This document shows positions 1-64,000 of a stretch of 64,000 nucleotides of DNA, piece after piece. The translations under genes and the position numbers were made by a program. The stretch covers positions 1 through 64,000 of the forward strand of contig NZ_MUNR01000012.1 of NCBI RefSeq assembly GCF_002001045.1, given 5' to 3'. Below the pieces are notes generated by a model, which saw only the letters and a program-made list of their open reading frames with translations, did not search any database and was not told the DNA's origin. How positions within the stretch are numbered: position 1 is the first letter of the stretch; the number at the start of each line of letters is the position of its first letter. Source of the stretch: Rhodanobacter sp. C01. GTDB taxonomy: Bacteria > Pseudomonadota > Gammaproteobacteria > Xanthomonadales > Rhodanobacteraceae.

Positions 1-339
1 ATCGGGTTCTGGCCGGCGCTCGGGGTCGGGCTGGGGGTCAGCTTCATCGCCGGGATCTTCTACGTGGTCGCGTGGGAAGCAGTGCAGGCGATGACGCACA
101 TGGATTTCGCCACCTCCTATGCGAACGCGATCATCGCCAGCGAGAAGGCGAAGGGCGCGAGCGCCGAGGCGCTGGCGAAGCTGACCGCCGACATGGAGGC
201 CTTCAAGGTCCAGTACGCGAACCCGATGTACCGCCTGCCGATGACCTTCGCGGAAATCTTCCCGGTCGGCGTGCTGGTGTCGCTGGTCTCGGCGGGACTG
301 CTGCGTAACAGCCGGTTTTTGCCCGCGCGGCGGGGCTGA
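1..339 (+). CDS. DUF4199-like membrane protein, C-terminal part
   Basis: The frame is open from the first base, so this is the last 112 residues of a gene that starts outside the window. Two hydrophobic segments are visible, one at the very start (rich in G/V/F/I, ending FYVVAW) and one near the end (FPVGVLVSLVSAGLL). Between them lies a charged, probably helical stretch of about 45 residues (SEKAKGASAEALAKL...). This two-helix ending with a soluble loop is typical of DUF4199 inner-membrane proteins, whose function is unknown. It converges with the PLP enzyme that follows. The family call is by eye from a partial sequence. Confidence 0.6.
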   Translation: MGFWPALGVGLGVSFIAGIFYVVAWEAVQAMTHMDFATSYANAIIASEKAKGASAEALAKLTADMEAFKVQYANPMYRLPMTFAEIFPVGVLVSLVSAGLLRNSRFLPARRG

Positions 340-402
340 AGGTTTCGAAGGCTGCACCGGGGCTCTACCGGCCCGACGCTGCCTTCCCTGCCGCGACGCG
401 CG

Positions 403-1608
403 TCAATAGCTCTTGCCACGTGCCGACACCGGCCAGACCACCTCGACCTTGCCGTTGCGCACGCCGACGTACCAGTCGTGCAGGTTGCAGGTCGGGTCGC
501 AATGTCCGGGAACGAGCTTCAGCTTTTCGTTGATGCGCAGCACGCCGTGCTTGTCCTCGATCACGCCGTGTTCGTCCGAGGCGTTGATGTATGCCACATC
601 GTCGCGACCGTGGATGACGGGCAGGCCGCTGTCGAGCGACTGCACCTTTAGGCCCGCGTCGCAGACCGCCTGGCCGGGTATCGCGCGGCTCATCACCGAA
701 GTAAGGATGAACAGCGCATTCTCCCATTCGCCATGGTCGATGCGCTGGCCGTCCTTGTCCCGGATGCGCCCGTAGTCGGCATCCATGAAGGCGTAGCTTC
801 CGCATTGCAATTCGTTGTAGATGCCCGAGTTCGACTCGAAGTAATAGGAGCCGGTGCCACCACCCGAGACGAGTTCGGGTGGAAGCCCAGCTGCTTGCAG
901 ACCTTCGACGATGGGCTTCACCAGGGCGATGGCGGTGTCGAGCTTGGCCTTGCGGTCCGCGTAGTTTTCCAGATGTTGCATGGCGCCCTGATAGGCCTGG
1001 ATGCCGGCGAATTTCAGGGCCGGTGCGTCGTCGATGGCCTTGGCAATCGCCACCGCTTCGCCGGTCGTGGCCACGCCGCAGCGGCCCGCGCCGCAGTCGA
1101 TCTCGACGAGGCACTCGATGGTTGTGCCATGTTTTTGTGCGGTGGCCGAAAGCTCGGCCACGTTCGCCATGTCATCGACGCAGACGGTGATCCGCGAGCC
1201 GTAGCGCGGCAGGCGGGCGAGTCGGTCGATCTTGCCTGGGTCGCGCACCTGGTTCGACACGAGGATGTCGCTGATGCCGCCACGCGCAAAGGCCTCGGCT
1301 TCGGAAACCTTCTGGCAGCAGACACCGACCGCAGCGCCGAGGCGTTCCTGCAGCTTCTGCACATCGACCGACTTGTGCATCTTGCCGTGGCTGCGAAGGC
1401 GCATGCCGTGCGCTTTCGCGTAGTTGCCCATCTTGATGATGTTGCGCTCCAGCGCATCGAGGTCGAGGATCAGGCAGGGCGTCTGGATATCCGCCTCGTC
1501 CATGCCCGGCAGGGCGGGGATGTCATAGCCGATTTCGCAGTCGGCGAAATCCTTCGTTGCGTTCACAGGAATCTCCGCAGTTCTCAAGTGGCTTGTCGGA
1601 ATCGTCAT
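403..1608 (-). CDS. D-threonine / 3-hydroxy-D-aspartate aldolase-type PLP enzyme (DSD1 family)
   Basis: Fold-type III PLP enzyme of about 401 residues (alanine-racemase-like barrel plus C-terminal beta domain). The PLP lysine is in the HGKMHKS motif (about residue 76). Near the C-terminus PGHCDPT (H369, D371) supplies the divalent-metal ligands. The family pattern is His-x-Asp in D-threonine and D-3-hydroxyaspartate aldolases, while D-serine dehydratases have His-x-Cys, so an aldolase splitting a D-beta-hydroxy amino acid into glycine and an aldehyde is favoured. The frame is open further upstream to 1770, but that extension is low-complexity; the ATG at 1608 gives the usual length. A start nearer MDEADIQTP is also possible. 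It stands alone, divergent from the esterase gene. Confidence 0.85.
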   Translation of the reverse strand: MTIPTSHLRTAEIPVNATKDFADCEIGYDIPALPGMDEADIQTPCLILDLDALERNIIKMGNYAKAHGMRLRSHGKMHKSVDVQKLQERLGAAVGVCCQKVSEAEAFARGGISDILVSNQVRDPGKIDRLARLPRYGSRITVCVDDMANVAELSATAQKHGTTIECLVEIDCGAGRCGVATTGEAVAIAKAIDDAPALKFAGIQAYQGAMQHLENYADRKAKLDTAIALVKPIVEGLQAAGLPPELVSGGGTGSYYFESNSGIYNELQCGSYAFMDADYGRIRDKDGQRIDHGEWENALFILTSVMSRAIPGQAVCDAGLKVQSLDSGLPVIHGRDDVAYINASDEHGVIEDKHGVLRINEKLKLVPGHCDPTCNLHDWYVGVRNGKVEVVWPVSARGKSY

Positions 1609-1800
1609 GGCTTCGGCGATGATGACATTGACCCGCTTGCCGGGGGGGCTGTCGTCGTCCCGTGCAGCAGGCTTGCCCGAAGAAATCCATGGAAGCGGCT
1701 GCGACGGGCCCGACGGGACGTGCAGCATCGGGAAGATGGGCGGACCTGATTCCCTGCCTTGACCGCACAACTTTGACGAGCGCCAAAACGGAGGAGCGTC

Positions 1801-2766
1801 ATGAAGTTCTGGACCATTGCACTATGCCTGCTGGCTGCATGCGGAAGCACGCATGCTACGACGGCGGTTTGGCAGCCCTCGGCCGGGCATAAGCAAATAC
1901 CTTTATGGCCACACACGCCACCGGATGCCACGTCTATGCCGGGGGCGGAGTACGCCTTGAGCAATCCGAAATCGCTGATCGGTGGCAAGCCCGTGGTGAC
2001 GGTGGACAATGTGTCGCAGCCAACGATGACGATCTATGCCCCGACGGGGAAGAACACCGGGGCTGCGGTCGTTGTGTTTCCGGGCGGCGGCTTCCATTTT
2101 TTGGCAATGGATCTTGAGGGTACTGACGTCTGCGACTGGCTTACGTCGAAGGGCATCACCTGTGTGTTGTTGAAGTATCGCGTCCCGAGTGTGCCTTATG
2201 TCTGGCAGTGCGATTGCCGTCCGCACAATTACCAGATATCGGTACCTTCGTTGCAGGACGCCGAGAGAGCGATGAGGCTGGTGCGACATCACGCGGCAGA
2301 ATGGCAGATCGATCCGCACAAGGTTGGCGTGCTCGGGTTTTCAGCGGGTGGTTATCTGGTGGCGGAGATCAGCACGAACTTCAAGCGGCGCCTCTATGCA
2401 CCCATTGACGCCGCTGACAAGGAAAGTGCCCGCCCGGATTTCGCGATGCCCATCTATCCAGGGCATCTTGCGATGGATGATGGCAAGTTGAATCCCAATG
2501 TCCCGGTCTCTCGCGACACGCCACCTACGTTTCTGGTGCAGGCAGAAGACGACAACGTGGACGGCGTCCAGCAATCCCTGGTTTATTTCGCAGCGCTGAA
2601 GAAGGCCGGCGTGCCGACGGAAATGCACCTGTATGCACACGGCGGCCATGCGTTCGGGCTGAGACCAACGTCGAATCCGATCACGCACTGGCCAGCCCTG
2701 GCCGAGACATGGATGAGTACGATTGGGATGATTCCCGCTGCGAATCCAAGGGGCGGAGGCAATTGA
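1801..2766 (+). CDS. alpha/beta hydrolase, BD-FAE/acetyl-esterase type, predicted lipoprotein
   Basis: A 321-residue esterase. The N-terminus (MKFWTIALCLLAAC) ends in a lipobox LAAC, so the protein is probably exported and lipid-anchored at Cys14. The oxyanion-hole motif FPGGGF, the nucleophile elbow GFSAGG, the acid in AEDDNVD and the histidine in HGGHAFGL make a complete Ser-Asp-His triad, in the order typical of carbohydrate/xylan acetyl esterases of the BD-FAE group. The start is supported by a strong ribosome-binding site (GGAGGAG) 5 bases upstream. The substrate cannot be read from sequence. A perfect hairpin follows and separates it from the convergent lysR-type gene. Confidence 0.88.
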   Translation: MKFWTIALCLLAACGSTHATTAVWQPSAGHKQIPLWPHTPPDATSMPGAEYALSNPKSLIGGKPVVTVDNVSQPTMTIYAPTGKNTGAAVVVFPGGGFHFLAMDLEGTDVCDWLTSKGITCVLLKYRVPSVPYVWQCDCRPHNYQISVPSLQDAERAMRLVRHHAAEWQIDPHKVGVLGFSAGGYLVAEISTNFKRRLYAPIDAADKESARPDFAMPIYPGHLAMDDGKLNPNVPVSRDTPPTFLVQAEDDNVDGVQQSLVYFAALKKAGVPTEMHLYAHGGHAFGLRPTSNPITHWPALAETWMSTIGMIPAANPRGGGN

Positions 2767-2826
2767 ATGCCCTGGCTTGCCTCGGTTCCGCTTGGCCGCT
2801 GCCTTCACCCGGCCGGTTTCTTCTTC

Positions 2827-2851
2827 AGAGCCCATGGCTGCCATGGGCTCT
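2827..2851. terminator. hairpin between convergent genes
   Basis: Perfect 11-bp stem (AGAGCCCATGG / CCATGGGCTCT) with a 3-base loop, placed between the 3' ends of the convergent esterase and LysR genes. No T-run follows on either strand, so this is a structural transcription or mRNA end rather than a textbook intrinsic terminator. Confidence 0.5.
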
Positions 2852-2880
2852 CGACGGTGGTGATACCCGATCAAAATTGT

Positions 2881-3759
2881 CTAGGCTTTGGCGAACCCCT
2901 TGAATGCGGCACCCAAGGCGCGCAACGCGTTGCGCGAGCGAGCATCGTTCAGTACGGAATACAGCACGACTTCCTGGGTCGGCAGAACGGGCAGCGCCAA
3001 CGCCTTGCCTATGTCGACGGTCCCGGGTGGCGCGCTGCGGCGAGCCATGACGGCGATGGCAATACCGGCTGCCGCGGCGGCACCCACGACGGCCGCACCC
3101 TTGCCGACGAATACTTCGGTCCAGGCGATGCCGGCCTGGTTGAGTGCGTGTACGGCGTCCGATCGTATGCTGCAGGTCTCGCCCTGGGTGGATAACGGTA
3201 GAGGCTGGCCCGTGCGCGGCTGCCAGTCCGCGGCGGCGATCCAGGCGAACCTCTCGCTGAACAACTTCTCGCCGTTTCGTTGCCGGCTTACCGGCTGCAG
3301 CACCAGGGCTGCATCCAGTTTGCCTTCCTCATAGGCCTGTACCACGTCGCGCGAGCCGGCCACACGCAGTTCGATCAGCAAGTGCGGATCATGTTCGTTC
3401 ATGTGGCGCAGCAGGGCAGGCAGCTCACTGCCGACGATCTGGTGGCTAATGCCGATCACCAGCCGACGCTGCTCCATGCTGAACGAGGCAACGGCGCGGT
3501 CATGGGCTCCCATCAGCTCGCGTGCCGAAGCGAGAAAAGCGGCGCCCTCGGCGGATAGGCGCACCTGTCGTGGCGTGCGCTCCAGCAGGCGTCGGCCGAG
3601 TTGGGTCTCCAGCCGACGCAGTTTCAGGCTGATCGCTGATTGGGTGCTGTCCAGTGCTTCCGCGGCACGGGTGAAGCTTTGCAGATCGGCGGTCAACACA
3701 AACGCTTTCACGGCATCGAGATCGAGTGCTTTCATTGAATTAGCCATGTCAATTTGCAA
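2881..3759 (-). CDS. LysR-family transcriptional regulator
   Basis: A 292-residue LysR protein. The winged helix-turn-helix occupies about residues 10-70 (LDAVKAFVLTADLQSFTRAA, then STQSAISLKLRRLE, then LGRRLLER). It is followed by the periplasmic-binding-protein-like effector domain beginning LVIGISHQIVG. Alternative starts at 3747 (MANSMK) or 3735 (MKALDLD) would remove only a short lead. It is divergent from the lipocalin-like gene across an 84-bp gap, the classic LysR/target arrangement, so it probably controls that gene and itself. A 12-bp palindrome lies in the gap. The effector is unknown. Confidence 0.92.
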   Translation of the reverse strand: MQIDMANSMKALDLDAVKAFVLTADLQSFTRAAEALDSTQSAISLKLRRLETQLGRRLLERTPRQVRLSAEGAAFLASARELMGAHDRAVASFSMEQRRLVIGISHQIVGSELPALLRHMNEHDPHLLIELRVAGSRDVVQAYEEGKLDAALVLQPVSRQRNGEKLFSERFAWIAAADWQPRTGQPLPLSTQGETCSIRSDAVHALNQAGIAWTEVFVGKGAAVVGAAAAAGIAIAVMARRSAPPGTVDIGKALALPVLPTQEVVLYSVLNDARSRNALRALGAAFKGFAKA

Positions 3760-3768
3760 TGACTGAAA

Positions 3769-3780
3769 TATCTTAAGATA
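3769..3780. promoter_or_regulatory. palindrome in the LysR/lipocalin divergent region
   Basis: TATCTTAAGATA is a perfect 12-bp palindrome 10 bases upstream of the LysR start and 64 bases upstream of the preferred start of the divergent gene. Position and symmetry suit a LysR-type operator. The spacing is T-N10-A rather than the canonical T-N11-A, so the assignment is tentative. Confidence 0.35.
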
Positions 3781-3843
3781 CGATGTATCAATAGATGATA
3801 GCGAACTATGCTGCGCCCATCACAAGAGTGCAGGGCAATTTTC

Positions 3844-4410
3844 ATGGGCCGTTTTCCGTATGTTTTTTTACTCAGCGTACTGACCTTGTTGCACGGTTCG
3901 CCTTGTGCACTGGCGACCAGCTCGGCATACGAGCTGGCCGTTCGGCGTGCCGACGCGGCGGCGGATGCCACCTCGAGCGAGGTTCCCGCATCGCTGGTCG
4001 GCGCCTGGACGCTGGTGCGGGTCGACAACGTCTATCCGGACGGCCATCGCGTGGCGCTGTATGGCCCGCATCCGGAGGGCCTATGGATTATCGATGCCCA
4101 TGGGCGCTACATGATGCAGATGGTCCGTGCGACGCGCACGGGCTTTGCCGCCAACGACAAATCCAAGGGCACGGCCGAGGAGTATCGAGCCGCGGCGCTG
4201 GACAGCAATGCGCACTATGGCCAGATACGGGCGGACGACACCACCCTGCATACACATATCGAGCACGCCTCGTTTCCCAACTGGGATGGCAAAAGCGGCG
4301 GGTCCGCTTACACGCTAAAAGATGACGAGCTGACATACACGGTGGCCAAGCCATCCAGCGGCGCGGCTGAGGGCGCTCACGGCGAAGTGGAATGGCGCCG
4401 CCTGCCATGA
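3844..4410 (+). CDS. secreted lipocalin-like domain protein
   Basis: About 188 residues with a clear signal peptide (MGRFPYVFLLSVLTLLHGSPCALA). The mature part starts its barrel with LVGAWTLVRVDNVYPDG, resembling the Lipocalin_5-type domain; GLWIIDAHGRYMMQM and ELTYTVAKPSSG continue the beta-rich pattern. The frame is open to 3808, but the ATG at 3844 puts the signal peptide at the N-terminus. It is followed within 50 bases by the secreted methyltransferase-like gene, suggesting an operon under the divergent LysR regulator. The ligand is unknown. Confidence 0.7.
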   Translation: MGRFPYVFLLSVLTLLHGSPCALATSSAYELAVRRADAAADATSSEVPASLVGAWTLVRVDNVYPDGHRVALYGPHPEGLWIIDAHGRYMMQMVRATRTGFAANDKSKGTAEEYRAAALDSNAHYGQIRADDTTLHTHIEHASFPNWDGKSGGSAYTLKDDELTYTVAKPSSGAAEGAHGEVEWRRLP

Positions 4411-4457
4411 AGCCGCAAGGCAATTCTCACCCATCAACTTTCGGAGTGCCCGACATC

Positions 4458-5234
4458 ATGAAAAAACACCTGCTCGGTTTTGTCCTGTTCGGCGCGATGG
4501 CCCTGGCGCATGCGGGCACCATGCCTCCAGTCTATGTGTCCACCGCCGTGGCAGACAGCGCCCGGCCGGCCGCGGATACGCAGCGCGATGCCACGCGCAA
4601 ACCCGCCGAGTTGGTTGCCTTTGCCGGCATCAAGCCTGGCGACAGGGTGGCCGATGTCATGCCGGGCAGCGGCTATTTCACGCGCATCTTCAGCAAGGTG
4701 GTCGGGGCGCAAGGTCATGTCTACGCCATCGTGCCGGAGAGCATCGCGAAAGCCAGACCCCAGGCACTGGATCCCATCAAGGCGATAGCTGCCGATGCGG
4801 CGTATCGCAATACGACTCTGGAGGTGCAACCGTATGACCGTCTCGGCGCGCCTTCGTCGCTCGACGTGGTATGGACGTCGCAGAACTACCACGATGTCTA
4901 CGGAGCGGTCAGCGTGTTCGCCGTCAGCGGCATCAGCGGGCCTGACGAAGCGGCCAAGCTCGACGCCGCGGCCTTCGAGGCCTTGAAGCCCGGCGGCGTT
5001 TACATGGTCGTGGATCATGCGGCCAAACCGGGTTCGGGCGGACAGGACGCCCATACGCTGCACCGGATCGATCCCGCCACGGTCATCGCGCAGGTACAGG
5101 CGGCTGGCTTTGTGCTGGAGGCGCGCAGCGATCTGCTGAGCAATCCGCAGGATGCCCATGACAAAGTCATCTTCGCGCCGGAGATCAAGGGGCGCACGGA
5201 CAAGTTTGTCCTCAAATTCCGCAAGCCTGGCTGA
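4458..5234 (+). CDS. exported methyltransferase-like protein (COG4798 type)
   Basis: About 258 residues. Starting at ATG 4458 gives a signal peptide (MKKHLLGFVLFGAMALAHAG). The rest is a Rossmann methyltransferase fold: AGIKPGDRVADVMPGSGYFTRIFS is motif I (SAM-binding loop with GSG), AQGHVYAIVPES is the acidic-strand region, and EALKPGGVYMVVDHA is the post-motif with the usual PGG. SAM is cytoplasmic, so a signal peptide on this fold is odd. It may be a repurposed small-molecule binder or a periplasmic enzyme of unknown reaction. A 249-bp gap without a recognisable gene follows before the efflux genes. Confidence 0.75.
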   Translation: MKKHLLGFVLFGAMALAHAGTMPPVYVSTAVADSARPAADTQRDATRKPAELVAFAGIKPGDRVADVMPGSGYFTRIFSKVVGAQGHVYAIVPESIAKARPQALDPIKAIAADAAYRNTTLEVQPYDRLGAPSSLDVVWTSQNYHDVYGAVSVFAVSGISGPDEAAKLDAAAFEALKPGGVYMVVDHAAKPGSGGQDAHTLHRIDPATVIAQVQAAGFVLEARSDLLSNPQDAHDKVIFAPEIKGRTDKFVLKFRKPG

Positions 5235-5483
5235 TTCGCATCGGTCGTTCGAAGGCAGCACATGCCTACGGACTCGGAGCATGCGGATGCGCCGCTGGAA
5301 AGATCTTTCCCGAGCGGCGGGGACTGATCGGCGTCGGTAGTCAGCACGAGTCGTGCACTGGCGATCCCGATCACTCCGGCATTTCTGGCAGCCGATGATC
5401 TGCGACTCCTGGCCATCGCCTGATCCGGATACAGGCCGACCGCTCATCCCGATAGCGATCCACAAGTTCGAAAGAGTGTCGAC

Positions 5484-6611
5484 ATGATTGTGCCGTGGAA
5501 GAAGCTATGGATCCTTGCCCTGGTTCTGGGCGTGTTCGCCGCAGCGATGTACTTCACGCGTGAACATCAAGCGCCAGATGAGGCCGGCCACACGGCGGTA
5601 GAGACTGCTGTTCCGGTGACGAGCGCATTGGCGACGCGCGGTGATATCGACCTGTCGCTGAACGTGGTGGCCCGTACGGAAGCGTGGTCGACCGTGACCA
5701 TGCAGGCACGCAGCTCGGGACAGCTCGAATCGCTGGGTTTCGCGCCTGGCACCAAGGTGAAGAAGGGCGGGCTGCTGGCGCAGCTCGATCCGCTGCCGTT
5801 CAAGGCGCAACTCGATCAGGCGCGTGGCAATGCCGACAGTGCCCGCGCGCAATGGGACAAGGCGCAGGCTGACCTGAAGCGTTATAGCCAGGTGCTGGCC
5901 AAGGGCTACATATCGCGCGCCAGTTTCGACACGTACCAGACCAACGTGGAAGTGGCACGCGCCAACCTGCAGACCAGCGAGGCCGCGCAGGAGATTGCAC
6001 AACTCCAGCTGGGCTATACGCGCATCACCGCCCCCTTCGATGGCGTCACCGGATTGCCTCTCGTCTGGCCCGGTGCGCAGGTGACGGCCAACAGCACCGA
6101 CATCGTGGTGCTCAACCAGATCGAACCGATCCGCATCAGTTTCAGCATCCCCGAGGCCAGTTTGGCCGCCGTGCGCGACGCGCAGTCGCGCGGCCCGGTG
6201 GCCGTGCAGGCCAGACTGCCCGGTGATAACCGCGCGCTGTTGCACGGCACGCTGGAATTCGTCGACAACACGGTCGACGTCAACACCAGCACGATCGTGC
6301 TCAAGGGCCGCTTCGAGAACACCGACGGCAGGCTTACACCGGGCCAATTCATGCAGGTGAGCCTGCCGACTGTGCATCTGCTGAGTGTCGTGAGCATGCC
6401 GGCCCAGGCGCTGCAAAGTTCGGACAAGGGCAACTTCGTATTCGTGATTGGTGCCGACGGCAAGGCGCATCAGCGTTTCGTCGGCATCGGACCGACGACT
6501 TCCGGCCGGATCGTGATCGAGCACGGGCTGGAGGCTGGCGAGCGGGTGGTGACGGACGGCCAGCTGTTGCTGAGTGACGGCAGTGCGGTGCGCATGGCTG
6601 CCAGCACATGA
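5484..6611 (+). CDS. RND efflux periplasmic adaptor (membrane fusion protein)
   Basis: A 375-residue adaptor. An N-terminal membrane anchor/signal (residues 5-25, KLWILALVLGVFAAAMYF) is followed by the lipoyl half-motifs (VTMQARSSGQLESLGFAPGTKVKKGGLLAQLD). A helical hairpin comes next (about 110-170), then the second lipoyl half (LQLGYTRITAPFDGVTG), the beta-barrel and the membrane-proximal domain ending AGERVVTDGQLLLSDGSAVRM. It resembles MdtA/MexA-type proteins and links the permease encoded next to an outer-membrane channel. The two genes are adjacent, with the permease start 11 bases after this stop. Confidence 0.93.
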   Translation: MIVPWKKLWILALVLGVFAAAMYFTREHQAPDEAGHTAVETAVPVTSALATRGDIDLSLNVVARTEAWSTVTMQARSSGQLESLGFAPGTKVKKGGLLAQLDPLPFKAQLDQARGNADSARAQWDKAQADLKRYSQVLAKGYISRASFDTYQTNVEVARANLQTSEAAQEIAQLQLGYTRITAPFDGVTGLPLVWPGAQVTANSTDIVVLNQIEPIRISFSIPEASLAAVRDAQSRGPVAVQARLPGDNRALLHGTLEFVDNTVDVNTSTIVLKGRFENTDGRLTPGQFMQVSLPTVHLLSVVSMPAQALQSSDKGNFVFVIGADGKAHQRFVGIGPTTSGRIVIEHGLEAGERVVTDGQLLLSDGSAVRMAAST

Positions 6612-6621
6612 GCCCGCAGCG

Positions 6622-9600
6622 ATGAATCTGCCCGCGCTGTGCATTCGCCGGCCGGTCATGACGACGCTGTTGATGCTGGCGTTGCTGGTATTCGGTATCT
6701 CGGCGTATCCGAAGCTGGCGGTGAACGAGCTGCCGAATGTCGACTATCCCACCATTCGCGTCTTCGCCAGTCTGCCAGGCGCCTCACCGGAAGTGATGGC
6801 CTCGGCGGTGGCGGCGCCACTGGAGGCGCAGCTGTCCACCATCCCCGGCGTCGATGCGATGAATTCGTCGAGCTCGCCGGGTGGGACCAGCATCGTTTTG
6901 AGTTTTGCGCTGGGCCGCAATATCGACGCGGCGGCGCAGGACGTGCAATCGGCCATTACCGCCGCGCAACGCCAGTTGCCCCCTGACATGCCCACGCCGC
7001 CGATCCTGCGCAAGGTCAACCCGGCAGACGCACCGGTGCTGCTGCTGGCGATGACGGCACCCACGTTGCCGGTATCGCAGTTGGACGAGTACGCGGAAAC
7101 GCAACTCGCCCAGCGCCTGTCCACGATCGACGGTGTGGCTCAGGTGTATGCCTATGGCGCGGCCAAATATGCCGTGCGAATCAGCATCGACCCGGACCGG
7201 TTGGCGGTTGCCGGCATCGGCATCGATCAGGTGCAGAAGGCGGTCGCAGATGCCAACGTCAATCAGGCGACCGGCACGCTGTACGGCCCCAGTCAGCAAT
7301 TCCAGGTGCGCAACCAGGGCCAACTGCTGCGCGCGGCTCCCTACAACGACATCGTTCTGGCATGGCGCAATGGTGCGCCCGTGCGGCTTGGCGATGTCGG
7401 GTCGGCCTATGACAGCGTGCAGAACGACCAGCTCGCCAGCTGGTACAAACACGACCGCTCGGTATTGCTGGCGATCCAGCGTCAGCCTGGTGCAAACACG
7501 GTGGCACTGATCGAGCGCATCAAGGCGGTTCTTCCCGGCTTCATCGCGGGCCTGCCGCCCTCGGTGAAGCTCAACGTGCTGTACGACCGCTCGCAGTCGA
7601 TCCGTGCCTCGGTCGCGGACGTGCAGTTCACCCTGCTGACGGCCGGCGTGCTGGTGGTGCTGGTGGTGTATCTGTTCCTTGGCAATCTTTCCGCCACGCT
7701 GATTCCGGCAGTGGCACTGCCGCTTTCGGTGGTGGGCACATTCGGTGCGATGTATCTGCTGGACTACAGTCTGGACAACCTGTCGTTGCTGGCGCTCACG
7801 CTGGCGGTTGGCTTCGTGGTGGATGATGCGATCGTGATGCTGGAAAACATCATGCGTCACGTGGAAGCCGGACTCGATCCCCTCGAGGCCTCGCTCAAGG
7901 GCGCAGGCGAAATCGGCTTCACTATTCTCTCCATGACGCTGTCGCTGATCGCGGTGTTTATCCCGGTGATCTTCATGGGCGGCATCGTCGGGCGTCTGTT
8001 CCACGAATTCGTGGTGACTCTCAGTGTGGCGATTCTTATCTCCGGATTTGTCTCGATCACGCTGACCCCGATGCTGTGCAGCCGTTTCGTCAAGCGGCCC
8101 GGGCACGACCGAAAGAGTTGGCTGATTGCCGCCTTCAACCGCGGTTTCGAGGCCACCCAGCGCGGCTATAAGCGCAGCCTGCGCTGGTGCATGGCTCATT
8201 CAAGGGTAGTGCTGGGCGTGTTCGCGCTCAGTCTGCTCGCGACGGCCTTCCTGTTTTCCACCGTGCCCAGGGACTTCATTCCCGCGGGCGACAGCGGCCG
8301 CTTGCAAGTCATTACCGAAGGTCCGCAAGACGTTTCCTACGGTGGCATGGTGGCGCGGCAGCAACAGCTGGCGGAGATCGTCGCGCAGGATCCCAATATC
8401 GAGGCGTGGATGTCTTCCATCGAAGCAGGAGGATCGACCATCAACGACGGCGAGATGCTGCTTAAACTGAAACCCGAGAATCAGCGCAGCTTGCGTGTAG
8501 ACCAGATCGCGCAGGAGCTGCGAAAGAAGTTTGCCAACGTGATCGGCATGCGCGCCTACGTGCAGAATCCGCCGCTGATCCAGATCGGTGGCCTCCGCTC
8601 CAAGGCCCAGTACCAGTTCACCTTGCAGTCGGTGGATCCGAATGCGCTATACGACTGGTCCGGCAAGGTAACTCAAGCTTTTGCGGCGCTGCCAGGCTTC
8701 CAGGATGTGACCAATGACCTCAGCCTCAACAGCCCGTCCATTATCGTCGAGGTGGATCGCAGCAAACTGGGCCCGCTGGGCCTGAGCATGGCCCAGGTGC
8801 AAACGGCGCTGGGCGCATCGTTCAGCCAGAACCAGCTTTCCACCATCTATGGCACGGCAACCCAGTACTGGGTGGTGATGGAAGTCCAGCGCAACCTGCA
8901 AACCGATCCGACGGTGCTATCGAAGCTCTACGTCACCTCCAGCACCGGCAAGTTGATCCCGCTGGATACCGTGGCCAGCTTCGTGCGCAAGCCGCAGGTG
9001 ATGACCGTGAATCACCGAGGTCAATTGCCTGCGGTGACTGTTTCATTCGGGCTCGCGCCCGGCGTCAGCCTGGGTGAGGCACTGGCGAGCATTCACGACG
9101 CGCTGGCACGAATCAACATGCCGGCAAGCATCAGCGCCAATCTTCAGGGTACCGCGCAAGCCTTTCAAACCTCGATGCAAGGGATCGGCATGTTGCTGTT
9201 GCTGGCCGTTTTCGCGATCTATCTGGTTCTGGGCATCTTGTACGAAAGTTTCATCCATCCACTGACCATCCTCTCCGGACTTCCTGCGGCGGCGGTCGGG
9301 GCTTTGCTCACCCTGCAGATATGCCATTACCCGCTGGATCTGTTCGGCTTCGTCGGCATCGTGATGTTGATCGGCATCGTGAAAAAGAACGCAATCATGA
9401 TGATCGACTTCGCCCTCTCAAGGCAGCGCGATGATGGCATGCCGCCGACCGCGGCGATTTTCGAGGCCTGTGGCGTGCGGTTCCGGCCGATCATGATGAC
9501 TACCATGGCCGCGCTGGCTGGTGCGCTTCCAATCGCCCTGGGTGTGGGTGCCGGCTCGGAGGTGCGTCGTCCGCTTGGCGTGGCTGTGGTCGGAGGATTG

Positions 9601-9735
9601 CTCGTCTCACAGCTGCTCACCTTGTATCTCACGCCGGTGATCTACCTGCAGCTCGATCGCCTGCAGTCGCGTTTCTTCAACGGTGCGGGCGCCACAACTG
9701 GCTACCGGGGCCACGCTGTTCAAAATCAGGAATGA
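6622..9735 (+). CDS. RND-family efflux permease (MdtB/AcrB type)
   Basis: A 1037-residue proton-driven exporter, full length for the HAE1 group. It starts MNLPALCIRRPVMTTLLMLA at ATG 6622; an upstream ATG at 6574 would overlap the adaptor gene. TM1 is at about 12-30, the first large periplasmic domain runs to about 330, then TM2-6 including the TM4 charged motif AVGFVVDDAIVMLEN with the Asp-Asp pair used in proton relay. A second periplasmic domain and TM7-12 (GFVGIVMLIGIVKKNAIMMID) follow. No outer-membrane factor lies in the operon, so it presumably borrows a TolC-like channel encoded elsewhere. Substrate is unpredictable from sequence. Confidence 0.95.
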   Translation: MNLPALCIRRPVMTTLLMLALLVFGISAYPKLAVNELPNVDYPTIRVFASLPGASPEVMASAVAAPLEAQLSTIPGVDAMNSSSSPGGTSIVLSFALGRNIDAAAQDVQSAITAAQRQLPPDMPTPPILRKVNPADAPVLLLAMTAPTLPVSQLDEYAETQLAQRLSTIDGVAQVYAYGAAKYAVRISIDPDRLAVAGIGIDQVQKAVADANVNQATGTLYGPSQQFQVRNQGQLLRAAPYNDIVLAWRNGAPVRLGDVGSAYDSVQNDQLASWYKHDRSVLLAIQRQPGANTVALIERIKAVLPGFIAGLPPSVKLNVLYDRSQSIRASVADVQFTLLTAGVLVVLVVYLFLGNLSATLIPAVALPLSVVGTFGAMYLLDYSLDNLSLLALTLAVGFVVDDAIVMLENIMRHVEAGLDPLEASLKGAGEIGFTILSMTLSLIAVFIPVIFMGGIVGRLFHEFVVTLSVAILISGFVSITLTPMLCSRFVKRPGHDRKSWLIAAFNRGFEATQRGYKRSLRWCMAHSRVVLGVFALSLLATAFLFSTVPRDFIPAGDSGRLQVITEGPQDVSYGGMVARQQQLAEIVAQDPNIEAWMSSIEAGGSTINDGEMLLKLKPENQRSLRVDQIAQELRKKFANVIGMRAYVQNPPLIQIGGLRSKAQYQFTLQSVDPNALYDWSGKVTQAFAALPGFQDVTNDLSLNSPSIIVEVDRSKLGPLGLSMAQVQTALGASFSQNQLSTIYGTATQYWVVMEVQRNLQTDPTVLSKLYVTSSTGKLIPLDTVASFVRKPQVMTVNHRGQLPAVTVSFGLAPGVSLGEALASIHDALARINMPASISANLQGTAQAFQTSMQGIGMLLLLAVFAIYLVLGILYESFIHPLTILSGLPAAAVGALLTLQICHYPLDLFGFVGIVMLIGIVKKNAIMMIDFALSRQRDDGMPPTAAIFEACGVRFRPIMMTTMAALAGALPIALGVGAGSEVRRPLGVAVVGGLLVSQLLTLYLTPVIYLQLDRLQSRFFNGAGATTGYRGHAVQNQE

Positions 9736-9917
9736 GGAACGGCGCCATGCCTTTGGGCTGAAGCTGACGTCGAATCCCGTCTGACGGGTCACGTAGCGCG
9801 GCGAGGCGCGCCAGCCAGTTTGGCGGTTGCCCAAACCGGCGTGTCGAAAGCTCGGACCGATCGGAAGCGGTGTCGAGACAGTCAAGGCGAAGAGTTGCCC
9901 GGCCATGGGTTGCCGTT

Positions 9918-9946
9918 TTGCTTTTCCCGCAAAACTAAAATATGAT
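9918..9946 (+). promoter_or_regulatory. predicted promoter of the tetR-type gene (leaderless)
   Basis: TTGCTT (9918-9923) and TATGAT (9941-9946) are separated by 17 bases. Transcription would begin about 7 bases after the -10, at about 9953, only 3 bases before the ATG at 9956. No ribosome-binding site precedes that ATG, so a leaderless transcript is predicted. Confidence 0.45.
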
Positions 9947-9957
9947 AAGCATCATAT
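9940..9957. promoter_or_regulatory. TetR-type operator 1 (autoregulatory)
   Basis: ATATGATAAGCATCATAT: 7-bp inverted arms around a 4-base centre. It covers the -10 element, the predicted transcription start and the first two bases of the ATG. The arms are identical to those of a second 18-bp palindrome at 10572-10589, in front of the downstream operon. Confidence 0.75.
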
Positions 9958-10537
9958 GAAAAAAGCTGCCGCCCGATCCAGGGAAGCCACGCACGAACGC
10001 ATCGTCGATGCCGCCGCTCGTGCCATTCGTCGCAGTGGTTATGACGGCACCAGCGTCGCCGACCTCATGAAGGAGGCCGGCCTGACGCATGGCGGGTTCT
10101 ATGCTCACTTCGCTTCGCGCGAGGCGATGCTTGCCGAGGCAGCGGATCGTGCCGGCGCGGAGGCAGTCGCGACATCGGCGCGCATAGCCGCTTCCGCGCT
10201 GCCGGAGCGAGCGCTACAGTCGTTGTTGCGCGCTTATTTGTCGAAGGAACACGTCAAAAGCCCGGAAATGGGCTGCCCAGTGGCTGCCCTGGGTTCGGAG
10301 ATGCCACGTCAGGCGCCCGAGGTGCGGCGAGCCGCCACGCGCCGCATAAAGGAAATGATCGATGTCGTGGCCCGTCAGTCGCCCGACTGGGGACAGCCCG
10401 GCGCGCATGAGCACGCGTTGGTCACTGCAGCCACGATGGTTGGCGCCTTGGTCATGGCACGTGCTGTCGACGACCCCAAGCTTTCCGATGCGCTGCTGAA
10501 GGCAGCCTTGAAACACCTCGTCCCTGCCAGTGCCTGA
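9956..10537 (+). CDS. TetR/AcrR-family transcriptional repressor
   Basis: About 193 residues. The N-terminal helix-turn-helix (RIVDAAARAIRRSGYDGTSV, DLMKEAGLTHGGFYAHFASREAML) is a strong TetR signature. The C-terminal part (CPVAALGSEMPRQAPEVR) matches a common subgroup that regulates neighbouring oxidoreductases. The frame is open from 9827, but the ATG at 9956 gives the proper N-terminus (MKKAAARSREATHERI). Identical-arm palindromes at its own start and in the promoter of the next operon indicate that it represses both itself and the SDR/quinone-oxidoreductase genes. The inducer is probably a small electrophile or similar (inference from the regulated enzymes). Confidence 0.93.
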   Translation: MKKAAARSREATHERIVDAAARAIRRSGYDGTSVADLMKEAGLTHGGFYAHFASREAMLAEAADRAGAEAVATSARIAASALPERALQSLLRAYLSKEHVKSPEMGCPVAALGSEMPRQAPEVRRAATRRIKEMIDVVARQSPDWGQPGAHEHALVTAATMVGALVMARAVDDPKLSDALLKAALKHLVPASA

Positions 10538-10561
10538 GCGCGTCGGTGTCGGCGCTTTCAC

Positions 10562-10592
10562 TTGAAATTGAATATGATGATCATCATATAAA
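10562..10592 (+). promoter_or_regulatory. predicted promoter of the SDR-oxidoreductase operon
   Basis: TTGAAA (10562-10567) and TATAAA (10587-10592) with a 19-base spacer. The 18-bp palindrome fills the spacer and touches the -10, the ideal place for repression by steric exclusion. The spacer is 2 bases longer than optimal. Confidence 0.45.
10572..10589. promoter_or_regulatory. TetR-type operator 2
   Basis: ATATGATGATCATCATAT is a perfect 18-bp palindrome about 100 bases upstream of the SDR start. It shares both 7-bp arms with operator 1 at 9940-9957 and differs only in the central 4 bases (GATC versus AAGC). Confidence 0.8.
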
Positions 10593-10688
10593 GTTCGCAA
10601 AACGAACGACACCGCCGCCCAGATCCAGCAGCATCGGTATCGCCATCACCGCAACTGACTCCGCGATCACTCACTGAAAGGCATTCCC

Positions 10689-11521
10689 ATGAAACCCAGA
10701 AAATCCGTCGCGCTCGTCACGGGAGCGCCCTCAGGCATCGGAAAGGCTACGGCTGAGCGACTCACTACCGCGGGCTACACGGTGTATGGCACCAGCAGAC
10801 GCGGAGCACAGGCGAGCCAGCAACGCTTTGCGATGTTGTCCCTGACGTGATCTGTGACGATTCGGTCGAAGCTGCAGTCAGGGAAGTGATTCGACGGGAA
10901 GGCCGCATCGACCTGCTGGTGAACAACGCCGGTTTCGGCGTGGCTCCGGCCGGTGCGGAAGAAAGCTCGATCGGGCAGGCGCAGGCGATCTTCGATACCA
11001 ACTTCATGGGCATCGTCCGGATGACGCGCGCCGTCGTCCCGCATATGCGACAGCAGGGTAGCGGTCGCATCATCAACATCGGCTCCGTGCTTGGTTTCCT
11101 GCCGATGCCGTACATGGCGCTCTATTCCGCCACCAAACATGCGGTCGCGGGCTATTCGGAAGCGCTCGACCATGAGCTGCGCACGCTGGGCATCCGCGTC
11201 TCTGTCGTCGAGCCTGCGTACATCAATACACCGTTCGATGCGAACCTGATGAAACCCGACGCTCCCCTCGACGTGTACCGCGAGATTCGCGCGGGTGTGG
11301 AGAAACGGGTGAAAGAAGTGCTCGTCGGCGCAGACGGACCTGAAGTCGTCGCCGAGATGGTGCTGAAGGCGGCCATGGCTGACCGTCCGAAGCTGCGCTA
11401 TGCCCCGGGGCTGGCGAGCCGCATGCGGTGGCTGCGCAGATTTGCACCTGTCTGCGTGCTGGATGCGGGGGTTAGAAAAGACCTTCGTCTCGATACATTT
11501 GCAAGAGAGAAAACGTCATGA
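10689..11521 (+). pseudogene. short-chain dehydrogenase/reductase, frameshifted
   Basis: Translating from ATG 10689 gives the N-terminal Rossmann part (KSVALVTGAPSGIGKATAERL, cofactor motif TGxxxGIG) up to QRFAMLSLT, then a TGA at 10848-10850. The rest of the SDR continues in another frame from about 10847: DSVEAAVREV, the NNAG motif, and the active site Y-x3-K in YSATKHAVAGYSEAL, to the stop at 11521. Restoring one G near 10844-10846 would read ...LSLDVICDDSV..., the normal SDR strand, so a single-base deletion separates the halves. It could be a real inactivation or an assembly error. The downstream gene overlaps its stop by 4 bases (ATGA), so they form one operon. Confidence 0.8.
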
Positions 11522-12519
11522 AGGCCTTCATCATTGATCGATACGGCAAGAAGGATCCGATGCGGCTTGGCGACATGCCGAAGCCCGAGCTTCGCGACGA
11601 CGATGTGTTGATCGAGGTTCACGCCGCAGGTTTGAACCTGCTGGACTCCAAGATCAAAAGCGGCGAGTTCAAGCTGATCCTGCCTTACCGCATGCCGCTT
11701 GTGCTGGGCCATGACGTGGCCGGCGTCGTGATTAAAGTGGGACCGCGGGTTCGGCAATTCAAAGTGGGCGACGAAGTCTATTCGCGAGTGCCTGATCACC
11801 GCATCGGTACATTTGCGCAGTTCATTGCCGTGAATGAAAACGATGTCGCGCCCAAGCCCAGGAACCTCACCATGGAAGAAGCGGCATCGATCCCGCTGGT
11901 CGGCTTGACGGCCTGGCAGGCTCTGGTTGAACGAGCGCACCTGAAGAAGGGGCAGAAGATATTCATCCAGGCGGGGTCCGGTGGCGTCGGCACCTTCGCC
12001 ATTCAATTGGCCAAGTATCTCGGGGCCACGGTAGCCACCACCACGAGCAGCGCGAATACCGACCTGGTGAAGAGCCTCGGCGCGGACTTCGTCATCGACT
12101 ACAGGAAAGACGATGTCGAGAGAGTGCTGCAGAGCCACGATGTGGTCCTGCATAGCCAGGATGCGGCAGCGCTTGAGAAATCCTTGCGCGTGCTGAAACC
12201 TGGCGGAACCCTCATCTCGATTTCCGGCCCTCCTGATCCCGCATTCGCAAAGGAAATCAAAGCGCCGTGGTTTGTACGCCTCATCGTCCGCCTGCTGAGT
12301 TCCGGCGTCAGGAAAAAGGCGAGCCGTCGTGATTTGAAATATTTGTTTCTCTTCATGCAGGCCAACGGATACCAGTTACGCGAGATCACCCAACTGATCG
12401 AAGCAGGGGCCATCCGCCCAGTGATCGATCGGGTCTTTCCATTCGAGTCGACCAACGAGGCCTTGGCTTACGTCGAAACAGGCCGCGCGAAGGGCAAGGT
12501 CGTCGTCAAGATCAAGTGA
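11518..12519 (+). CDS. zinc-independent alcohol dehydrogenase / NAD(P)H:quinone oxidoreductase family
   Basis: A 333-residue medium-chain reductase. An N-terminal GroES-like domain (PMRLGDMPKPELRDDDVLIEVHAAGLNLLDSKIKSG) is followed by a Rossmann domain with the nucleotide motif QAGSGGVGTFAIQLAKYLGA. The catalytic and structural zinc cysteines are absent, as in quinone-oxidoreductase members that reduce quinones or enones with NADPH. Its ATG overlaps the SDR stop, implying translational coupling. The pair lies behind the TetR operator and may form a repressor-controlled response to reactive carbonyl or quinone compounds. A hairpin plus T-run terminator follows. Confidence 0.92.
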   Translation: MKAFIIDRYGKKDPMRLGDMPKPELRDDDVLIEVHAAGLNLLDSKIKSGEFKLILPYRMPLVLGHDVAGVVIKVGPRVRQFKVGDEVYSRVPDHRIGTFAQFIAVNENDVAPKPRNLTMEEAASIPLVGLTAWQALVERAHLKKGQKIFIQAGSGGVGTFAIQLAKYLGATVATTTSSANTDLVKSLGADFVIDYRKDDVERVLQSHDVVLHSQDAAALEKSLRVLKPGGTLISISGPPDPAFAKEIKAPWFVRLIVRLLSSGVRKKASRRDLKYLFLFMQANGYQLREITQLIEAGAIRPVIDRVFPFESTNEALAYVETGRAKGKVVVKIK

Positions 12520-12530
12520 GCCTCAAAACA

Positions 12531-12577
12531 GGGTCAGGCCGAGGTGGTACGAGACCTCAGAACCTGCCCCTTTTTTT
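12531..12577 (+). terminator. intrinsic terminator after the oxidoreductase operon
   Basis: A two-part stem: GGGTCAGG pairs with CCTGCCC (one bulge), with an inner GAGGT/ACCTC stem over an 8-base loop. It is followed by seven T residues, 12 bases past the oxidoreductase stop. Confidence 0.65.
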
Positions 12578-12660
12578 GCTGCTTTCTGGAAGTGCAGATC
12601 GGCGGCGTCATGTACATCGACAGCATTGATGCCGAGCTGCGGGAAGCCAGTAACGAGAGC
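12568..12660 (-). pseudogene. relic of an NAD-dependent epimerase/reductase
   Basis: The minus strand can be read without a start as ...LVTGFPQLGINAVDVHDAAD and then LHFQKAAKKGAG. This aligns with the internal stretch PGCPQLNFGAVDVRDVADLH of the intact epimerase-type gene at 13971-15023 (shared PQL, AVDV, D, ADLH). Only about 30 codons survive, without start or remaining domains, between the operon terminator and the glyoxalase-fold gene. It is probably what is left of a second epimerase copy. The fragment is short, so chance resemblance is possible but unlikely given the run of matches. Confidence 0.45.
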
Positions 12661-12677
12661 GTCTTGCGTGCCACGTC

Positions 12678-13079
12678 TCAGTTGAACGTGTCGCGATATT
12701 CCGGTGCTGCGTCGGCGCGGGTGTTCAGCTCGAACATCACTCCGCCGGGCGCGTGGCAGAAGAAGCGCGAGCCGCGTTCGTGGTCGATGACGTCCGTTTC
12801 CATCGGCACGCCATCCGCCACCATCCGTGCGTGGAGTGATTCAACCTCGGCACGTGACGGCAGTTCGAAGCCGACATGGAAGGTACTCGGCCAATGCGGC
12901 GCCTGCGCTTCGACGTCCTCGATGACCACGTCGAAACCGGGGCGTTTCAGTATCCAGTGTCCCTGGGCTGGCGCGATGGTGAAGCCGAGGTAGGTTTCGA
13001 AGAATGCCGCCGTGCGCGCCGGCTCGTGCGAAGGGAAGCTGAGATGGTTGAGTTTCATGGGGAAAATCGCGTTCGACAT
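12678..13079 (-). CDS. VOC (glyoxalase/bleomycin-resistance fold) protein
   Basis: About 133 residues with one vicinal-oxygen-chelate domain: KLNHLSFPSHEPARTAAFFETYLGF starts the first beta-alpha-beta unit, and STFHVGFELPSRAEVESLHARM with RFFCHAPGGVMFELNT forms the second. His, Glu and His positions (NHLSF, HVGFE, MFEL) are compatible with metal binding. The start at 13079 has a GGAG ribosome-binding site 5 bases upstream. It is divergent from nothing obvious and followed by the epimerase relic. The substrate is unknown; such small VOC proteins act as lyases, dioxygenases or resistance binders. Confidence 0.85.
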   Translation of the reverse strand: MSNAIFPMKLNHLSFPSHEPARTAAFFETYLGFTIAPAQGHWILKRPGFDVVIEDVEAQAPHWPSTFHVGFELPSRAEVESLHARMVADGVPMETDVIDHERGSRFFCHAPGGVMFELNTRADAAPEYRDTFN

Positions 13080-13238
13080 GGGGACTCCGGGAGTAGGTGG
13101 ATCGGGCGATCCGGGAGACGTCATGATCCCTCCCGTTCCAGTGGCCGCCTACTCGCATGCGCTGCTTCGCGCTTGCCGGCGTCGTTGCCAGCCCTTCGGG
13201 CCCGCGGCCTTTCAGTTCGCTGTTCCGTTGCTCACATT

Positions 13239-13859
13239 TCAACGCCCGTCGGCACCGGGCAACGCGCCGAGATAGCCAAGGATCGCGCCCAATACGCGTC
13301 GTTCCAGTCGCTGCGCGTCGGATTCGCCGCGCGCGCCGGCGGAATCCACCAGCAGGCGCACCAGCGCGGCAACGTCGTCGATGGCAATTTCGCGTTCCGG
13401 TTGCGGAGGAAGGTCGGCATGGTCGAGTGCAGCGCGCAGCAGTCCGCGGAAGTCGCTGGCGCTTTCCACTTCCTGCTGCACTTCAGGTCGCGCTTCCTCG
13501 ATATCGATCAGTCGTGCCAGCTCCGGTCGCTCGAACTGATGACGGACGGCTGCGCTGACCAGGTGCGCCAGCGCAGCGTGACCGTCGGGCGCGTCCCTCG
13601 CTGCCGCGGCGTCTTCGCCGAAGCGGGCCTTCTCGCGGCGCATCAACGCGACCAGCAACGCATCCTTGCCGGGAAAATACTGGTATAGCGAACCGATGCT
13701 CACGCCCGCCCGTTCGGCGACAAGGTTGGTGTTGAAGGCGCCGATGCCCTGAGCTTCGAGGATCTGTGCCGCCGCCTCCAGTATCCATGCGTAAGTCTCG
13801 ACCGCGCGCGGTTGCACGGGTTTCTTGCGCGGGCGCAGCGATGACGGTGAGCGGCTCAT
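13239..13859 (-). CDS. TetR-family transcriptional regulator
   Basis: A 206-residue regulator. A basic N-terminal lead (SLRPRKKPVQPRAVETYAWI) precedes the helix-turn-helix (NLVAERAGVSIGSLYQYFPGKDALL), where GSLYQYFPGKDAL is a classic TetR recognition motif. The helical ligand-binding region follows to residue 206. It lies downstream of the epimerase-type gene on the same strand (gap about 110 bases) and may be co-transcribed with it. Unlike the first TetR, I see no clear palindrome near its start. Confidence 0.92.
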   Translation of the reverse strand: MSRSPSSLRPRKKPVQPRAVETYAWILEAAAQILEAQGIGAFNTNLVAERAGVSIGSLYQYFPGKDALLVALMRREKARFGEDAAAARDAPDGHAALAHLVSAAVRHQFERPELARLIDIEEARPEVQQEVESASDFRGLLRAALDHADLPPQPEREIAIDDVAALVRLLVDSAGARGESDAQRLERRVLGAILGYLGALPGADGR

Positions 13860-13970
13860 GCCTGCCGGATTCTAGGGAAAAACAGCATCGGGTTCACTCC
13901 TGGGCAGATTCCGTTGTCCACTGCGACACGCAGTCAAGTGCGGATACGTTCATACCCGTTGCCAGCTCCG

Positions 13971-15023
13971 TCAGTTGCCCTTCGAACCAGCCAAACCTCC
14001 CTTCAAGAGCCCGAGCCGCAACAGGCTTTCGGCGGTGGCGACGATGGCTTCCTCGCTCGAACGCGGTGTCCAGCCGAGCACGCGCTGGGCTTTTTCGCTG
14101 GTGGCGTTCTTCGGCTTGCCGAGTTCGGGGAGAATCTGTTTGACCGCCGGGTCGCGCAGTGCCGCGAGGCGCACCAGCCAGTTTGGCAATTGCCGGGTCG
14201 GTACCCGTTTGGCCGATGCGCCCATGCGGTTCTTCAAGATCATGGCGATGTCGCGGATCGAGAGGAAATCCCCAGCGACGGCGAGGAATCGCTCGCCCTT
14301 GGCGGCGGGATCGGTCATGGCGCGGATGTGCAGATCGGCGACGTCGCGCACGTCGACGGCACCGAAGTTGAGCTGCGGGCAGCCGGGCATGGCGCCGTCC
14401 ATCAGCCGCTGCACCAGCAGGATCGAGGTCGAGTAGTCCGGTCCCAGCACCGGGCCGAACACGCCTACCGGATTGACCACGGAAAGTTCGAGGGCGCCAC
14501 CTTCGCGGGCGATGAAATCCCAGGCCGCGCGCTCGGCCAGGGTTTTCGATTTCGCGTAGGGCTGCACGTCGTTGCCGGCAGGATCCGTCCAGTTGCTTTC
14601 GTTGAACGGTGCCTGCTGTGCTTTCTGCCCATAGCCGATCGCAGCGAACGAGGAAGTCAGCACCACGCGCTTGACCCCGGCATCGCGTGCGGCACGCAAG
14701 ACCCTCAGCGCGCCTTCGCGCGCCGGCACGATCAACTCGTCCTCGTGTTTGGGAAGCGTGGCAGGAAACGGCGACGCGATGTGCAGCACGTAATCGCAGC
14801 CGGCGACGGCTTGCGGCCAGCCGGCGTCGCTCTCCAGATCGGCAACCACAAATGACAGGCGGTCGCCCGGATCGGTGCTACCTGCCTTCAGCATCGCGCG
14901 CACGTCGCCTTCGCGCTTCAAGCTGCGCACTGTGGTGCGAACCTGGTGGCCCGCAGTTAGCAGTTGCAGGATCGCGTGGCTGCCGATGAAGCCGGATCCG
15001 CCAGTTACCAGAACGGTGCTCAT
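13971..15023 (-). CDS. NAD-dependent epimerase/dehydratase family (dihydroflavonol reductase-like SDR)
   Basis: About 350 residues of extended-SDR type. The cofactor motif GGSGFIGSHA (residues 8-17) is near the start, followed by LRAARDAGVKRVVLTSSFAAIGYG. The catalytic Tyr-x3-Lys is in PYAKSKTLAE, and SVVNPVGVFGPVLGPDYS and AVDVRDVADLHIRAM follow, a pattern of dihydroflavonol-4-reductase/cinnamoyl-reductase-like bacterial enzymes acting on aldehydes or ketones. Two in-frame ATGs lie 6 bases apart (15029, 15023); the second is better spaced from GCGGGA. A small relic of a similar gene lies at 12568-12660. Confidence 0.9.
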   Translation of the reverse strand: MSTVLVTGGSGFIGSHAILQLLTAGHQVRTTVRSLKREGDVRAMLKAGSTDPGDRLSFVVADLESDAGWPQAVAGCDYVLHIASPFPATLPKHEDELIVPAREGALRVLRAARDAGVKRVVLTSSFAAIGYGQKAQQAPFNESNWTDPAGNDVQPYAKSKTLAERAAWDFIAREGGALELSVVNPVGVFGPVLGPDYSTSILLVQRLMDGAMPGCPQLNFGAVDVRDVADLHIRAMTDPAAKGERFLAVAGDFLSIRDIAMILKNRMGASAKRVPTRQLPNWLVRLAALRDPAVKQILPELGKPKNATSEKAQRVLGWTPRSSEEAIVATAESLLRLGLLKGGLAGSKGN

Positions 15024-15185
15024 GGTCATTCCCGCTCGAAAGGAAGAGAGGCCATTAAGCTACCTCAATTACCTGTATTCCTTCGCTGTTGGCTTTTCAT
15101 CCATCTTCAAAAAGCCCAGGCCCAGCAGGCATTCTGCAGAGGCGGCGGTCGCCGATGACGAGTCATGGCTGATTCCAGCATGCCG

Positions 15186-15683
15186 TCACGGGCTGCTGAT
15201 GATGATCGCCACGCGACGATTCTGCGCGCGCCCCTCGGACGTGCGGTTGCTTGTCACCGGGTTGTTTTCTCCAAAGCCCTGGATGTCCAGGTCCTGCAGT
15301 CGCATGCCGGTGGCTACCAGGCCGTCCGCCACCGCCTGGGCGCGCTGGCGTGAAAGCTTGAGGTTGTAGTCGGGTTGACCGGTGTTGTCGGTAAAGCCGT
15401 CGAGCTGCGCATGCTTGATACCTACACCAAGCAAGCCGTGACCGATGCGCTCGATGATTTTCCGTCCGTCCGGGCTCAGTTCGGCCGCATTGATGCCGAA
15501 CAGTACCTTTTCGCTCCCGTCGAACTCCCATCCCGCCGGCGTTTCGTAAAACCCCTGGTGTCGCAGCTCGGCAATCTGAGCCGCTGTGAAGCGGCCGCTT
15601 GCCGGTGGTCGCGTCGGGGCGTTCTGGCAAGCTGCCAGGAAGTACAACAGGGCCAGCAGAATGGAAGCGCGAAATAATTTCAT
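15186..15683 (-). CDS. yfiB: YfiB-type OmpA-like outer-membrane lipoprotein
   Basis: A 165-residue lipoprotein: MKLFRASILLALLYFLAAC ends with lipobox LAAC. The C-terminal half is an OmpA/Pal peptidoglycan-binding domain (EKVLFGINAAELSPDGRKII, then DGFTDNTGQPDYNLKLSRQR, then DIQGFGENNPVTSNRTSEGRAQNRRV). In the yfiBNR system of Pseudomonas, YfiB sequesters the repressor YfiR at the outer membrane and so frees the cyclase YfiN. This gene is third in an operon yfiR-yfiN-yfiB, 29 bases after yfiN, which is the basis for the specific name. Confidence 0.82.
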   Translation of the reverse strand: MKLFRASILLALLYFLAACQNAPTRPPASGRFTAAQIAELRHQGFYETPAGWEFDGSEKVLFGINAAELSPDGRKIIERIGHGLLGVGIKHAQLDGFTDNTGQPDYNLKLSRQRAQAVADGLVATGMRLQDLDIQGFGENNPVTSNRTSEGRAQNRRVAIIISSP

Positions 15684-15712
15684 CAGGTGCACTGTCTTGT
15701 ATGGCGGAATGT

Positions 15713-16996
15713 TCAAGAGTGGGTTGTCTCGTCGAGAGCCGGGGTGCGGACAGCAAGGGCCATCTGCCAATCGCCGCCAAGCTGGTGCTTGGCGTGGTAC
15801 ATCGCTGCGTCGGCGGCCTGCATCAGCGTTTCGGCATCGTCGGCATGGTCGGGCAGTACGGCTATGCCGATGCTTATGGACACCGGGATCTGCTGGCCGT
15901 CGGCCAGCGTAAAAGGAGCCTGCATGCCGACGAGCATGCGCCGGGCTATATCGACGGCATCGTCGACGCTGCGCAGCGATACCAGCAGCACGGCGAATTC
16001 GTCGCCACCGAGGCGGGCGGCCATGTCGCCTTCGCGCAGTTGCGCGCGGATGCGCGATGCCACGCCGACCAGTGCGGCATCGCCTGCGGCGTGTCCGAAA
16101 CTGTCGTTGATCACCTTGAACCTGTCCAGATCGATGAACAGCAAGGCGACATGCTCGCTGGGGGCGGCATTTTCGGTCACCTGGCGCAGGTAAGTGTCGA
16201 ACAAGGTGCGCTTGGGCAAGGTGGTCAGGTCGTCGCGTGTCGCCTGATGGGTCAGCTCCGCGTTTTCGCGTTGCATGCCGCGCTCCCACGCCTCCAGTTC
16301 GTCCAACAGCCCGTTGAAATCGTTGCCCAGTTCGTTCAGTTCGATGATCCGCGTGTGCGGCACGCGTCGCTCGAAAGCTCGTTCCCGGCGTATCGCGTGC
16401 GTCACCTGGGCCAGCCCACGCAACGGATGGATGATTTCGCGCAGCATTTTGCGCGAAAGGTAGAGGGCACCAAGTGCACTGACCAGGAGACAGAGCAGTA
16501 TCCAGAACAGCCCGTTCAACAGGAATTCGCTCAGGCGCCCGCCGTAGCCGACCACGCGCAGTTCGCCGACGCGAACGTGGTCGTGCATGATCGGCAGGAC
16601 GATCGGCGCCGGCAGCAGCCAGCGGGTGCTCCGCACGGCGAGCGATTGCAGTGGTGTTTCCTGCCGGTCACGGTGCCAGACGGTCATGGGTTCGCCCCGG
16701 CTGTCGCTGACGACAACTTCGGCGATCTCGTTTTGTTCGTCGCCAGCCTGCCGCGCCACAGCCTGTGAGGCAGCGACAGGGTCGTGGAAAACCACGGCGG
16801 CTTCGACGGTATAGCCCATCGAACGAGCGATCATGTGCAGGCTGTAGTCGGCTGAGCTGCGCAACGCCAGCATGGCAAGCACGGTCAGCGAGATGCCGAC
16901 AACGCTCACCGAGAACAGCGACACGCCCAGATACGTGCGTCTCAGGACGGTGCGCAGATTGCGTCGCGCTGTGCCGGTTTCGCGTCGCTGCATCAT
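15713..16996 (-). CDS. yfiN: YfiN/TpbB-type membrane diguanylate cyclase
   Basis: A 427-residue inner-membrane enzyme. TM1 is at about 22-45 (LGVSLFSVSVVGISLTVLAM). A periplasmic CHASE8-type sensor domain runs to about 160, TM2 is near 162-185 (FLLNGLFWILLCLLVSALGA), then HAMP (EIIHPLRGLAQVTHAIRR). A GGDEF domain follows with the intact active site RLGGDEFAVLL and LFIDLDRFKVINDSFGH for GTP/Mg binding. It makes cyclic-di-GMP when not held by YfiR. Its start overlaps the yfiR stop by 4 bases. No RxxD product-inhibition site precedes the GGDEF motif in the usual place (the sequence there is RAQLREGDMAA). Confidence 0.9.
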   Translation of the reverse strand: MMQRRETGTARRNLRTVLRRTYLGVSLFSVSVVGISLTVLAMLALRSSADYSLHMIARSMGYTVEAAVVFHDPVAASQAVARQAGDEQNEIAEVVVSDSRGEPMTVWHRDRQETPLQSLAVRSTRWLLPAPIVLPIMHDHVRVGELRVVGYGGRLSEFLLNGLFWILLCLLVSALGALYLSRKMLREIIHPLRGLAQVTHAIRRERAFERRVPHTRIIELNELGNDFNGLLDELEAWERGMQRENAELTHQATRDDLTTLPKRTLFDTYLRQVTENAAPSEHVALLFIDLDRFKVINDSFGHAAGDAALVGVASRIRAQLREGDMAARLGGDEFAVLLVSLRSVDDAVDIARRMLVGMQAPFTLADGQQIPVSISIGIAVLPDHADDAETLMQAADAAMYHAKHQLGGDWQMALAVRTPALDETTHS

Positions 16997-17598
16997 GGCT
17001 TTGGTCCCGTTCCGGGATGGGACAGCAGGAGTACGTGAGGGTCCACCCGCACGCCGCTGCGTGCGACAGAATCCAGATTGGTCTTGAAGCGAACGGTGTC
17101 CGCATCCTCCACATACAGGCAGAACATGCTACCCGCCGCGCAGACAGCATCCGCATCGCTGATGCTGAGCACGGGGTGCCCGGACAGTTGCTCGAATATC
17201 TTCAGGCGCTGCGCGTCCGTGACTGCACCGAGATAGACCACGTTGCAATCGCGGCCGAGGCGGGGATCATCGATATCCATCTGTCGCGCGATGATCTTCA
17301 ATCCCTCGGACGCCAGTGCTCCATTCAAGAGATCACCGGCATACAACGGCTTGGCCAACACGCACAGCTGCAGCTGCTGAAGGCTGATCGGCCATTGCGT
17401 ATAGCTGATGATCCCGAGCACAACTTCGGTAACGGCGTGGGCTCGACGGGCCATGAGCGGGGGAGGAGTCGCTACGGCCTGCGCAAATGCAGCGCCAGTG
17501 CAGCTCAGCCAGAGCAGGAGCATGCCGAGCAGGCTGACCTCCCAGTGATGCCATCTACCGAAGTATCGGGCAGTCGCAATGTGCGATGGCATCCTCAT
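16993..17598 (-). CDS. yfiR: YfiR-family periplasmic repressor of the diguanylate cyclase
   Basis: A 201-residue DUF4154/YfiR protein with a signal peptide (hydrophobic SLLGMLLLWLSCTGAAFAQA, cleaved near residue 40). It contains the cysteines expected of the family: one in LQLCVLAK, one in GRDCNVVYLG, and the pair AVCAAGSMFC seven residues apart, matching the C145-C152 redox pair of Pseudomonas YfiR. It holds YfiN inactive through its periplasmic domain until the redox state changes or YfiB captures it. First gene of yfiRNB, with a promoter-like region and palindrome just upstream. Confidence 0.85.
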   Translation of the reverse strand: MRMPSHIATARYFGRWHHWEVSLLGMLLLWLSCTGAAFAQAVATPPPLMARRAHAVTEVVLGIISYTQWPISLQQLQLCVLAKPLYAGDLLNGALASEGLKIIARQMDIDDPRLGRDCNVVYLGAVTDAQRLKIFEQLSGHPVLSISDADAVCAAGSMFCLYVEDADTVRFKTNLDSVARSGVRVDPHVLLLSHPGTGPKP

Positions 17599-17612
17599 GA
17601 AAGCCCATTAAA

Positions 17613-17625
17613 GTGTGATCCACAC
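17613..17625. promoter_or_regulatory. palindrome at the yfiRNB transcription start
   Basis: GTGTGATCCACAC: 5-bp inverted arms around ATC, 15 bases upstream of the yfiR ATG and over the predicted transcription start. A plausible operator, with no known cognate regulator. Confidence 0.35.
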
Positions 17626-17628
17626 CTC

Positions 17629-17656
17629 ATTTTAGCAAAATATTCGGTCTTGTCGG
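17629..17656 (-). promoter_or_regulatory. predicted promoter of yfiRNB
   Basis: On the minus strand CCGACA (-35, 17656-17651) and TAAAAT (-10, 17634-17629) are 16 bases apart, about 30 bases upstream of the yfiR start, in a locally AT-rich stretch. Confidence 0.4.
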
Positions 17657-18190
17657 GCTTTACAGGTCGCAGGAACGGGAGCGCGAGGACGGGTCGAAGC
17701 GTTCGACAGCTTGGATCGACCGCGATGCACGTCACCAGGTCCCCGGGTTTCATCCACGATGACGAAGCATTCCCAGGGATGATCAGCCGGGTGGTTCGAC
17801 ACCGGCAGGAACCCGGAGTGGGCAGGTACGAACGATGCGAAAAGCGATCGGAAGCCGGTGCGTGAGGCGCAGCTGCCCGGAGATATTGAACAGGCTCTCA
17901 CGCATGCGTGCCTTTCGTTGCCTGACATTCCCGCGTTGCGTGCAAAGCGGCGCTCCAGCTTCAGTGCGCGTCCCGCAAAATCAGTGCCTCCAGATTCTGG
18001 ACATGGTGTAATGGACTGGCCGATCCACACGTTCACCGGCTGATCCGCGTGCTGATGGTCGTCGCTGACCGACATCAGCAGCTGGCTGCGATGGCAAAGT
18101 GTGAATCGGCCGGCTCTGGGATCTGGTCGCTCTCCGCCATGGTTGGCCATAATTCCGGACATCATCGAAAGCGGTTGATTCACCTATGCC
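17657..18190. other. gene-poor stretch between yfiR and the secreted protein
   Basis: About 530 bases of high-GC sequence with no supported gene. One long minus-strand frame (17632-18183) is open, but its translation is rich in H/R/P/C with no hydrophobic core, recognisable domain or ribosome-binding site, so I read it as chance. The stretch could be a decayed gene; nothing in either strand is recognisable. Confidence 0.5.
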
Positions 18191-18212
18191 GCTATAACAG
18201 GGAGATATACAG

Positions 18213-19019
18213 ATGAAGTCTCGTTCCATCAGGTTCGTTGTCACCGTATCGCTGGTCATGCTGGGCGCCGTATCGCTCCCGTTGCTCAGTGTTTCCAATG
18301 CTTTTGCACAGGCCTCGGATGCTGCCTCGGCCGCGCCGATGACCAATGCGGATGTCGTCAAGCTGGCCAAGCTGGGTTTCGACAGCGACGTGATCAAGTC
18401 GAAAATCGACCAGGCACCCGCCGTCGATTTCAAGCTTGGGATCAATGACCTCGGGAACCTGAAGCACGCTGGGGTGCCGCAGGATGTGATTTCCGACATG
18501 CTCAAGCGCGCCAGCGGTGGCGGTGCTTCTGCCGCCGGCCCGGGGAGAAGTGGTTCGATGGGCGCCGAGGGCATGGCGGCGATGAAAATGGGCGATGTCA
18601 CGATGGCCACGAAGGACGGCAATGTGCGCCTGCTCGGCATCAACGGCACCATCAGCACAAGGAATGCCTTCGTCACCGTTCTGGAGTTTCAGGACTATCC
18701 GGGCACTGCAGCTACGGTGCGCACGCACGACAGACGGCCGTCGTTCACCGTGTACTCGATGAACAACCCGCGTGGCTCGATCTATATTGCTTCGCTCGAT
18801 GTAAACAGCGGCGATCAGAACCGTTCGCTGAAGATGGGTAACAGCGGGTTCGGCAGCATCAAGAACGCAGGCGCCCCGGACAAGGACAACCAGATCCCTT
18901 ATGACGCGGTCCAGATCGACAATGGCAACCAGTGGCGACTGACGCCGACCAAGGATCTGAAGCCCGGTGAGTATGGTGTGCTCCACGGCTCGTTGTACGA
19001 CTTCGGCGTCGATCCGTGA
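18213..19019 (+). CDS. secreted hypothetical protein with a TNADVVKL-type N-terminal motif
   Basis: 268 residues. The signal peptide ends at about residue 33 (...NAFAQA). The mature N-terminus carries MTNADVVKLAKLGFDSDVI and a second helical repeat (INDLGNLKHAGVPQDVISDML). This short helical motif recurs at the start of many unrelated exported bacterial proteins, and its role is unknown. A glycine/alanine-rich linker (about 105-125) leads to a beta-rich C-terminal domain (VRLLGINGTISTRNAFVTVL...). ORF length and ribosome-binding region (GGGAGATATACAG) support it. It is monocistronic, followed by a strong terminator. Function not assignable. Confidence 0.85.
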   Translation: MKSRSIRFVVTVSLVMLGAVSLPLLSVSNAFAQASDAASAAPMTNADVVKLAKLGFDSDVIKSKIDQAPAVDFKLGINDLGNLKHAGVPQDVISDMLKRASGGGASAAGPGRSGSMGAEGMAAMKMGDVTMATKDGNVRLLGINGTISTRNAFVTVLEFQDYPGTAATVRTHDRRPSFTVYSMNNPRGSIYIASLDVNSGDQNRSLKMGNSGFGSIKNAGAPDKDNQIPYDAVQIDNGNQWRLTPTKDLKPGEYGVLHGSLYDFGVDP

Positions 19020-19054
19020 TGCCATCGGCTGCATAAACAGCCGGATCGGATTGA

Positions 19055-19090
19055 ACGAGAAACCCCGCCTCGCGCGGGGTTTTTCGTTGA
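19055..19090 (+). terminator. intrinsic terminator after the secreted protein
   Basis: ACCCCGC (19062-19068) pairs with GCGGGGT (19074-19080) over a 5-base loop, followed by a T-run. An outer AACGA...TCGTT pairing extends the stem, and A-rich sequence on the other side makes it potentially bidirectional. Confidence 0.85.
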
Positions 19091-19303
19091 AAAGGTATCA
19101 GGGGATATTTCATTCGCGACCATGCCGGCTCTTGGAGTAAGGCCGATATGGCCTGTACTGATCGTGGAGACTCAGGTCAGAGTGCAAGGCAGCGAACCAG
19201 GTCCTGATCGAGTACGAATTGCGGCTTTCCGATAACCGATGCGTCCCGGCTCAGTTCGGTGGGTAAGATGATGGTTCCGTCACCGCTCCGGCACTCATCA
19301 GCC

Positions 19304-20509
19304 ATGTATTCCAGAATCTGCGTCGGCCTGCTTGCGACTGCATTCGGCCTGGTCTTCCCCCCGCCATCGGCCGCCGGCGAACAGGCTGCACCATCCATCG
19401 GCCGGCAACGCGAGGCGGTACTGTTCTGGCCCCAGGCGCAACGCGAGGCGCAGTTCCGGCGGATGTACGAGCTGTTTCCCAGTGATCGGGCCGCACACGG
19501 TACACCTGTGCATGCGCTACCGCAGGGCAAGCCGCTGGCGCTGGGCGGGCAGGGGACGTCGGGGTTGTTGGCCAGTTACATGGACGAACACCATCTTGCC
19601 GGTGTGATGGTGCTGCAGCACGGGCGCGTCCGCCTGCAGCGCTATGCATTGGGTTTCACGCCCCAGCAGCGCTGGGAGTCGTTCTCGGTGGCCAAGTCGG
19701 TCACCTCCACCCTCCTCGGGATTGCACTGCAGCGTGGCGACATCCACAGCATGGACGACACGCTGGGCACGTACATTCCGGAACTACGCGACAGCGCCTA
19801 CAACAAGGTCACCGTGCAGCAACTGCTGACGATGACCTCCGGCGTGCACTGGAACGAGGATTACGCCGATGCCAAATCGGACGTGGCACAGATGTATCTG
19901 GGCGCCTGCGCCGACAGGCAGGCGCATATCGTGACGTTCCTGCGCAAACAGCCGCGGCAATGGCCGGCCGGCACGCACTGGAACTACAACACCGCGGAAA
20001 CCGACCTGCTCGGCATCCTGGTACAGCGGGCCACGCACCGCTCACTGGCCGCATATCTCTCGCAGACGATCTGGCAGCCGTACGGCATGGCCGCCGATGC
20101 GTACTGGATCAAGGACGAATGCGATGGCAGCGACACCGGCGGCAGCGGGCTGTCGGCCACGCTGGGCGATTACGCGCGGCTGGGCCAGTTCATGCTCGGC
20201 GGTGGCCGCATCGCCGGCAAGCCGGTGGTCGCCAAGGCGTGGCTTGAGGGGGCGCTGCGTCGCCAGGAAAACGTCGACGAGCCGGATCGCGGCTACGGCT
20301 ATCTGTGGTGGACCGAGAGCGACGGCAGTTATGCCGCAATCGGCATCTTCGGCCAGATGGTCTACGTCGATCCCACGCGCCAGCTGGTGATCGCCCAGGT
20401 GGGCGCGTGGCCGCATGCAACTTCCGACGAACTGGTTGCCGCGCGGCGCGAGTTCGTGGCCGCAGTCAAGCGTGCGGTGGACGCGGAGTCGAAGAAGTCG
20501 ACACACTGA
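19304..20509 (+). CDS. secreted beta-lactamase-family serine hydrolase
   Basis: About 401 residues with a signal peptide (MYSRICVGLLATAFGLVFPPPSAAG). Class C beta-lactamase/esterase fold: the SxxK nucleophile is in FSVAKSVTSTLLG, the YxN motif in WNYNTAETDLLG, and the third motif region is RGYGYLWWTE. The family includes D-amino-acid peptidases, esterases and carboxypeptidases; hydrolysis of beta-lactams is not implied. The frame is open to a GTG at 19259, but ATG 19304 puts the signal peptide first. The 220 bases between the preceding terminator and this start hold nothing I can identify. A second family member lies at 22557. Confidence 0.88.
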   Translation: MYSRICVGLLATAFGLVFPPPSAAGEQAAPSIGRQREAVLFWPQAQREAQFRRMYELFPSDRAAHGTPVHALPQGKPLALGGQGTSGLLASYMDEHHLAGVMVLQHGRVRLQRYALGFTPQQRWESFSVAKSVTSTLLGIALQRGDIHSMDDTLGTYIPELRDSAYNKVTVQQLLTMTSGVHWNEDYADAKSDVAQMYLGACADRQAHIVTFLRKQPRQWPAGTHWNYNTAETDLLGILVQRATHRSLAAYLSQTIWQPYGMAADAYWIKDECDGSDTGGSGLSATLGDYARLGQFMLGGGRIAGKPVVAKAWLEGALRRQENVDEPDRGYGYLWWTESDGSYAAIGIFGQMVYVDPTRQLVIAQVGAWPHATSDELVAARREFVAAVKRAVDAESKKSTH

Positions 20510-20532
20510 CCAGACGACATCCGTACAGACGT

Positions 20533-21618
20533 CTATTTCGTCAACGGAAGGATGCGCTCCTTGAGCATCTTGTATTCGGCCTCCACGACATCCTGGTTGG
20601 GATCGTGGCCGGCATGTTCGAGTACCACCATGTACTTCTGCGGTGCCTTCAGGCTGTCGTAGTAGCGTTGGGCTACGTCGAGCGTGGCCAGCAAGTCGTG
20701 TGCGCCCTCGACGAAGAACATCGGGATCGCGAAGTTGGTGCCCAGCTTGGGCAGGTCGACCTGCGAGAACATGCCGTCGCCGTGCATGCCGACGAAACTC
20801 AGGAAGGAATAATCCTCCCCAGCCTCGTAGTCGGCCAGCGCCTTGGGCGTCGCATATTCAGCAGCCGGCTTCCACCATGTCGCCGGTGCTGGTGTGGTTA
20901 GGTGGGCCTCGAACTTGCGCATCACGCGGCGTACCTTGCCAAAGCTTCGCGGGTCGGTCCACGGCGGCGTGCCCACATCTTCCAGTACCGCGAGCGCGGT
21001 TTTGTCGTTGGTGGTATGCGCCAGAGCGAGCAGGCCGGCATAACTGATTGCCTGGTTTTCGCGATAGCTGACCACCTGCGACGTGCCGAGGTAGGCGTAG
21101 AACAGTTCGGGATGGGCCTTGGCCATGTACACGCCGAGGATCGAACCCCACGAACTGCCCCACAAGATCACTTTCTTCTTGCCGTAGCGGTGGGTGAGGT
21201 AGGCTGCTAGCTCGTTGCCGTCATCGCTCATCTGCTTGAGCGTGAGCATCACGCCGGGTGCCGGTGGACTGCGGCCGTAGGTCATGCCGGCACCGCGCTG
21301 GTCCCATTGCACGAGGGTGAAGTCCTTGCTCCAGGCGCCATAGACTGCATCCGAGTAGGGACTGAGCGGATTGCCCGGGCCGCCGCTGATGAACAGGATG
21401 ATCGGGTTGGCGCAACTGTCGCCCTTGACCGTGATCCACTGCTCGATGCCACCGATCTGAACGAAGCCCTTCTCGTCAAGCTTTCCCTCTTTCGCGGAAG
21501 CGCAGGCGGGTGAGATACCGGCATCGTTCGCTGCCTTGGCGGAAGGCGGCGCGGCGAGCGTGGCCTGCGCAAATGCATACAGCAGCATGGCCAGACAAAC
21601 ACGGGATAACTTGAACAC
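20533..21618 (-). CDS. secreted alpha/beta hydrolase, proline iminopeptidase-like
   Basis: About 361 residues. GTG 21618 is chosen because GGAAGA lies 8 bases upstream and the protein then begins with a signal peptide (VFKLSRVCLAMLLYAFAQATLAA); an ATG at 21681 is an alternative. Catalytic features: oxyanion motif SGGPGNPL, the WDQRGAG motif typical of proline iminopeptidases (peptidase S33), the nucleophile elbow WGSSWGSILG, and a C-terminal His in EHAGHDPN. It probably releases N-terminal residues from short peptides, or acts as an esterase, in the periplasm. It converges with the serine hydrolase gene, 23 bases apart. Confidence 0.85.
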   Translation of the reverse strand: MFKLSRVCLAMLLYAFAQATLAAPPSAKAANDAGISPACASAKEGKLDEKGFVQIGGIEQWITVKGDSCANPIILFISGGPGNPLSPYSDAVYGAWSKDFTLVQWDQRGAGMTYGRSPPAPGVMLTLKQMSDDGNELAAYLTHRYGKKKVILWGSSWGSILGVYMAKAHPELFYAYLGTSQVVSYRENQAISYAGLLALAHTTNDKTALAVLEDVGTPPWTDPRSFGKVRRVMRKFEAHLTTPAPATWWKPAAEYATPKALADYEAGEDYSFLSFVGMHGDGMFSQVDLPKLGTNFAIPMFFVEGAHDLLATLDVAQRYYDSLKAPQKYMVVLEHAGHDPNQDVVEAEYKMLKERILPLTK

Positions 21619-21709
21619 GGTCGGTCTTCCAATGAATGAGGCGACAAACCGCCGCCTTCGCATCATACGGAACGCCGTCAATCAAAAGGAGCCGTTGTCA
21701 GTAAAGTAA

Positions 21710-21739
21710 GAAGCCCGACGCATCAACGCGCCGGGCTTC
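21710..21739 (-). terminator. intrinsic terminator of the PepSY-like gene
   Basis: GAAGCCCG (21710-21717) pairs with CGGGCTTC (21732-21739). On the minus strand it is followed by the T-rich TTACTTTACT, 22 bases past the PepSY-like stop codon. Confidence 0.7.
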
Positions 21740-21761
21740 CGTGATCGACAGGACGCAAAAA

Positions 21762-22262
21762 TCAGTCGCGCGACTTGGCCACCACACTGCCATCGTCCGG
21801 ATCGACCAGCAGGTCGACATCATCACCATGCGGTGTCTTGGCTTCGGCAGCCCACAAGCCTTCGTCGAACTTCACATCCTTGATGTTCTGGTAGCCGGCG
21901 GTGGCCAGCTTGGCGCTGATCTCGTCCTTGTTGAGCTTGGACGGTGCATCGGCCGCATACACTTTGCCGTTGACCGGCCCAACCGCAAGCTTGACCCATT
22001 TCTTGTTGCCGCCGCGGGCCTCGCTGCGCCATACACCGTCCTTGAATTTCAGGCCCTTCACTTCCTTGTAGCCGGCGTTGGCGATCGATGTCTTGACGGC
22101 ATCCTCGGTCGACCCGCCGGTGGGCGGCTGGGCCGGCCACAACATGGTCACCGTCGTGGTCGTGGTACTGGTGGTAGACCGGGCGGTGGCAGGCATGTTC
22201 TGCGCGAGGGCAGCGCCGCAAACCGACAGTCCAATCAACAGGGGAAGCATGCGCTTGATCAT
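21762..22262 (-). CDS. secreted PepSY-like protein with a duplicated domain
   Basis: About 166 residues. ATG 22262 has a near-perfect ribosome-binding site (AAGGAG, 5 bases upstream) and opens a signal peptide (MIKRMLPLLIGLSVCGAALAQ). After a Thr/Ser-rich linker (STTSTTTTTVT) come two similar units: GYKEVKGLKFKDGVWRSEAR with VNGKVYA, and GYQNIKDVKFDEGLWAAEAK with DDGSVVA. This is the pattern of PepSY/BLIP-fold domains that bind or inhibit periplasmic proteins. It sits between two secreted serine hydrolases and a peptidase-like hydrolase, so a regulatory or inhibitor role is conceivable but unproven. Confidence 0.8.
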   Translation of the reverse strand: MIKRMLPLLIGLSVCGAALAQNMPATARSTTSTTTTTVTMLWPAQPPTGGSTEDAVKTSIANAGYKEVKGLKFKDGVWRSEARGGNKKWVKLAVGPVNGKVYAADAPSKLNKDEISAKLATAGYQNIKDVKFDEGLWAAEAKTPHGDDVDLLVDPDDGSVVAKSRD

Positions 22263-22556
22263 GGGGACTCCTTGAGTGTTGAAACGGATCGGTGTCGCCT
22301 GCTTGTGCAGGCGTCGTTCCGATGCACGGGTCTGCGGATGACACTCATCGCCGACTTGCGCAGTCAGCATGGGACCACCGTGTTCAGGACGATGGCGTGA
22401 AAGTACGCGTGACTTTCAGGTGAAGGAAAGGGTGGGTTCATGTATGCCGACATTGATATGCTGGACGGAGATGTGTCCCACAGTGCTGGCCCCTTCAGGG
22501 AGAAGGTGAGCATCGCCTGCTGAAATTAAGCGCAACGAACTCGCACGGGAGTCGGC

Positions 22557-23954
22557 ATGGTTTCTCGCACGATCAAGATCGTCATCGGCACGCTGGCAGC
22601 GGTGTCGGCTGTTTTCGCGGTTTTCATGGTGGTGTCCGGCAGGGATCTTTTCCATGTCGCCACCAATTCGATCAGCCGTTCGTTATGCACGGCAGCATTC
22701 GTGTCGCACGTTGACCCGGACCGGATGTTCAAGGAAGAACAACTGCCCAACATGCGCAGCGTGGGATGGGCCATGCGCTTTCATGTCGATCCCGACAGGC
22801 ACGAAGTACGTACCACGGTACTGGGCGCTTTTGGTGCGCGCGCCGTATACAGGGATGGGCTGGGATGCGTGCTTGTGCATGGCGACGACAGCGTGCCCGA
22901 CGCAGCCGGCTTCAAGGGCGCTCCCATCGCCAGCGCATTCCCCGAGCCGGGTGTCGTGGAACCCGGCGATCCGGCCTTGCGCCGTGCCCTCGATCTTGCC
23001 TTTGCGGAGCCTGACCCGGCCTCACCCCGACTGACCAAGGCCATCGTCGTTTTGCACGACGGCAAGCTTATCGCCGAGCGTTACGCTCCGGGTTACGGGC
23101 CGGAGACGCCGATCTGGGGGCATTCGCTGACGAAGTCGATCACCAATGCACTGATCGGCATCAACGTGCGTCAAGGCAAATTGCGGATCGATCAGGCAGC
23201 ACCGATCGCGGCGTGGAGCGCACCGGATGATCCGCGTCATGCGATCACGATCGATCAGTTGTTGCGCATGGAGAGTGGCCTGCCTTTCGATGAAACCGAC
23301 AATCCGGTCAATCCCATGTCGCGCATGTTTTTCCTGGAGAACGACATGGCCGGCTATGCGGCGACGGTACCGCTGGTTCATCCGCCAGGCACCGCATGGG
23401 CGTACAGCAACCTGGGCTATGTGTTGCTTTCGCGCATAGCCATGGATGCGGCCGGGGCAGGTGACGCGGTAGCCGCCGAGCGTTTCGTGCGCAACGCATT
23501 GTTCGCGCCGCTGGGCATGCGCAACGCTGTCATCGAAACCGATCTCGCCGGCACGCCGGTCGGTTCAAGCCACGTCTATGCATCAGCGCGGGATTTCGCA
23601 CGGTTCGGTCAGCTCTATCTGGATGACGGTGTAGTCGACGGAAAGCGCATCCTCCCTGAAGGATGGGTCTCCTACAGCCATTCCCAGACGCTCAAGACCG
23701 GTTACGGCGCGGGCTTCTGGACCAACCTGGTGAACGAAGGCAGCGTGCCGGTCTGGGATGCTCCCTGGGGCATCCCCCAATTGCCGAAAGACATGTTCTA
23801 TGCGCGTGGCGCATTCGGGCAATACATCATCATCGTGCCGTCCGAGCGGCTGGTGGTCGCGCGCCTCGGCATCACCGTCCATGGCAGCACCGGCATCGGC
23901 GACGTTGTTGCGAAAATCATTGCGGCGTTGCATCAGCAGGCGGTACAGCCGTAG
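22557..23954 (+). CDS. beta-lactamase-family serine hydrolase, membrane-anchored or exported
   Basis: 465 residues. Start at ATG 22557, supported by GGGAG 6 bases upstream; the N-terminal hydrophobic stretch (IKIVIGTLAAVSAVFAVFMVV) is a signal anchor. The SxxK motif is in HSLTKSITNALIGI, the Y-x-N motif in WAYSNLGYVLLSRI, and the C-terminal part ends with the usual GQYIIIVPSERLVVARLG strand. It is related to the gene at 19304 but longer, with an extra N-terminal region of about 130 residues. Substrate unknown; members of this family trim peptides or act as esterases. Confidence 0.88.
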   Translation: MVSRTIKIVIGTLAAVSAVFAVFMVVSGRDLFHVATNSISRSLCTAAFVSHVDPDRMFKEEQLPNMRSVGWAMRFHVDPDRHEVRTTVLGAFGARAVYRDGLGCVLVHGDDSVPDAAGFKGAPIASAFPEPGVVEPGDPALRRALDLAFAEPDPASPRLTKAIVVLHDGKLIAERYAPGYGPETPIWGHSLTKSITNALIGINVRQGKLRIDQAAPIAAWSAPDDPRHAITIDQLLRMESGLPFDETDNPVNPMSRMFFLENDMAGYAATVPLVHPPGTAWAYSNLGYVLLSRIAMDAAGAGDAVAAERFVRNALFAPLGMRNAVIETDLAGTPVGSSHVYASARDFARFGQLYLDDGVVDGKRILPEGWVSYSHSQTLKTGYGAGFWTNLVNEGSVPVWDAPWGIPQLPKDMFYARGAFGQYIIIVPSERLVVARLGITVHGSTGIGDVVAKIIAALHQQAVQP

Positions 23955-23983
23955 CCATGCCGCGCGGCTGTGTCGCCGATCGT

Positions 23984-25756
23984 TCAGGCCACAAACTGCA
24001 GCCGCGCCAGCTCCGCGTACAAGCCACCTTCGGCCAGCAGGCTTTCGTGCGTGCCCTGCGCCACGATGCGACCACCGTCGAGCACGACGATGCGGTCGGC
24101 GCGTTGCACGGTGGCGAGGCGGTGGGCGATGACCAGGGTGGTACGGCCTTTTTCGAGGCGTTCGAGGGCCTGCTGGATCGCCGCTTCGGATTGCGCATCC
24201 AGTGCGGAGGTGGCTTCGTCGAGCAGCAGCAGCGGCGCATCGCGCAGGATCGCGCGGGCGATCGCAATGCGCTGGCGCTGGCCGCCGGACAGGCGCACGC
24301 CGCGTTCGCCCATCTCGGCCTCATAGCCGTCGCTGAGTGCGCTGATGAAGTCGTTCGCCTCGGCAGCGCGTGCGGCCACGCGCACTTCCTCGTCGCTGGC
24401 GCCTTCGCGGCCGAAGCGGATGTTGTCGGCGGCGCTGCCGCTGAAGATCACCGTTTCCTGCGGCACCAGCGCGATCGCGCCGCGCAGGTCGTCGAGCTTC
24501 ACCGCGCGCAGGTCGATGCCGTCGATGCTGATGCGGCCCGACTGCGGATCGTAGAAGCGCAGCAGCAGTGCGAACACCGTACTCTTGCCGGCACCGGACG
24601 GGCCGACTAGGGCGACGGTTTCACCGGGGCGCACCTCGAGCGTGAAATCGTGCAGCGCGGCGGTGTCGGGGCGCGTGGGATAGTGGAAGCTCACGCCGTC
24701 GAAGCGCAGCGCGCCACTGACCGGCCGCGGCAGCGCCATCGGCTGCGCCGGGTCGACGATCTCGGCACGTTCGTCGAGCAGTTCGCCCAGGCGTTCCATC
24801 GCGCCGGCCGCACGCAGCACGTCGCCCCACACTTCGGACAGGCCGGCAACCGAGCCGGCCGCGAACACCGCATAAAGCACGAACTGGCCAAGCACGCCGG
24901 GGTCCAGCGTACCGGCCAGCACATGACGGGCACCGGCCCACAGCACCAGGGTGATCGCGCCGAACACCAGCACGATCACCGCCATCGTCAGCAGCGCGCG
25001 CATGCCGATGCGTCGCCGCGCGGTGGCCAGCGCACGCATTATCGCGTTGCTGTAGCGGGCGCTCTCGATGTTCTCGCGCGCATACGCCTTCACCGCGGTG
25101 GAAGCGTTGAGGGTTTCGTTGGCGATCGCCGCCGCGTCGGCGAGGCGATCCTGGCTGGCGCGCGAGAGCTTCTGCACCCGCCGGCCGAACACCAGGATCG
25201 GCAGCATCACGGCGGGGATCACCAGGGCAGTGAGACCGGCCAGCGACGGTGCCGTCCACACCATCGCCACCGCCGCGCCGATCAGCATCACTGCACTGCG
25301 CAGCGCCACCGATACGCCCGAGCCGATCAGCGCCTGCACCACTTCGGTGTCTGCACTCAGGCGCGACAGCAGCTCGCCGACGCGGCTGCGCTCGAAGAAA
25401 CTCACGTCCAGCCGGATCACCTGCGCGTACAGCGTCTTGCGCAGGGAGGCGAGCGCCCGTTCGCTGAGCAGGGTGATGCAGAAGTAGCGTGCCGCGGTGG
25501 CGACGGCGAGCACCAGCGCCACGCCGAACAACGCGATGAAGGTCTCGTTGATCACCGCCTGGCTTGAATGCCCGAAACCCTTGTCGATGATGTGGCGGAA
25601 TGCCAGCGGCAGCACCAGCGAGGCGCCCGACGACAGGCCCAGGAAGACCAGCCAGCCGATGGCCAGCGCGCGATGCGGTTTCAGGAACGGCCACAGTCCA
25701 CGCAGGGCGCCGATGCGACGGGTAGGGCGGGCGGTGTTGCTGGTGGCGTTGCTCAT
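23984..25756 (-). CDS. MsbA-type ABC exporter (fused permease-ATPase)
   Basis: About 590 residues. Six transmembrane helices lie in residues 25-315 (first: ALAIGWLVFLGLSSGASLVLPL). The ATPase domain has Walker A GPSGAGKST, Q-loop, signature LSGGQRQRIAIARA, Walker B LLLLDEATSALD and the switch His in VIAHRLATVQ. A half-transporter that dimerises, exporting lipid, drug or peptide. The start at 25756 (MSNATSNTARPTRRIGALRG) is chosen over an upstream frame extension. It stands alone, divergent from neighbours, so the substrate cannot be guessed from context. Confidence 0.93.
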   Translation of the reverse strand: MSNATSNTARPTRRIGALRGLWPFLKPHRALAIGWLVFLGLSSGASLVLPLAFRHIIDKGFGHSSQAVINETFIALFGVALVLAVATAARYFCITLLSERALASLRKTLYAQVIRLDVSFFERSRVGELLSRLSADTEVVQALIGSGVSVALRSAVMLIGAAVAMVWTAPSLAGLTALVIPAVMLPILVFGRRVQKLSRASQDRLADAAAIANETLNASTAVKAYARENIESARYSNAIMRALATARRRIGMRALLTMAVIVLVFGAITLVLWAGARHVLAGTLDPGVLGQFVLYAVFAAGSVAGLSEVWGDVLRAAGAMERLGELLDERAEIVDPAQPMALPRPVSGALRFDGVSFHYPTRPDTAALHDFTLEVRPGETVALVGPSGAGKSTVFALLLRFYDPQSGRISIDGIDLRAVKLDDLRGAIALVPQETVIFSGSAADNIRFGREGASDEEVRVAARAAEANDFISALSDGYEAEMGERGVRLSGGQRQRIAIARAILRDAPLLLLDEATSALDAQSEAAIQQALERLEKGRTTLVIAHRLATVQRADRIVVLDGGRIVAQGTHESLLAEGGLYAELARLQFVA

Positions 25757-25894
25757 GGGTTCTCGCAAGGTGGATCGCGGGTGCTGTCCACGCACCAGGC
25801 GCAGGCAATGCCATCTAACGTGGGGCACATGGTCGCCGATTCAATCCGTGCGATGCCGTCGAATCGTCATGTGACGTGGCAGCCTCCGGGTTCG

Positions 25895-26491
25895 TCAATC
25901 CAGGCGCCTTGCCTCGCTGCGCCCGCGGCTGAGGTCGACGATGCGTGCCTGCGCCTCGGCCACCCGGTTTTCCGGCAGGCGCAGTTCAAGTTCCACGCCG
26001 TCCGCGACGAAGGTTTCGCTTTCCACCTCGGCCTGCCAATCCTTCAGGCGCGCCTTGAGCAGGGCCAGTCCGGCGAACTCGCAGCGCAGGCCCAGTCGTG
26101 CCATCGCCACGATCGGTACGCGTTCGGCGCGGCGCAGACATTCCGCCGCGGTGCCGCCATAGGCGCGCACCAGGCCGCCGGCGCCGAGCTTGATCCCGCC
26201 GTACCAGCGTGTCACCACCACCATCACCCGATCCATCGCTTGGCCTTCGACCGCCTGCAGGATCGGTCGCCCCGCGGTGCCGCCGGGTTCGCCGTCGTCG
26301 TTGAAGCGGTAGTCTCGGCCGATGCGGTAGGCCCAGCAGTTGTGCGTGGCCGTGGGGTCGCCCACTTCGCGCAGGAAGGCCAGTGCCTGCGCGCTCGATT
26401 CGACCGGTGCGGCCAGCGCGAGGAAGCGGCTCTTGCGGATCTCTTCCTGATGCCGGCATGGCCCGGCCAGCGTGTGCAGCGATTCACTCAT
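25895..26491 (-). CDS. YigZ/IMPACT family protein (UPF0029)
   Basis: 198 residues, the normal family length. The N-terminal UPF0029 domain contains EEIRKSRFLALAAPV and DPTATHNCWAYRIG. The hallmark DDGEPGGTAGRPIL follows, and VVTRWYGGIKLGAGGLVRAYG is the second signature. The C-terminal ferredoxin-like domain (RCEFAGLALLKARLKDW) is present. Its yeast and mammalian relative IMPACT acts in translation control, but the bacterial role is uncertain. ATG 26491 is chosen because it gives a full and exact domain start; the frame is open much further upstream by chance. It is divergent from the DUF1456 gene. Confidence 0.9.
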   Translation of the reverse strand: MSESLHTLAGPCRHQEEIRKSRFLALAAPVESSAQALAFLREVGDPTATHNCWAYRIGRDYRFNDDGEPGGTAGRPILQAVEGQAMDRVMVVVTRWYGGIKLGAGGLVRAYGGTAAECLRRAERVPIVAMARLGLRCEFAGLALLKARLKDWQAEVESETFVADGVELELRLPENRVAEAQARIVDLSRGRSEARRLD

Positions 26492-26587
26492 GCTGCTCAG
26501 TTTCCCATGCCGCAACGCCTTGTTGTCGTTGCCTGCTTGACTGACGCGGTAGCATGGCGCCTTTCCAGGGGACCTGCCGGACTTGCC

Positions 26588-27061
26588 ATGATCAACAATG
26601 ACGTACTGCGCGCCATCCGCTACATGCTCGACCTCAGCGACGGCAAGGTGGTGGAGATCACCCATCTGGCGGACGTGAACTTCCCGATCGCGAAGGAGGA
26701 TGTGCAGGCGTTCCTGAAGAAGGACGAGGATCCGGGTTACGTCGAATGCAGCAACAAGGTGCTGGCGCACTTTCTCGACGGCCTGGTGTTCTACCGCCGC
26801 GGCCGCGACGAAAGCATGCCGCCACGTCCGGTGGAGAAGCGCGTCACCAACAACGTGGTGCTGAAGAAGCTGCGCGTGGCGTTCGAGCTGAAAGACGTCG
26901 ACATGCACGAGATCCTCGAAAGTGCCGGTTTCCCGGTCTCCAAGCCGGAACTCAGCGCACTTTTCCGCCAGGCCGATCACAAGAATTTCAAGTTGTGCGG
27001 CGACCAGCTGCTGCGGAATTTCCTGAAGGGTCTGACGATGCGGGTGCGTGGCAACGGCTGA
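26588..27061 (+). CDS. DUF1456 family protein (YehS-like)
   Basis: 157 residues, whole family length, comprising two copies of the DUF1456 helical unit: MINNDVLRAIRYMLDLSDGKVV...FLKKDEDPGY and NNVVLKKLRVAFELKDVDMHEIL...FRQADHKNFK. The family is cytoplasmic and its biochemical function is unknown. ATG 26588 opens directly at the conserved MINND start, with the frame open further upstream. Followed by a convergent DoxX-like gene 33 bases away. Confidence 0.9.
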   Translation: MINNDVLRAIRYMLDLSDGKVVEITHLADVNFPIAKEDVQAFLKKDEDPGYVECSNKVLAHFLDGLVFYRRGRDESMPPRPVEKRVTNNVVLKKLRVAFELKDVDMHEILESAGFPVSKPELSALFRQADHKNFKLCGDQLLRNFLKGLTMRVRGNG

Positions 27062-27094
27062 TGCCGGCTTGCGGTGCCGGATCCAACGTCGAAT

Positions 27095-27862
27095 TCAAGT
27101 CGCCGTCCGCGGGCGCAGCGAGTCTGCAACGACCCAGGCGGCACCGGTCAGGGCAATATTCAGGGCGTTCTCGCTCATGATCCAGTGGCTTGAGGGATTG
27201 GCCACCAGCATCGGCCCGTGCACCAGCAGAGTGAAGGACGCATACATGGCGGTCAGCAGGATCGCAGCCAGGCGGGCCCGTACGCTCGTCAGGAGCGCAA
27301 GACCTGCTGCAATATGCCCCAGCCCGGTCGCATAGCCCCAGAACTCCTGCGAAGGCGGCAGCCATTTGGGAACCAGCGGGGCGGTCAGGTTCATGTAGAC
27401 GAAATGCGCTCCGCCGAATATCAGCGCGCAAATTCCGAACGCCAGCTGGCCCAGGCGCGTGAGGCGTGCGGCCAGGGTCGCATCGATCCTGGCGTTGGCG
27501 GCGTAGATGATCAGGCCTCCTGCAGCGATTGCGAGCTGTTCGGCAATGCCTTCGTATGTGCCGTATTCGGCGTAGTGGGCAAGCACCACGCGACCATTCA
27601 TCAGGACGATGACGATGAGCGTGTAGTAGGCGGTGAGCGCTGCGGCGCCCCAGGCTACGGTTCGACGCCACTCGACGGCCGCGCCTGCGACGAGCATGAA
27701 CGCCGCGACGGCATGGGCCAGGGCGTTGCGCCCGGGAAAGTCACTGGGCACGGGTTGCCCCGTGTCGAAGGTTCCCCACGCCAGGCAGAGCATGCCCAAC
27801 GCCATCACACCCAGGCCGTAAACGCGCCATCCGAAGATCATGGTCGTTTTACCAGCAGTCAT
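27095..27862 (-). CDS. DoxX-like integral membrane protein
   Basis: 255 residues with seven to eight hydrophobic segments (for example YGLGVMALGMLCLAWG, TAYYTLIVIVLMN, LAILLTAMYASFTLLVHGPML). The C-terminal half, with GYATGLGHIAAGLALLTSV, resembles DoxX/DUF-type quinone-associated membrane proteins. The start at 27862 (MTAGKTTMIFGW) has AAGGGGAA upstream; longer forms to 28000 lack one. Function unknown; related proteins are linked to sulfur compound oxidation or stress. It is divergent from the RhtA-like gene across 275 bases that carry a long inverted repeat. Confidence 0.75.
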   Translation of the reverse strand: MTAGKTTMIFGWRVYGLGVMALGMLCLAWGTFDTGQPVPSDFPGRNALAHAVAAFMLVAGAAVEWRRTVAWGAAALTAYYTLIVIVLMNGRVVLAHYAEYGTYEGIAEQLAIAAGGLIIYAANARIDATLAARLTRLGQLAFGICALIFGGAHFVYMNLTAPLVPKWLPPSQEFWGYATGLGHIAAGLALLTSVRARLAAILLTAMYASFTLLVHGPMLVANPSSHWIMSENALNIALTGAAWVVADSLRPRTAT

Positions 27863-28018
27863 GGCTTTCCCCTTCAATGGCGAACGCGTGGACACGTGTG
27901 CTGCATCGATCGGTTGAATCCGCATGAAGAGCGCACACGATGAGCTTGCTGAGCGATGGACGAGATCGCAAGTGTCGCGGGATGGCGTCTGGGCATCCAT
28001 GCATCAACCAGCGAATCG

Positions 28019-28057
28019 TGCCGTCATTGCTGTCAGACGCTGTCAGCAATGACGGCA
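28019..28057. repeat. 14-bp perfect inverted repeat in a divergent intergenic region
   Basis: TGCCGTCATTGCTG (28019-28032) and its exact complement CAGCAATGACGGCA (28044-28057) around an 11-base centre, between two divergent start codons. There is no T-run, and a terminator is not expected here. A second smaller inverted pair (GCCTGCA 28067-28073, TGCAGGC 28094-28100) follows. Confidence 0.7.
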
Positions 28058-28137
28058 GGCGAGACAGCCTGCATGGTGGGCTTCGCGCATGTCTGCAGGC
28101 ATCATGAGCGGACTGTTCTTTCGCCGCGGCTGCGCCC

Positions 28138-29022
28138 ATGTCGTCACGTTCCACCGTTGCTCCGGTCGCGTTCGCGGTCGGCATGCTGATGATAAGCATG
28201 GTCTCGTACCAGTGTGGTGCGTCGCTGGCCAAGCACCTGTTCCCGCTGGTCGGCGCACAGGGTGCCACTGCTTATCGGCTGGGACTGAGCGCGCTGCTCC
28301 TGCTGCTGTGGCGGCGACCGTGGCGTCGATCGGGCAGCGGGCGCGACTGGCGTGCGCTATGGGGTTATGGCCTTTCGATGGGAGCGATGAACCTGGTGTT
28401 CTACATGTCGCTGCGCACGATCCCGCTGGGCATTGCGGTGGCGCTGGAATTCACCGGGCCGCTGGCACTGGCGCTGTTCGGTTCACGCCGGCTGATCGAC
28501 TTCATCTGGATCGCGCTGGTGGTGGCCGGGCTGGCCCTGCTGCTGCCGCTGCGCCGGCAGGTGCAGACGCTCGATCCGGTGGGTGTGATGTACGCGCTGG
28601 CTGCCGGTGTGGGCTGGGCGCTGTATATCGTGCTGGGGAAGAAGGCCGGGGCAACCCACGGTGCGGACGCGGTAACGCTGGGCACCTCGATCGGTGCATT
28701 GCTGGCGATTCCGTTCGGTGTCGCGCATGCCGGCAGCGCACTGCTGTCGCCGACGCTGTTGCCGTACGCGCTGGGCGTGGCGGTACTCAGTTCGGCGTTG
28801 CCGTACTCGCTGGAGATGGTTGTGTTGACCCGTCTGCCGGCGCGCACGTTCAGCACCTTGCTGAGCCTGGAGCCAGCCATCGCGGCGGTGGCTGGCGTGG
28901 CGTTGCTGGACGAACGGCTCAGCCTGCTGCAGTGGCTGGCCATCGTGGCGATCATCGTTGCGGCGGCCGGCACAGCCATGAGTGTGCAACGGCCCACGTT
29001 GACCGAGCCGTTGGCTAATTGA
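28138..29022 (+). CDS. EamA/RhtA-type amino-acid exporter
   Basis: 294 residues with ten predicted transmembrane helices in two EamA repeats (AFAVGMLMISMVSYQCGASLAKHLF ... and PVGVMYALAAGVGWALYIVLGKKAG ...). SYQCGASLAKHLFP and FYMSLRTIPLGIAVALEFTGPLALAL are strongly like RhtA, which exports threonine and homoserine. The gene is alone and divergent from the DoxX-like gene. The substrate assignment is by resemblance only. Confidence 0.85.
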   Translation: MSSRSTVAPVAFAVGMLMISMVSYQCGASLAKHLFPLVGAQGATAYRLGLSALLLLLWRRPWRRSGSGRDWRALWGYGLSMGAMNLVFYMSLRTIPLGIAVALEFTGPLALALFGSRRLIDFIWIALVVAGLALLLPLRRQVQTLDPVGVMYALAAGVGWALYIVLGKKAGATHGADAVTLGTSIGALLAIPFGVAHAGSALLSPTLLPYALGVAVLSSALPYSLEMVVLTRLPARTFSTLLSLEPAIAAVAGVALLDERLSLLQWLAIVAIIVAAAGTAMSVQRPTLTEPLAN

Positions 29023-29167
29023 ACGCCGCGCACCGTCGCGGATCGGGCGCCATTCCGCCGCGATCCAGATCACCCTGCCTGCCGCGGCTTGCCGAAATTC
29101 GCCACCCCAGGAATGACGGGCATGAGCTGGGTTACGCTGGAGGCTCCTTCAAGCGGATCTCCTTGTC

Positions 29168-29938
29168 ATGACGTCAGACGCGCTTGTGCTGTTGCTGCTG
29201 GTGACCGCGGTGGCGGCATGGACCGGTCGGCGCCGGTTGGCGTCTGGTTTGGCAGGGCTGGCCTTGCTGCTGTTTCTGGCGGTCGGCTGCGGGCCGCTGC
29301 CGCGCTGGCTGTTGCACAGCCTGCAGGCTCCGTATATGGGCACAGTCGGTGGCTGGGCACCGCGCAACGCGATCGTGCTGCTGGGTGCCGGAACCACCCG
29401 CGTCGCGCCAGGTGCAACGCTGGAACCGTCATTGTTTGCCTATGGACGCATCGTGCAGGCAGCCAGGCTGTATCGCGACTGCAAGGCATCAGGGCAGCAA
29501 TGCATGCTGCTGGTGAGCGGCGGCGATTCACAGCATCACGGCATGGCAGAGGCGGCTGTCTACGCTCCCGTGCTGCTCGGATTGGGTGTGTCGGCGCAGG
29601 ATCTGCAACTGGAGTCGCGCAGCATGAATACCTGGCAGAACGCCCAGTTCAGCCGCCCATTGCTGCAGGCTTACGACCCGCAGAAGCTGGTGCTGGTGAG
29701 CTCTGCCATCCACCTGCGACGCAGCATGCTGTATTTCACCCACTTCGGCCTGAGGCCTGTGCCGGCGCACGGTGATACGATCGCAGCCATGATCACGGCA
29801 TGGCCGCAGTCGTCGAATCTGGCGCTGTGCGATGACGCGCTGCACGAGTACCTCGGGGTTGCCCAGTATCACGTGTACAACGCGCTGGGTTGGAACGCGC
29901 CACCGGTGCTTGCACCACTCATCCCGGCGGTACGATGA
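29168..29938 (+). CDS. YdcF family (DUF218) membrane-anchored protein
   Basis: 256 residues. Two N-terminal hydrophobic segments (ALVLLLLVTAVAAW; LASGLAGLALLLFLAVGCG) precede a DUF218 domain: NAIVLLGAGTTRV, CMLLVSGGDSQHHGMAEA, LESRSMNTWQNAQFS and LVLVSSAIHLRRSMLYF match its conserved blocks (GGG/SGG, ES-x-NT, T/S-x-H-x-R). Members include SanA/ElyC-like proteins involved in cell-envelope integrity; the reaction is unknown. It is followed by the convergent aldehyde dehydrogenase gene. Confidence 0.88.
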   Translation: MTSDALVLLLLVTAVAAWTGRRRLASGLAGLALLLFLAVGCGPLPRWLLHSLQAPYMGTVGGWAPRNAIVLLGAGTTRVAPGATLEPSLFAYGRIVQAARLYRDCKASGQQCMLLVSGGDSQHHGMAEAAVYAPVLLGLGVSAQDLQLESRSMNTWQNAQFSRPLLQAYDPQKLVLVSSAIHLRRSMLYFTHFGLRPVPAHGDTIAAMITAWPQSSNLALCDDALHEYLGVAQYHVYNALGWNAPPVLAPLIPAVR

Positions 29939-29983
29939 GCATGGCGGCATCGCATCGGTGACTGGAGTGCAAGCCATACCGGC

Positions 29984-31414
29984 TCAGCGCTCGCGCATCA
30001 CCATTAGGCGGATCTCGGTCATGTCCTCGATCGCGTAGCGCACGCCTTCGCGGCCGAGCCCGGAAAGTTTGACGCCGCCATAAGGCATGTTGTCCACGCG
30101 GAAGCTGGGAATGTCGTTGACGATCACGCCGCCCTGTTCGAGTTCGTTCCAGGCGCGCATGGCATGGTCGAGGCTGTCGGTGAAAATGCCGGCCTGCAGG
30201 CCGTAATCGGAATCGTTGACCAGTGCGATTGCCTCGCTGAACTTCTTGAACGGGGCAAGCAGGGCGAACGGCCCGAACGCTTCCATCCGGTTGGCCTTGG
30301 CAGCGTGTGGCACGTTTTCCATCAGGGTCGCTTCAAGCATGTTGCCGTGGCGCTTGCCGCCACACAGGACCTTTCCGCCGGCCCGCTTCGCTTCCGTGAT
30401 CCAGCCATGCAGGCGTTCGGCGGCGGCCTCGTCGATCATCGGGCCGAGAAACACGTCCTTCTTTCTCGGATCGCCGGCCTTGAGTTTCTTCGTGGCCGCG
30501 ACCAGTTTCTTCTTCAGTGCATCGTAGACATCGGCATGCGCGTAGATGCGCTGCACGCCGATGCAGCTCTGGCCGGACTGGTAGAACGCACCGAAGATCA
30601 GCCGTTCGACCACGCGATCGAGATGCGCACCCTGGTCCGCGTCGACGATGCAGGCGGCGTTGCCACCCAGTTCCAGCACCACCTTCTTGCGGCCGGCGCG
30701 GGCTTTCAGCTCCCAGCCGATCTGGCCGCCGGTGAACGAAAGCAGCCTGAAGCGCTCGTCCTCGACCAGCGGGTTGGCATGCTTGCCGTCCAGGGTGAGG
30801 ATCGAGAACGCGCCTTTCGGCAGATCGGTCTCGGCCAGCACCTCGCCGATGATCAGCGCACCGATCGGTGTCTTCTCCGACGGCTTCAGCACGAACGGGC
30901 AGCCGGCAGCGATCGCGGGTGCGACCTTGTGCGCGACCAGGTTCAGCGGGAAGTTGAACGGGGTGATGAACGATACCGGCCCCAGCGGCACGCGCCTGGT
31001 ATAGCCGTGGTAACCGTCCAGGCGTGAGGCCAGTTCCAGGTTCAGTGTCTCGCCGTTGATGCGCACGGCTTCCTCGGCGGCGATCCGGAACGTTTCGATC
31101 AGCCGGGTCACTTCGCCGGCAGCATCCTTGATCGGCTTGCCGGCTTCGATGCAGAGCGCCTCGGCCAGTTCGTCGCGGCGTTCGGCAAAGCGTTGTGCGC
31201 AATGCTGCAGCACCGCCTGGCGTGCCCACGGCTTGAAGTCCCGCATCGGGGCGGCGGCTTTCACCGCGGCGGCGATCGCCTTTTCGGTGGTCTTCGTGTC
31301 GGGTAGCGCCACCCGTGTGGCGAGCTTGCCGCTGTACTTGTCCAGTACGTCCAGCATGACTTTGGACGTCTGTGGCTGGTTGGCGAGGTAGTAGGGGTAG
31401 GTTTTCTTGAGCAT
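29984..31414 (-). CDS. aldehyde dehydrogenase family protein
   Basis: 476 residues, NAD(P)-dependent. Substrate-channel motif PFNFPLNLVAHKVAPAIAAG and LKPSEKTP (cofactor Lys), then LSFTGGQIGWELK, the catalytic-base Glu in VVLELGGNAACIV, and the nucleophile Cys in QSGQSCIGVQRIYA. These resemble succinate-semialdehyde/lactaldehyde dehydrogenase relatives; the substrate is not predictable. The ATG at 31414 (MLKKTYPYYLANQP) is chosen, since upstream sequence to 31534 has no domain. It ends close to the YdcF gene (convergent) and is divergent from the slipin gene. Confidence 0.93.
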   Translation of the reverse strand: MLKKTYPYYLANQPQTSKVMLDVLDKYSGKLATRVALPDTKTTEKAIAAAVKAAAPMRDFKPWARQAVLQHCAQRFAERRDELAEALCIEAGKPIKDAAGEVTRLIETFRIAAEEAVRINGETLNLELASRLDGYHGYTRRVPLGPVSFITPFNFPLNLVAHKVAPAIAAGCPFVLKPSEKTPIGALIIGEVLAETDLPKGAFSILTLDGKHANPLVEDERFRLLSFTGGQIGWELKARAGRKKVVLELGGNAACIVDADQGAHLDRVVERLIFGAFYQSGQSCIGVQRIYAHADVYDALKKKLVAATKKLKAGDPRKKDVFLGPMIDEAAAERLHGWITEAKRAGGKVLCGGKRHGNMLEATLMENVPHAAKANRMEAFGPFALLAPFKKFSEAIALVNDSDYGLQAGIFTDSLDHAMRAWNELEQGGVIVNDIPSFRVDNMPYGGVKLSGLGREGVRYAIEDMTEIRLMVMRER

Positions 31415-31579
31415 CGTGGCGACCGGTAAAGAGCACGTTGCCGTACAGCATAGATGGACGGCATGTTCAGCATTTGTGACAAATGGCCACCCATGAGTTT
31501 TGCGGAAAGTCGGGATGCAACGTGACGCAGGCACCCGCGTACACTGGTGATCCGGCCCGATCCACTTCAGGTGACTTCC

Positions 31580-32350
31580 ATGCCTTTATTCGCGTTCATC
31601 GTGATACTGATTTTTCTCGGCCTCAGCGGCCTGCGAGTACTGCAGCAGTATCAGCGTGGTCTGGTGTTCCGGTTGGGTCGCTACAGCGCTACCCGCGGGC
31701 CGGGCCTGACTTGGATCATTCCCGTCATCGAACGCATGCAGGTCGTCGACGTGCGCGTGATGACCCAGGACATCGAGCCGCAGGAAACCATGACCAACGA
31801 CAACGTGCCGGTGAAGGTGCGCGCGGTGGTGTGGTACAAGGTGATCAACCCGGAGCGGGCGATCGTGCAGGTGGCGAACTTCGAGGATGCAGTGCGCCAG
31901 ACCGCGCTGACCAGCCTGCGCAGCGTGATGGGCCAGCATTCGCTGGACGAGTTGCTGAAGGAACAGGAGAAGCTTTCCAGCATGCTCGGCGAGATCATCG
32001 ACAAGGTCACCGAGCCATGGGGCGTCGAAGTCGACCGCGTGCAGATCAAGGACGTGGAGATTCCGCAGTCCATGCAGCGCGCGATGGCGCAGGAAGCCGA
32101 GGCGCATCGCGAGAAGCGCGCCCGCATCATCAAGGCCGAAGCCGAGCACGATGCGGCGCTGAAGCTTACCGAGGCGGCTGCCAAGATGGCGCATATGCCG
32201 ATGGCGATGGAGCTGCGCCGCATGCAGATGCTGACCGAGGTCGGTGCGGAGCAGAACACGATGACCATCGTGATGATGCCGTCGGAATTCGTCAGCGCGG
32301 CCAGCGCGATGGTGCGCCTGGCTGACAAGGCAGCGGGAGGCAACGATTGA
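31580..32350 (+). CDS. slipin / SPFH band-7 membrane protein
   Basis: 256 residues. One N-terminal membrane segment (LFAFIVILIFLGLSGLRVL), then the SPFH domain: YQRGLVFRLGRYSATRGPGL, VVDVRVMTQDIEPQETMTND, VPVKVRAVVWYKVINPERA, GVEVDRVQIKDVEIPQ. A long heptad-like helical tail (MAQEAEAHREKRARIIKAEAEH) drives oligomerisation. It matches slipin/YbbK-type scaffolds of membrane microdomains. The usual NfeD partner is not adjacent, so it stands alone. The start has AGGTG 6 bases upstream. It converges on xseA across 46 bases that contain a weak hairpin. Confidence 0.92.
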   Translation: MPLFAFIVILIFLGLSGLRVLQQYQRGLVFRLGRYSATRGPGLTWIIPVIERMQVVDVRVMTQDIEPQETMTNDNVPVKVRAVVWYKVINPERAIVQVANFEDAVRQTALTSLRSVMGQHSLDELLKEQEKLSSMLGEIIDKVTEPWGVEVDRVQIKDVEIPQSMQRAMAQEAEAHREKRARIIKAEAEHDAALKLTEAAAKMAHMPMAMELRRMQMLTEVGAEQNTMTIVMMPSEFVSAASAMVRLADKAAGGND

Positions 32351-32396
32351 GCGGGTGTGAGTCAGTGGCCGGCGACAACCGGCAGGTATTGCCGGG

Positions 32397-33746
32397 TTAC
32401 TTGCCAAGCACTTGCAGGCTGAGTTCGCCATCGCTCACGCGGGCGCTCAATTTATCGCCCTCGCTGACCGCGGCGACAGAGCGCACGACCTGGCCTGCCT
32501 CGTCGAACAGGATCGCGTAGCCGCGTTCCAGTGTGGCCAGCGGGCTGATCGCATGCAGCGCATGGCCGGCATGACGTAGTGCGGTCTGCCGGCGTTCCAG
32601 CGTGTAGGTAATCGCGCGGCGCAGGCGCTGATCCTGTTCGGCCAGCCGATGTGCCAGCAGCGACAGTTGCGTGCGAGGATGCTGTGCCAGCAGGCGCGCA
32701 TGCAGCCGTTCCAGCCGGCTCTGTCGCAGCTGGCTCTGTTCGCGCAGCACGGCACCCAGGCGGTGTTGCAGATGCAGCAGCCGCTCACGGTCGCGCGCCA
32801 GCCGCGCCTGCGGTCGCTGCGTCTGCAGGCGCGCCAGCAGGTGATCGACGCGTTGCGAGTGCGACTGCAACTGGCGTTGCTGCAAGGTGAGCAGGCGTTG
32901 CTGCAGCTGCTGCAGATGGCGCGTGACTGCCACTGCATCGGGCACCAGCAATTCGGCGGCAGCCGAGGGTGTGGGCGCGCGCAGGTCGGCGACGAAATCG
33001 GCGATGCTGAAGTCGATCTCGTGGCCGATGGCCGAGACCACCGGCACGGTAATGGCATGAATCGCCCTTGCCACCGCCTCGTCGTTGAAAGCCCACAGGT
33101 CTTCCAGCGAGCCGCCGCCGCGGGTCAGCAACAGTACGTCGTAGCGTTTGCTGGCCGAAGCCTTGCGCAGCATGGAAACGATCGCCGGCGGCGCTTCGCG
33201 TCCCTGCACCGGCACCGGCAGCACCTCGACGTCGGCCAGTGGCCAGCGGCGTGCCAGCACGCTCAACACGTCGCGCACCGCCGCACCGGTGGCTGAAGTG
33301 ATCACGCCGATGCGCCGCGCGTAACGGGGCAGGGGACGCTTGCGTTCCTGCGCGAACAGGCCCTCGGCGTCGAGTCGTGCCTTGAGCTGCTCGAACTCGC
33401 GTTGCAGCGCGCCTTCGCCGGCCGGCTCCATGCTCTCGGCAACCAGCTGGAATTCACCCCGCGGCTCGTACAGGCCAACCTTGGCCCGCAGCATGACCTG
33501 CATGCCATCGACAGGGCGAAACCGCAGCGCGGCCGCCTTCGGTTTGAACATCGCGCAACGCACCTGGGCGCCGCTGTCTTTCAGGGTGAAGTACAGATGG
33601 CCGGAGGCCGGCTTCGCCACATTCGAAAGTTCACCCTCGATCCACACCAGCGGAAACACGTCGCCCAGCAGGTCGCGCACCAGCCGGTTGAGCGAGCTGG
33701 GGGTCAGGACGTGGCGTGGCGTGGTGTCGTCGAACGGCGTGTGCAT
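32397..33746 (-). CDS. xseA: exodeoxyribonuclease VII large subunit
   Basis: About 449 residues, full length. The N-terminal OB-fold contains VFPLVWIEGELSNVAKPASGHLYFTLKDSGAQVRCAMF split by conserved glycines. The catalytic region has VITSATGAAVRDVLSVLARRWP, TRGGGSLEDLWAFND and SAIGHEIDFSIADFVAD, and a long coiled-coil arm follows (LQQLQQRLLTLQQRQLQ...). It degrades single-stranded DNA with the small subunit XseB, which is not nearby. The frame is open to a GTG at 33755; ATG 33746 is preferred. XseA is normally tolerated only together with XseB, so a distant xseB is expected. Confidence 0.95.
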   Translation of the reverse strand: MHTPFDDTTPRHVLTPSSLNRLVRDLLGDVFPLVWIEGELSNVAKPASGHLYFTLKDSGAQVRCAMFKPKAAALRFRPVDGMQVMLRAKVGLYEPRGEFQLVAESMEPAGEGALQREFEQLKARLDAEGLFAQERKRPLPRYARRIGVITSATGAAVRDVLSVLARRWPLADVEVLPVPVQGREAPPAIVSMLRKASASKRYDVLLLTRGGGSLEDLWAFNDEAVARAIHAITVPVVSAIGHEIDFSIADFVADLRAPTPSAAAELLVPDAVAVTRHLQQLQQRLLTLQQRQLQSHSQRVDHLLARLQTQRPQARLARDRERLLHLQHRLGAVLREQSQLRQSRLERLHARLLAQHPRTQLSLLAHRLAEQDQRLRRAITYTLERRQTALRHAGHALHAISPLATLERGYAILFDEAGQVVRSVAAVSEGDKLSARVSDGELSLQVLGK

Positions 33747-33847
33747 AAGGGGCACGAGCCTAGCATGCTGGTGATATCAAATTGTGAGAAAACATCTGCT
33801 TGGGGAAGAAAGTGCAGGGATTGCATCAAGCGTCGGGCACGGGCATT

Positions 33848-35305
33848 TCAGTCATCGTCTGCTTCGCGCGGCGCCTGTCCGCGGCGTTTGCGCACGCGCC
33901 AGCTGCGGATGCCCAGGTTGAAGGCGAACCATGCGGCCAGTACGCCGAGTGGCCAGCCGATCCATGCCGGCCACAGGATCGTGATGACGGACAACAGGGC
34001 CAGTGCCAGGGCGCCGACAAACAGCGGGCCGCTGGAGGTACTGCCGAGCACGCGACGATTGGTCAGTGCGGCGCCGACGCTGTTGGCGATGCGCAGGGCG
34101 CCGGCAGCGGCGCGGCCGGAACTGCCGCCGCCACGCCGTACCCTTGGCGGCCGAGCCTGGCTGCTGCGTACCCGTTCACTTCGACCACGACGGCGGGGCG
34201 CGGCGAGCACGATCTCGGTGGCGTTGCCGAGGTCCCGTTCGTATTGCGCCGCGAGCTTGTCGGCAAAACCGGCATCCTCGACCGCCACGTCGAGCTCGTG
34301 ATTGCCGAGCCAACTGGCGATATTGAGATTGGATGAGCCGACCCGTGCCCATTGCCCGTCGGCGACCGCGGTCTTGGCATGCAGCATCGAGCCGTTCCAC
34401 TCGAATACGCGAATGCCGGCTTTCAGCAATGGCCGGTAGCCGGAGCGCGACATGGCGGCCACCATCGGAATGTCGCTGCTGCCGGGGACCAGCAGGCGCA
34501 CGTCGACGCCGTCGCGCGCGGCGGCGACCAGCGCCTGCACGTACGGCGCGAGGCCGACGAAATAGGCATCGGTCAGCCACAGCGTCTTGCGTGCCAGCGA
34601 GGCAACCAGTTGATCGAGCCGGTACATGCCGGCGGTGGCTGGCTGGGTGGCGATCAACCGCAGCGACACGTCGCCGGCCGGCCCTGCTGCGGCCTGTGCC
34701 GTTGCGGAGGCCAATGGCGGTAGCGGCGTACCGGTCTCGCCCCAGCTTTGCGCGAACGCGGCTTCCAGTTCTGCCACCACCGGCCCACGCAGCGCCACGC
34801 CGGTATCGCGCCACGGCGGTACTCCGCGCGCCGGGTCACCCAGCCATTTCGCGCTGATGCAGACGCCGGAAAGGAAACCCAGCGTGCCATCGACCACCAG
34901 CAGCTTGCGGTGGTCGCGGCTGATCCAGCCGAATGGCTGGCCCAGCTGCGGCGGATTGAAGATGCGCACGTGGCCACCGGCTGCCCGCAGCGGTGCCCAG
35001 AACACGCTGCGCGACTGGCCGAGGCAGCCGACCCAGTCGACCACCACCGCGACGAAGACGCCGGCCTGCGCCCGTTCGACCAGCGCATCACGGAACGCCA
35101 GGCCGACCTCGTCGTTGCGGATGATGTAGTTCTCCAGCAGCACGCGCTGTCGCGCGCCACGAATCGCCGCCAGCCATGCGTCGTAGTGCGCGGCGGCGTC
35201 GATCAGCAGCTCGGCTGAGTTGCCTCCGAGCAGCGGGGCACCGGCGGTTCGGCTGAGCGCCTGCTGCGCCAGCAGGCGGCCGGGCGTGTCGGTCATGAGT
35301 GGCAT
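33848..35305 (-). CDS. phospholipase D-family protein (cardiolipin synthase-like) with C-terminal membrane segments
   Basis: About 485 residues with two HKD motifs: DHRKLLVVDG and LHAKTAVADG, each followed by the GS/SS-N pattern (GFLSGVCISA; VGSSNLN). Both catalytic sites look intact, suggesting transfer or hydrolysis of phosphatidyl groups. Unlike E. coli ClsA/ClsB, which carry membrane helices at the N-terminus or none, this protein ends with a basic region (RRRGRSERVRSSQARPPRVR) and then hydrophobic segments (GPLFVGALALALLSVITILW; WIGWPLGVLAAWFAFNLG). The start at 35305 is chosen; 35296 is equally possible. Divergent from the next gene with only 65 bases between. Confidence 0.87.
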   Translation of the reverse strand: MPLMTDTPGRLLAQQALSRTAGAPLLGGNSAELLIDAAAHYDAWLAAIRGARQRVLLENYIIRNDEVGLAFRDALVERAQAGVFVAVVVDWVGCLGQSRSVFWAPLRAAGGHVRIFNPPQLGQPFGWISRDHRKLLVVDGTLGFLSGVCISAKWLGDPARGVPPWRDTGVALRGPVVAELEAAFAQSWGETGTPLPPLASATAQAAAGPAGDVSLRLIATQPATAGMYRLDQLVASLARKTLWLTDAYFVGLAPYVQALVAAARDGVDVRLLVPGSSDIPMVAAMSRSGYRPLLKAGIRVFEWNGSMLHAKTAVADGQWARVGSSNLNIASWLGNHELDVAVEDAGFADKLAAQYERDLGNATEIVLAAPRRRGRSERVRSSQARPPRVRRGGGSSGRAAAGALRIANSVGAALTNRRVLGSTSSGPLFVGALALALLSVITILWPAWIGWPLGVLAAWFAFNLGIRSWRVRKRRGQAPREADDD

Positions 35306-35370
35306 GCGCCGAGTGTAGGCCATGGCCAGTCCACGTCCTGTCATCGCGGGCTTCTGGCATGATCTCATAC

Positions 35371-37308
35371 ATGCCGATCGAGCACTGCTACAGCGACACC
35401 GAGGCCTGTGCGCACTACCTCGCCGACGAGCTGGGTCCGGACCTGCGTATCGCTGCGCCACTGGGTCTGGGCAAGCCGCACGGATTGCTCAATGCGTTGT
35501 ACCGACTGACCGGCACCGACCCGGCGCGTTCGTTGCGGCTGTACACGGCGTTGTCGCTGACCCAGCCACAACCGGCGCCGGGGCTGGAGAAGCGTTTTCT
35601 CGGACCTTTCCTGGAGCGGCATTTCGGGGCCGACCAGGTCGACCCGCAATACGCACTCGATCAGGCACGCGATGCATTGCCGCCGAACGTCGAGATACAC
35701 GAGTTCTACATGCAGTCCGGTGCAATGCTGCATTCGGGCAGTGCCCAGCGCAGCTACATCAGCCAGAACTACACCCACGTCGCGCGCGACCTGGCGGTGC
35801 AGGACATCAACATGCTGGTGCAACTGGTGGCCCGTCGCGAAGGACCGGATGGCGTGCATTACAGCTTGTCGTGCAATCCGGATCTCACGCTGGATTTCCT
35901 CAGGCAGGTGCTGGCTGCCGGACGGCAGCGGCCATTGTGCGTGGCGGTGGTGCATCCGGACCTTCCGTATATGGGGGGCGACGCCGAAGTGGCGGAAGCG
36001 TTCTTCGACGTGGAGCTGCGTCCGCAAGCTTCGCCACGGCTGTTCGCGCTGCCGCGGCTGCCGGTCGACCTGGCCGAATATGCGTTGGGCATGCACGCCA
36101 GCGCACTGGTCAGGGACGGCGGCTGCCTGCAGATCGGCATCGGCGCGTTGTCCGATGCACTGGTCAAGGCCTTGCTGCTGCGCCACCAGGACAATGTGCA
36201 CTGGCGGCGTGCATTGGTGGCGCTGGACCCGCGTGGAGCCACCCATGCGCTGGCCGGGCGCATCGGTGGCCTGGCGCCATTCCAGGGCGGGCTCTATGGC
36301 GCCAGCGAGATGGTGATGGATGGTTTCATGCACCTGCAGCGTGGCGGCATTCTCAAGCGGCGAAGCTGGGACAACCTTGCGCTGGAACGCGCCTCCGCCG
36401 AGGGCCGGCTGAACCAGGCTACCCCGGGCGGCCACTATCTGCGTGGCGCGTTCTTCCTTGGTTCGCAGGAGCTCTACGGCTGGCTGGCTGCCACCGAGGC
36501 GGCCGATCCGGATGCGATCACGATGTGCCCGGTCTCCAACGTCAACCAGCTGTATGGCGACCATCAGGCATTGGCGATGCTGCAGCGACGCGGTGCGCGT
36601 TTCTTCAACACCTGCATGATGGCGACCGTGCTCGGTGCAGCGGTTTCCGACACGCTGGATGACGGCGCCGTGGTCAGTGGTGTCGGTGGCCAGTACAACT
36701 TCGTGGCGATGGCGCATGAGCTGCCCGATGGCCGCTCGGCCTTGTTGCTGCGTTCGACCCGCAGCAGCCGGGGCGGCATCGAGAGCAATATCCGCTGGAA
36801 CTACGGCCAGACCACGATTCCGCGCCATCTGCGTGACTTGATCATCACCGAGTACGGCATCGCCGACCTGCGCGGCAAGAGCGACAGCGAGTGCGTCGAG
36901 GCGATGCTGTCGATCAGCGACGCCCGTTTTCTCGATGCGTTGTGCGCCGAGGCGAAGGCACACGGCAAGCTGGCGGCCGATTTCGCGATACCGGAAGCTT
37001 GGCGCCGGCATCATCCACGCCATCTGCATGAAGCGCTGGCGCCGCTGCAGCAGAAAGGCCTGTTTCCGACTTTTCCGTTCGGCAGCGATTTCACCGAAGT
37101 CGAGCAGCGTTTGCTGCCGGCACTGAACTGGCTGAAGTCCGTCAGCAGCACGTGGCTTGGCAGGTTTCGCCTGCTGCGTGCCGTTTGTCGTCCGGGTTCG
37201 GTGGCTGCAGGGGAGGCCGAAGCAGTGGCGCGGATGGGACTGACAACGCCGCGCACGCTTGCCGACCGGCTGCAGCTTCGCCTGCTGCAGGCGGCCCTGC
37301 GACGCTGA
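35371..37308 (+). CDS. acetyl-CoA hydrolase/CoA-transferase family protein
   Basis: About 645 residues. The middle and C-terminal halves match the acetyl-CoA hydrolase/transferase fold: LRDLIITEYGIADLRGKSDSECVEAML is the C-terminal signature, and GGQYNFVAMAHELPDGRS with STRSSRGGIESNIRWNYGQTTIP precedes it. It moves CoA between acids or hydrolyses acyl-CoA. The protein is longer than classic Cat1-type enzymes (about 500 residues), with extra N- and C-terminal sequence. Alternative ATGs at 35359 and 35299 exist; 35371 (MPIEHCYSD) gives the cleanest start. Confidence 0.85.
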   Translation: MPIEHCYSDTEACAHYLADELGPDLRIAAPLGLGKPHGLLNALYRLTGTDPARSLRLYTALSLTQPQPAPGLEKRFLGPFLERHFGADQVDPQYALDQARDALPPNVEIHEFYMQSGAMLHSGSAQRSYISQNYTHVARDLAVQDINMLVQLVARREGPDGVHYSLSCNPDLTLDFLRQVLAAGRQRPLCVAVVHPDLPYMGGDAEVAEAFFDVELRPQASPRLFALPRLPVDLAEYALGMHASALVRDGGCLQIGIGALSDALVKALLLRHQDNVHWRRALVALDPRGATHALAGRIGGLAPFQGGLYGASEMVMDGFMHLQRGGILKRRSWDNLALERASAEGRLNQATPGGHYLRGAFFLGSQELYGWLAATEAADPDAITMCPVSNVNQLYGDHQALAMLQRRGARFFNTCMMATVLGAAVSDTLDDGAVVSGVGGQYNFVAMAHELPDGRSALLLRSTRSSRGGIESNIRWNYGQTTIPRHLRDLIITEYGIADLRGKSDSECVEAMLSISDARFLDALCAEAKAHGKLAADFAIPEAWRRHHPRHLHEALAPLQQKGLFPTFPFGSDFTEVEQRLLPALNWLKSVSSTWLGRFRLLRAVCRPGSVAAGEAEAVARMGLTTPRTLADRLQLRLLQAALRR

Positions 37309-37385
37309 ATCGGTCACATCGGTTCGGTTATCCTTGCAGCTTCGCCGCCCTTTAGCTGCGGCCGTACGATCCGGTCCCGCCTGTC

Positions 37386-38645
37386 ATGAACGAAAAAACT
37401 TCCCCGTCCCCGCGTCTGGCTGAGCCTGCGCTGCGCCGCCCCAGCGTGGCCGTGCAGATCGGCAAGGTCATGGTCGGCGGCGGCGCACCGATCGTGGTGC
37501 AGTCGATGACCAACACCGACACCGAGGATCCGGCCAGCACCGCGAAACAGATTGCCGAGCTGGCGCGCGCCGGTTCCGAACTGGTGCGCATCACGGTGAA
37601 CACGCCGGCTGCTGCTGCAGCGGTGCCGCGCATTGCCGAGCGCCTGGCGATGATGGGTGTGGACGTGCCGATCATCGGCGACTTCCACTACAACGGGCAT
37701 CAGCTGCTGGAACATGAGCCGGCCTGCGCCGAGGCACTGGCGAAGTACCGCATCAATCCCGGCAACGTCGGTTTCGGCAAGAAGAAGGACAGCCAGTTCG
37801 GCGCGATCATCGAGATGGCGCTGCGCTACAACAAGCCGGTGCGCATCGGCGCGAACTGGGGTTCGCTCGACCAGAGCATGGTCACCACGCTGATGGACGA
37901 GAACCACAAGCGGGCGGAGCCGTGGGATGCCTCGCACGTGGCACGCGAGGCACTGATCCGCTCGGCGCTGGATTCCGCTGCGCGTGCCGAGGAAATCGGT
38001 CTGGCGCGCGACCGCATCATCCTGTCGTGCAAGGTGTCCGGGGTGCAGGAGCTGATCGCGGTGTATCGCGACCTCGCCGCACGCTGCGACTACGCGCTGC
38101 ATCTGGGCCTGACTGAGGCCGGCATGGGGTCCAAGGGCATCACCGCGTCGAGCGCGGCGCTGGCCGTGCTTCTGCAGGAAGGCATCGGCGACACCATCCG
38201 CATCTCGTTGACGCCCGAACCGGGTGCCTCGCGCACCGGCGAGGTGATCGTGGCGCAGGAGCTGCTACAGACCATGGGCTTGCGCTCGTTCACGCCGCTG
38301 GTCACCGCCTGCCCGGGTTGCGGGCGCACCACCAGCGAGTTCTTCCAGGAACTGGCGAAGACCGTGCAGGAACACGTGCGCGAACAGATGCCGCTGTGGC
38401 GCATCAAGTACGACGGCGTGGAGAACCTGACGCTGGCGGTGATGGGCTGCATCGTCAACGGACCGGGCGAATCCAAGCACGCCAACATCGGCATCTCGCT
38501 GCCCGGCAACGGCGAGGCGCCAGCAGCGCCGGTTTTCATCGATGGCGAGAAGGCGATGACCTTGCGCGGCGACAACATCGCCAGCGAATTTGTCGGCATT
38601 CTGGATGGCTACGTGGCCAGCCATTACGCCTCGCGCACCGACTGA
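37386..38645 (+). CDS. ispG: 4-hydroxy-3-methylbut-2-enyl diphosphate synthase (IspG/GcpE)
   Basis: 419 residues, full length. Makes HMBPP from MEcPP in the MEP isoprenoid pathway using a [4Fe-4S] cluster. Visible: [21 protein letters not shown] at the TIM-barrel start, [14 protein letters not shown]-type acidic residues, and the cluster cysteines in [13 protein letters not shown] plus [10 protein letters not shown]. The C-terminal tail ([20 protein letters not shown]) occurs again, diverged, at 41391. Followed by a transferred-looking two-gene cassette. Confidence 0.97.
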
Positions 38646-39029
38646 ACGGCGTCATCCCACTTCGCGCCCTCCACCCGGACGCGTCGACCCGCGCGGTTGA
38701 CAGTCCGGCGAGGGTGACCGGTGGCAGGAAGTGCGGTACGCCCGGCTTGTTGCACGCCAGTGTCGGAACGGTCTACGTCGTCTGTTGCTGGAAGCTGGCA
38801 TTGAACCGCGCTAGAGTCCGACCGTTGGGGGCAATCGGCTGAGGGGGACAATTCGCCCTGCTGCAAAGACGAATAGTGCGGCTGGATGAATTTCGTGCTG
38901 CCTTGTTCTTGCTTGGGGGTGTTTGCGTCTGGTGCTGGTTTTCCGGGCTACGGTGGCCGCTTCGGCCATCATCTTGGCTTGGAGCGCCGTACCTGTCTGT
39001 ATGGGTAAACCTTTGCAAGGCCAGGCTTT
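38646..39029. other. spacer between ispG and the glycosyltransferase
   Basis: 384 bases with no supported gene on either strand and no recognisable relic. The sequence turns visibly less GC-rich towards the glycosyltransferase start. It may hold the promoter of the inserted cassette. The junction with the cassette lies somewhere within it. Confidence 0.5.
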
Positions 39030-40103
39030 ATGCCGCTCGTGAGCGTTATCGTACCCACCTTTAATCGGGCCTATTGTCTCGCACGGACGCTGGATAGCGC
39101 GCTGGCACAGACTTACGCCGAGATTGAAGTGCTGGTTGTCGATGATGGCTCCACGGACGACACGAGGGCGATGATCGAATCTCGCTATCGCAACGACAGT
39201 CGCATCAGATATATCCACCAAGTCAACGGCGGGGTTGCCAAGGCTCGAAATACGGGAATCGCTGCGGCGACCGGTGCCTTCGTTGCACTGCTGGATTCCG
39301 ACGATGTTTGGCGGCCGTGGAAAATCGAACTGCAGGTTTTGTGCATGCAGGCATTTCCCGAGATCGTGATGGTATGGACGGACATGGAGGGCATGGATCC
39401 TTCGGGCCGGATATTCGACAAGGCATATATCCGCACCATGTACAGCGCCTACCAGTTTTTCCCCGAAGGCACTTTGTTCCCGGAGGCGTACCCGCTTGAA
39501 GGGATAGCCCCGTCGTTGCAGGCGGTTGTACAAGGCGCCAAGCTCCATAAGGGTTATATCTTTTCCCAGATGATCATGGGCAATCTGGTGCACACATCGA
39601 CCGTGCTGCTTCGCCGGGAATGCCTGGATCAGGTCAAGGGTTTCAACGAAGCGTTGCGTTATTCGGGCGAGGATTACGATTTTCACCTGAGGACTTGCCG
39701 GGCAGGCCCGGTCGGCTTCATCGACCTGGCGGCAATCCAGTATCAGCGGGGCATGCCGGACCGGCTTACGCGCGCTGAGTACCACATCCACACGGCGACC
39801 AATTTCCTCAACACGGTCAAGCCGTTTATCGACAATGCGCGTGCAGAAATCAACTTGCCGCAAAGCATGATCGATGTGATGTTGGCCGACGCCTATCTCT
39901 GGATCGGCGAGCTGCAGGTCGACATGGACGACGACGCGAATGCGCGAAAGAATCTGATTTTCAGCATGCGGCACCGATTTTTTCAGCCACGTGCGTGGCT
40001 GTTCTATCTTGCCTGCTTTCTACCGCACAAGGTTCGCGCCTGGCTCAGGGGGCAATACCGGATGATAAAAGCGCAAATCCATCCTGGGATCTCTCACTCA
40101 TGA
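39030..40103 (+). CDS. family 2 glycosyltransferase
   Basis: 357 residues, GT-A fold. MPLVSVIVPTFNRAYCLARTLDSAL starts the nucleotide-sugar domain, VDDGSTDDT and the DXD equivalent LLDSDDVWRP are present, and FNEALRYSGEDYDFHLRTC carries the acceptor-side acid. The enzyme adds sugar from a nucleotide donor to an unknown glycan, lipid or protein. It overlaps the next gene by 4 bases (ATGA), so the pair is co-translated. Codon use is less GC-extreme than the flanking housekeeping genes (TTT, TTG and ATA codons are more frequent by eye). Confidence 0.92.
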   Translation: MPLVSVIVPTFNRAYCLARTLDSALAQTYAEIEVLVVDDGSTDDTRAMIESRYRNDSRIRYIHQVNGGVAKARNTGIAAATGAFVALLDSDDVWRPWKIELQVLCMQAFPEIVMVWTDMEGMDPSGRIFDKAYIRTMYSAYQFFPEGTLFPEAYPLEGIAPSLQAVVQGAKLHKGYIFSQMIMGNLVHTSTVLLRRECLDQVKGFNEALRYSGEDYDFHLRTCRAGPVGFIDLAAIQYQRGMPDRLTRAEYHIHTATNFLNTVKPFIDNARAEINLPQSMIDVMLADAYLWIGELQVDMDDDANARKNLIFSMRHRFFQPRAWLFYLACFLPHKVRAWLRGQYRMIKAQIHPGISHS

Positions 40104-41416
40104 CCGGCGGCTACCAGCGGATGTCCGGTGTCATTGATGTGGAAAATCAAACGGTAGAGGGCAACCCGGCATTCGTTTGCCGGCGATCGGTTTGCGAAGT
40201 GCACGATACGCTGGACTGCGAGTGCGCCATCGATAACGCGCCGTTGGTTGAGCCATTGGTCGTGCGTGTCATTCAGGACGTGGCTGCCTGGGATGCTATT
40301 CGTGAAGAGTGGGATCGGCTCTATGCTGCCAGTCCCACGGCTTCGACACCGTTGGACTTTGTCTGGTTGCGGCGCTGGTGGCAGGTGTATGCGTCCGTCT
40401 ATGGTGCCGGTGGCCTGCGCATCATCACGCTCTGGCGTGGCTCCGTATTGTCCGGTGCACTGCCGCTTTATATCGCTGGCGCCGACGCGGGCAGGGTGGC
40501 TGCCCGCTGTCTGCGATTCGTGTCGACAGGTGAAGAAGAATTTGAGGAAATCTGCCCGGACTACCTCGACCTGCTGCATCTGCCGGGGGAAGACACGGCT
40601 TGTGCAGAAGCAACATGGCTTGCGATTGATGCCATCGAGTGGGATACGCTGGAATTTCTCGACCTGCCACAGAGTTCGCCCTTGCTGCGCAGGCTGGAAT
40701 TCTTTCCTCGCCATAGGCGCGCACGAGTTGCCACGCGTGGTGGTTGCCCTATCGCGAACCTCGATGGCGGCTTCGACAGATATCTGACGCAATTGTCTTC
40801 CAAGACGCGCATGCGAGCGCGCCAGGAAATTCGCAAGGCCGAAAAATCCGGGGTGCTGTTTGAACTGGCCACCGAGGCGGACAGTGAAGCGTATTTCGAC
40901 GACTTGATCCGGTTGCATCAGGCGCGCTGGACGGCAGAGGGCAAGCCGGGATGCTTTTCCGCCCCAAGGTTCACCCAGTTCCATCGAGGCTTGCTGCAGG
41001 CGTGGACGAAGGGCGGGCGCCTGATTCTGGCGCGGCTGTCTCATCAAGGGAAAGCTTGCGTCGTGCTGTATGGCTTTGTGACGTGCGCCAAATTTGATCT
41101 ATACCAGTTGGGTGTTGGGTCGATTGAGGGAACCAACATACGCAGTCCGGGCACGCTGGCCAACCTTCTTCTGATGGAGCAGCTGGCTGGTCGTGGCGTG
41201 AATCGCTACGATTTTTTGCGCGGAAACAGCGAGTTCAAGAAGTCGCTCACTACGGAACATCGTGACCTCGTCTGCCTTCAATGCCGCCGCCTTACTTCAC
41301 GTGCGCTGCTCGATCAAGTCATGCGGCTGCTGACACGAGTGTTTCGGAAGATGAGCCGGATGGTTCGCCAGGGCTGGACAAGCTCAAGAGGCGCCGGTCG
41401 TGCTGGTGTTGATTGA
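40100..41416 (+). CDS. BioF2/CelD-type GNAT acyltransferase
   Basis: 438 residues. The C-terminal half is an Acetyltransf_6 (BioF2-like) domain: TKTRMRARQEIRKAEKSG-type basic helix (SSKTRMRARQEIRKAEKSGV), LIRLHQARWTAEGKPGCF, LARLSHQGKACVVLYGFVTC and YQLGVGSIEGTNIRSPGTL, then YDFLRGNSEFKKSLT. Such proteins modify extracellular polysaccharides (CelD/BcsL, FemAB-like enzymes). Translational coupling to the GT2 gene implies a shared glycan target. The N-terminal 70 residues are unassigned. The reading frame ends on a stop inside the ispG-tail relic, with which its last codons overlap. Confidence 0.85.
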   Translation: MTGGYQRMSGVIDVENQTVEGNPAFVCRRSVCEVHDTLDCECAIDNAPLVEPLVVRVIQDVAAWDAIREEWDRLYAASPTASTPLDFVWLRRWWQVYASVYGAGGLRIITLWRGSVLSGALPLYIAGADAGRVAARCLRFVSTGEEEFEEICPDYLDLLHLPGEDTACAEATWLAIDAIEWDTLEFLDLPQSSPLLRRLEFFPRHRRARVATRGGCPIANLDGGFDRYLTQLSSKTRMRARQEIRKAEKSGVLFELATEADSEAYFDDLIRLHQARWTAEGKPGCFSAPRFTQFHRGLLQAWTKGGRLILARLSHQGKACVVLYGFVTCAKFDLYQLGVGSIEGTNIRSPGTLANLLLMEQLAGRGVNRYDFLRGNSEFKKSLTTEHRDLVCLQCRRLTSRALLDQVMRLLTRVFRKMSRMVRQGWTSSRGAGRAGVD

Positions 41417-41519
41417 CGGCGAGAAGGCGATGATCTTGCGCGGCTACAACATCGCCAGCGGATTCGTCGGCATCCTCGACGATTACGTCGCGCGCAAGTA
41501 CACGGTGCAGGCTGGCTGA
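41391..41519 (+). pseudogene. orphan 3' tail of ispG (recombination scar)
   Basis: In a frame shifted from the acyltransferase, 43 codons read APVVLVLIDGEKAMILRG then YNIASGFVGILDDYVARKY to a stop. The intact ispG ends [20 protein letters not shown], then [14 protein letters not shown]. Most of the tail matches at protein level while many codons differ at the third position, so it is a diverged allele rather than a fresh copy. It has no start and cannot encode IspG. It marks the downstream border of the GT2/acyltransferase cassette. Confidence 0.88.
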
Positions 41520-41624
41520 GGCTTCTGTCACACTGTATCGGTGGTCGGTGCTTCACACTTTCGCCTGTCCACGACGAAGCGTGGCGTGAATGCCGCGTGC
41601 GAGACCCCTCGCCGGAGCCTTGCC

Positions 41625-42437
41625 GTGAAGATCAGTCCCCAATTTCGCATTGCCTTTTTCTATGTGCTGCTTTCGGTGCTGTGGATCTGGTTTTCGGATC
41701 GCGCACTGAATGCCATGGTGCATGGACAGGCCGAACTCACCTTCCTGCAAAGCATCAAGGGTGGCCTGTTCGTGCTGCTCACCGGGATCGTGCTGTACTG
41801 GATGATCGGGCGTGACCTGGGCCGGTTGAAAGCCGTCAACCAGACCTTGCGGGATGGCCATCAGCAGTCGCTACGTGTGCTGGTGTCGGCGATGGACATC
41901 CGCCACAAGGAAACCGGCGACCACTCTGATCGGGTGATGCGCATGGCCGCTGGCCTGGCCCGACTTGCGGGTGTGCATGGCGATGCACTGCGCAATCTCG
42001 AGTTTGGCGCGCTGCTGCACGACATCGGCAAACTGGCGCTGCCGGACGCGGTACTGGTCAAGCCGGGCAGGCTGAATGAGGATGAGATGGCACTGATGCG
42101 CCAGCATCCGCAGATCGGCCACGACTTGCTGCAGCGGGTGGATTTCCTGCATGGGGCCGCCGACATTCCATACAGTCATCACGAGCGCTGGGACGGCAGC
42201 GGTTATCCACAAGGTTTGCACGGCGAGGCGATTCCGCTGGCGGCGCGGATATTCAGCGTGGTCGATGTGTGGGATGCGCTGATCACGGCGCGCGTCTACA
42301 AGCCGGCGTGGCCGGAGGCCGAGGTGCTGGACTATCTGCGCCACGCGGCCGGCAGCCAGCTTGATCCGAACCTGGTGGCATTGTTTCTTGAGCATCGCGC
42401 GGAAATCACGAGGCTTGGCGACGCGACCAGCGGCTGA
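41625..42437 (+). CDS. membrane-anchored HD-GYP domain phosphodiesterase
   Basis: About 270 residues. GTG 41625 is chosen for a GGAG ribosome-binding site 8 bases upstream; the frame is open to 41541. Two transmembrane segments (FRIAFFYVLLSVLWIWFSDRAL; GGLFVLLTGIVLYWMIG) precede a complete HD-GYP domain: KETGDHSDRVMRMAAGLARL, LLHDIGKLALPD (HD), MRQHPQIGHDLL, HHERWDGSGYPQGL (GYP variant intact), ARIFSVVDVWDAL. It probably degrades cyclic-di-GMP. Directly downstream of the ispG relic, so its original neighbour was probably ispG. Confidence 0.9.
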   Translation: MKISPQFRIAFFYVLLSVLWIWFSDRALNAMVHGQAELTFLQSIKGGLFVLLTGIVLYWMIGRDLGRLKAVNQTLRDGHQQSLRVLVSAMDIRHKETGDHSDRVMRMAAGLARLAGVHGDALRNLEFGALLHDIGKLALPDAVLVKPGRLNEDEMALMRQHPQIGHDLLQRVDFLHGAADIPYSHHERWDGSGYPQGLHGEAIPLAARIFSVVDVWDALITARVYKPAWPEAEVLDYLRHAAGSQLDPNLVALFLEHRAEITRLGDATSG

Positions 42438-42452
42438 ACCCGCGGCGGCAGA

Positions 42453-43190
42453 TCAGTCGGTTCGATGGTCCGCACACGGCTGCCATAGCTGTGTGGTCAG
42501 ATCGGCCCAGCTGCCAACGACTCCCGGTAGTCGCACGAGGCGATCGACTTCCCGCAGGTACCACGCGCGCTGTACCTCGATCGCACCTAGCGATCGCGTA
42601 TGCGGATTGCTCACCTGGGCATCGATCAACGGGAATTCCAGTTCGTGCAGCAGCCGGGCCAGCGCAACCAGGGCGGTCTTCGAGCCACCGCTTTCGGCAC
42701 TGAACATCGATTCGCCGCAGAACAACCGGCCGATCGCGAGGCCATAGATGCCGCCGATCAGTCGCGAGCCGTCCCATGCTTCGACGCTGTGCGCATGTCC
42801 CTGCCGGTGCAGTTGCACATAGGCGTCGATCATCGCTGGCACCAGCCACGTGCCTGACTCGCTGGTGCGTGGTGCGGCACAGGCGCGAATCACCTGGTCG
42901 AAGGCGTGGTCGATGGTAAGTCGCCAGTGCTTGCCGACAAGTTGCCGTCGCAGACTGCGGTTGACCTTCAACGCATCGGTATGAAACACACAACGCGGAT
43001 CCGGCGACCACCACAGGATCGGCTCGCCTTCGCCGAACCAGGGGAAGATGCCGCGCGAGTAGGCCGCCAGCAGACATTCCACGGACAGGGCACCGCCAAA
43101 CGCCAGCAATCCGTTGGGCTCGGTCAACGCATCGCACGGATCGGGAAAGCGATCCGGCGCATCGGCATCGAGTAACGGCAGATGGATCAT
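42453..43190 (-). CDS. aat: leucyl/phenylalanyl-tRNA-protein transferase
   Basis: 245 residues, typical length. Attaches Leu/Phe to N-terminal Arg or Lys of proteins, making them ClpAPS substrates (N-degron pathway). Motifs: GLLAFGGALSVECLLAAYSRGIFPWF, LWWSPDPRCVF, ESGTWLVPAMIDAYVQLHRQG, HSVEAWDGSRLIGGIYGLAIG, FCGESMFSAESGGSK. Its start overlaps the stop of the upstream GNAT gene by 4 bases, so they form an operon. In E. coli aat is likewise near trxB. Confidence 0.96.
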   Translation of the reverse strand: MIHLPLLDADAPDRFPDPCDALTEPNGLLAFGGALSVECLLAAYSRGIFPWFGEGEPILWWSPDPRCVFHTDALKVNRSLRRQLVGKHWRLTIDHAFDQVIRACAAPRTSESGTWLVPAMIDAYVQLHRQGHAHSVEAWDGSRLIGGIYGLAIGRLFCGESMFSAESGGSKTALVALARLLHELEFPLIDAQVSNPHTRSLGAIEVQRAWYLREVDRLVRLPGVVGSWADLTTQLWQPCADHRTD

Positions 43191-44326
43191 CGTTCTGGGC
43201 GGTTGGCGTACGGGTTATGGTGCTGCAGCTCGGCGGCATAAGCGTCGACCGCGGGTGCTTCGCGTGCAAGCGCCATCGCCACGACAGCGCGAAAATCCTT
43301 GTTGACCAGATAGTGCCGCGAATGCGTGCGTACCGGCACAAAGCCGCGCGCCAGCTTGTGTTCGCCCTGTGCACCGGGCTCGAAGCGGGTCAACCCGTGC
43401 GCAATGGCGTACTCGATGCCCTGGTAATAACACAGCTCGAAATGCAGTCCCGGCACGTCTATCGAAGCACCCCAGTAGCGGCCATACAGCGCGCTGTCGC
43501 TCTGCACGAACAGCGCCATCGCGATGATGTGTTCCCCGTGCCGGGCCAATGCCAGCTGCGCGATCGGGCCCAGCTCGCCGAGCCGCTGGAAGAACGCTGC
43601 GGTCAGCGCGGCATGGTTCCCCTTCATGTCGAACGTGGCTTCGTACAGCGCATGCACCTGGCGCCATTCGTCACGACTCAGCGTCTCGCCACTGCGCCAT
43701 TCGATCGCCACGCCGCTGGCCTCGACCTGGCTGCGCTCGCGCAGGATGTTCTTGCGCTTCTTGTGGTTGAGCGCGGCAAGGAAGTCGGGAAAGTGCCGGT
43801 AGCCGCGGTTGTGCCAGTGGAACTGCACGTCCGAGCGGCACAGCCAATCGTTGCCGAATGCCGTCAGCTCGGTTTCCTGCAGGAAGTTGGCATGGACCGA
43901 GGACAGTCCCAGCCGCTCGGCTTCAGCGCGCATCGCCTCGACCAGCGTGTGTTGCAGGAAGGGTGTCCGTGCATCTCTGCCGGCAAGCAGGCGCGGGCCG
44001 GGCACCGGCGAGTAGGGCACGGCGTTGAGCAGCTTCGGGTAGTACTCGCCGCCGGCGCGTTCCCAGGCGCTGGCCCAGCCGAAATCGAACACGAATTCGC
44101 CGTGCGAGTTGCCTTTCAGGTAGAGCGGCGCGGCAGCGAGCAGTCGGCCATCTTCATACAGGCCCAGGTGATGGGCCTGCCAGCCCCAGTCGGGAAGAAT
44201 GCAGCCGCCTTGTTCCAGCGCAGCGAGGAACGCGTGTGACACGAACGGGTTCGGGTCGGCGCGCAGTGCGTCCCACTCCGCGGCAGGCAGTTCGGCGATC
44301 GCGGCATGGAAGCGGATGTCATGCAT
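43187..44326 (-). CDS. GNAT-fold N-acyltransferase, COG3146 (DUF482) family
   Basis: About 379 residues. MHDIRFHAAIAELPAAEWDAL begins the conserved N-terminal region. GNSHGEFVFDFGWASAWERAG and YYPKLLNAVPYSPVPGPRLL are family signatures, and LARHGEHIIAMALFVQSD plus GRYWGASIDVPGLHFELCYYQGIEYAI lie in the acyl-CoA-binding half. Predicted cytoplasmic peptide- or aminoacyl-transferring enzyme; precise reaction unknown. Overlaps aat by 4 bases, and the N-degron context suggests a related N-terminal modification role (inference). A REP-like hairpin lies directly upstream of its start. Confidence 0.87.
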   Translation of the reverse strand: MHDIRFHAAIAELPAAEWDALRADPNPFVSHAFLAALEQGGCILPDWGWQAHHLGLYEDGRLLAAAPLYLKGNSHGEFVFDFGWASAWERAGGEYYPKLLNAVPYSPVPGPRLLAGRDARTPFLQHTLVEAMRAEAERLGLSSVHANFLQETELTAFGNDWLCRSDVQFHWHNRGYRHFPDFLAALNHKKRKNILRERSQVEASGVAIEWRSGETLSRDEWRQVHALYEATFDMKGNHAALTAAFFQRLGELGPIAQLALARHGEHIIAMALFVQSDSALYGRYWGASIDVPGLHFELCYYQGIEYAIAHGLTRFEPGAQGEHKLARGFVPVRTHSRHYLVNKDFRAVVAMALAREAPAVDAYAAELQHHNPYANRPER

Positions 44327-44344
44327 GATGGGGGCGCCCTGGGC

Positions 44345-44417
44345 GTAGGAGCGCACCCTGTGCGCGATGCTTTCCGTCATGTAACGAAGAGCGATCGCGC
44401 ACAGGGTGCGCTCCTAC
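44345..44417. repeat. REP-like hairpin, copy 1
   Basis: Two perfectly complementary 24-base arms (44345-44368 and 44394-44417) around a 25-base loop. The core of the arm, GGAGCGCACCCTGTGCGCG, recurs in both arms of copy 2 at 60733-60803. It lies between the trxB stop and the start of the GNAT gene on the same strand. Confidence 0.9.
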
Positions 44418-44419
44418 AA

Positions 44420-45430
<1,011 letters not shown>

Positions 45431-45602
45431 TCAACCCCTGCCGCGGTTTCATGTGGCCGTTTCGCGAGACGAGGCGGGGCTTTGAATCCGCAAGGATGGG
45501 GAAGGGAGCACCCCGATTCAAGCTTTCCAGCCCTTTGATGCTTTATTAACCATGCTCGGTGCACGAAAGTCGCCCCTGCCAAGAACCCACAGGACTGCCC
45601 CC

Positions 45603-46667
45603 ATGCGTATCGGTATCCCCTCCGAAACCAAGACCCTTGAAGGTCGCGTTGCCCTCGTTCCCGCCGCCGCCGCCGACCTGGTGCGCCGTGGCCACGAGGT
45701 GTTCCTGCAGGCCGGTGCCGGCCTGAAGAGCGGCTTCACCGACGAGGTCTACGTCAAGCAGGGTATCAAGATCGTGCCGGATGCTGCGGCGCTGTACGAG
45801 GCGGGCGAGCTGATCGTCAAGGTGAAGGAACCGGTTGCCGGTGATCTGGCGCTGCTGAAGAAGCACCACCTGCTGTTCTGCTACCTGCACCTGGCCGCCG
45901 AGCCGGCGCTGACCAAGAGCCTGCTCGACATCGGCCTGACCGGTATCGCGTTCGAGTCGGTCGAGGAAGACGGCGTGTTGCCGCTGCTGTTGCCGATGTC
46001 GGTGATTGCCGGCCGCATCGCCACCCAGATAGGCACGACCCTGCTGCATCGTCCGCAGGGCGGCAAGGGCAAGCTGCTGGGCGGCATGGCCTCGACCCCG
46101 CGTGGCAAGGTGGTGGTGCTGGGCGCCGGCGCCGCCGGTGGCAACGCCGCTGCGCTGGCCGCTGCGGCTGGTGCCAATGTGGTGGTGTTCGACAAGCGTC
46201 AGGACCGCCTCGCCGAGATGATGGCGATGGGCCCGAACGTCACTGCGCTGTATGCCTATGAATCCTCGGTCGCCGAGGAAGTGCGCGATGCCGACATCGT
46301 GGTCGGTGCCGTGCTGATCCCCAGCGCCAAGGCACCGCGTGTGGTCACCGAAGCGATGGTCAAGACGATGGAGCCGGGTTCGGTACTGGTCGACATCTCG
46401 ATCGACCAGGGTGGCTGCTTCGAGACCTCGAAGCCGACCACCTGGAAGGAGCCGACCTACGACGTGCACGGCGTGACGCACTTCTGCGTAACCAACATGC
46501 CAGGCGCGGTGCCACAGACTTCGTCGGTTGCGATCTCCGCTGCGATCCTGCCGTATGTGCAGCGTCTGGCTGCAGGCAACGAATGGCGCGAGTTCGCTCC
46601 GCTGGCCGGCGGCATCAATGTCGACGGCGGCAAGCTGGTACATCCGGCATTGCAAGGTATGCTCTGA
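45603..46667 (+). CDS. ald: alanine dehydrogenase
   Basis: 354 residues. [20 protein letters not shown], the catalytic Lys in LIVKVKEP, His in CYLHLAAEP, and the NAD-binding [22 protein letters not shown], with the C-terminal [25 protein letters not shown]. Reversibly oxidises alanine to pyruvate and ammonium. It stands between trxB and ftsK, exactly where E. coli and relatives have lrp. In many bacteria ald is itself under an Lrp-type regulator, and no lrp is visible here. Confidence 0.95.
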
Positions 46668-46711
46668 TCCTGTCCGGAACGAACCGGTCCAAAAACGGGA
46701 AGCCCTCCAAG

Positions 46712-49033
46712 GTGGCGCGAAGCGCGAACGTCAAGCAACAACCGAAGGAAGGCCTCAGCGAGGAGCTGAAGCGCCGGCTGCGTGAAGCCGGCGCCCTGCT
46801 GCTGCTGCCGCTGGCGCTGTACCTGCTGATCTGCCTGCTCACCTACGACGCGCGCGATCCCAGCTGGACCAACGCCAACCAGATCAACCTGGTGCAGAAT
46901 TTCGGCGGCAGCTTCGGTGCTCATATCGCCGATCTGCTGCGCTGGATCTTCGGCTATGTGGCGTACTGCTTCCCGCTGCTGCTCATGCTGCTGGGCGTGC
47001 AGGTGTTGCGTCAGCATGGCGAGCGGACCGCGCATGCATGGGAACCCTCGTTGCGGCTGATCGGCTCGGTGTTTTTCTTTGTCACCGGACCCGCGCTGCT
47101 GTATCTCGAATTCGGCGATGACCTGGTACCCCCGCAGGGTGCCGGCGGCATCATCGGCCTGTGGGTCGGACGCCCGCTTTCGCAGGCCCTCGACAAGGGC
47201 GCACCGCTGCTGGTGCTGGCGCTGTTTCTTGCAGCGGTGACGCTGGCGACAGGCTTGTCGTGGCTGAAGGTGGCGGACTGGACCGGGCAGGGCGTACTGA
47301 AACTGGTCGACTGGCTCAGGGGCAAGTTGCGCGAGGCACCGCAGGCGCTGGCTGCACGGCAGGCGCGTACGGAACGCGAGGTGGTCAAGAAGGCCGATGC
47401 CGTCAAGCAGGCCAAGCGCGAGCCAGTACGTATCGAGGCGCCACCGGCGCCGGTGACTAAAAGCGAGCGAGCCAAGCTCGAAACCCAGATTCCGCTGTTC
47501 GTCGGCGCCGCCACGCCGGGTGAGCTGCCGCCGCTGTCGCTGCTGGACGAAGCACCGGAGCAGGGGCCGGGCTATTCCGAGGAAACCCTCGAAGTGCTCT
47601 CGCGCCAGGTCGAGTTCAAGCTGAAGGACTTCAAGATCGACGCCAAGGTGGTCGGCGCCTATCCGGGCCCGGTGATCACCCGCTTCGAGATGGAGCCGGC
47701 GGCCGGTGTGCGCGGTTCGCAGGTGTCGAGCCTGGACAAGGACATCGCGCGCGGCTTGTCTGTGGTCAGCGTGCGCGTGGTCGACGTGATCCCCGGCAAG
47801 AACGTGATCGGCCTGGAAATACCGAATACCAAGAAGCAGATCGTCTATCTCTCCGAGATCCTGCGTTCGGACAAGTACGACCAGCTGAAGTCGCCACTGG
47901 CGCTGGCGTTGGGCAAGGACATCGGCGGGAAACCCGTCGTGGTCGACCTGGCCAAGATGCCGCATCTGCTGGTCGCCGGCACGACGGGCTCCGGCAAATC
48001 GGTGGCGGTCAACGCGATGGTACTTTCGCTGCTGTACAAGGCCAGCGCGAAAGACGTGCGGATGATCATGATCGACCCGAAGATGCTGGAGCTCTCGGTG
48101 TACGAGGGCATCCCGCACCTGCTGGCGCCGGTGGTCACCGACATGAAGGAGGCGGCCAACGCCTTGCGCTGGTGCGTCGCCGAGATGGAGCGCCGCTACA
48201 AGCTGATGGCCGCGGTCGGCGTGCGCAACCTCGGCGGCTTCAACAAGAAGGTGAAGGACGCCGAGAACGCCGGCCAGCCGCTGCTGGATCCGCTGTTCCG
48301 GCCGAACCCCGACATGCCGAATCTCGCCGCCGAACCGCTGGAACCGCTGCCGTACATCGTGATCATCATCGACGAGTTCGCCGACATGATGATGATCGTC
48401 GGCAAGAAGGTCGAGGAGCTGATTGCCCGTCTCGCGCAGAAGGCGCGTGCCGCCGGCGTACACTTGGTTCTCGCAACGCAGCGTCCGTCGGTGGACGTGA
48501 TCACCGGCCTGATCAAGGCCAACATCCCGACCCGCATCGCATTCCAGGTCTCCAGCAAGATCGACTCGCGCACTATCCTCGATCAGAGTGGTGCCGAGGC
48601 ACTGCTTGGTCACGGCGACATGCTTTACCTACCACCTGGTACCGCCACGCCCGAACGCGTACACGGCGCCTTCGTCGACGATCACGAGGTGCATCACGTG
48701 GTTGCCTGGCTGAAATCGCAGGGTGCGCCGCAGTACATCGAGGGTGTGCTGGAAGAAGTACAGTCCACCAGCGACGGCAAGTTCATCAACGACGCCGGCC
48801 TGCCGCAGGAGGGCGAGGAAGGCGGTGACGCCGACACCCAGCTTTACGACAAGGCCGTGGCGATCGTCACCCAGACCCGGCGCGCCTCGATCTCCGGTGT
48901 CCAGCGACACCTGCGCATCGGCTACAACCGCGCCGCCCGGCTGGTCGAGCAGATGGAGCAGGACGGCGTAGTCAGCGCACCGCAGCACAACGGCAACCGC
49001 GAAGTGCTGGCGCCGCCACCGCCGCGGAACTGA
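46712..49033 (+). CDS. ftsK: DNA translocase FtsK
   Basis: About 773 residues. Four N-terminal transmembrane helices ([17 protein letters not shown] to about residue 190) anchor it at the septum; a short linker follows; the motor has Walker [20 protein letters not shown] and Walker [15 protein letters not shown] with [21 protein letters not shown]. The winged-helix gamma domain at the end ([21 protein letters not shown] ... [13 protein letters not shown]) reads KOPS and activates XerCD. The linker is short, as in Xanthomonadales. The start overlaps nothing at GTG 46712; the frame is open further up, into ald. Confidence 0.96.
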
Positions 49034-49095
49034 CGAGGAATTTGCACCGTATACGGCATGTCGGCTCCACCCCAATCCCCATTCACAAATACCCA

Positions 49096-50649
49096 ATGGC
49101 TATGGATAGTCAATCGAAAGAGCAGGATACCGCCCGTCATGAGTGGTTGGTGACTCAGGCGAAGGTTCTGAGTCTGGTCAATGCCGGTCATGTCACAGCG
49201 GGATTGGTGCTGCTTGAATCCTTTCTCGCTGCTCATAGACGTTTTAAATCCGCAGAACCCCAACGGTTGCAAGCAAAACTGTTGATGTCTTTGGGGCGTC
49301 CGGAACAGGCGATATCCGCGTATCGGTCAGTGATGGCATCTGCTCCTCACGATGGCAGCATCGACTTGGGCATTGCCATCGCATACGGCGAAAACGGTCA
49401 ACCCGAAGCAGCAGAAGCGGCAGCGCGCACCGCCATATCCAAATCGTTCGACCGCCCCGGCACGCGCTATGTGCTTGGACGCGCCTTGTTTGATCAGGAC
49501 AAGTTCGAGGAAGCCGAAGCGCAGTTCCGGCAGGTATTGGCCCTTGATCCGAGACATTCTGCCGCACACGGCAGCCTCGCCGAGCTGGTCTGGATGCGCA
49601 CGGGAGACCTTGACGCCGCAGTTGCCATGATCAATTCGACGGGTGGCGGCGATGCGAATGTCGAGTTGCGCATGATCAAGGCGCGCCTGCTGCATGAGGC
49701 AGGCGCATCCGAACGGGCCTGCGCCGAGCTGGCTTCCTCTCTTGAAACGCATGTGCAGCATGTCGAATTGCACATGCTGGCGGCGCAATGCGCGCTTGCC
49801 CTTGAACCAGTACGTGCATTGTGGTTCATCGAGCGCGCCTTGCAGTTGAATCCTCGCAATCGGCCCGCTCATGGACTACGCGGGGTCGCCTTGCTCGCTG
49901 TCGGGCGCGCCGATGAAGCGGCTGACCTGGCGTCCCGTCTGCTTGACTACGATGCCTGCGATGTACACGCCCTGGCATTGCGGGCGGCTGCATGGCGCGT
50001 ATTGGGCGACAAACGCTTTACGACACTATGCGACTATCCGCATCTGGTGCGTTCATACCGCATCGATGTTCCGTCTGGATGGGGTAATCTGGATGATTAT
50101 CTTCATGATCTTTCCATCAGTTTGCATGCCCGGCACAACCAGTTGCGGGCACATCCACCGGCACAGTCGGCTCGTGGTGGAACGCAGGTTCAATTGCGCC
50201 CCGATGCTGTGGCTTCGGACCATCCGTTTCGGGCGTTCCGCATGGCGGCAGATGGCCCGATTCGTCGCTACATGAAGGAGGTGATGGCGACGGGCGTTGA
50301 TGCTTTCTCCCGCCGACACACCGGACGCTATCGTTTCAACGGCATCTGGTCGGTACGGCTGCAAGCACAGGGGCACCACGCCAATCATTTTCACGGCAAG
50401 GGCTGGATTTCCTCAGCTTTCCACATCGTCGTGCCTGCATCGGCATCGGATGGCGACCGCAGTGGCTGGTTGAAGTTCGGTGAACCAAGCTTGCCGATCC
50501 AACCCGTATTTTCGGCCGAACATCATGTGAAACCCGAACCGGGCCTGCTCACCCTGTTCCCTTCATGGATGTGGCATGGCACCGTACCGTTCCAAGGGAA
50601 GGCCGGTGAGCATCGGCTGTCCATTGCCTTCGACGTTGTTCCCGCTTGA
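49096..50649 (+). CDS. TPR-repeat protein fused to a putative 2-oxoglutarate/Fe(II) oxygenase domain
   Basis: About 517 residues. The N-terminal two-thirds is a tetratricopeptide array (EAEAQFRQVLALDPRHSAAHGSLAELVW; FIERALQLNPRNRPAHGLRGVALLAVG). The last 130 residues match the 2OG-Fe(II) oxygenase type: HHANHFHGKGWISSAFHIVVP gives the metal-binding His and the beta strands, EPGLLTLFPSWMWHGTVPF the distal His, and EHRLSIAFDVV the Arg for 2-oxoglutarate. It probably hydroxylates a peptide or small molecule; the TPR array would present the partner. Inserted between ftsK and lolA, which are adjacent in relatives. Its 3' end lies 77 bases before lolA. Confidence 0.82.
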   Translation: MAMDSQSKEQDTARHEWLVTQAKVLSLVNAGHVTAGLVLLESFLAAHRRFKSAEPQRLQAKLLMSLGRPEQAISAYRSVMASAPHDGSIDLGIAIAYGENGQPEAAEAAARTAISKSFDRPGTRYVLGRALFDQDKFEEAEAQFRQVLALDPRHSAAHGSLAELVWMRTGDLDAAVAMINSTGGGDANVELRMIKARLLHEAGASERACAELASSLETHVQHVELHMLAAQCALALEPVRALWFIERALQLNPRNRPAHGLRGVALLAVGRADEAADLASRLLDYDACDVHALALRAAAWRVLGDKRFTTLCDYPHLVRSYRIDVPSGWGNLDDYLHDLSISLHARHNQLRAHPPAQSARGGTQVQLRPDAVASDHPFRAFRMAADGPIRRYMKEVMATGVDAFSRRHTGRYRFNGIWSVRLQAQGHHANHFHGKGWISSAFHIVVPASASDGDRSGWLKFGEPSLPIQPVFSAEHHVKPEPGLLTLFPSWMWHGTVPFQGKAGEHRLSIAFDVVPA

Positions 50650-50726
50650 GGAGCGTTTGCAAGGTCAAGACGACTTCGATTAAGCCAGATGCATTCAAAC
50701 TCGCAGTCCATTTGCTGGAATATCCC

Positions 50727-51395
50727 ATGACTCGTACACGTATCTTGCTCTGTGCCGCTGCGCTGCTTGCCCTGTCCCTGGTCGATATTGCACAGGCAGC
50801 CACCGGTCCGGCGCGTGCCCGGCTGGATGCCTTCGCCACCGGCCTGCATTCGCTCACCGGGCATTTCACCCAGTCGCTGACCGACATCAACGGCAAGGTC
50901 GGCAAGACCAGTTCCGGCACGCTGGCACTGGAGGCACCGCGGCAGTTCCGCTGGGATACCCTGGAGCCGCAAAAGCAGACCATCGTCGCCGACGGCAGCC
51001 GGGTGTGGCTGTACGACCCGGACCTGGAGCAGGTCACCGTGCGCGTGCAGAGCACGGAGGAGTCGCACAGCCCGCTCACCGTGCTGACCGATCTGAAGCA
51101 GATGGACAAGGACTTCAAGGTCGCCGAGCAGGGCGAGCATGACGGCCTGCTCTGGCTGCGGCTGAGCTCCACCGCGAAGGACCCGCAGTTCGACTATGCC
51201 GACCTCGGCTTCGACGCGAACGGCCTGGCGCGCATGGTATTCCGCGACCAGCTCGGTTCCACCACCGACATCCGTTTCTCCGGCTGGCAGCGCAATGCGC
51301 CGATTCCGGCGTCCGACTTCAATTTCGTGCCGCCGAAGGGCACCGACGTGATCGGCGACGCACCGGTGATCAGCACCCAGCCGCTGAAAGACTGA
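50727..51395 (+). CDS. lolA: outer-membrane lipoprotein carrier protein
   Basis: About 222 residues with a signal peptide (MTRTRILLCAAALLALSLVDIAQA). The mature protein has the LolA pattern: LHSLTGHFTQSLTDINGK, SSGTLALEAPRQFRWDTLEPQKQTIVADG and VWLYDPDLEQVTV. It ferries lipoproteins from the LolCDE complex to LolB across the periplasm. ATG 50727 is chosen; a longer frame to 50646 exists. In the ancestral order it follows ftsK directly. Confidence 0.95.
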   Translation: MTRTRILLCAAALLALSLVDIAQAATGPARARLDAFATGLHSLTGHFTQSLTDINGKVGKTSSGTLALEAPRQFRWDTLEPQKQTIVADGSRVWLYDPDLEQVTVRVQSTEESHSPLTVLTDLKQMDKDFKVAEQGEHDGLLWLRLSSTAKDPQFDYADLGFDANGLARMVFRDQLGSTTDIRFSGWQRNAPIPASDFNFVPPKGTDVIGDAPVISTQPLKD

Positions 51396-51402
51396 CACGA
51401 CG

Positions 51403-52095
51403 ATGCCCGTGCTGCGCCAGTTGCCGCGCTGGGCATGGATCGGTGGCGGCGTGCTCGCCTTCATTGCCGGCATCATCAATGCCGCCGGCTACATGGGTTT
51501 TCGCCATCAGTCGATCACCAACCTCACCGGTTCCACCAGCCTGCTCGGCGTCTCGCTGGGCGTGGCCGACGGTGGCGAGGCGATCCACTGGGCGCTGTCG
51601 ATCGGTGCGTTTCTGATCGGCGCCATCCTCAGCGGGCTGATCGTGCAGCAAAGCGCGTTGAAGCTCGGGCGCCGTTATGGCGCGGCACTCGTGCTGGAAT
51701 CGCTGCTGCTGTTTGCCGCGGTGCCGCTGCTCGATGACGGCAATGCGATCGGTCTGTACCTGGCCTCGATGGGGGCCGGTCTGCAGAACGGCATGGTCAG
51801 TACCTACAGCGGCATGGTGTTCCGCACCACCCACGTCTCGGGCATGTTCACCGATCTCGGCATCTACATCGGCCAGCGCCTGCGCGGCTTGGAGGTCGAT
51901 ACGCTGCGTGTCCGTGTCTGCGTGCTGGTGATCGGCACCTTTCTGCTCGGCAGCGTCGCCGGTGCGTTGCTGTTTCGCCTGCTGCAGGAACGCACCCTGC
52001 TGATTCCCGCCGCGCTGACCGGCCTGTGCGGCGTCGCCTATGGCATCTACAGCCAGTACATGATCAACAGCAAGGCGAATGCCGCTGCGAATTGA
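51403..52095 (+). CDS. DUF1275 family (YoaK-like) membrane protein
   Basis: 230 residues with six hydrophobic helices. GGVLAFIAGIINAAGYMGF, TNLTGSTSLLG and NGMVSTYSGMVFRTTHVSGMFTDLG are the recognised blocks of this family. Function unknown. Only 7 bases separate it from lolA, so it is probably co-transcribed and may simply ride on the lolA promoter. It is not part of the ancestral cluster. Confidence 0.9.
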   Translation: MPVLRQLPRWAWIGGGVLAFIAGIINAAGYMGFRHQSITNLTGSTSLLGVSLGVADGGEAIHWALSIGAFLIGAILSGLIVQQSALKLGRRYGAALVLESLLLFAAVPLLDDGNAIGLYLASMGAGLQNGMVSTYSGMVFRTTHVSGMFTDLGIYIGQRLRGLEVDTLRVRVCVLVIGTFLLGSVAGALLFRLLQERTLLIPAALTGLCGVAYGIYSQYMINSKANAAAN

Positions 52096-52103
52096 ACAGA
52101 CTC

Positions 52104-55100
52104 TCAGGTTGCCATGACGCTGCGATTGCGGCCTTCGTGTTTGGCCTCGTACAGGGCCTTGTCGGCGCGTGACAACCATTGCTCGATGGATTCGCCGGGC
52201 CGCAGCGCGGCAACGCCGATGCTGACGGTCACCCCGATCGATCGGCCCTCGTGGGTCACCACGGCCGTGGCCAGCTCACCGCGGATGCGCTCGGCGATGT
52301 CCAGTGCCTGCGGCAAGGTGGTGTCGGGGAGACACAGGATGAATTCCTCGCCGCCGTAGCGGCCGACGAAATCGGCCTGCCGGCAATGCTGCCGGATCAC
52401 CTCGATCGCACAGCGGATCACCGCGTCGCCGGCCAAATGCCCATGCGTGTCGTTGATCCGCTTGAAGTGGTCCAGGTCGAACAGTGCGATGCAGATGGAG
52501 CGGTTGCTGGCCAGTTCGTGCTCGCCGCCGACCAGCTCGAGGAAGCGGCGGCGGTTGTAGACGCCGGTCAGTCCGTCGGTGCCGGCGAGTTCGTCGAGCC
52601 GCTGATTGGCCGCCAGCAGGTCGCGTGTGCGCTCGTCGATCTGCCGCTGCAACTGCACGGCCTGCCGCTTGAGATAGAGCGTGCGCAGATGGACCAGCAG
52701 GGCCACCAGCCCGACCAGCAACAGGACGGCCAGCAACCGGCTGAGCAGGGTCTCGTACCAGCGCGGCTTGACCACCACGCCGATACGGGTCTCGACCGTG
52801 TGCGGATACAAGCCATGGGTTTCCGCCCGCAGCTGCAGGTGGTATTTGCCTTGGGGAAGGTTGGTGTAGGCGGCACTGGGCGCGCTCCCCCTGGGAATCC
52901 GGGTCCAGCCATCGTCGATGCCTTCCCAGCGATAGCTGTAGGAGGTTTCCACCGATGCCTGGTAGTCGAGCAGGGCAAAGTCCACGCGCAGGTTGCGACT
53001 GTGCGATTCCAGCGTGAGGCTCTGGCCGTCGACGGGAAGCTTGCCGAACGGAATCTCGTCGCTGTTGGCGACCGCATCGGTAATCGCCAGTGCTGCAGTG
53101 GTCGTTGCCGGAGGTTGCCAGTGCGGCCGGATCACGGTGAGGCCGCCGAGGCCGCCAAACAGCAGTTCACCCCCAGGCGCGTGCGCTGCGCCCACGTAGA
53201 CGTAACTGGCGATGTGCAGCCCGTCGCGCGGACCGAGGTTGTGCACGGCATGCGTCCCGTCATCGATCCTGGATATGCCATTCGATGTGCTGACCCACAG
53301 ATTGCCCTGATCGTCATCCAGCACACCACTGACCTTGTCGCTTGCCAGACCTTGCTCGACGCCTATGCTGTGGAAGCGGTACGGGCCCCCGGCTGAATAG
53401 TGATCGATCAGCCCGAGTCCGCCGGACGTGCTGACCCATAGCCGTCCCTGCGGGTCCAGCGTGGTCGAGCTGATGTAGTTCTGCGGCAGGCTGGCAGGGT
53501 CCTCTTGCCGGTGCCGCAGGGTGTCGAAGCCGCGATTGGCCAGCGTGCTGCTGGCGATGCTGATGCCGTTGGTGGTGCCGTACCACCAACTGTCACCGAT
53601 GTGGGCGATCTGTCGCACCGTGTTGCTGGCGAGGCTGCCCGGATCCTTCGGATCGTGTTCGACATGATCGAGTCCGCCGGTGCGGGTGTCGTAGCGATAC
53701 AGGCCGTCATAGGTGCCGATGAGGACACGCGGGCCATCCCGTTGCAGGCTCAGCACCGGCTTGCCTTCCAGGGCCGGCAGTATCGAGGGCTGGATCGCGA
53801 GCGTGTCAGGATTGATCCGTGCCAGGCCCTGCGTGCCGACCAGGATCGAACCGTCCGACGTCTCGACGAAGGCCTGTACATCGCGGTGGATCTGGTCGCC
53901 GCCCAGGTGCAGATGCTTCATCTGAGCGCCGGCGAGGTCGATCATGTCGATCCGGCCCGAGCCCAGTCCCAGCCAGATGCGGCTGCGTGTATCGACATAG
54001 ATGCCGCGAACGCTGGTGTCGCTGAGCGCGTTCTGTTTCAGCGACGAAGGCAGCAGCGAGAAGGCTGTGCGGGCATTGGGGTCGGTATGCGCCAGACCGA
54101 GATCGGTGGCTGCCCAGATGTTGCCCGAGCGGTCCTGCAGCAGCCCTCGCACGGAATCGCCCGGCAACGAGGAAGCCACCGCGGCATCGTGATCGATCCG
54201 GGTCACGCCGGCATCGCCCACGGTATACGCCAGGATGCCGCTGCCGTCGGTGGCGATCCACATCGTGTTCGCGGCGACCTCGAGCAAGTCGCGCACCGTG
54301 GATTGCTGGCTGCCGTTCTGGTAGCCGCTGAAGCCCGGCACCGGGTGCCATTGGCCATGGGCATCCCGATAGACGGCGCCGGCCTGTCCGCTGCCCACCC
54401 ACAAGCGGCCGGCACTATCTTCGCGGATGGACCAGATCTGGTTGGCGAGTACGCTGGCGATCGTGCCTTCGGGATGATCGGGGCGCACGAACGTCGTCGA
54501 ACCCGGGCGACGGACGAACAGCCCGTTGTTGTTGCCCAGCCACAGGTTGCCGCCGCGATCCTGCAAGACGCTGAAATTGCGTGGCGCCGTGCCGTCGCCG
54601 GTCTTCAGCCGGGTGATCGTGTCCGTGCGCGGATCGAGGTGGTCCAGCCCCGAATCGGTGGCGATCCAGACGCCGCCGGCATGATCGTCGGCGAGCTCGT
54701 AGATCTTGCGGTCCGAGGTGCCGTTCGTGCCGATCGAATAGGTTCGAAAATGGTTGGTCGCGGGATCGAAGCGGACCAGGCCGCCGGCATTGGTGCCGAT
54801 CAGCAAGCCGCCGTCGGGCAGCGCAAACAGGGTGCGTACGTAGGTGTCGGGCAATCCCTGGCGGCCACCACTGCCACGCGTGTCGAACACCTGCGCGCGA
54901 TAGCCGTCATAGCGTGCCAGGCCGACCATGGTGCCTACCCAGACCAAGCCGCGCTGATCCTGCGCCAGCGAGGTGATGATCGACTGCGGCACGCCCTCGT
55001 TGCTGCTCACCCGGTCGAACCAGGGTGTGTCGAAAGGTGCCCACGGGTCACTGCTCGACGCATGCGCGATACCAGCGCCGAATACCGGCAGGCCGAACAC

Positions 55101-55166
55101 CAGCAGAACGAGTGCAAGCAGGCCCAGGCAGCGATGGTGAAGGCGACGGCAGCGCGAGTGATTCAT
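52104..55166 (-). CDS. exported beta-propeller sensor diguanylate cyclase (Reg_prop - Y_Y_Y - TM - GGDEF)
   Basis: About 1020 residues. A signal peptide (LGLLALVLLVFGLPVFGAGIA) is followed by many two-component-regulator propeller repeats (for example GLVWVGTMVGLARYDG, GGVWIATDSGLDHLD, GNLWLGNNNGLFV, GRLWVSTSGGLGLID, GNLWVSTSNGISRID; at least nine seen). Then a Y_Y_Y domain (YSYRWEGIDDGWTRIP), a transmembrane helix (LLSRLLAVLLLVGLVALLVHL), coiled coil, and a GGDEF domain with active site GGEEF (RYGGEEFILCL) and LFDLDHFKRINDTHGH. It senses a periplasmic ligand, probably a carbohydrate or polymer, and makes cyclic-di-GMP. Start at 55166 preferred; 55226 possible. Confidence 0.88.
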   Translation of the reverse strand: MNHSRCRRLHHRCLGLLALVLLVFGLPVFGAGIAHASSSDPWAPFDTPWFDRVSSNEGVPQSIITSLAQDQRGLVWVGTMVGLARYDGYRAQVFDTRGSGGRQGLPDTYVRTLFALPDGGLLIGTNAGGLVRFDPATNHFRTYSIGTNGTSDRKIYELADDHAGGVWIATDSGLDHLDPRTDTITRLKTGDGTAPRNFSVLQDRGGNLWLGNNNGLFVRRPGSTTFVRPDHPEGTIASVLANQIWSIREDSAGRLWVGSGQAGAVYRDAHGQWHPVPGFSGYQNGSQQSTVRDLLEVAANTMWIATDGSGILAYTVGDAGVTRIDHDAAVASSLPGDSVRGLLQDRSGNIWAATDLGLAHTDPNARTAFSLLPSSLKQNALSDTSVRGIYVDTRSRIWLGLGSGRIDMIDLAGAQMKHLHLGGDQIHRDVQAFVETSDGSILVGTQGLARINPDTLAIQPSILPALEGKPVLSLQRDGPRVLIGTYDGLYRYDTRTGGLDHVEHDPKDPGSLASNTVRQIAHIGDSWWYGTTNGISIASSTLANRGFDTLRHRQEDPASLPQNYISSTTLDPQGRLWVSTSGGLGLIDHYSAGGPYRFHSIGVEQGLASDKVSGVLDDDQGNLWVSTSNGISRIDDGTHAVHNLGPRDGLHIASYVYVGAAHAPGGELLFGGLGGLTVIRPHWQPPATTTAALAITDAVANSDEIPFGKLPVDGQSLTLESHSRNLRVDFALLDYQASVETSYSYRWEGIDDGWTRIPRGSAPSAAYTNLPQGKYHLQLRAETHGLYPHTVETRIGVVVKPRWYETLLSRLLAVLLLVGLVALLVHLRTLYLKRQAVQLQRQIDERTRDLLAANQRLDELAGTDGLTGVYNRRRFLELVGGEHELASNRSICIALFDLDHFKRINDTHGHLAGDAVIRCAIEVIRQHCRQADFVGRYGGEEFILCLPDTTLPQALDIAERIRGELATAVVTHEGRSIGVTVSIGVAALRPGESIEQWLSRADKALYEAKHEGRNRSVMAT

Positions 55167-55405
55167 GCCGCTTGCCGGCTGCGGCGCACGCGTGCGCTGG
55201 CGGATCCTCTCGCCATGGTCGCCCATGCAAACGATATATGCGTCCCCCACCTTCACCTGCGTCCAGCCCCCGGCAATCGGGCACATGATACCGGTATTGC
55301 TGCTTATTTTTTAGCCAGCAGTTCAGTAACGACCCCGGCCTGGACCCAGCCACGAAACCGCATCGGCATGGCAGCGCCGCCGCGTCCCGTCAGACCGTAC
55401 TTACT

Positions 55406-56113
55406 TTATCGGTCGTTGGCCGGCTGCAATGCCAGCGACTTTCTCAGTTCATCCCGTGCGGCGACAAAATCGGCATGCCAGAGAGGATCCTGCAGCAGTT
55501 GCGCGGCGATGACGGTACCGGCAATCCGGCCCGCTTCCACATCGCTCGGGAAGTGCACGCCCATCACCACGCGATGATGAGCGTAGAGCGCAGCGCGGTC
55601 GAAGATCGCGGCACGTTTCTCCGGCAGCATGTTCGCCAGCAGGACGGCGGTGGTGTAGCCGAACGTGGCATGTCCGCTCGGATAGCTCCAGTCGCCGGGC
55701 TTTTCCACGCTCAGCGGATGCACCTGATCCGAAACCTCACTCGGACGCGGATGTTTCCAGTCGGACTTGGCCAGCTTGACGCTGGCCTTGTCGAGTTGCT
55801 CGACGCGTTTGAAAAACGCCGCCGTGCGCGGCAGCGTCGCCGCTGTCAGATCGGGGCCGAGCACATCGGCAAAACGAAACACCGAGCGGTCCGAATCGGC
55901 CTTGGCGGCCTCGTCCCCGGCGGCTGTCCGCGCTGCCTGCGCAGCGAGGACAGCCTGGAGATCGGCAAGCGCGGCCGGCGACCCGGCTGCCGGCGGCGGC
56001 GCCAGCAGCCGGGTCAGGTCGACGCTATCCGTCGTCGTGCTGCCGTCGCCGGCAAGTGCCGGAGCGACGGGCAGCAGCAGCGCGGCAAGCAAAAGGAAAC
56101 CGCGAGGCATCAC
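55406..56113 (-). CDS. secreted class A non-specific acid phosphatase (PAP2 family)
   Basis: 235 residues with a signal peptide (MPRGFLLLAALLLPVAPALAG). The three catalytic motifs are complete: K-x6-RP in KSDWKHPRP, PSGH in WSYPSGHATFGY, and R-x5-H-x3-D in HRVVMGVHFPSD. Periplasmic removal of phosphate from organic phosphomonoesters is expected. Its start codon overlaps the stop of the TonB-dependent receptor gene by 4 bases, so translation of the two is coupled. Together they suggest uptake and dephosphorylation of an organophosphate (inference). Confidence 0.9.
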   Translation of the reverse strand: MMPRGFLLLAALLLPVAPALAGDGSTTTDSVDLTRLLAPPPAAGSPAALADLQAVLAAQAARTAAGDEAAKADSDRSVFRFADVLGPDLTAATLPRTAAFFKRVEQLDKASVKLAKSDWKHPRPSEVSDQVHPLSVEKPGDWSYPSGHATFGYTTAVLLANMLPEKRAAIFDRAALYAHHRVVMGVHFPSDVEAGRIAGTVIAAQLLQDPLWHADFVAARDELRKSLALQPANDR

Positions 56114-58374
56114 TGGAACTTGGCCGACAGGGTGACGAAATAGTTGCGCTCGGGGATCGTGTAGTACAGCGGCGTGTTGTCCTGCGCCGTGTAACCGGCC
56201 AGGTCGTAGATGCTCTTGTTGTCGAAGATGTTGTTCACCTGCAGGCCGAGCTTGATGTCCTTCAGGTCACCCATGTCCTGCGCAAACGTGTAGCTGGCGG
56301 CGAAATTGGTGATGGCATAGCCGCCGATCGGCTGGGAGTTGCCGGTATCGCCATAGCTGTGGCCGACGAACTTGTCGATCAGCGAGGCATGGAACGGACC
56401 ATCGTGGTAGATCAGGCCCAGCGCGGCAGTCTTGTGCGGTGCGCCGGGTACCCAGTCGCCGGTCGCCTTGTCGTTGGCGCGATTGAGCGAGCCATTGGCG
56501 TAGATGCTGAAGCCTGCGCCGAGGACATAGGTGCCTTCGGTCTCGAAGCCTTTATAGGTGGCGCCGCCCTCATTGTAGAAATACGTGACCCCACCGAGCT
56601 TGCGGCTGTTGATCAGGTTGTTGAAGTCGATGCTGTAGACGTCGGCCGAAAGCGTCAGGCGGTCGTCGCTCCAGGTCGTGCCGATCTGGCGGTTGACCGT
56701 CTGTTCCGGCTTGAGGTCGCCGCTGGCCGACGGATTGGTGGTGTAGAAGGTGTTGAGGTTGGGCGCCAGGAAGCCTTTTGCCCACTGCGCGTACGCCGTC
56801 CAGTTCGGGCTGAACTGCCAGTGCAGGGCGAGCGACGGCAGCGGCTTGCTCCAGTCCTTGCTGTAGTTCAACGGCTTGCCGGTTTTCTGGTTCACGATGG
56901 CATCGATGTCGCGCTGGAAGTCGGCGTATTTCACGCCACCGGTCAGCGATACTGCGTCGGTGATGTTCCAGTTGTATTCGGCAAACGGCTGGAAGGTCTT
57001 CAGCGAGTCGGTCATGTTGCGATCGACGGCTGCCGATGCAGGTATCGCGTTCGGCGCGAAATTCAGGGTGTCATCCACTTCGTTCTGCCAGCGCAGGTTG
57101 TCCTGATCGTCGTACCAGAAGCCGGCACGCAACTCGCCCGGTCCGAGCTCCTTGCTGATGCGGAAGATGTCGCCCCAGGAGCGGTACCAGTTGCGCATGG
57201 TCTGGCCGGGCACGTTGTCGGGGCCGTAGACCGTACCGTTCGGCGTTTCGCCGTTCGGGTCCTCGCCGTTGTAGCCGAAGTGGTTGTAGGCCAGCGTGTA
57301 CAGCTTGTTGTCGATGGTCCAGCCGTCGAAGGCCGAATGCAGCCCGACATAGCCCATGTAGGTGCTGATCTGGTCGAAGTTGTAGCCGTAATAGTTCTGC
57401 TGGGTCGGGTTGCTGCTCAGGCCGTAGTTCGGGCCATATTGCGCGATCTGCGCACGCGTCTCGCCGAGCGACACGTACTGGTGGATCTGGTTGTACATGC
57501 CGACGAAGGTGAGCGTGGTGTTGTCGCCGATCGGCTGCACCACTTTCGCGAAGACGTTCTGCCGGCGCTGTCCGGCGTCGGTCAGATAACCATCCGAGGT
57601 CGAGTTCTGCACGTTGATGAAGGCGGTGGTGCCGCCGGTCCGGGCGATCGCGCCGGTGTTCAACTGCAGGCCCTGCACCTGGGTATCCCAGCTGCCGAAG
57701 CTCAGGGAAGGCTCGAGGCTGAACGTGTTGGAAGGCGTGCGTGAATCCACCGCAATGGTGCCGCCGAAGGTGGCATTGCCCAGCGTGCTGGCGGTGCCGG
57801 GACCGCGATCGACGACGATGCTGCCGGTATCCTGGTTGGTGTAATACGAGGTCGAGTGATGGGTGAAGTCGTTCGAGTCGCCCCAGGGGATGCCATCGAA
57901 CGTGACGTTGTACTGGCCGTCCTGGAAGCCGCGCATGGTGACGCTCGCCGCTTCCATCAGGCCGGGGCCGTTCGGCGCGACCGTGGATACGCTGGGCGAG
58001 ATCGAGATGGCGTCGGTGTAGTCGGCGGTCGGCGACATGTTTTCGCGCAGATACAGCTCGCCGATGATCGACTGCGGCTGTATCGCCACCATCGAGCCCT
58101 GCATGGGCGCGATATTGCTTACCGTGAGGGCATTCCCGGTGACCTGGACAGCGCTGAGGTTCTGCGGATTCTGTACTGAGTTACCCGTGGCCGCATCGCT
58201 GTTTGCAGAGGGATTATTCGCGGCCGAATCGTTCGAGGTGGCATTGTTCGAAGTGACCGCGGTGCCAGCCACCGTGGAATCGGTGGCAAAGGCCGAGGTG
58301 GATAATGCCGCAGCAATGCAGAAAGCGAGCAGGGCGGGTTTGCGGAGCAGGGTGGTCGAGGTCAGCCGCGTCAT
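56110..58374 (-). CDS. TonB-dependent outer-membrane receptor
   Basis: About 754 residues. The signal peptide (PALLAFCIAAALSTSAFA) is followed by an Asn/Ser-rich spacer. The plug domain comprises LYLRENMSPTADYTDAISISPSV, VTMRGFQDGQYNVTFDGIPWGDSN and IVVDRGPGTASTLGNATFGG, and a 22-strand barrel ends in the usual aromatic strand YFVTLSAKFQ. It imports a large or scarce ligand with TonB energy; the plug resembles iron and organic-nutrient receptors. Start at 58374; a TTG at 58384-58386 is an alternative. Coupled to the acid phosphatase, which hints at an organophosphate ligand. Confidence 0.92.
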   Translation of the reverse strand: MTRLTSTTLLRKPALLAFCIAAALSTSAFATDSTVAGTAVTSNNATSNDSAANNPSANSDAATGNSVQNPQNLSAVQVTGNALTVSNIAPMQGSMVAIQPQSIIGELYLRENMSPTADYTDAISISPSVSTVAPNGPGLMEAASVTMRGFQDGQYNVTFDGIPWGDSNDFTHHSTSYYTNQDTGSIVVDRGPGTASTLGNATFGGTIAVDSRTPSNTFSLEPSLSFGSWDTQVQGLQLNTGAIARTGGTTAFINVQNSTSDGYLTDAGQRRQNVFAKVVQPIGDNTTLTFVGMYNQIHQYVSLGETRAQIAQYGPNYGLSSNPTQQNYYGYNFDQISTYMGYVGLHSAFDGWTIDNKLYTLAYNHFGYNGEDPNGETPNGTVYGPDNVPGQTMRNWYRSWGDIFRISKELGPGELRAGFWYDDQDNLRWQNEVDDTLNFAPNAIPASAAVDRNMTDSLKTFQPFAEYNWNITDAVSLTGGVKYADFQRDIDAIVNQKTGKPLNYSKDWSKPLPSLALHWQFSPNWTAYAQWAKGFLAPNLNTFYTTNPSASGDLKPEQTVNRQIGTTWSDDRLTLSADVYSIDFNNLINSRKLGGVTYFYNEGGATYKGFETEGTYVLGAGFSIYANGSLNRANDKATGDWVPGAPHKTAALGLIYHDGPFHASLIDKFVGHSYGDTGNSQPIGGYAITNFAASYTFAQDMGDLKDIKLGLQVNNIFDNKSIYDLAGYTAQDNTPLYYTIPERNYFVTLSAKFQ

Positions 58375-58699
58375 GGGTTGTCCCAAAGTTGTTGTTGGAT
58401 AGGGGCGCTGTGCGGGGCGCCAAGCTAGTTATCCAACATGACAATTTGGTAACAAACATATTATTTGAAAATCTTTCGACATAATCGAAAGTTAATGCGC
58501 TAAGCTGAATCTAAGCTTGGTAATTCAATTCGAATAAAAATATTTACTGCGGCCCATTTATATTATTGATTTGTGCCGCCGAATATGCGGTTCGAAGACA
58601 ATTCGGATACGTCCTTCTCGGTCAAGCAGCGCATGCTGGGACCTGCGTGCAGGCTGATCGTTCCAGCGGGCAGCGGGTCGGATGTTTTATCATCCGGAC
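58375..58699. promoter_or_regulatory. AT-rich divergent regulatory region of the TonB receptor and rarA
   Basis: About 325 bases without a gene, strikingly AT-rich between 58438 and 58565 compared with the rest of the window. It holds an inverted repeat close to the receptor start (GTTGGATA 58394-58401 / TATCCAAC 58430-58437, enclosing a GGCGC/GCGCC pair) and a second one in the AT-rich core (CTTTCGA 58473-58479 / TCGAAAG 58485-58491). The first could form a 5' leader hairpin, the second an operator. No known box (Fur, Pho) is recognisable. Confidence 0.5.
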
Positions 58700-60037
58700 A
58701 TGTCATCCCGTGTTTCACCCAGCGCCCCCGGCCTGTTCGCCGAGCCCGATGCACTCAAGCCGCTGGCCGAGCGCATGCGTCCGCGCAGCCTCGACGAGAT
58801 CGTCGGCCAGCAGCGGCTGGTCGGCACCGACAAGGCGCTGCGCCGCGCGCTGGAGGCCGGCAAGATCCATTCGATGGTGCTGTGGGGGCCGCCCGGTTGC
58901 GGCAAGACCACGCTGGCGCTGCTGGTGGCGCGTTATGCCGATGCGGATTTCCGCGCGATCTCCGCCGTGTTGTCCGGCCTGCCGGATGTGCGCAAGGCGC
59001 TGGCCGAGGCCGAAGTGAATTTCGCGCAGGGGCGGCGCACCGTGTTGTTCGTCGACGAGGTGCATCGCTTCAACAAGACCCAACAGGACGCGTTCCTGCC
59101 GCATATCGAAAAAGGCGTGATCATCTTCATCGGCGCCACCACCGAGAACCCGTCGTTCGAGCTGAACTCCGCGCTGCTGTCGCGCTGCCGCGTGCATGTG
59201 CTGGAGCCGATCTCCACCGACGACATCGTGGCCGCGCTCAAGCGTGCACTGGGCGACAGCGAACGCGGTCTCGGCGAATTGCAGTTGCAGGTAAGCGACG
59301 AATCGCTCGAATCGATCGCCCAGGCCGCCGACGGCGACGTGCGCCGCGCACTGACCCTGCTGGAAATCGCCGCCGAGCTCGCCGAAAACAAGAAGATCGA
59401 CGAGGTCACCCTGGCGCAGGTATTGGCCGACCGCACCCGCCGTTTCGACAAGCAGGGCGAGCAGTTCTACGACCAGATCTCGGCGCTGCACAAATCCGTG
59501 CGTTCGTCCGATCCCGATGCCGCGGTGTACTGGCTGTGCCGCATGCTCGATGGCGGCGTCGATCCGTTGTACCTGGCGCGCCGGATGACGCGCATGGCGG
59601 TGGAAGACGTCGGCTTGGCCGAGCCGCGCGCCTGGCGCATGGCGCTGGACGCATGGGATACCTACGAACGCCTCGGCAGTCCCGAAGGCGAGCTTGGCCT
59701 GGCCCAGCTGGCGATCTGGCTGGCGATCTCGCCCAAGAGCAACGCCGCCTACACGGCCTACAACAAGGCCCGCGCCGCGATCCGCGAGGGCGGCACGCTG
59801 GAGGTGCCGATGCACCTGCGCAACGCGCCGACCAAGTTGATGAAGGGCCTCGGCTACGGCAAGGGCTACCAGTACGACCACGCCGCCGAAGGCGGCATCG
59901 CGCTCGACCAGCAATGCCTGCCCGACGAACTCGTCGGCAGCGTGTTCTACGAACCGGTCGAACGCGGGCTGGAGCTGCAGCTGCGCGAGAAGCTGCTGGC
60001 CCTGCGCACGGCCCGCGAGAAGGCTCGCGGCAAGTAG
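58700..60037 (+). CDS. rarA: replication-associated recombination protein A (RarA/MgsA) ATPase
   Basis: About 445 residues, AAA+ clamp-loader-like. SVLWGPPGCGKTTLALLVARY-type Walker A (WGPPGCGKTTLA), Walker B RTVLFVDEVHRFNKTQQD, sensor GATTENPSFELNSALLSRC, then the C-terminal tetramerisation domain (DPLYLARRMTRMAVEDVGLAEP; PMHLRNAPTKLMKGLGYGKGY). It acts at stalled forks on single-stranded DNA ends. Alternative ATG at 58682. Ancestral cluster member between lolA and serS. Confidence 0.96.
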   Translation: MSSRVSPSAPGLFAEPDALKPLAERMRPRSLDEIVGQQRLVGTDKALRRALEAGKIHSMVLWGPPGCGKTTLALLVARYADADFRAISAVLSGLPDVRKALAEAEVNFAQGRRTVLFVDEVHRFNKTQQDAFLPHIEKGVIIFIGATTENPSFELNSALLSRCRVHVLEPISTDDIVAALKRALGDSERGLGELQLQVSDESLESIAQAADGDVRRALTLLEIAAELAENKKIDEVTLAQVLADRTRRFDKQGEQFYDQISALHKSVRSSDPDAAVYWLCRMLDGGVDPLYLARRMTRMAVEDVGLAEPRAWRMALDAWDTYERLGSPEGELGLAQLAIWLAISPKSNAAYTAYNKARAAIREGGTLEVPMHLRNAPTKLMKGLGYGKGYQYDHAAEGGIALDQQCLPDELVGSVFYEPVERGLELQLREKLLALRTAREKARGK

Positions 60038-60123
60038 GCCAGCCGGCACGGCTGCTGCGAGCGCCCTTGCACGGCTTTCGACGTCCGACTTAGATTCGTG
60101 CCATCAACCGGGGAGGGTAAGTC

Positions 60124-62527
<2,404 letters not shown>

Positions 62528-62574
62528 TAAACTGCGACGCCCGCTGGCAACGCAAGCCGATCAGCGACAAGTTT

Positions 62575-62664
62575 GGAGAGATGGCCGAGTGGTTTAAGGC
62601 AGCAGTCTTGAAAACTGCCGTAGGTGTGAGCCTACCGTGGGTTCGAATCCCACTCTCTCCGCCA
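62575..62664 (+). tRNA. tRNA-Ser(UGA)
   Basis: 90 bases including the encoded CCA. The acceptor stem GGAGAGA (62575-62581) pairs with TCTCTCC (62654-62660), discriminator G. The D-arm GCCGAGTGGTTTAAGGC is typical of serine tRNAs. The anticodon stem GCAGT/ACTGC encloses loop CTTGAAA with anticodon TGA at 62609-62611. A long variable arm (CGTAGGTGTGAGCCTACCG) and T-arm GTGGGTTCGAATCCCAC follow. tRNA-Ser genes are frequent integration sites. Confidence 0.97.
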
Positions 62665-62704
62665 GAAACGCAAAACGCCCTCGAGTGGGGCGTTTTGCGT
62701 TTCT
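62664..62704 (+). terminator. strong hairpin terminator after tRNA-Ser
   Basis: A perfect 17-bp inverted repeat: AGAAACGCAAAACGCCC (62664-62680) and GGGCGTTTTGCGTTTCT (62688-62704) around a 7-base loop. The arms contain runs of A and T, so termination can work in both directions. Confidence 0.85.
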
Positions 62705-62920
62705 GATGGTGACTACGGGGATGAGAACCCACCGGTTCGACAAATTTGTCTGGAACAAAAGACGTCGGCGCGGCGTCGGTTCGGAAAATCTCATGCTACT
62801 GACGAACAGGCCTAGCTCCTGGATAAGCAGACGAGTTTTCGTCGCCATTCGCTGAACTTTGAGACGGTCATTTTTCATTCTGATCGGCTCGCCACCGCCA
62901 AGCCAGGGTGGAAGGTCGTA

Positions 62921-63967
62921 TCACGATTGGTCATCTTGAGTGCGCAGCTTCAAATCTCTGATAGCGCGTAGATGCTTCTCGCTAAGGCGAACAAATTCAA
63001 TCCGGATTTCTCGTGTTTTGGGCGAGAAGATCATGCTCGTCATATGCCCAGGTTGATGGTCGGGCGACACCAGCGCACCCGCAAACACTTCCCCATCAGG
63101 AACCCGTTCGATGACGTAATAGTGAAACGCATTCTTTTCTCGTTGCCACTGAAGATGCCCAGAAATGGTGATCGTATCGATGCGACACTTGCTGCTACCT
63201 GTTTCGACAAAGACACCATCTGCTACCACGTCCACCGTGTGCGTATGTGGCCAAGCAGGACCGCATGGAATTTGATCCTCGGGACCGACGAAGGGGATGG
63301 GGAATGTTCGCCAAATGGTTTGCGCCGGTTCCAAGGTGAACAAAACGCCCGTGGATCGGAGAAGTATCGCAAGCCTGTAATCTTCAAAATTCTTGTAGCG
63401 GGAATGCGGTTTGCCCTTTGCGGTAAAGAGCGCATCCTCCGGTTGAACTTGGAATGGTTGCGTGGCAGTTGGCGCAGCGATCGAGAGCTGTGCGTCTGCC
63501 CAGCACAACAACGATTTGTTTCCATGGAAGCATTCTTGGACGGTTCCCTCCATGGTGAAGAGCGGAAACTGATCCTTCAGAGGCCGGGTCCAAGGTTGAA
63601 GCACGTAGAGTTCAACGCCGTGACGTGCGGCTTTTGATTTGGCCCCATCCGTGAACCCGGAGGCTGACACGATGGCTCGGTGTGTCACTTGGGGCATATC
63701 CAGCAGCTTTAAGCAGAGCTGCTCTACCGTCACCACATCAAGCGGCTGGTTCTCGCGTTTGACCTCGTAGGCTTTGAACGCGTGCGTAACCGAGCCGTTT
63801 TCCGTGACGGTGACTGTGACTGTGACATCCACGTCGCGCGCTTTTTGAGCGGCGATGTCGGTAACCATGTCGCCCACGGTGACATCAACCGCGTTCGGAT
63901 CCCATTTAAGACAGCAGAGGGCGACCAGATACTGGACCAGCATCGGAGAGAGCGGGTGATCAGTCAT
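62921..63967 (-). CDS. restriction-endonuclease-fold (Mrr-like) protein with an unrecognised C-terminal half
   Basis: 348 residues. The first ~115 look like a restriction-endonuclease-fold nuclease: acidic strand ARDVDVTVTVTVTENG (D45, D47), then HAFKAYEVKREN with the E-x-K pair (E68, K70), then QLCLKLLDMPQVTHRAIVSASGFTDGAKSKAARHGVELYVL, the pattern of Mrr_cat domains. The remainder (about 130-348) includes SRYKNFEDYRLAILLRSTGV, FPIPFVGPEDQIPCG, and GHMTSMIFSPKTREIRIEFVRL, and I recognise no domain; it may sense DNA modification or a phage component. Codon use is less GC-rich than elsewhere. It lies just beyond tRNA-Ser, so a defence role within an island is plausible. Upstream context falls outside the window. 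Confidence 0.72.
   Translation of the reverse strand: MTDHPLSPMLVQYLVALCCLKWDPNAVDVTVGDMVTDIAAQKARDVDVTVTVTVTENGSVTHAFKAYEVKRENQPLDVVTVEQLCLKLLDMPQVTHRAIVSASGFTDGAKSKAARHGVELYVLQPWTRPLKDQFPLFTMEGTVQECFHGNKSLLCWADAQLSIAAPTATQPFQVQPEDALFTAKGKPHSRYKNFEDYRLAILLRSTGVLFTLEPAQTIWRTFPIPFVGPEDQIPCGPAWPHTHTVDVVADGVFVETGSSKCRIDTITISGHLQWQREKNAFHYYVIERVPDGEVFAGALVSPDHQPGHMTSMIFSPKTREIRIEFVRLSEKHLRAIRDLKLRTQDDQS
63804..63827 (+). repeat. short in-frame tandem repeat
   Basis: Four near-identical hexamers (GTGACG, GTGACT, GTGACT, GTGACA) within the nuclease-like gene. They encode the alternating Val-Thr run next to the putative catalytic acid, so length change by slippage keeps the frame. Confidence 0.75.
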
Positions 63968-64000
63968 TCAATGGAACCCTGAAATGTGCGCCACGAGTCA

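Follow-up and report, generated by a model that had tools for sequence, protein, structure and literature searches.

A displaced ispG tail as the probable scar of gene gain behind a housekeeping gene in Rhodanobacter

Introduction

Homology-facilitated illegitimate recombination is a mode of gene gain for which S. pneumoniae, A. baylyi and P. stutzeri are mentioned in the sections of PMC3240628 used here. Such recombination has also been proposed by the authors of a study on the orphan immunity genes of the V. cholerae type VI system, according to the excerpted sections of PMC5361080.

Where no mobile element is involved, gene content is usually the sole basis for deducing gene gain, but at the locus described here, a displaced gene end preserves both the event and its direction. 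The locus is part of the window, the whole stretch of 64,000 nucleotides that was analysed, and belongs to a Rhodanobacter genome of 3.98 Mb in 14 contigs (the window genome) from a soil bacterium. It is situated at the 3' end of ispG, an essential housekeeping gene, and represents a well-preserved scar of an already known mode of gene gain.

Results

Organization of the ispG locus

The features of the locus are collected in Table 1. The intact ispG gene is followed by the genes for a family 2 glycosyltransferase (GT2) and a GNAT-fold acyltransferase, which are joined by an ATGA overlap, by a second ispG 3' end (the relic), and by an HD-GYP-type gene, downstream of which aat is located on the opposite strand. 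The GC contents of the GT2 and acyltransferase genes are 56% and 59%, respectively, compared to 66% for ispG and 62% for the HD-GYP-type gene. The names aat, trxB and GNAT2 were given by recognising the translations and denote presumed identities. The first 60 nt of ispG (37386-37445) are more variable than the rest of the gene, with 82-83% identity to the genomes G015 and G014 and at most 72% to others.

Table 1. Features of the ispG locus in the window.
Feature	Position	Strand	Remarks and basis
ispG	37386-38645	+	Intact ORF; probably a hybrid, the 5' part being resident and the 3' end imported (first half nearest G015/G014, tail atypical)
Last ~20 codons of intact ispG, clearly unlike the resident-type tail	38586-38645	+	Site table, sliding identity
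Spacer ispG-GT2, 384 nt, no relative; presumably belongs to the insert	38646-39029	+	Blast of family genomes
Family 2 glycosyltransferase (GT2) gene	39030-40103	+	PF00535, E 3.4e-35; GC 56%
GNAT-fold acyltransferase gene; last 9 codons and stop inside the relic	40100-41416	+	PF13480, E 4.4e-24; ends compared with relatives
Displaced resident ispG tail (relic), decaying, 43 codons and stop	41388-41519	+	IspG protein and DNA matches, site tables
Resident-type spacer ispG-HD-GYP, 105 nt	41520-41624	+	96% to G014 and G015 over 104 nt
HD-GYP-type gene, resident right flank	41625-42437	+	PF13487; groups with G014, SH-aLRT 96

An ispG C-terminus behind the gene pair

Behind the gene pair, in a frame other than that of the acyltransferase gene, positions 41388-41519 translate into EAPVVLVLIDGEKAMILRGYNIASGFVGILDDYVARKYTVQAG, followed by a stop codon. 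A previous reading of the DNA from its sequence only had already recognised an out-of-frame IspG C-terminus after the cassette, which starts one codon further 5' than assumed there (at 41388, not 41391). Searching the whole genome with IspG returned the gene itself and the relic as sole matches (relic E 3.8e-9, 70% identity), and at the DNA level, the two tails share 82% identity over 104 nt (E 1.2e-21); therefore, the likeness of the relic to IspG is not due to chance. The earlier notion that the relic is the tail of a different allele rather than a recent duplicate holds as well.

The relic contains no stop within its 43 codons. Seven of its bases are absent from all 66 other tails compared; six of these are at otherwise invariant sites, and all seven alter the amino acid. 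The dN value between the relic and G014 amounts to 0.112 vs. 0.011 between G014 and G015, i.e., about tenfold more. Judging from these substitutions, the relic is decaying under relaxed constraint, and the insertion is therefore not very recent.

Occurrence and relatives of the gene pair

The cassette looks ordinary, consisting of the genes for a predicted glycan glycosyltransferase and a predicted acyltransferase, neither of which reached a curated NCBIfam cut-off. None of the other 44 genus genomes carries the pair at ispG, which supports its acquisition at the ispG 3' end, as proposed before. Matches to the acyltransferase were present in 7 of the 45 genus genomes (six besides the window genome, at 50-63% identity) and, at E 1e-30, in 9 of 233 family genomes including the window genome. 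GT2 matches at E 1e-30 were obtained in six of the 45 genus genomes, namely the window genome, four with 63-66% identity, and G025 with 29%. A polysaccharide deacetylase gene follows the pair in five relatives (G013, G029, G012, G005 and G110), and a further GT2 gene comes next in G013 and, as judged by blast, in G029. By this arrangement, the pair in the window is equivalent to genes one and two of a longer glycan operon, which is sited elsewhere in some relatives; in the flanks retrieved for ten different acyltransferase loci (13 stretches in total, three of them occurring twice), ispG was absent.

No donor was recovered with the acyltransferase from the 233 family genomes or from two scans of genome contigs, one of which returned nothing and the other ten loci with at most 62% identity. 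A search of plasmids, which returned 20 records with a best identity of about 30%, gave no donor either. The spacer in front of the GT2 gene (38646-39029) produced only matches of 25-37 nt in two other genomes when compared with the 233 family genomes.

The relic as the resident tail

Relic and following spacer (41388-41624, 237 nt) align without gaps to the ispG end and spacer of G014 (89.9%) and G015 (89.0%), which are the nearest Rhodanobacter genomes in this comparison, and the spacer alone is 96% identical to either of them over 104 nt. The distance from the relic to the HD-GYP-type gene equals the usual distance between ispG and HD-GYP of about 106 nt, and the window gene groups with that of G014 in an HD-GYP tree of 31 rows (SH-aLRT 96). 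The ending of the intact ispG tail is atypical, G014, G015 and G023 all ending in DDYVARKYxxRxx. Its closest match among the tails compared reaches only 86-88%, and endings of the THYASR type also occur in other genera (G108, G111).

In a tree of genus tails, of the kind suggested by the sequence-only reading, the intact tail fell with G018, G039, G026 and G041 (support of 93, not starred), yet holding it with the relic alone was not rejected (p 0.14). A clade of the own tail, the relic, G014, G015 and G023 was rejected (p-AU 0.036), and holding the own tail with G014, G015, G016, G023 and G025 resulted in p-AU 0.076. The relic held together with G014, G015 and G023 was 19.9 log units worse, yet not rejected (p 0.148). 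Such trees are weak with so short a sequence and thin if taken alone; it is the spacer and the right flank that decide. Relic and spacer align gap-free to the nearest genomes, and the HD-GYP-type gene clusters with that of one of them, G014; the relic is therefore the displaced resident tail, which reverses the direction assumed in the sequence-only reading. The tail that intact ispG now carries was probably brought in together with the GT2 and acyltransferase genes.

Junctions of the insert

The acyltransferases of relatives extend beyond the last alignable residue by 0 (G012), 3 (G029 and G016), 10 (G013) or 23 residues (G022). The window protein continues for 13-16 residues; its final nine codons, starting at codon 430, and its stop codon are read from the relic, out of frame. 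The 3' end of the acyltransferase gene meets resident ispG within some 15 nt of the last alignable residue.

On the left side, own and resident ispG alleles are indistinguishable from 38514 to about 38585. The gene is intact with a tail unlike those of its near relatives, and in the body tree its first half is nearest to G015/G014, whereas the second half takes no resolved placement, so the left crossover cannot be placed on the present sequences. The body trees are used only for the statement on the first half: a quick tree joined the own gene with G014, G015, G016, G023 and G025 at 98, the better tree in a clade test joined it with G026, G041 and G024, and in a careful tree the latter clade was 19 log units worse and not rejected (p 0.235).

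DNA behind ispG in other Rhodanobacter genomes

Comparing the region from ispG to HD-GYP across relatives, as the sequence-only reading had proposed, we found HD-GYP after ispG in 30 of the 44 other genus genomes (match start 89-256 nt past the stop codon in 27), aat directly after ispG in 10, and an insert without HD-GYP in 4. Sorted differently, the same 44 comprise 27 with HD-GYP within 89-256 nt, 10 with aat, and 7 with other extra DNA. At the protein threshold used, a further IspG tail turned up in none of them, the second IspG matches of G033 and G039 being due to an ispG split between contigs.

In G024, about 8.75 kb of DNA behind ispG are closed by a displaced tail of 10 codons, VATHYASRTD plus stop (L104:9452-9484, minus strand). 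The insert codes for a type I secretion ATPase, an HlyD-type adaptor, a 218-aa protein without Pfam match, an M10-type protein and a sulfotransferase. The displaced tail is followed by a spacer and an aldo/keto reductase gene, both of which lie directly behind ispG in the sister genome G041; the region of tail and spacer is 93% identical to that of G041 over 145 nt and 92% over 183 nt. The ispG body of G024 is 95.1% identical to that of G041, and the endings of the tails differ. In the tail tree, placing G024 with G041 was not rejected (p 0.257), so the tree alone is no proof of a swap; rather, the displaced tail itself proves it. G024 is a second, independent case of a displaced tail, the displaced piece being 33 nt long vs. 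132 nt in the window.

Extra DNA behind ispG is present in 8 of the 45 genomes, namely the window genome, G024, G026, G041, G018, G039, G025 and G005. It consists of an aldo/keto reductase gene in G026 and G041, of methyltransferase genes (69% identical) in G018 and G039, and of about 440 nt with no gene identified in G005. In G025, genes for a Phd/YefM antitoxin and for an ATPase of zeta-toxin type, which narrowly misses the cut-off of Pfam, are located between ispG and aat (L103:1580-2664), where others have HD-GYP. On a quick ispG tree, extra DNA behind ispG amounts to five changes, at least three of which are forced by starred branches; shuffled labels gave as few changes in 130 of 500 cases. 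As controls, the aat-GNAT2 interval exceeded 100 nt in 1 of 33 genomes and the GNAT2-trxB interval exceeded 600 nt in 3 of 24, counting only genomes for which sufficient sequence was available. Although the ispG interval varies, it shows no clear excess over its neighbours, and what it contains is not glycan genes in particular. The idea of a recurrent exchange point for surface-glycan genes therefore holds in part: it gains from the second displaced tail and the five changes, but the mixed contents and the gain of DNA in neighbouring intervals speak against it.

Search for further scars

The last 60 residues of IspG were compared with the 233 family genomes, 193 of which showed a match and 40 did not. 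More than one match was obtained in three genomes, the window genome (relic), G132 and G189. The second match in G132 is a full-length IspG paralog (L105:6137-7336; 63.5% identity to window IspG over residues 17-416), and one of the two extra matches in G189 is an assembly overlap at contig ends. The other is an orphan IspG tail of 28 codons beside a DUF6766 gene (L096:1501-1584), whose best DNA match among 67 tails is that of Rhodanobacter G032 (87% over 77 nt). The own ispG end of G189 gave no blastn match to it, and it is either another scar or part of a contaminating contig.

A DNA scan for tails continuous with the native spacer covered 66 genomes, i.e., the 45 of the genus and 21 hand-picked from the family, mostly from the top of the list of tail matches. 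Five genomes were listed, of which the window genome and G024 are real cases; the matches in G021, G028 and G036 show about 70% identity and lie in what is taken as the aat region.

Mechanism of the insertion

We consider it probable (roughly 85%) that a foreign ispG 3' end with the GT2 and acyltransferase genes entered by homology within ispG and an illegitimate far joint, displacing the resident tail. In this scenario, foreign DNA carrying the ispG 3' end of another lineage, followed by the two genes, would have entered the Rhodanobacter lineage. Homologous recombination inside resident ispG on the left would have produced an intact hybrid gene, and on the right, the DNA just behind the acyltransferase gene would have been joined without long homology to resident ispG at a point some 43 codons short of the stop codon. 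The resident tail, spacer and HD-GYP-type gene would have been pushed about 2.9 kb downstream, and the displaced tail would have decayed since. The resident type of relic, spacer and right flank, the relatives lacking the cassette, the relaxed constraint and the scar in G024 stand on direct sequence comparison; from them, we infer that tail and cassette arrived in one event and that homology was combined with an illegitimate joint. A ComEC-family gene (PF03772) is present in the genome, which is hardly informative, as 10 of the 14 control genomes, among them that of E. coli, carry one too.

Alternatively, though clearly less probably, the cassette and a 3' fragment of ispG may have been borne by a circular molecule that integrated by a single crossover within the tail. 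This would yield the same product (an intact hybrid gene, the cassette and a 5'-truncated tail) with no need for an illegitimate joint, and circularisation with single crossing-over is a fate of linear DNA reported for E. coli in the sections consulted of PMC3240628. The similarity of own and resident sequences from 38514 to about 38585 is expected for a crossover inside the tail, although this likeness may just reflect conservation. Against this alternative, the displaced pieces of 132 and 33 nt would require two different fragments, and the plasmid matches of the acyltransferase are no better than about 30%.

Insertion of islands by a site-specific recombinase, with the element restoring the tail, would fit two inserts at the same gene end with a displaced tail in each, but is very unlikely, since no recombinase family was found by Pfam in the window pair or in the five ORFs scanned of the G024 insert (which also contains a short ORF on the opposite strand), the repeats are only 82% alike, and the displaced tails are unequal in length (132 vs. 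33 nt). We likewise give little credence to a tandem duplication of the resident ispG end with later insertion between the copies: it would explain two tails in the same orientation, but the intact tail is allied to other tails rather than to the resident type, even though its placement as sister of the relic is not rejected (p 0.14). The view of the sequence-only reading, in which the cassette brought along the end of a donor's ispG as the relic while the tail of the intact gene is resident, accounts for a relic that differs from that tail like another allele, but is almost certainly wrong given the gap-free match of relic and spacer to the nearest relatives, the resident HD-GYP-type gene behind the relic, and the atypical tail of the intact gene.

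Discussion

With a second case at ispG in another species, the displaced tail becomes a usable pattern, and a search of conserved genes for such tails could give the direction and approximate age of captures across whole genomes. It is a tentative and rather doubtful idea that the Rhodanobacter ispG 3' end is a preferred landing pad for integrase-free capture, its DNA being sufficiently conserved between species to anchor foreign DNA, unlike the sequence behind it. If this were true, each capture would swap the C-terminus of IspG and displace the old one, and atypical C-termini would be a record of captures. Full-text literature searches gave no title on ispG as an insertion point, which is not proof of absence.

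The locus differs from an integrase-borne genomic island by the lack of a recombinase gene in the window pair and the five scanned G024 ORFs and by the lack of identical att repeats (82% over 104 nt); displaced tails of 132 and 33 nt disfavour one fixed att site. It resembles the minimal mobile elements of Neisseria, in which different whole-gene cassettes lie between the same two conserved genes (PMC3082526, in the parts used here). Among the 45 genus genomes, the ispG-aat interval is either empty or occupied by HD-GYP or by one of several inserts, as expected for the two conserved genes of such an element. Unlike in the Neisseria case as presented in these parts, species are compared here (one genome each), and one joint appears to be non-homologous and leaves a scar. 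In the case of the V. cholerae orphan immunity genes, a new module likewise lands next to a conserved anchor, and the former 3' part ends up further downstream as an orphan; there, however, a whole, possibly useful gene is retained and arrays build up, as far as the excerpts of PMC5361080 show, whereas the orphan described here is a 43-codon, decaying scrap of a housekeeping gene. Apart from being deduced from a natural scar between species, the event at ispG would share with homology-facilitated illegitimate recombination, as outlined in the consulted parts of PMC3240628, the homology at one end, the illegitimate joint at the other, the gain of foreign DNA, and the resident DNA kept downstream.
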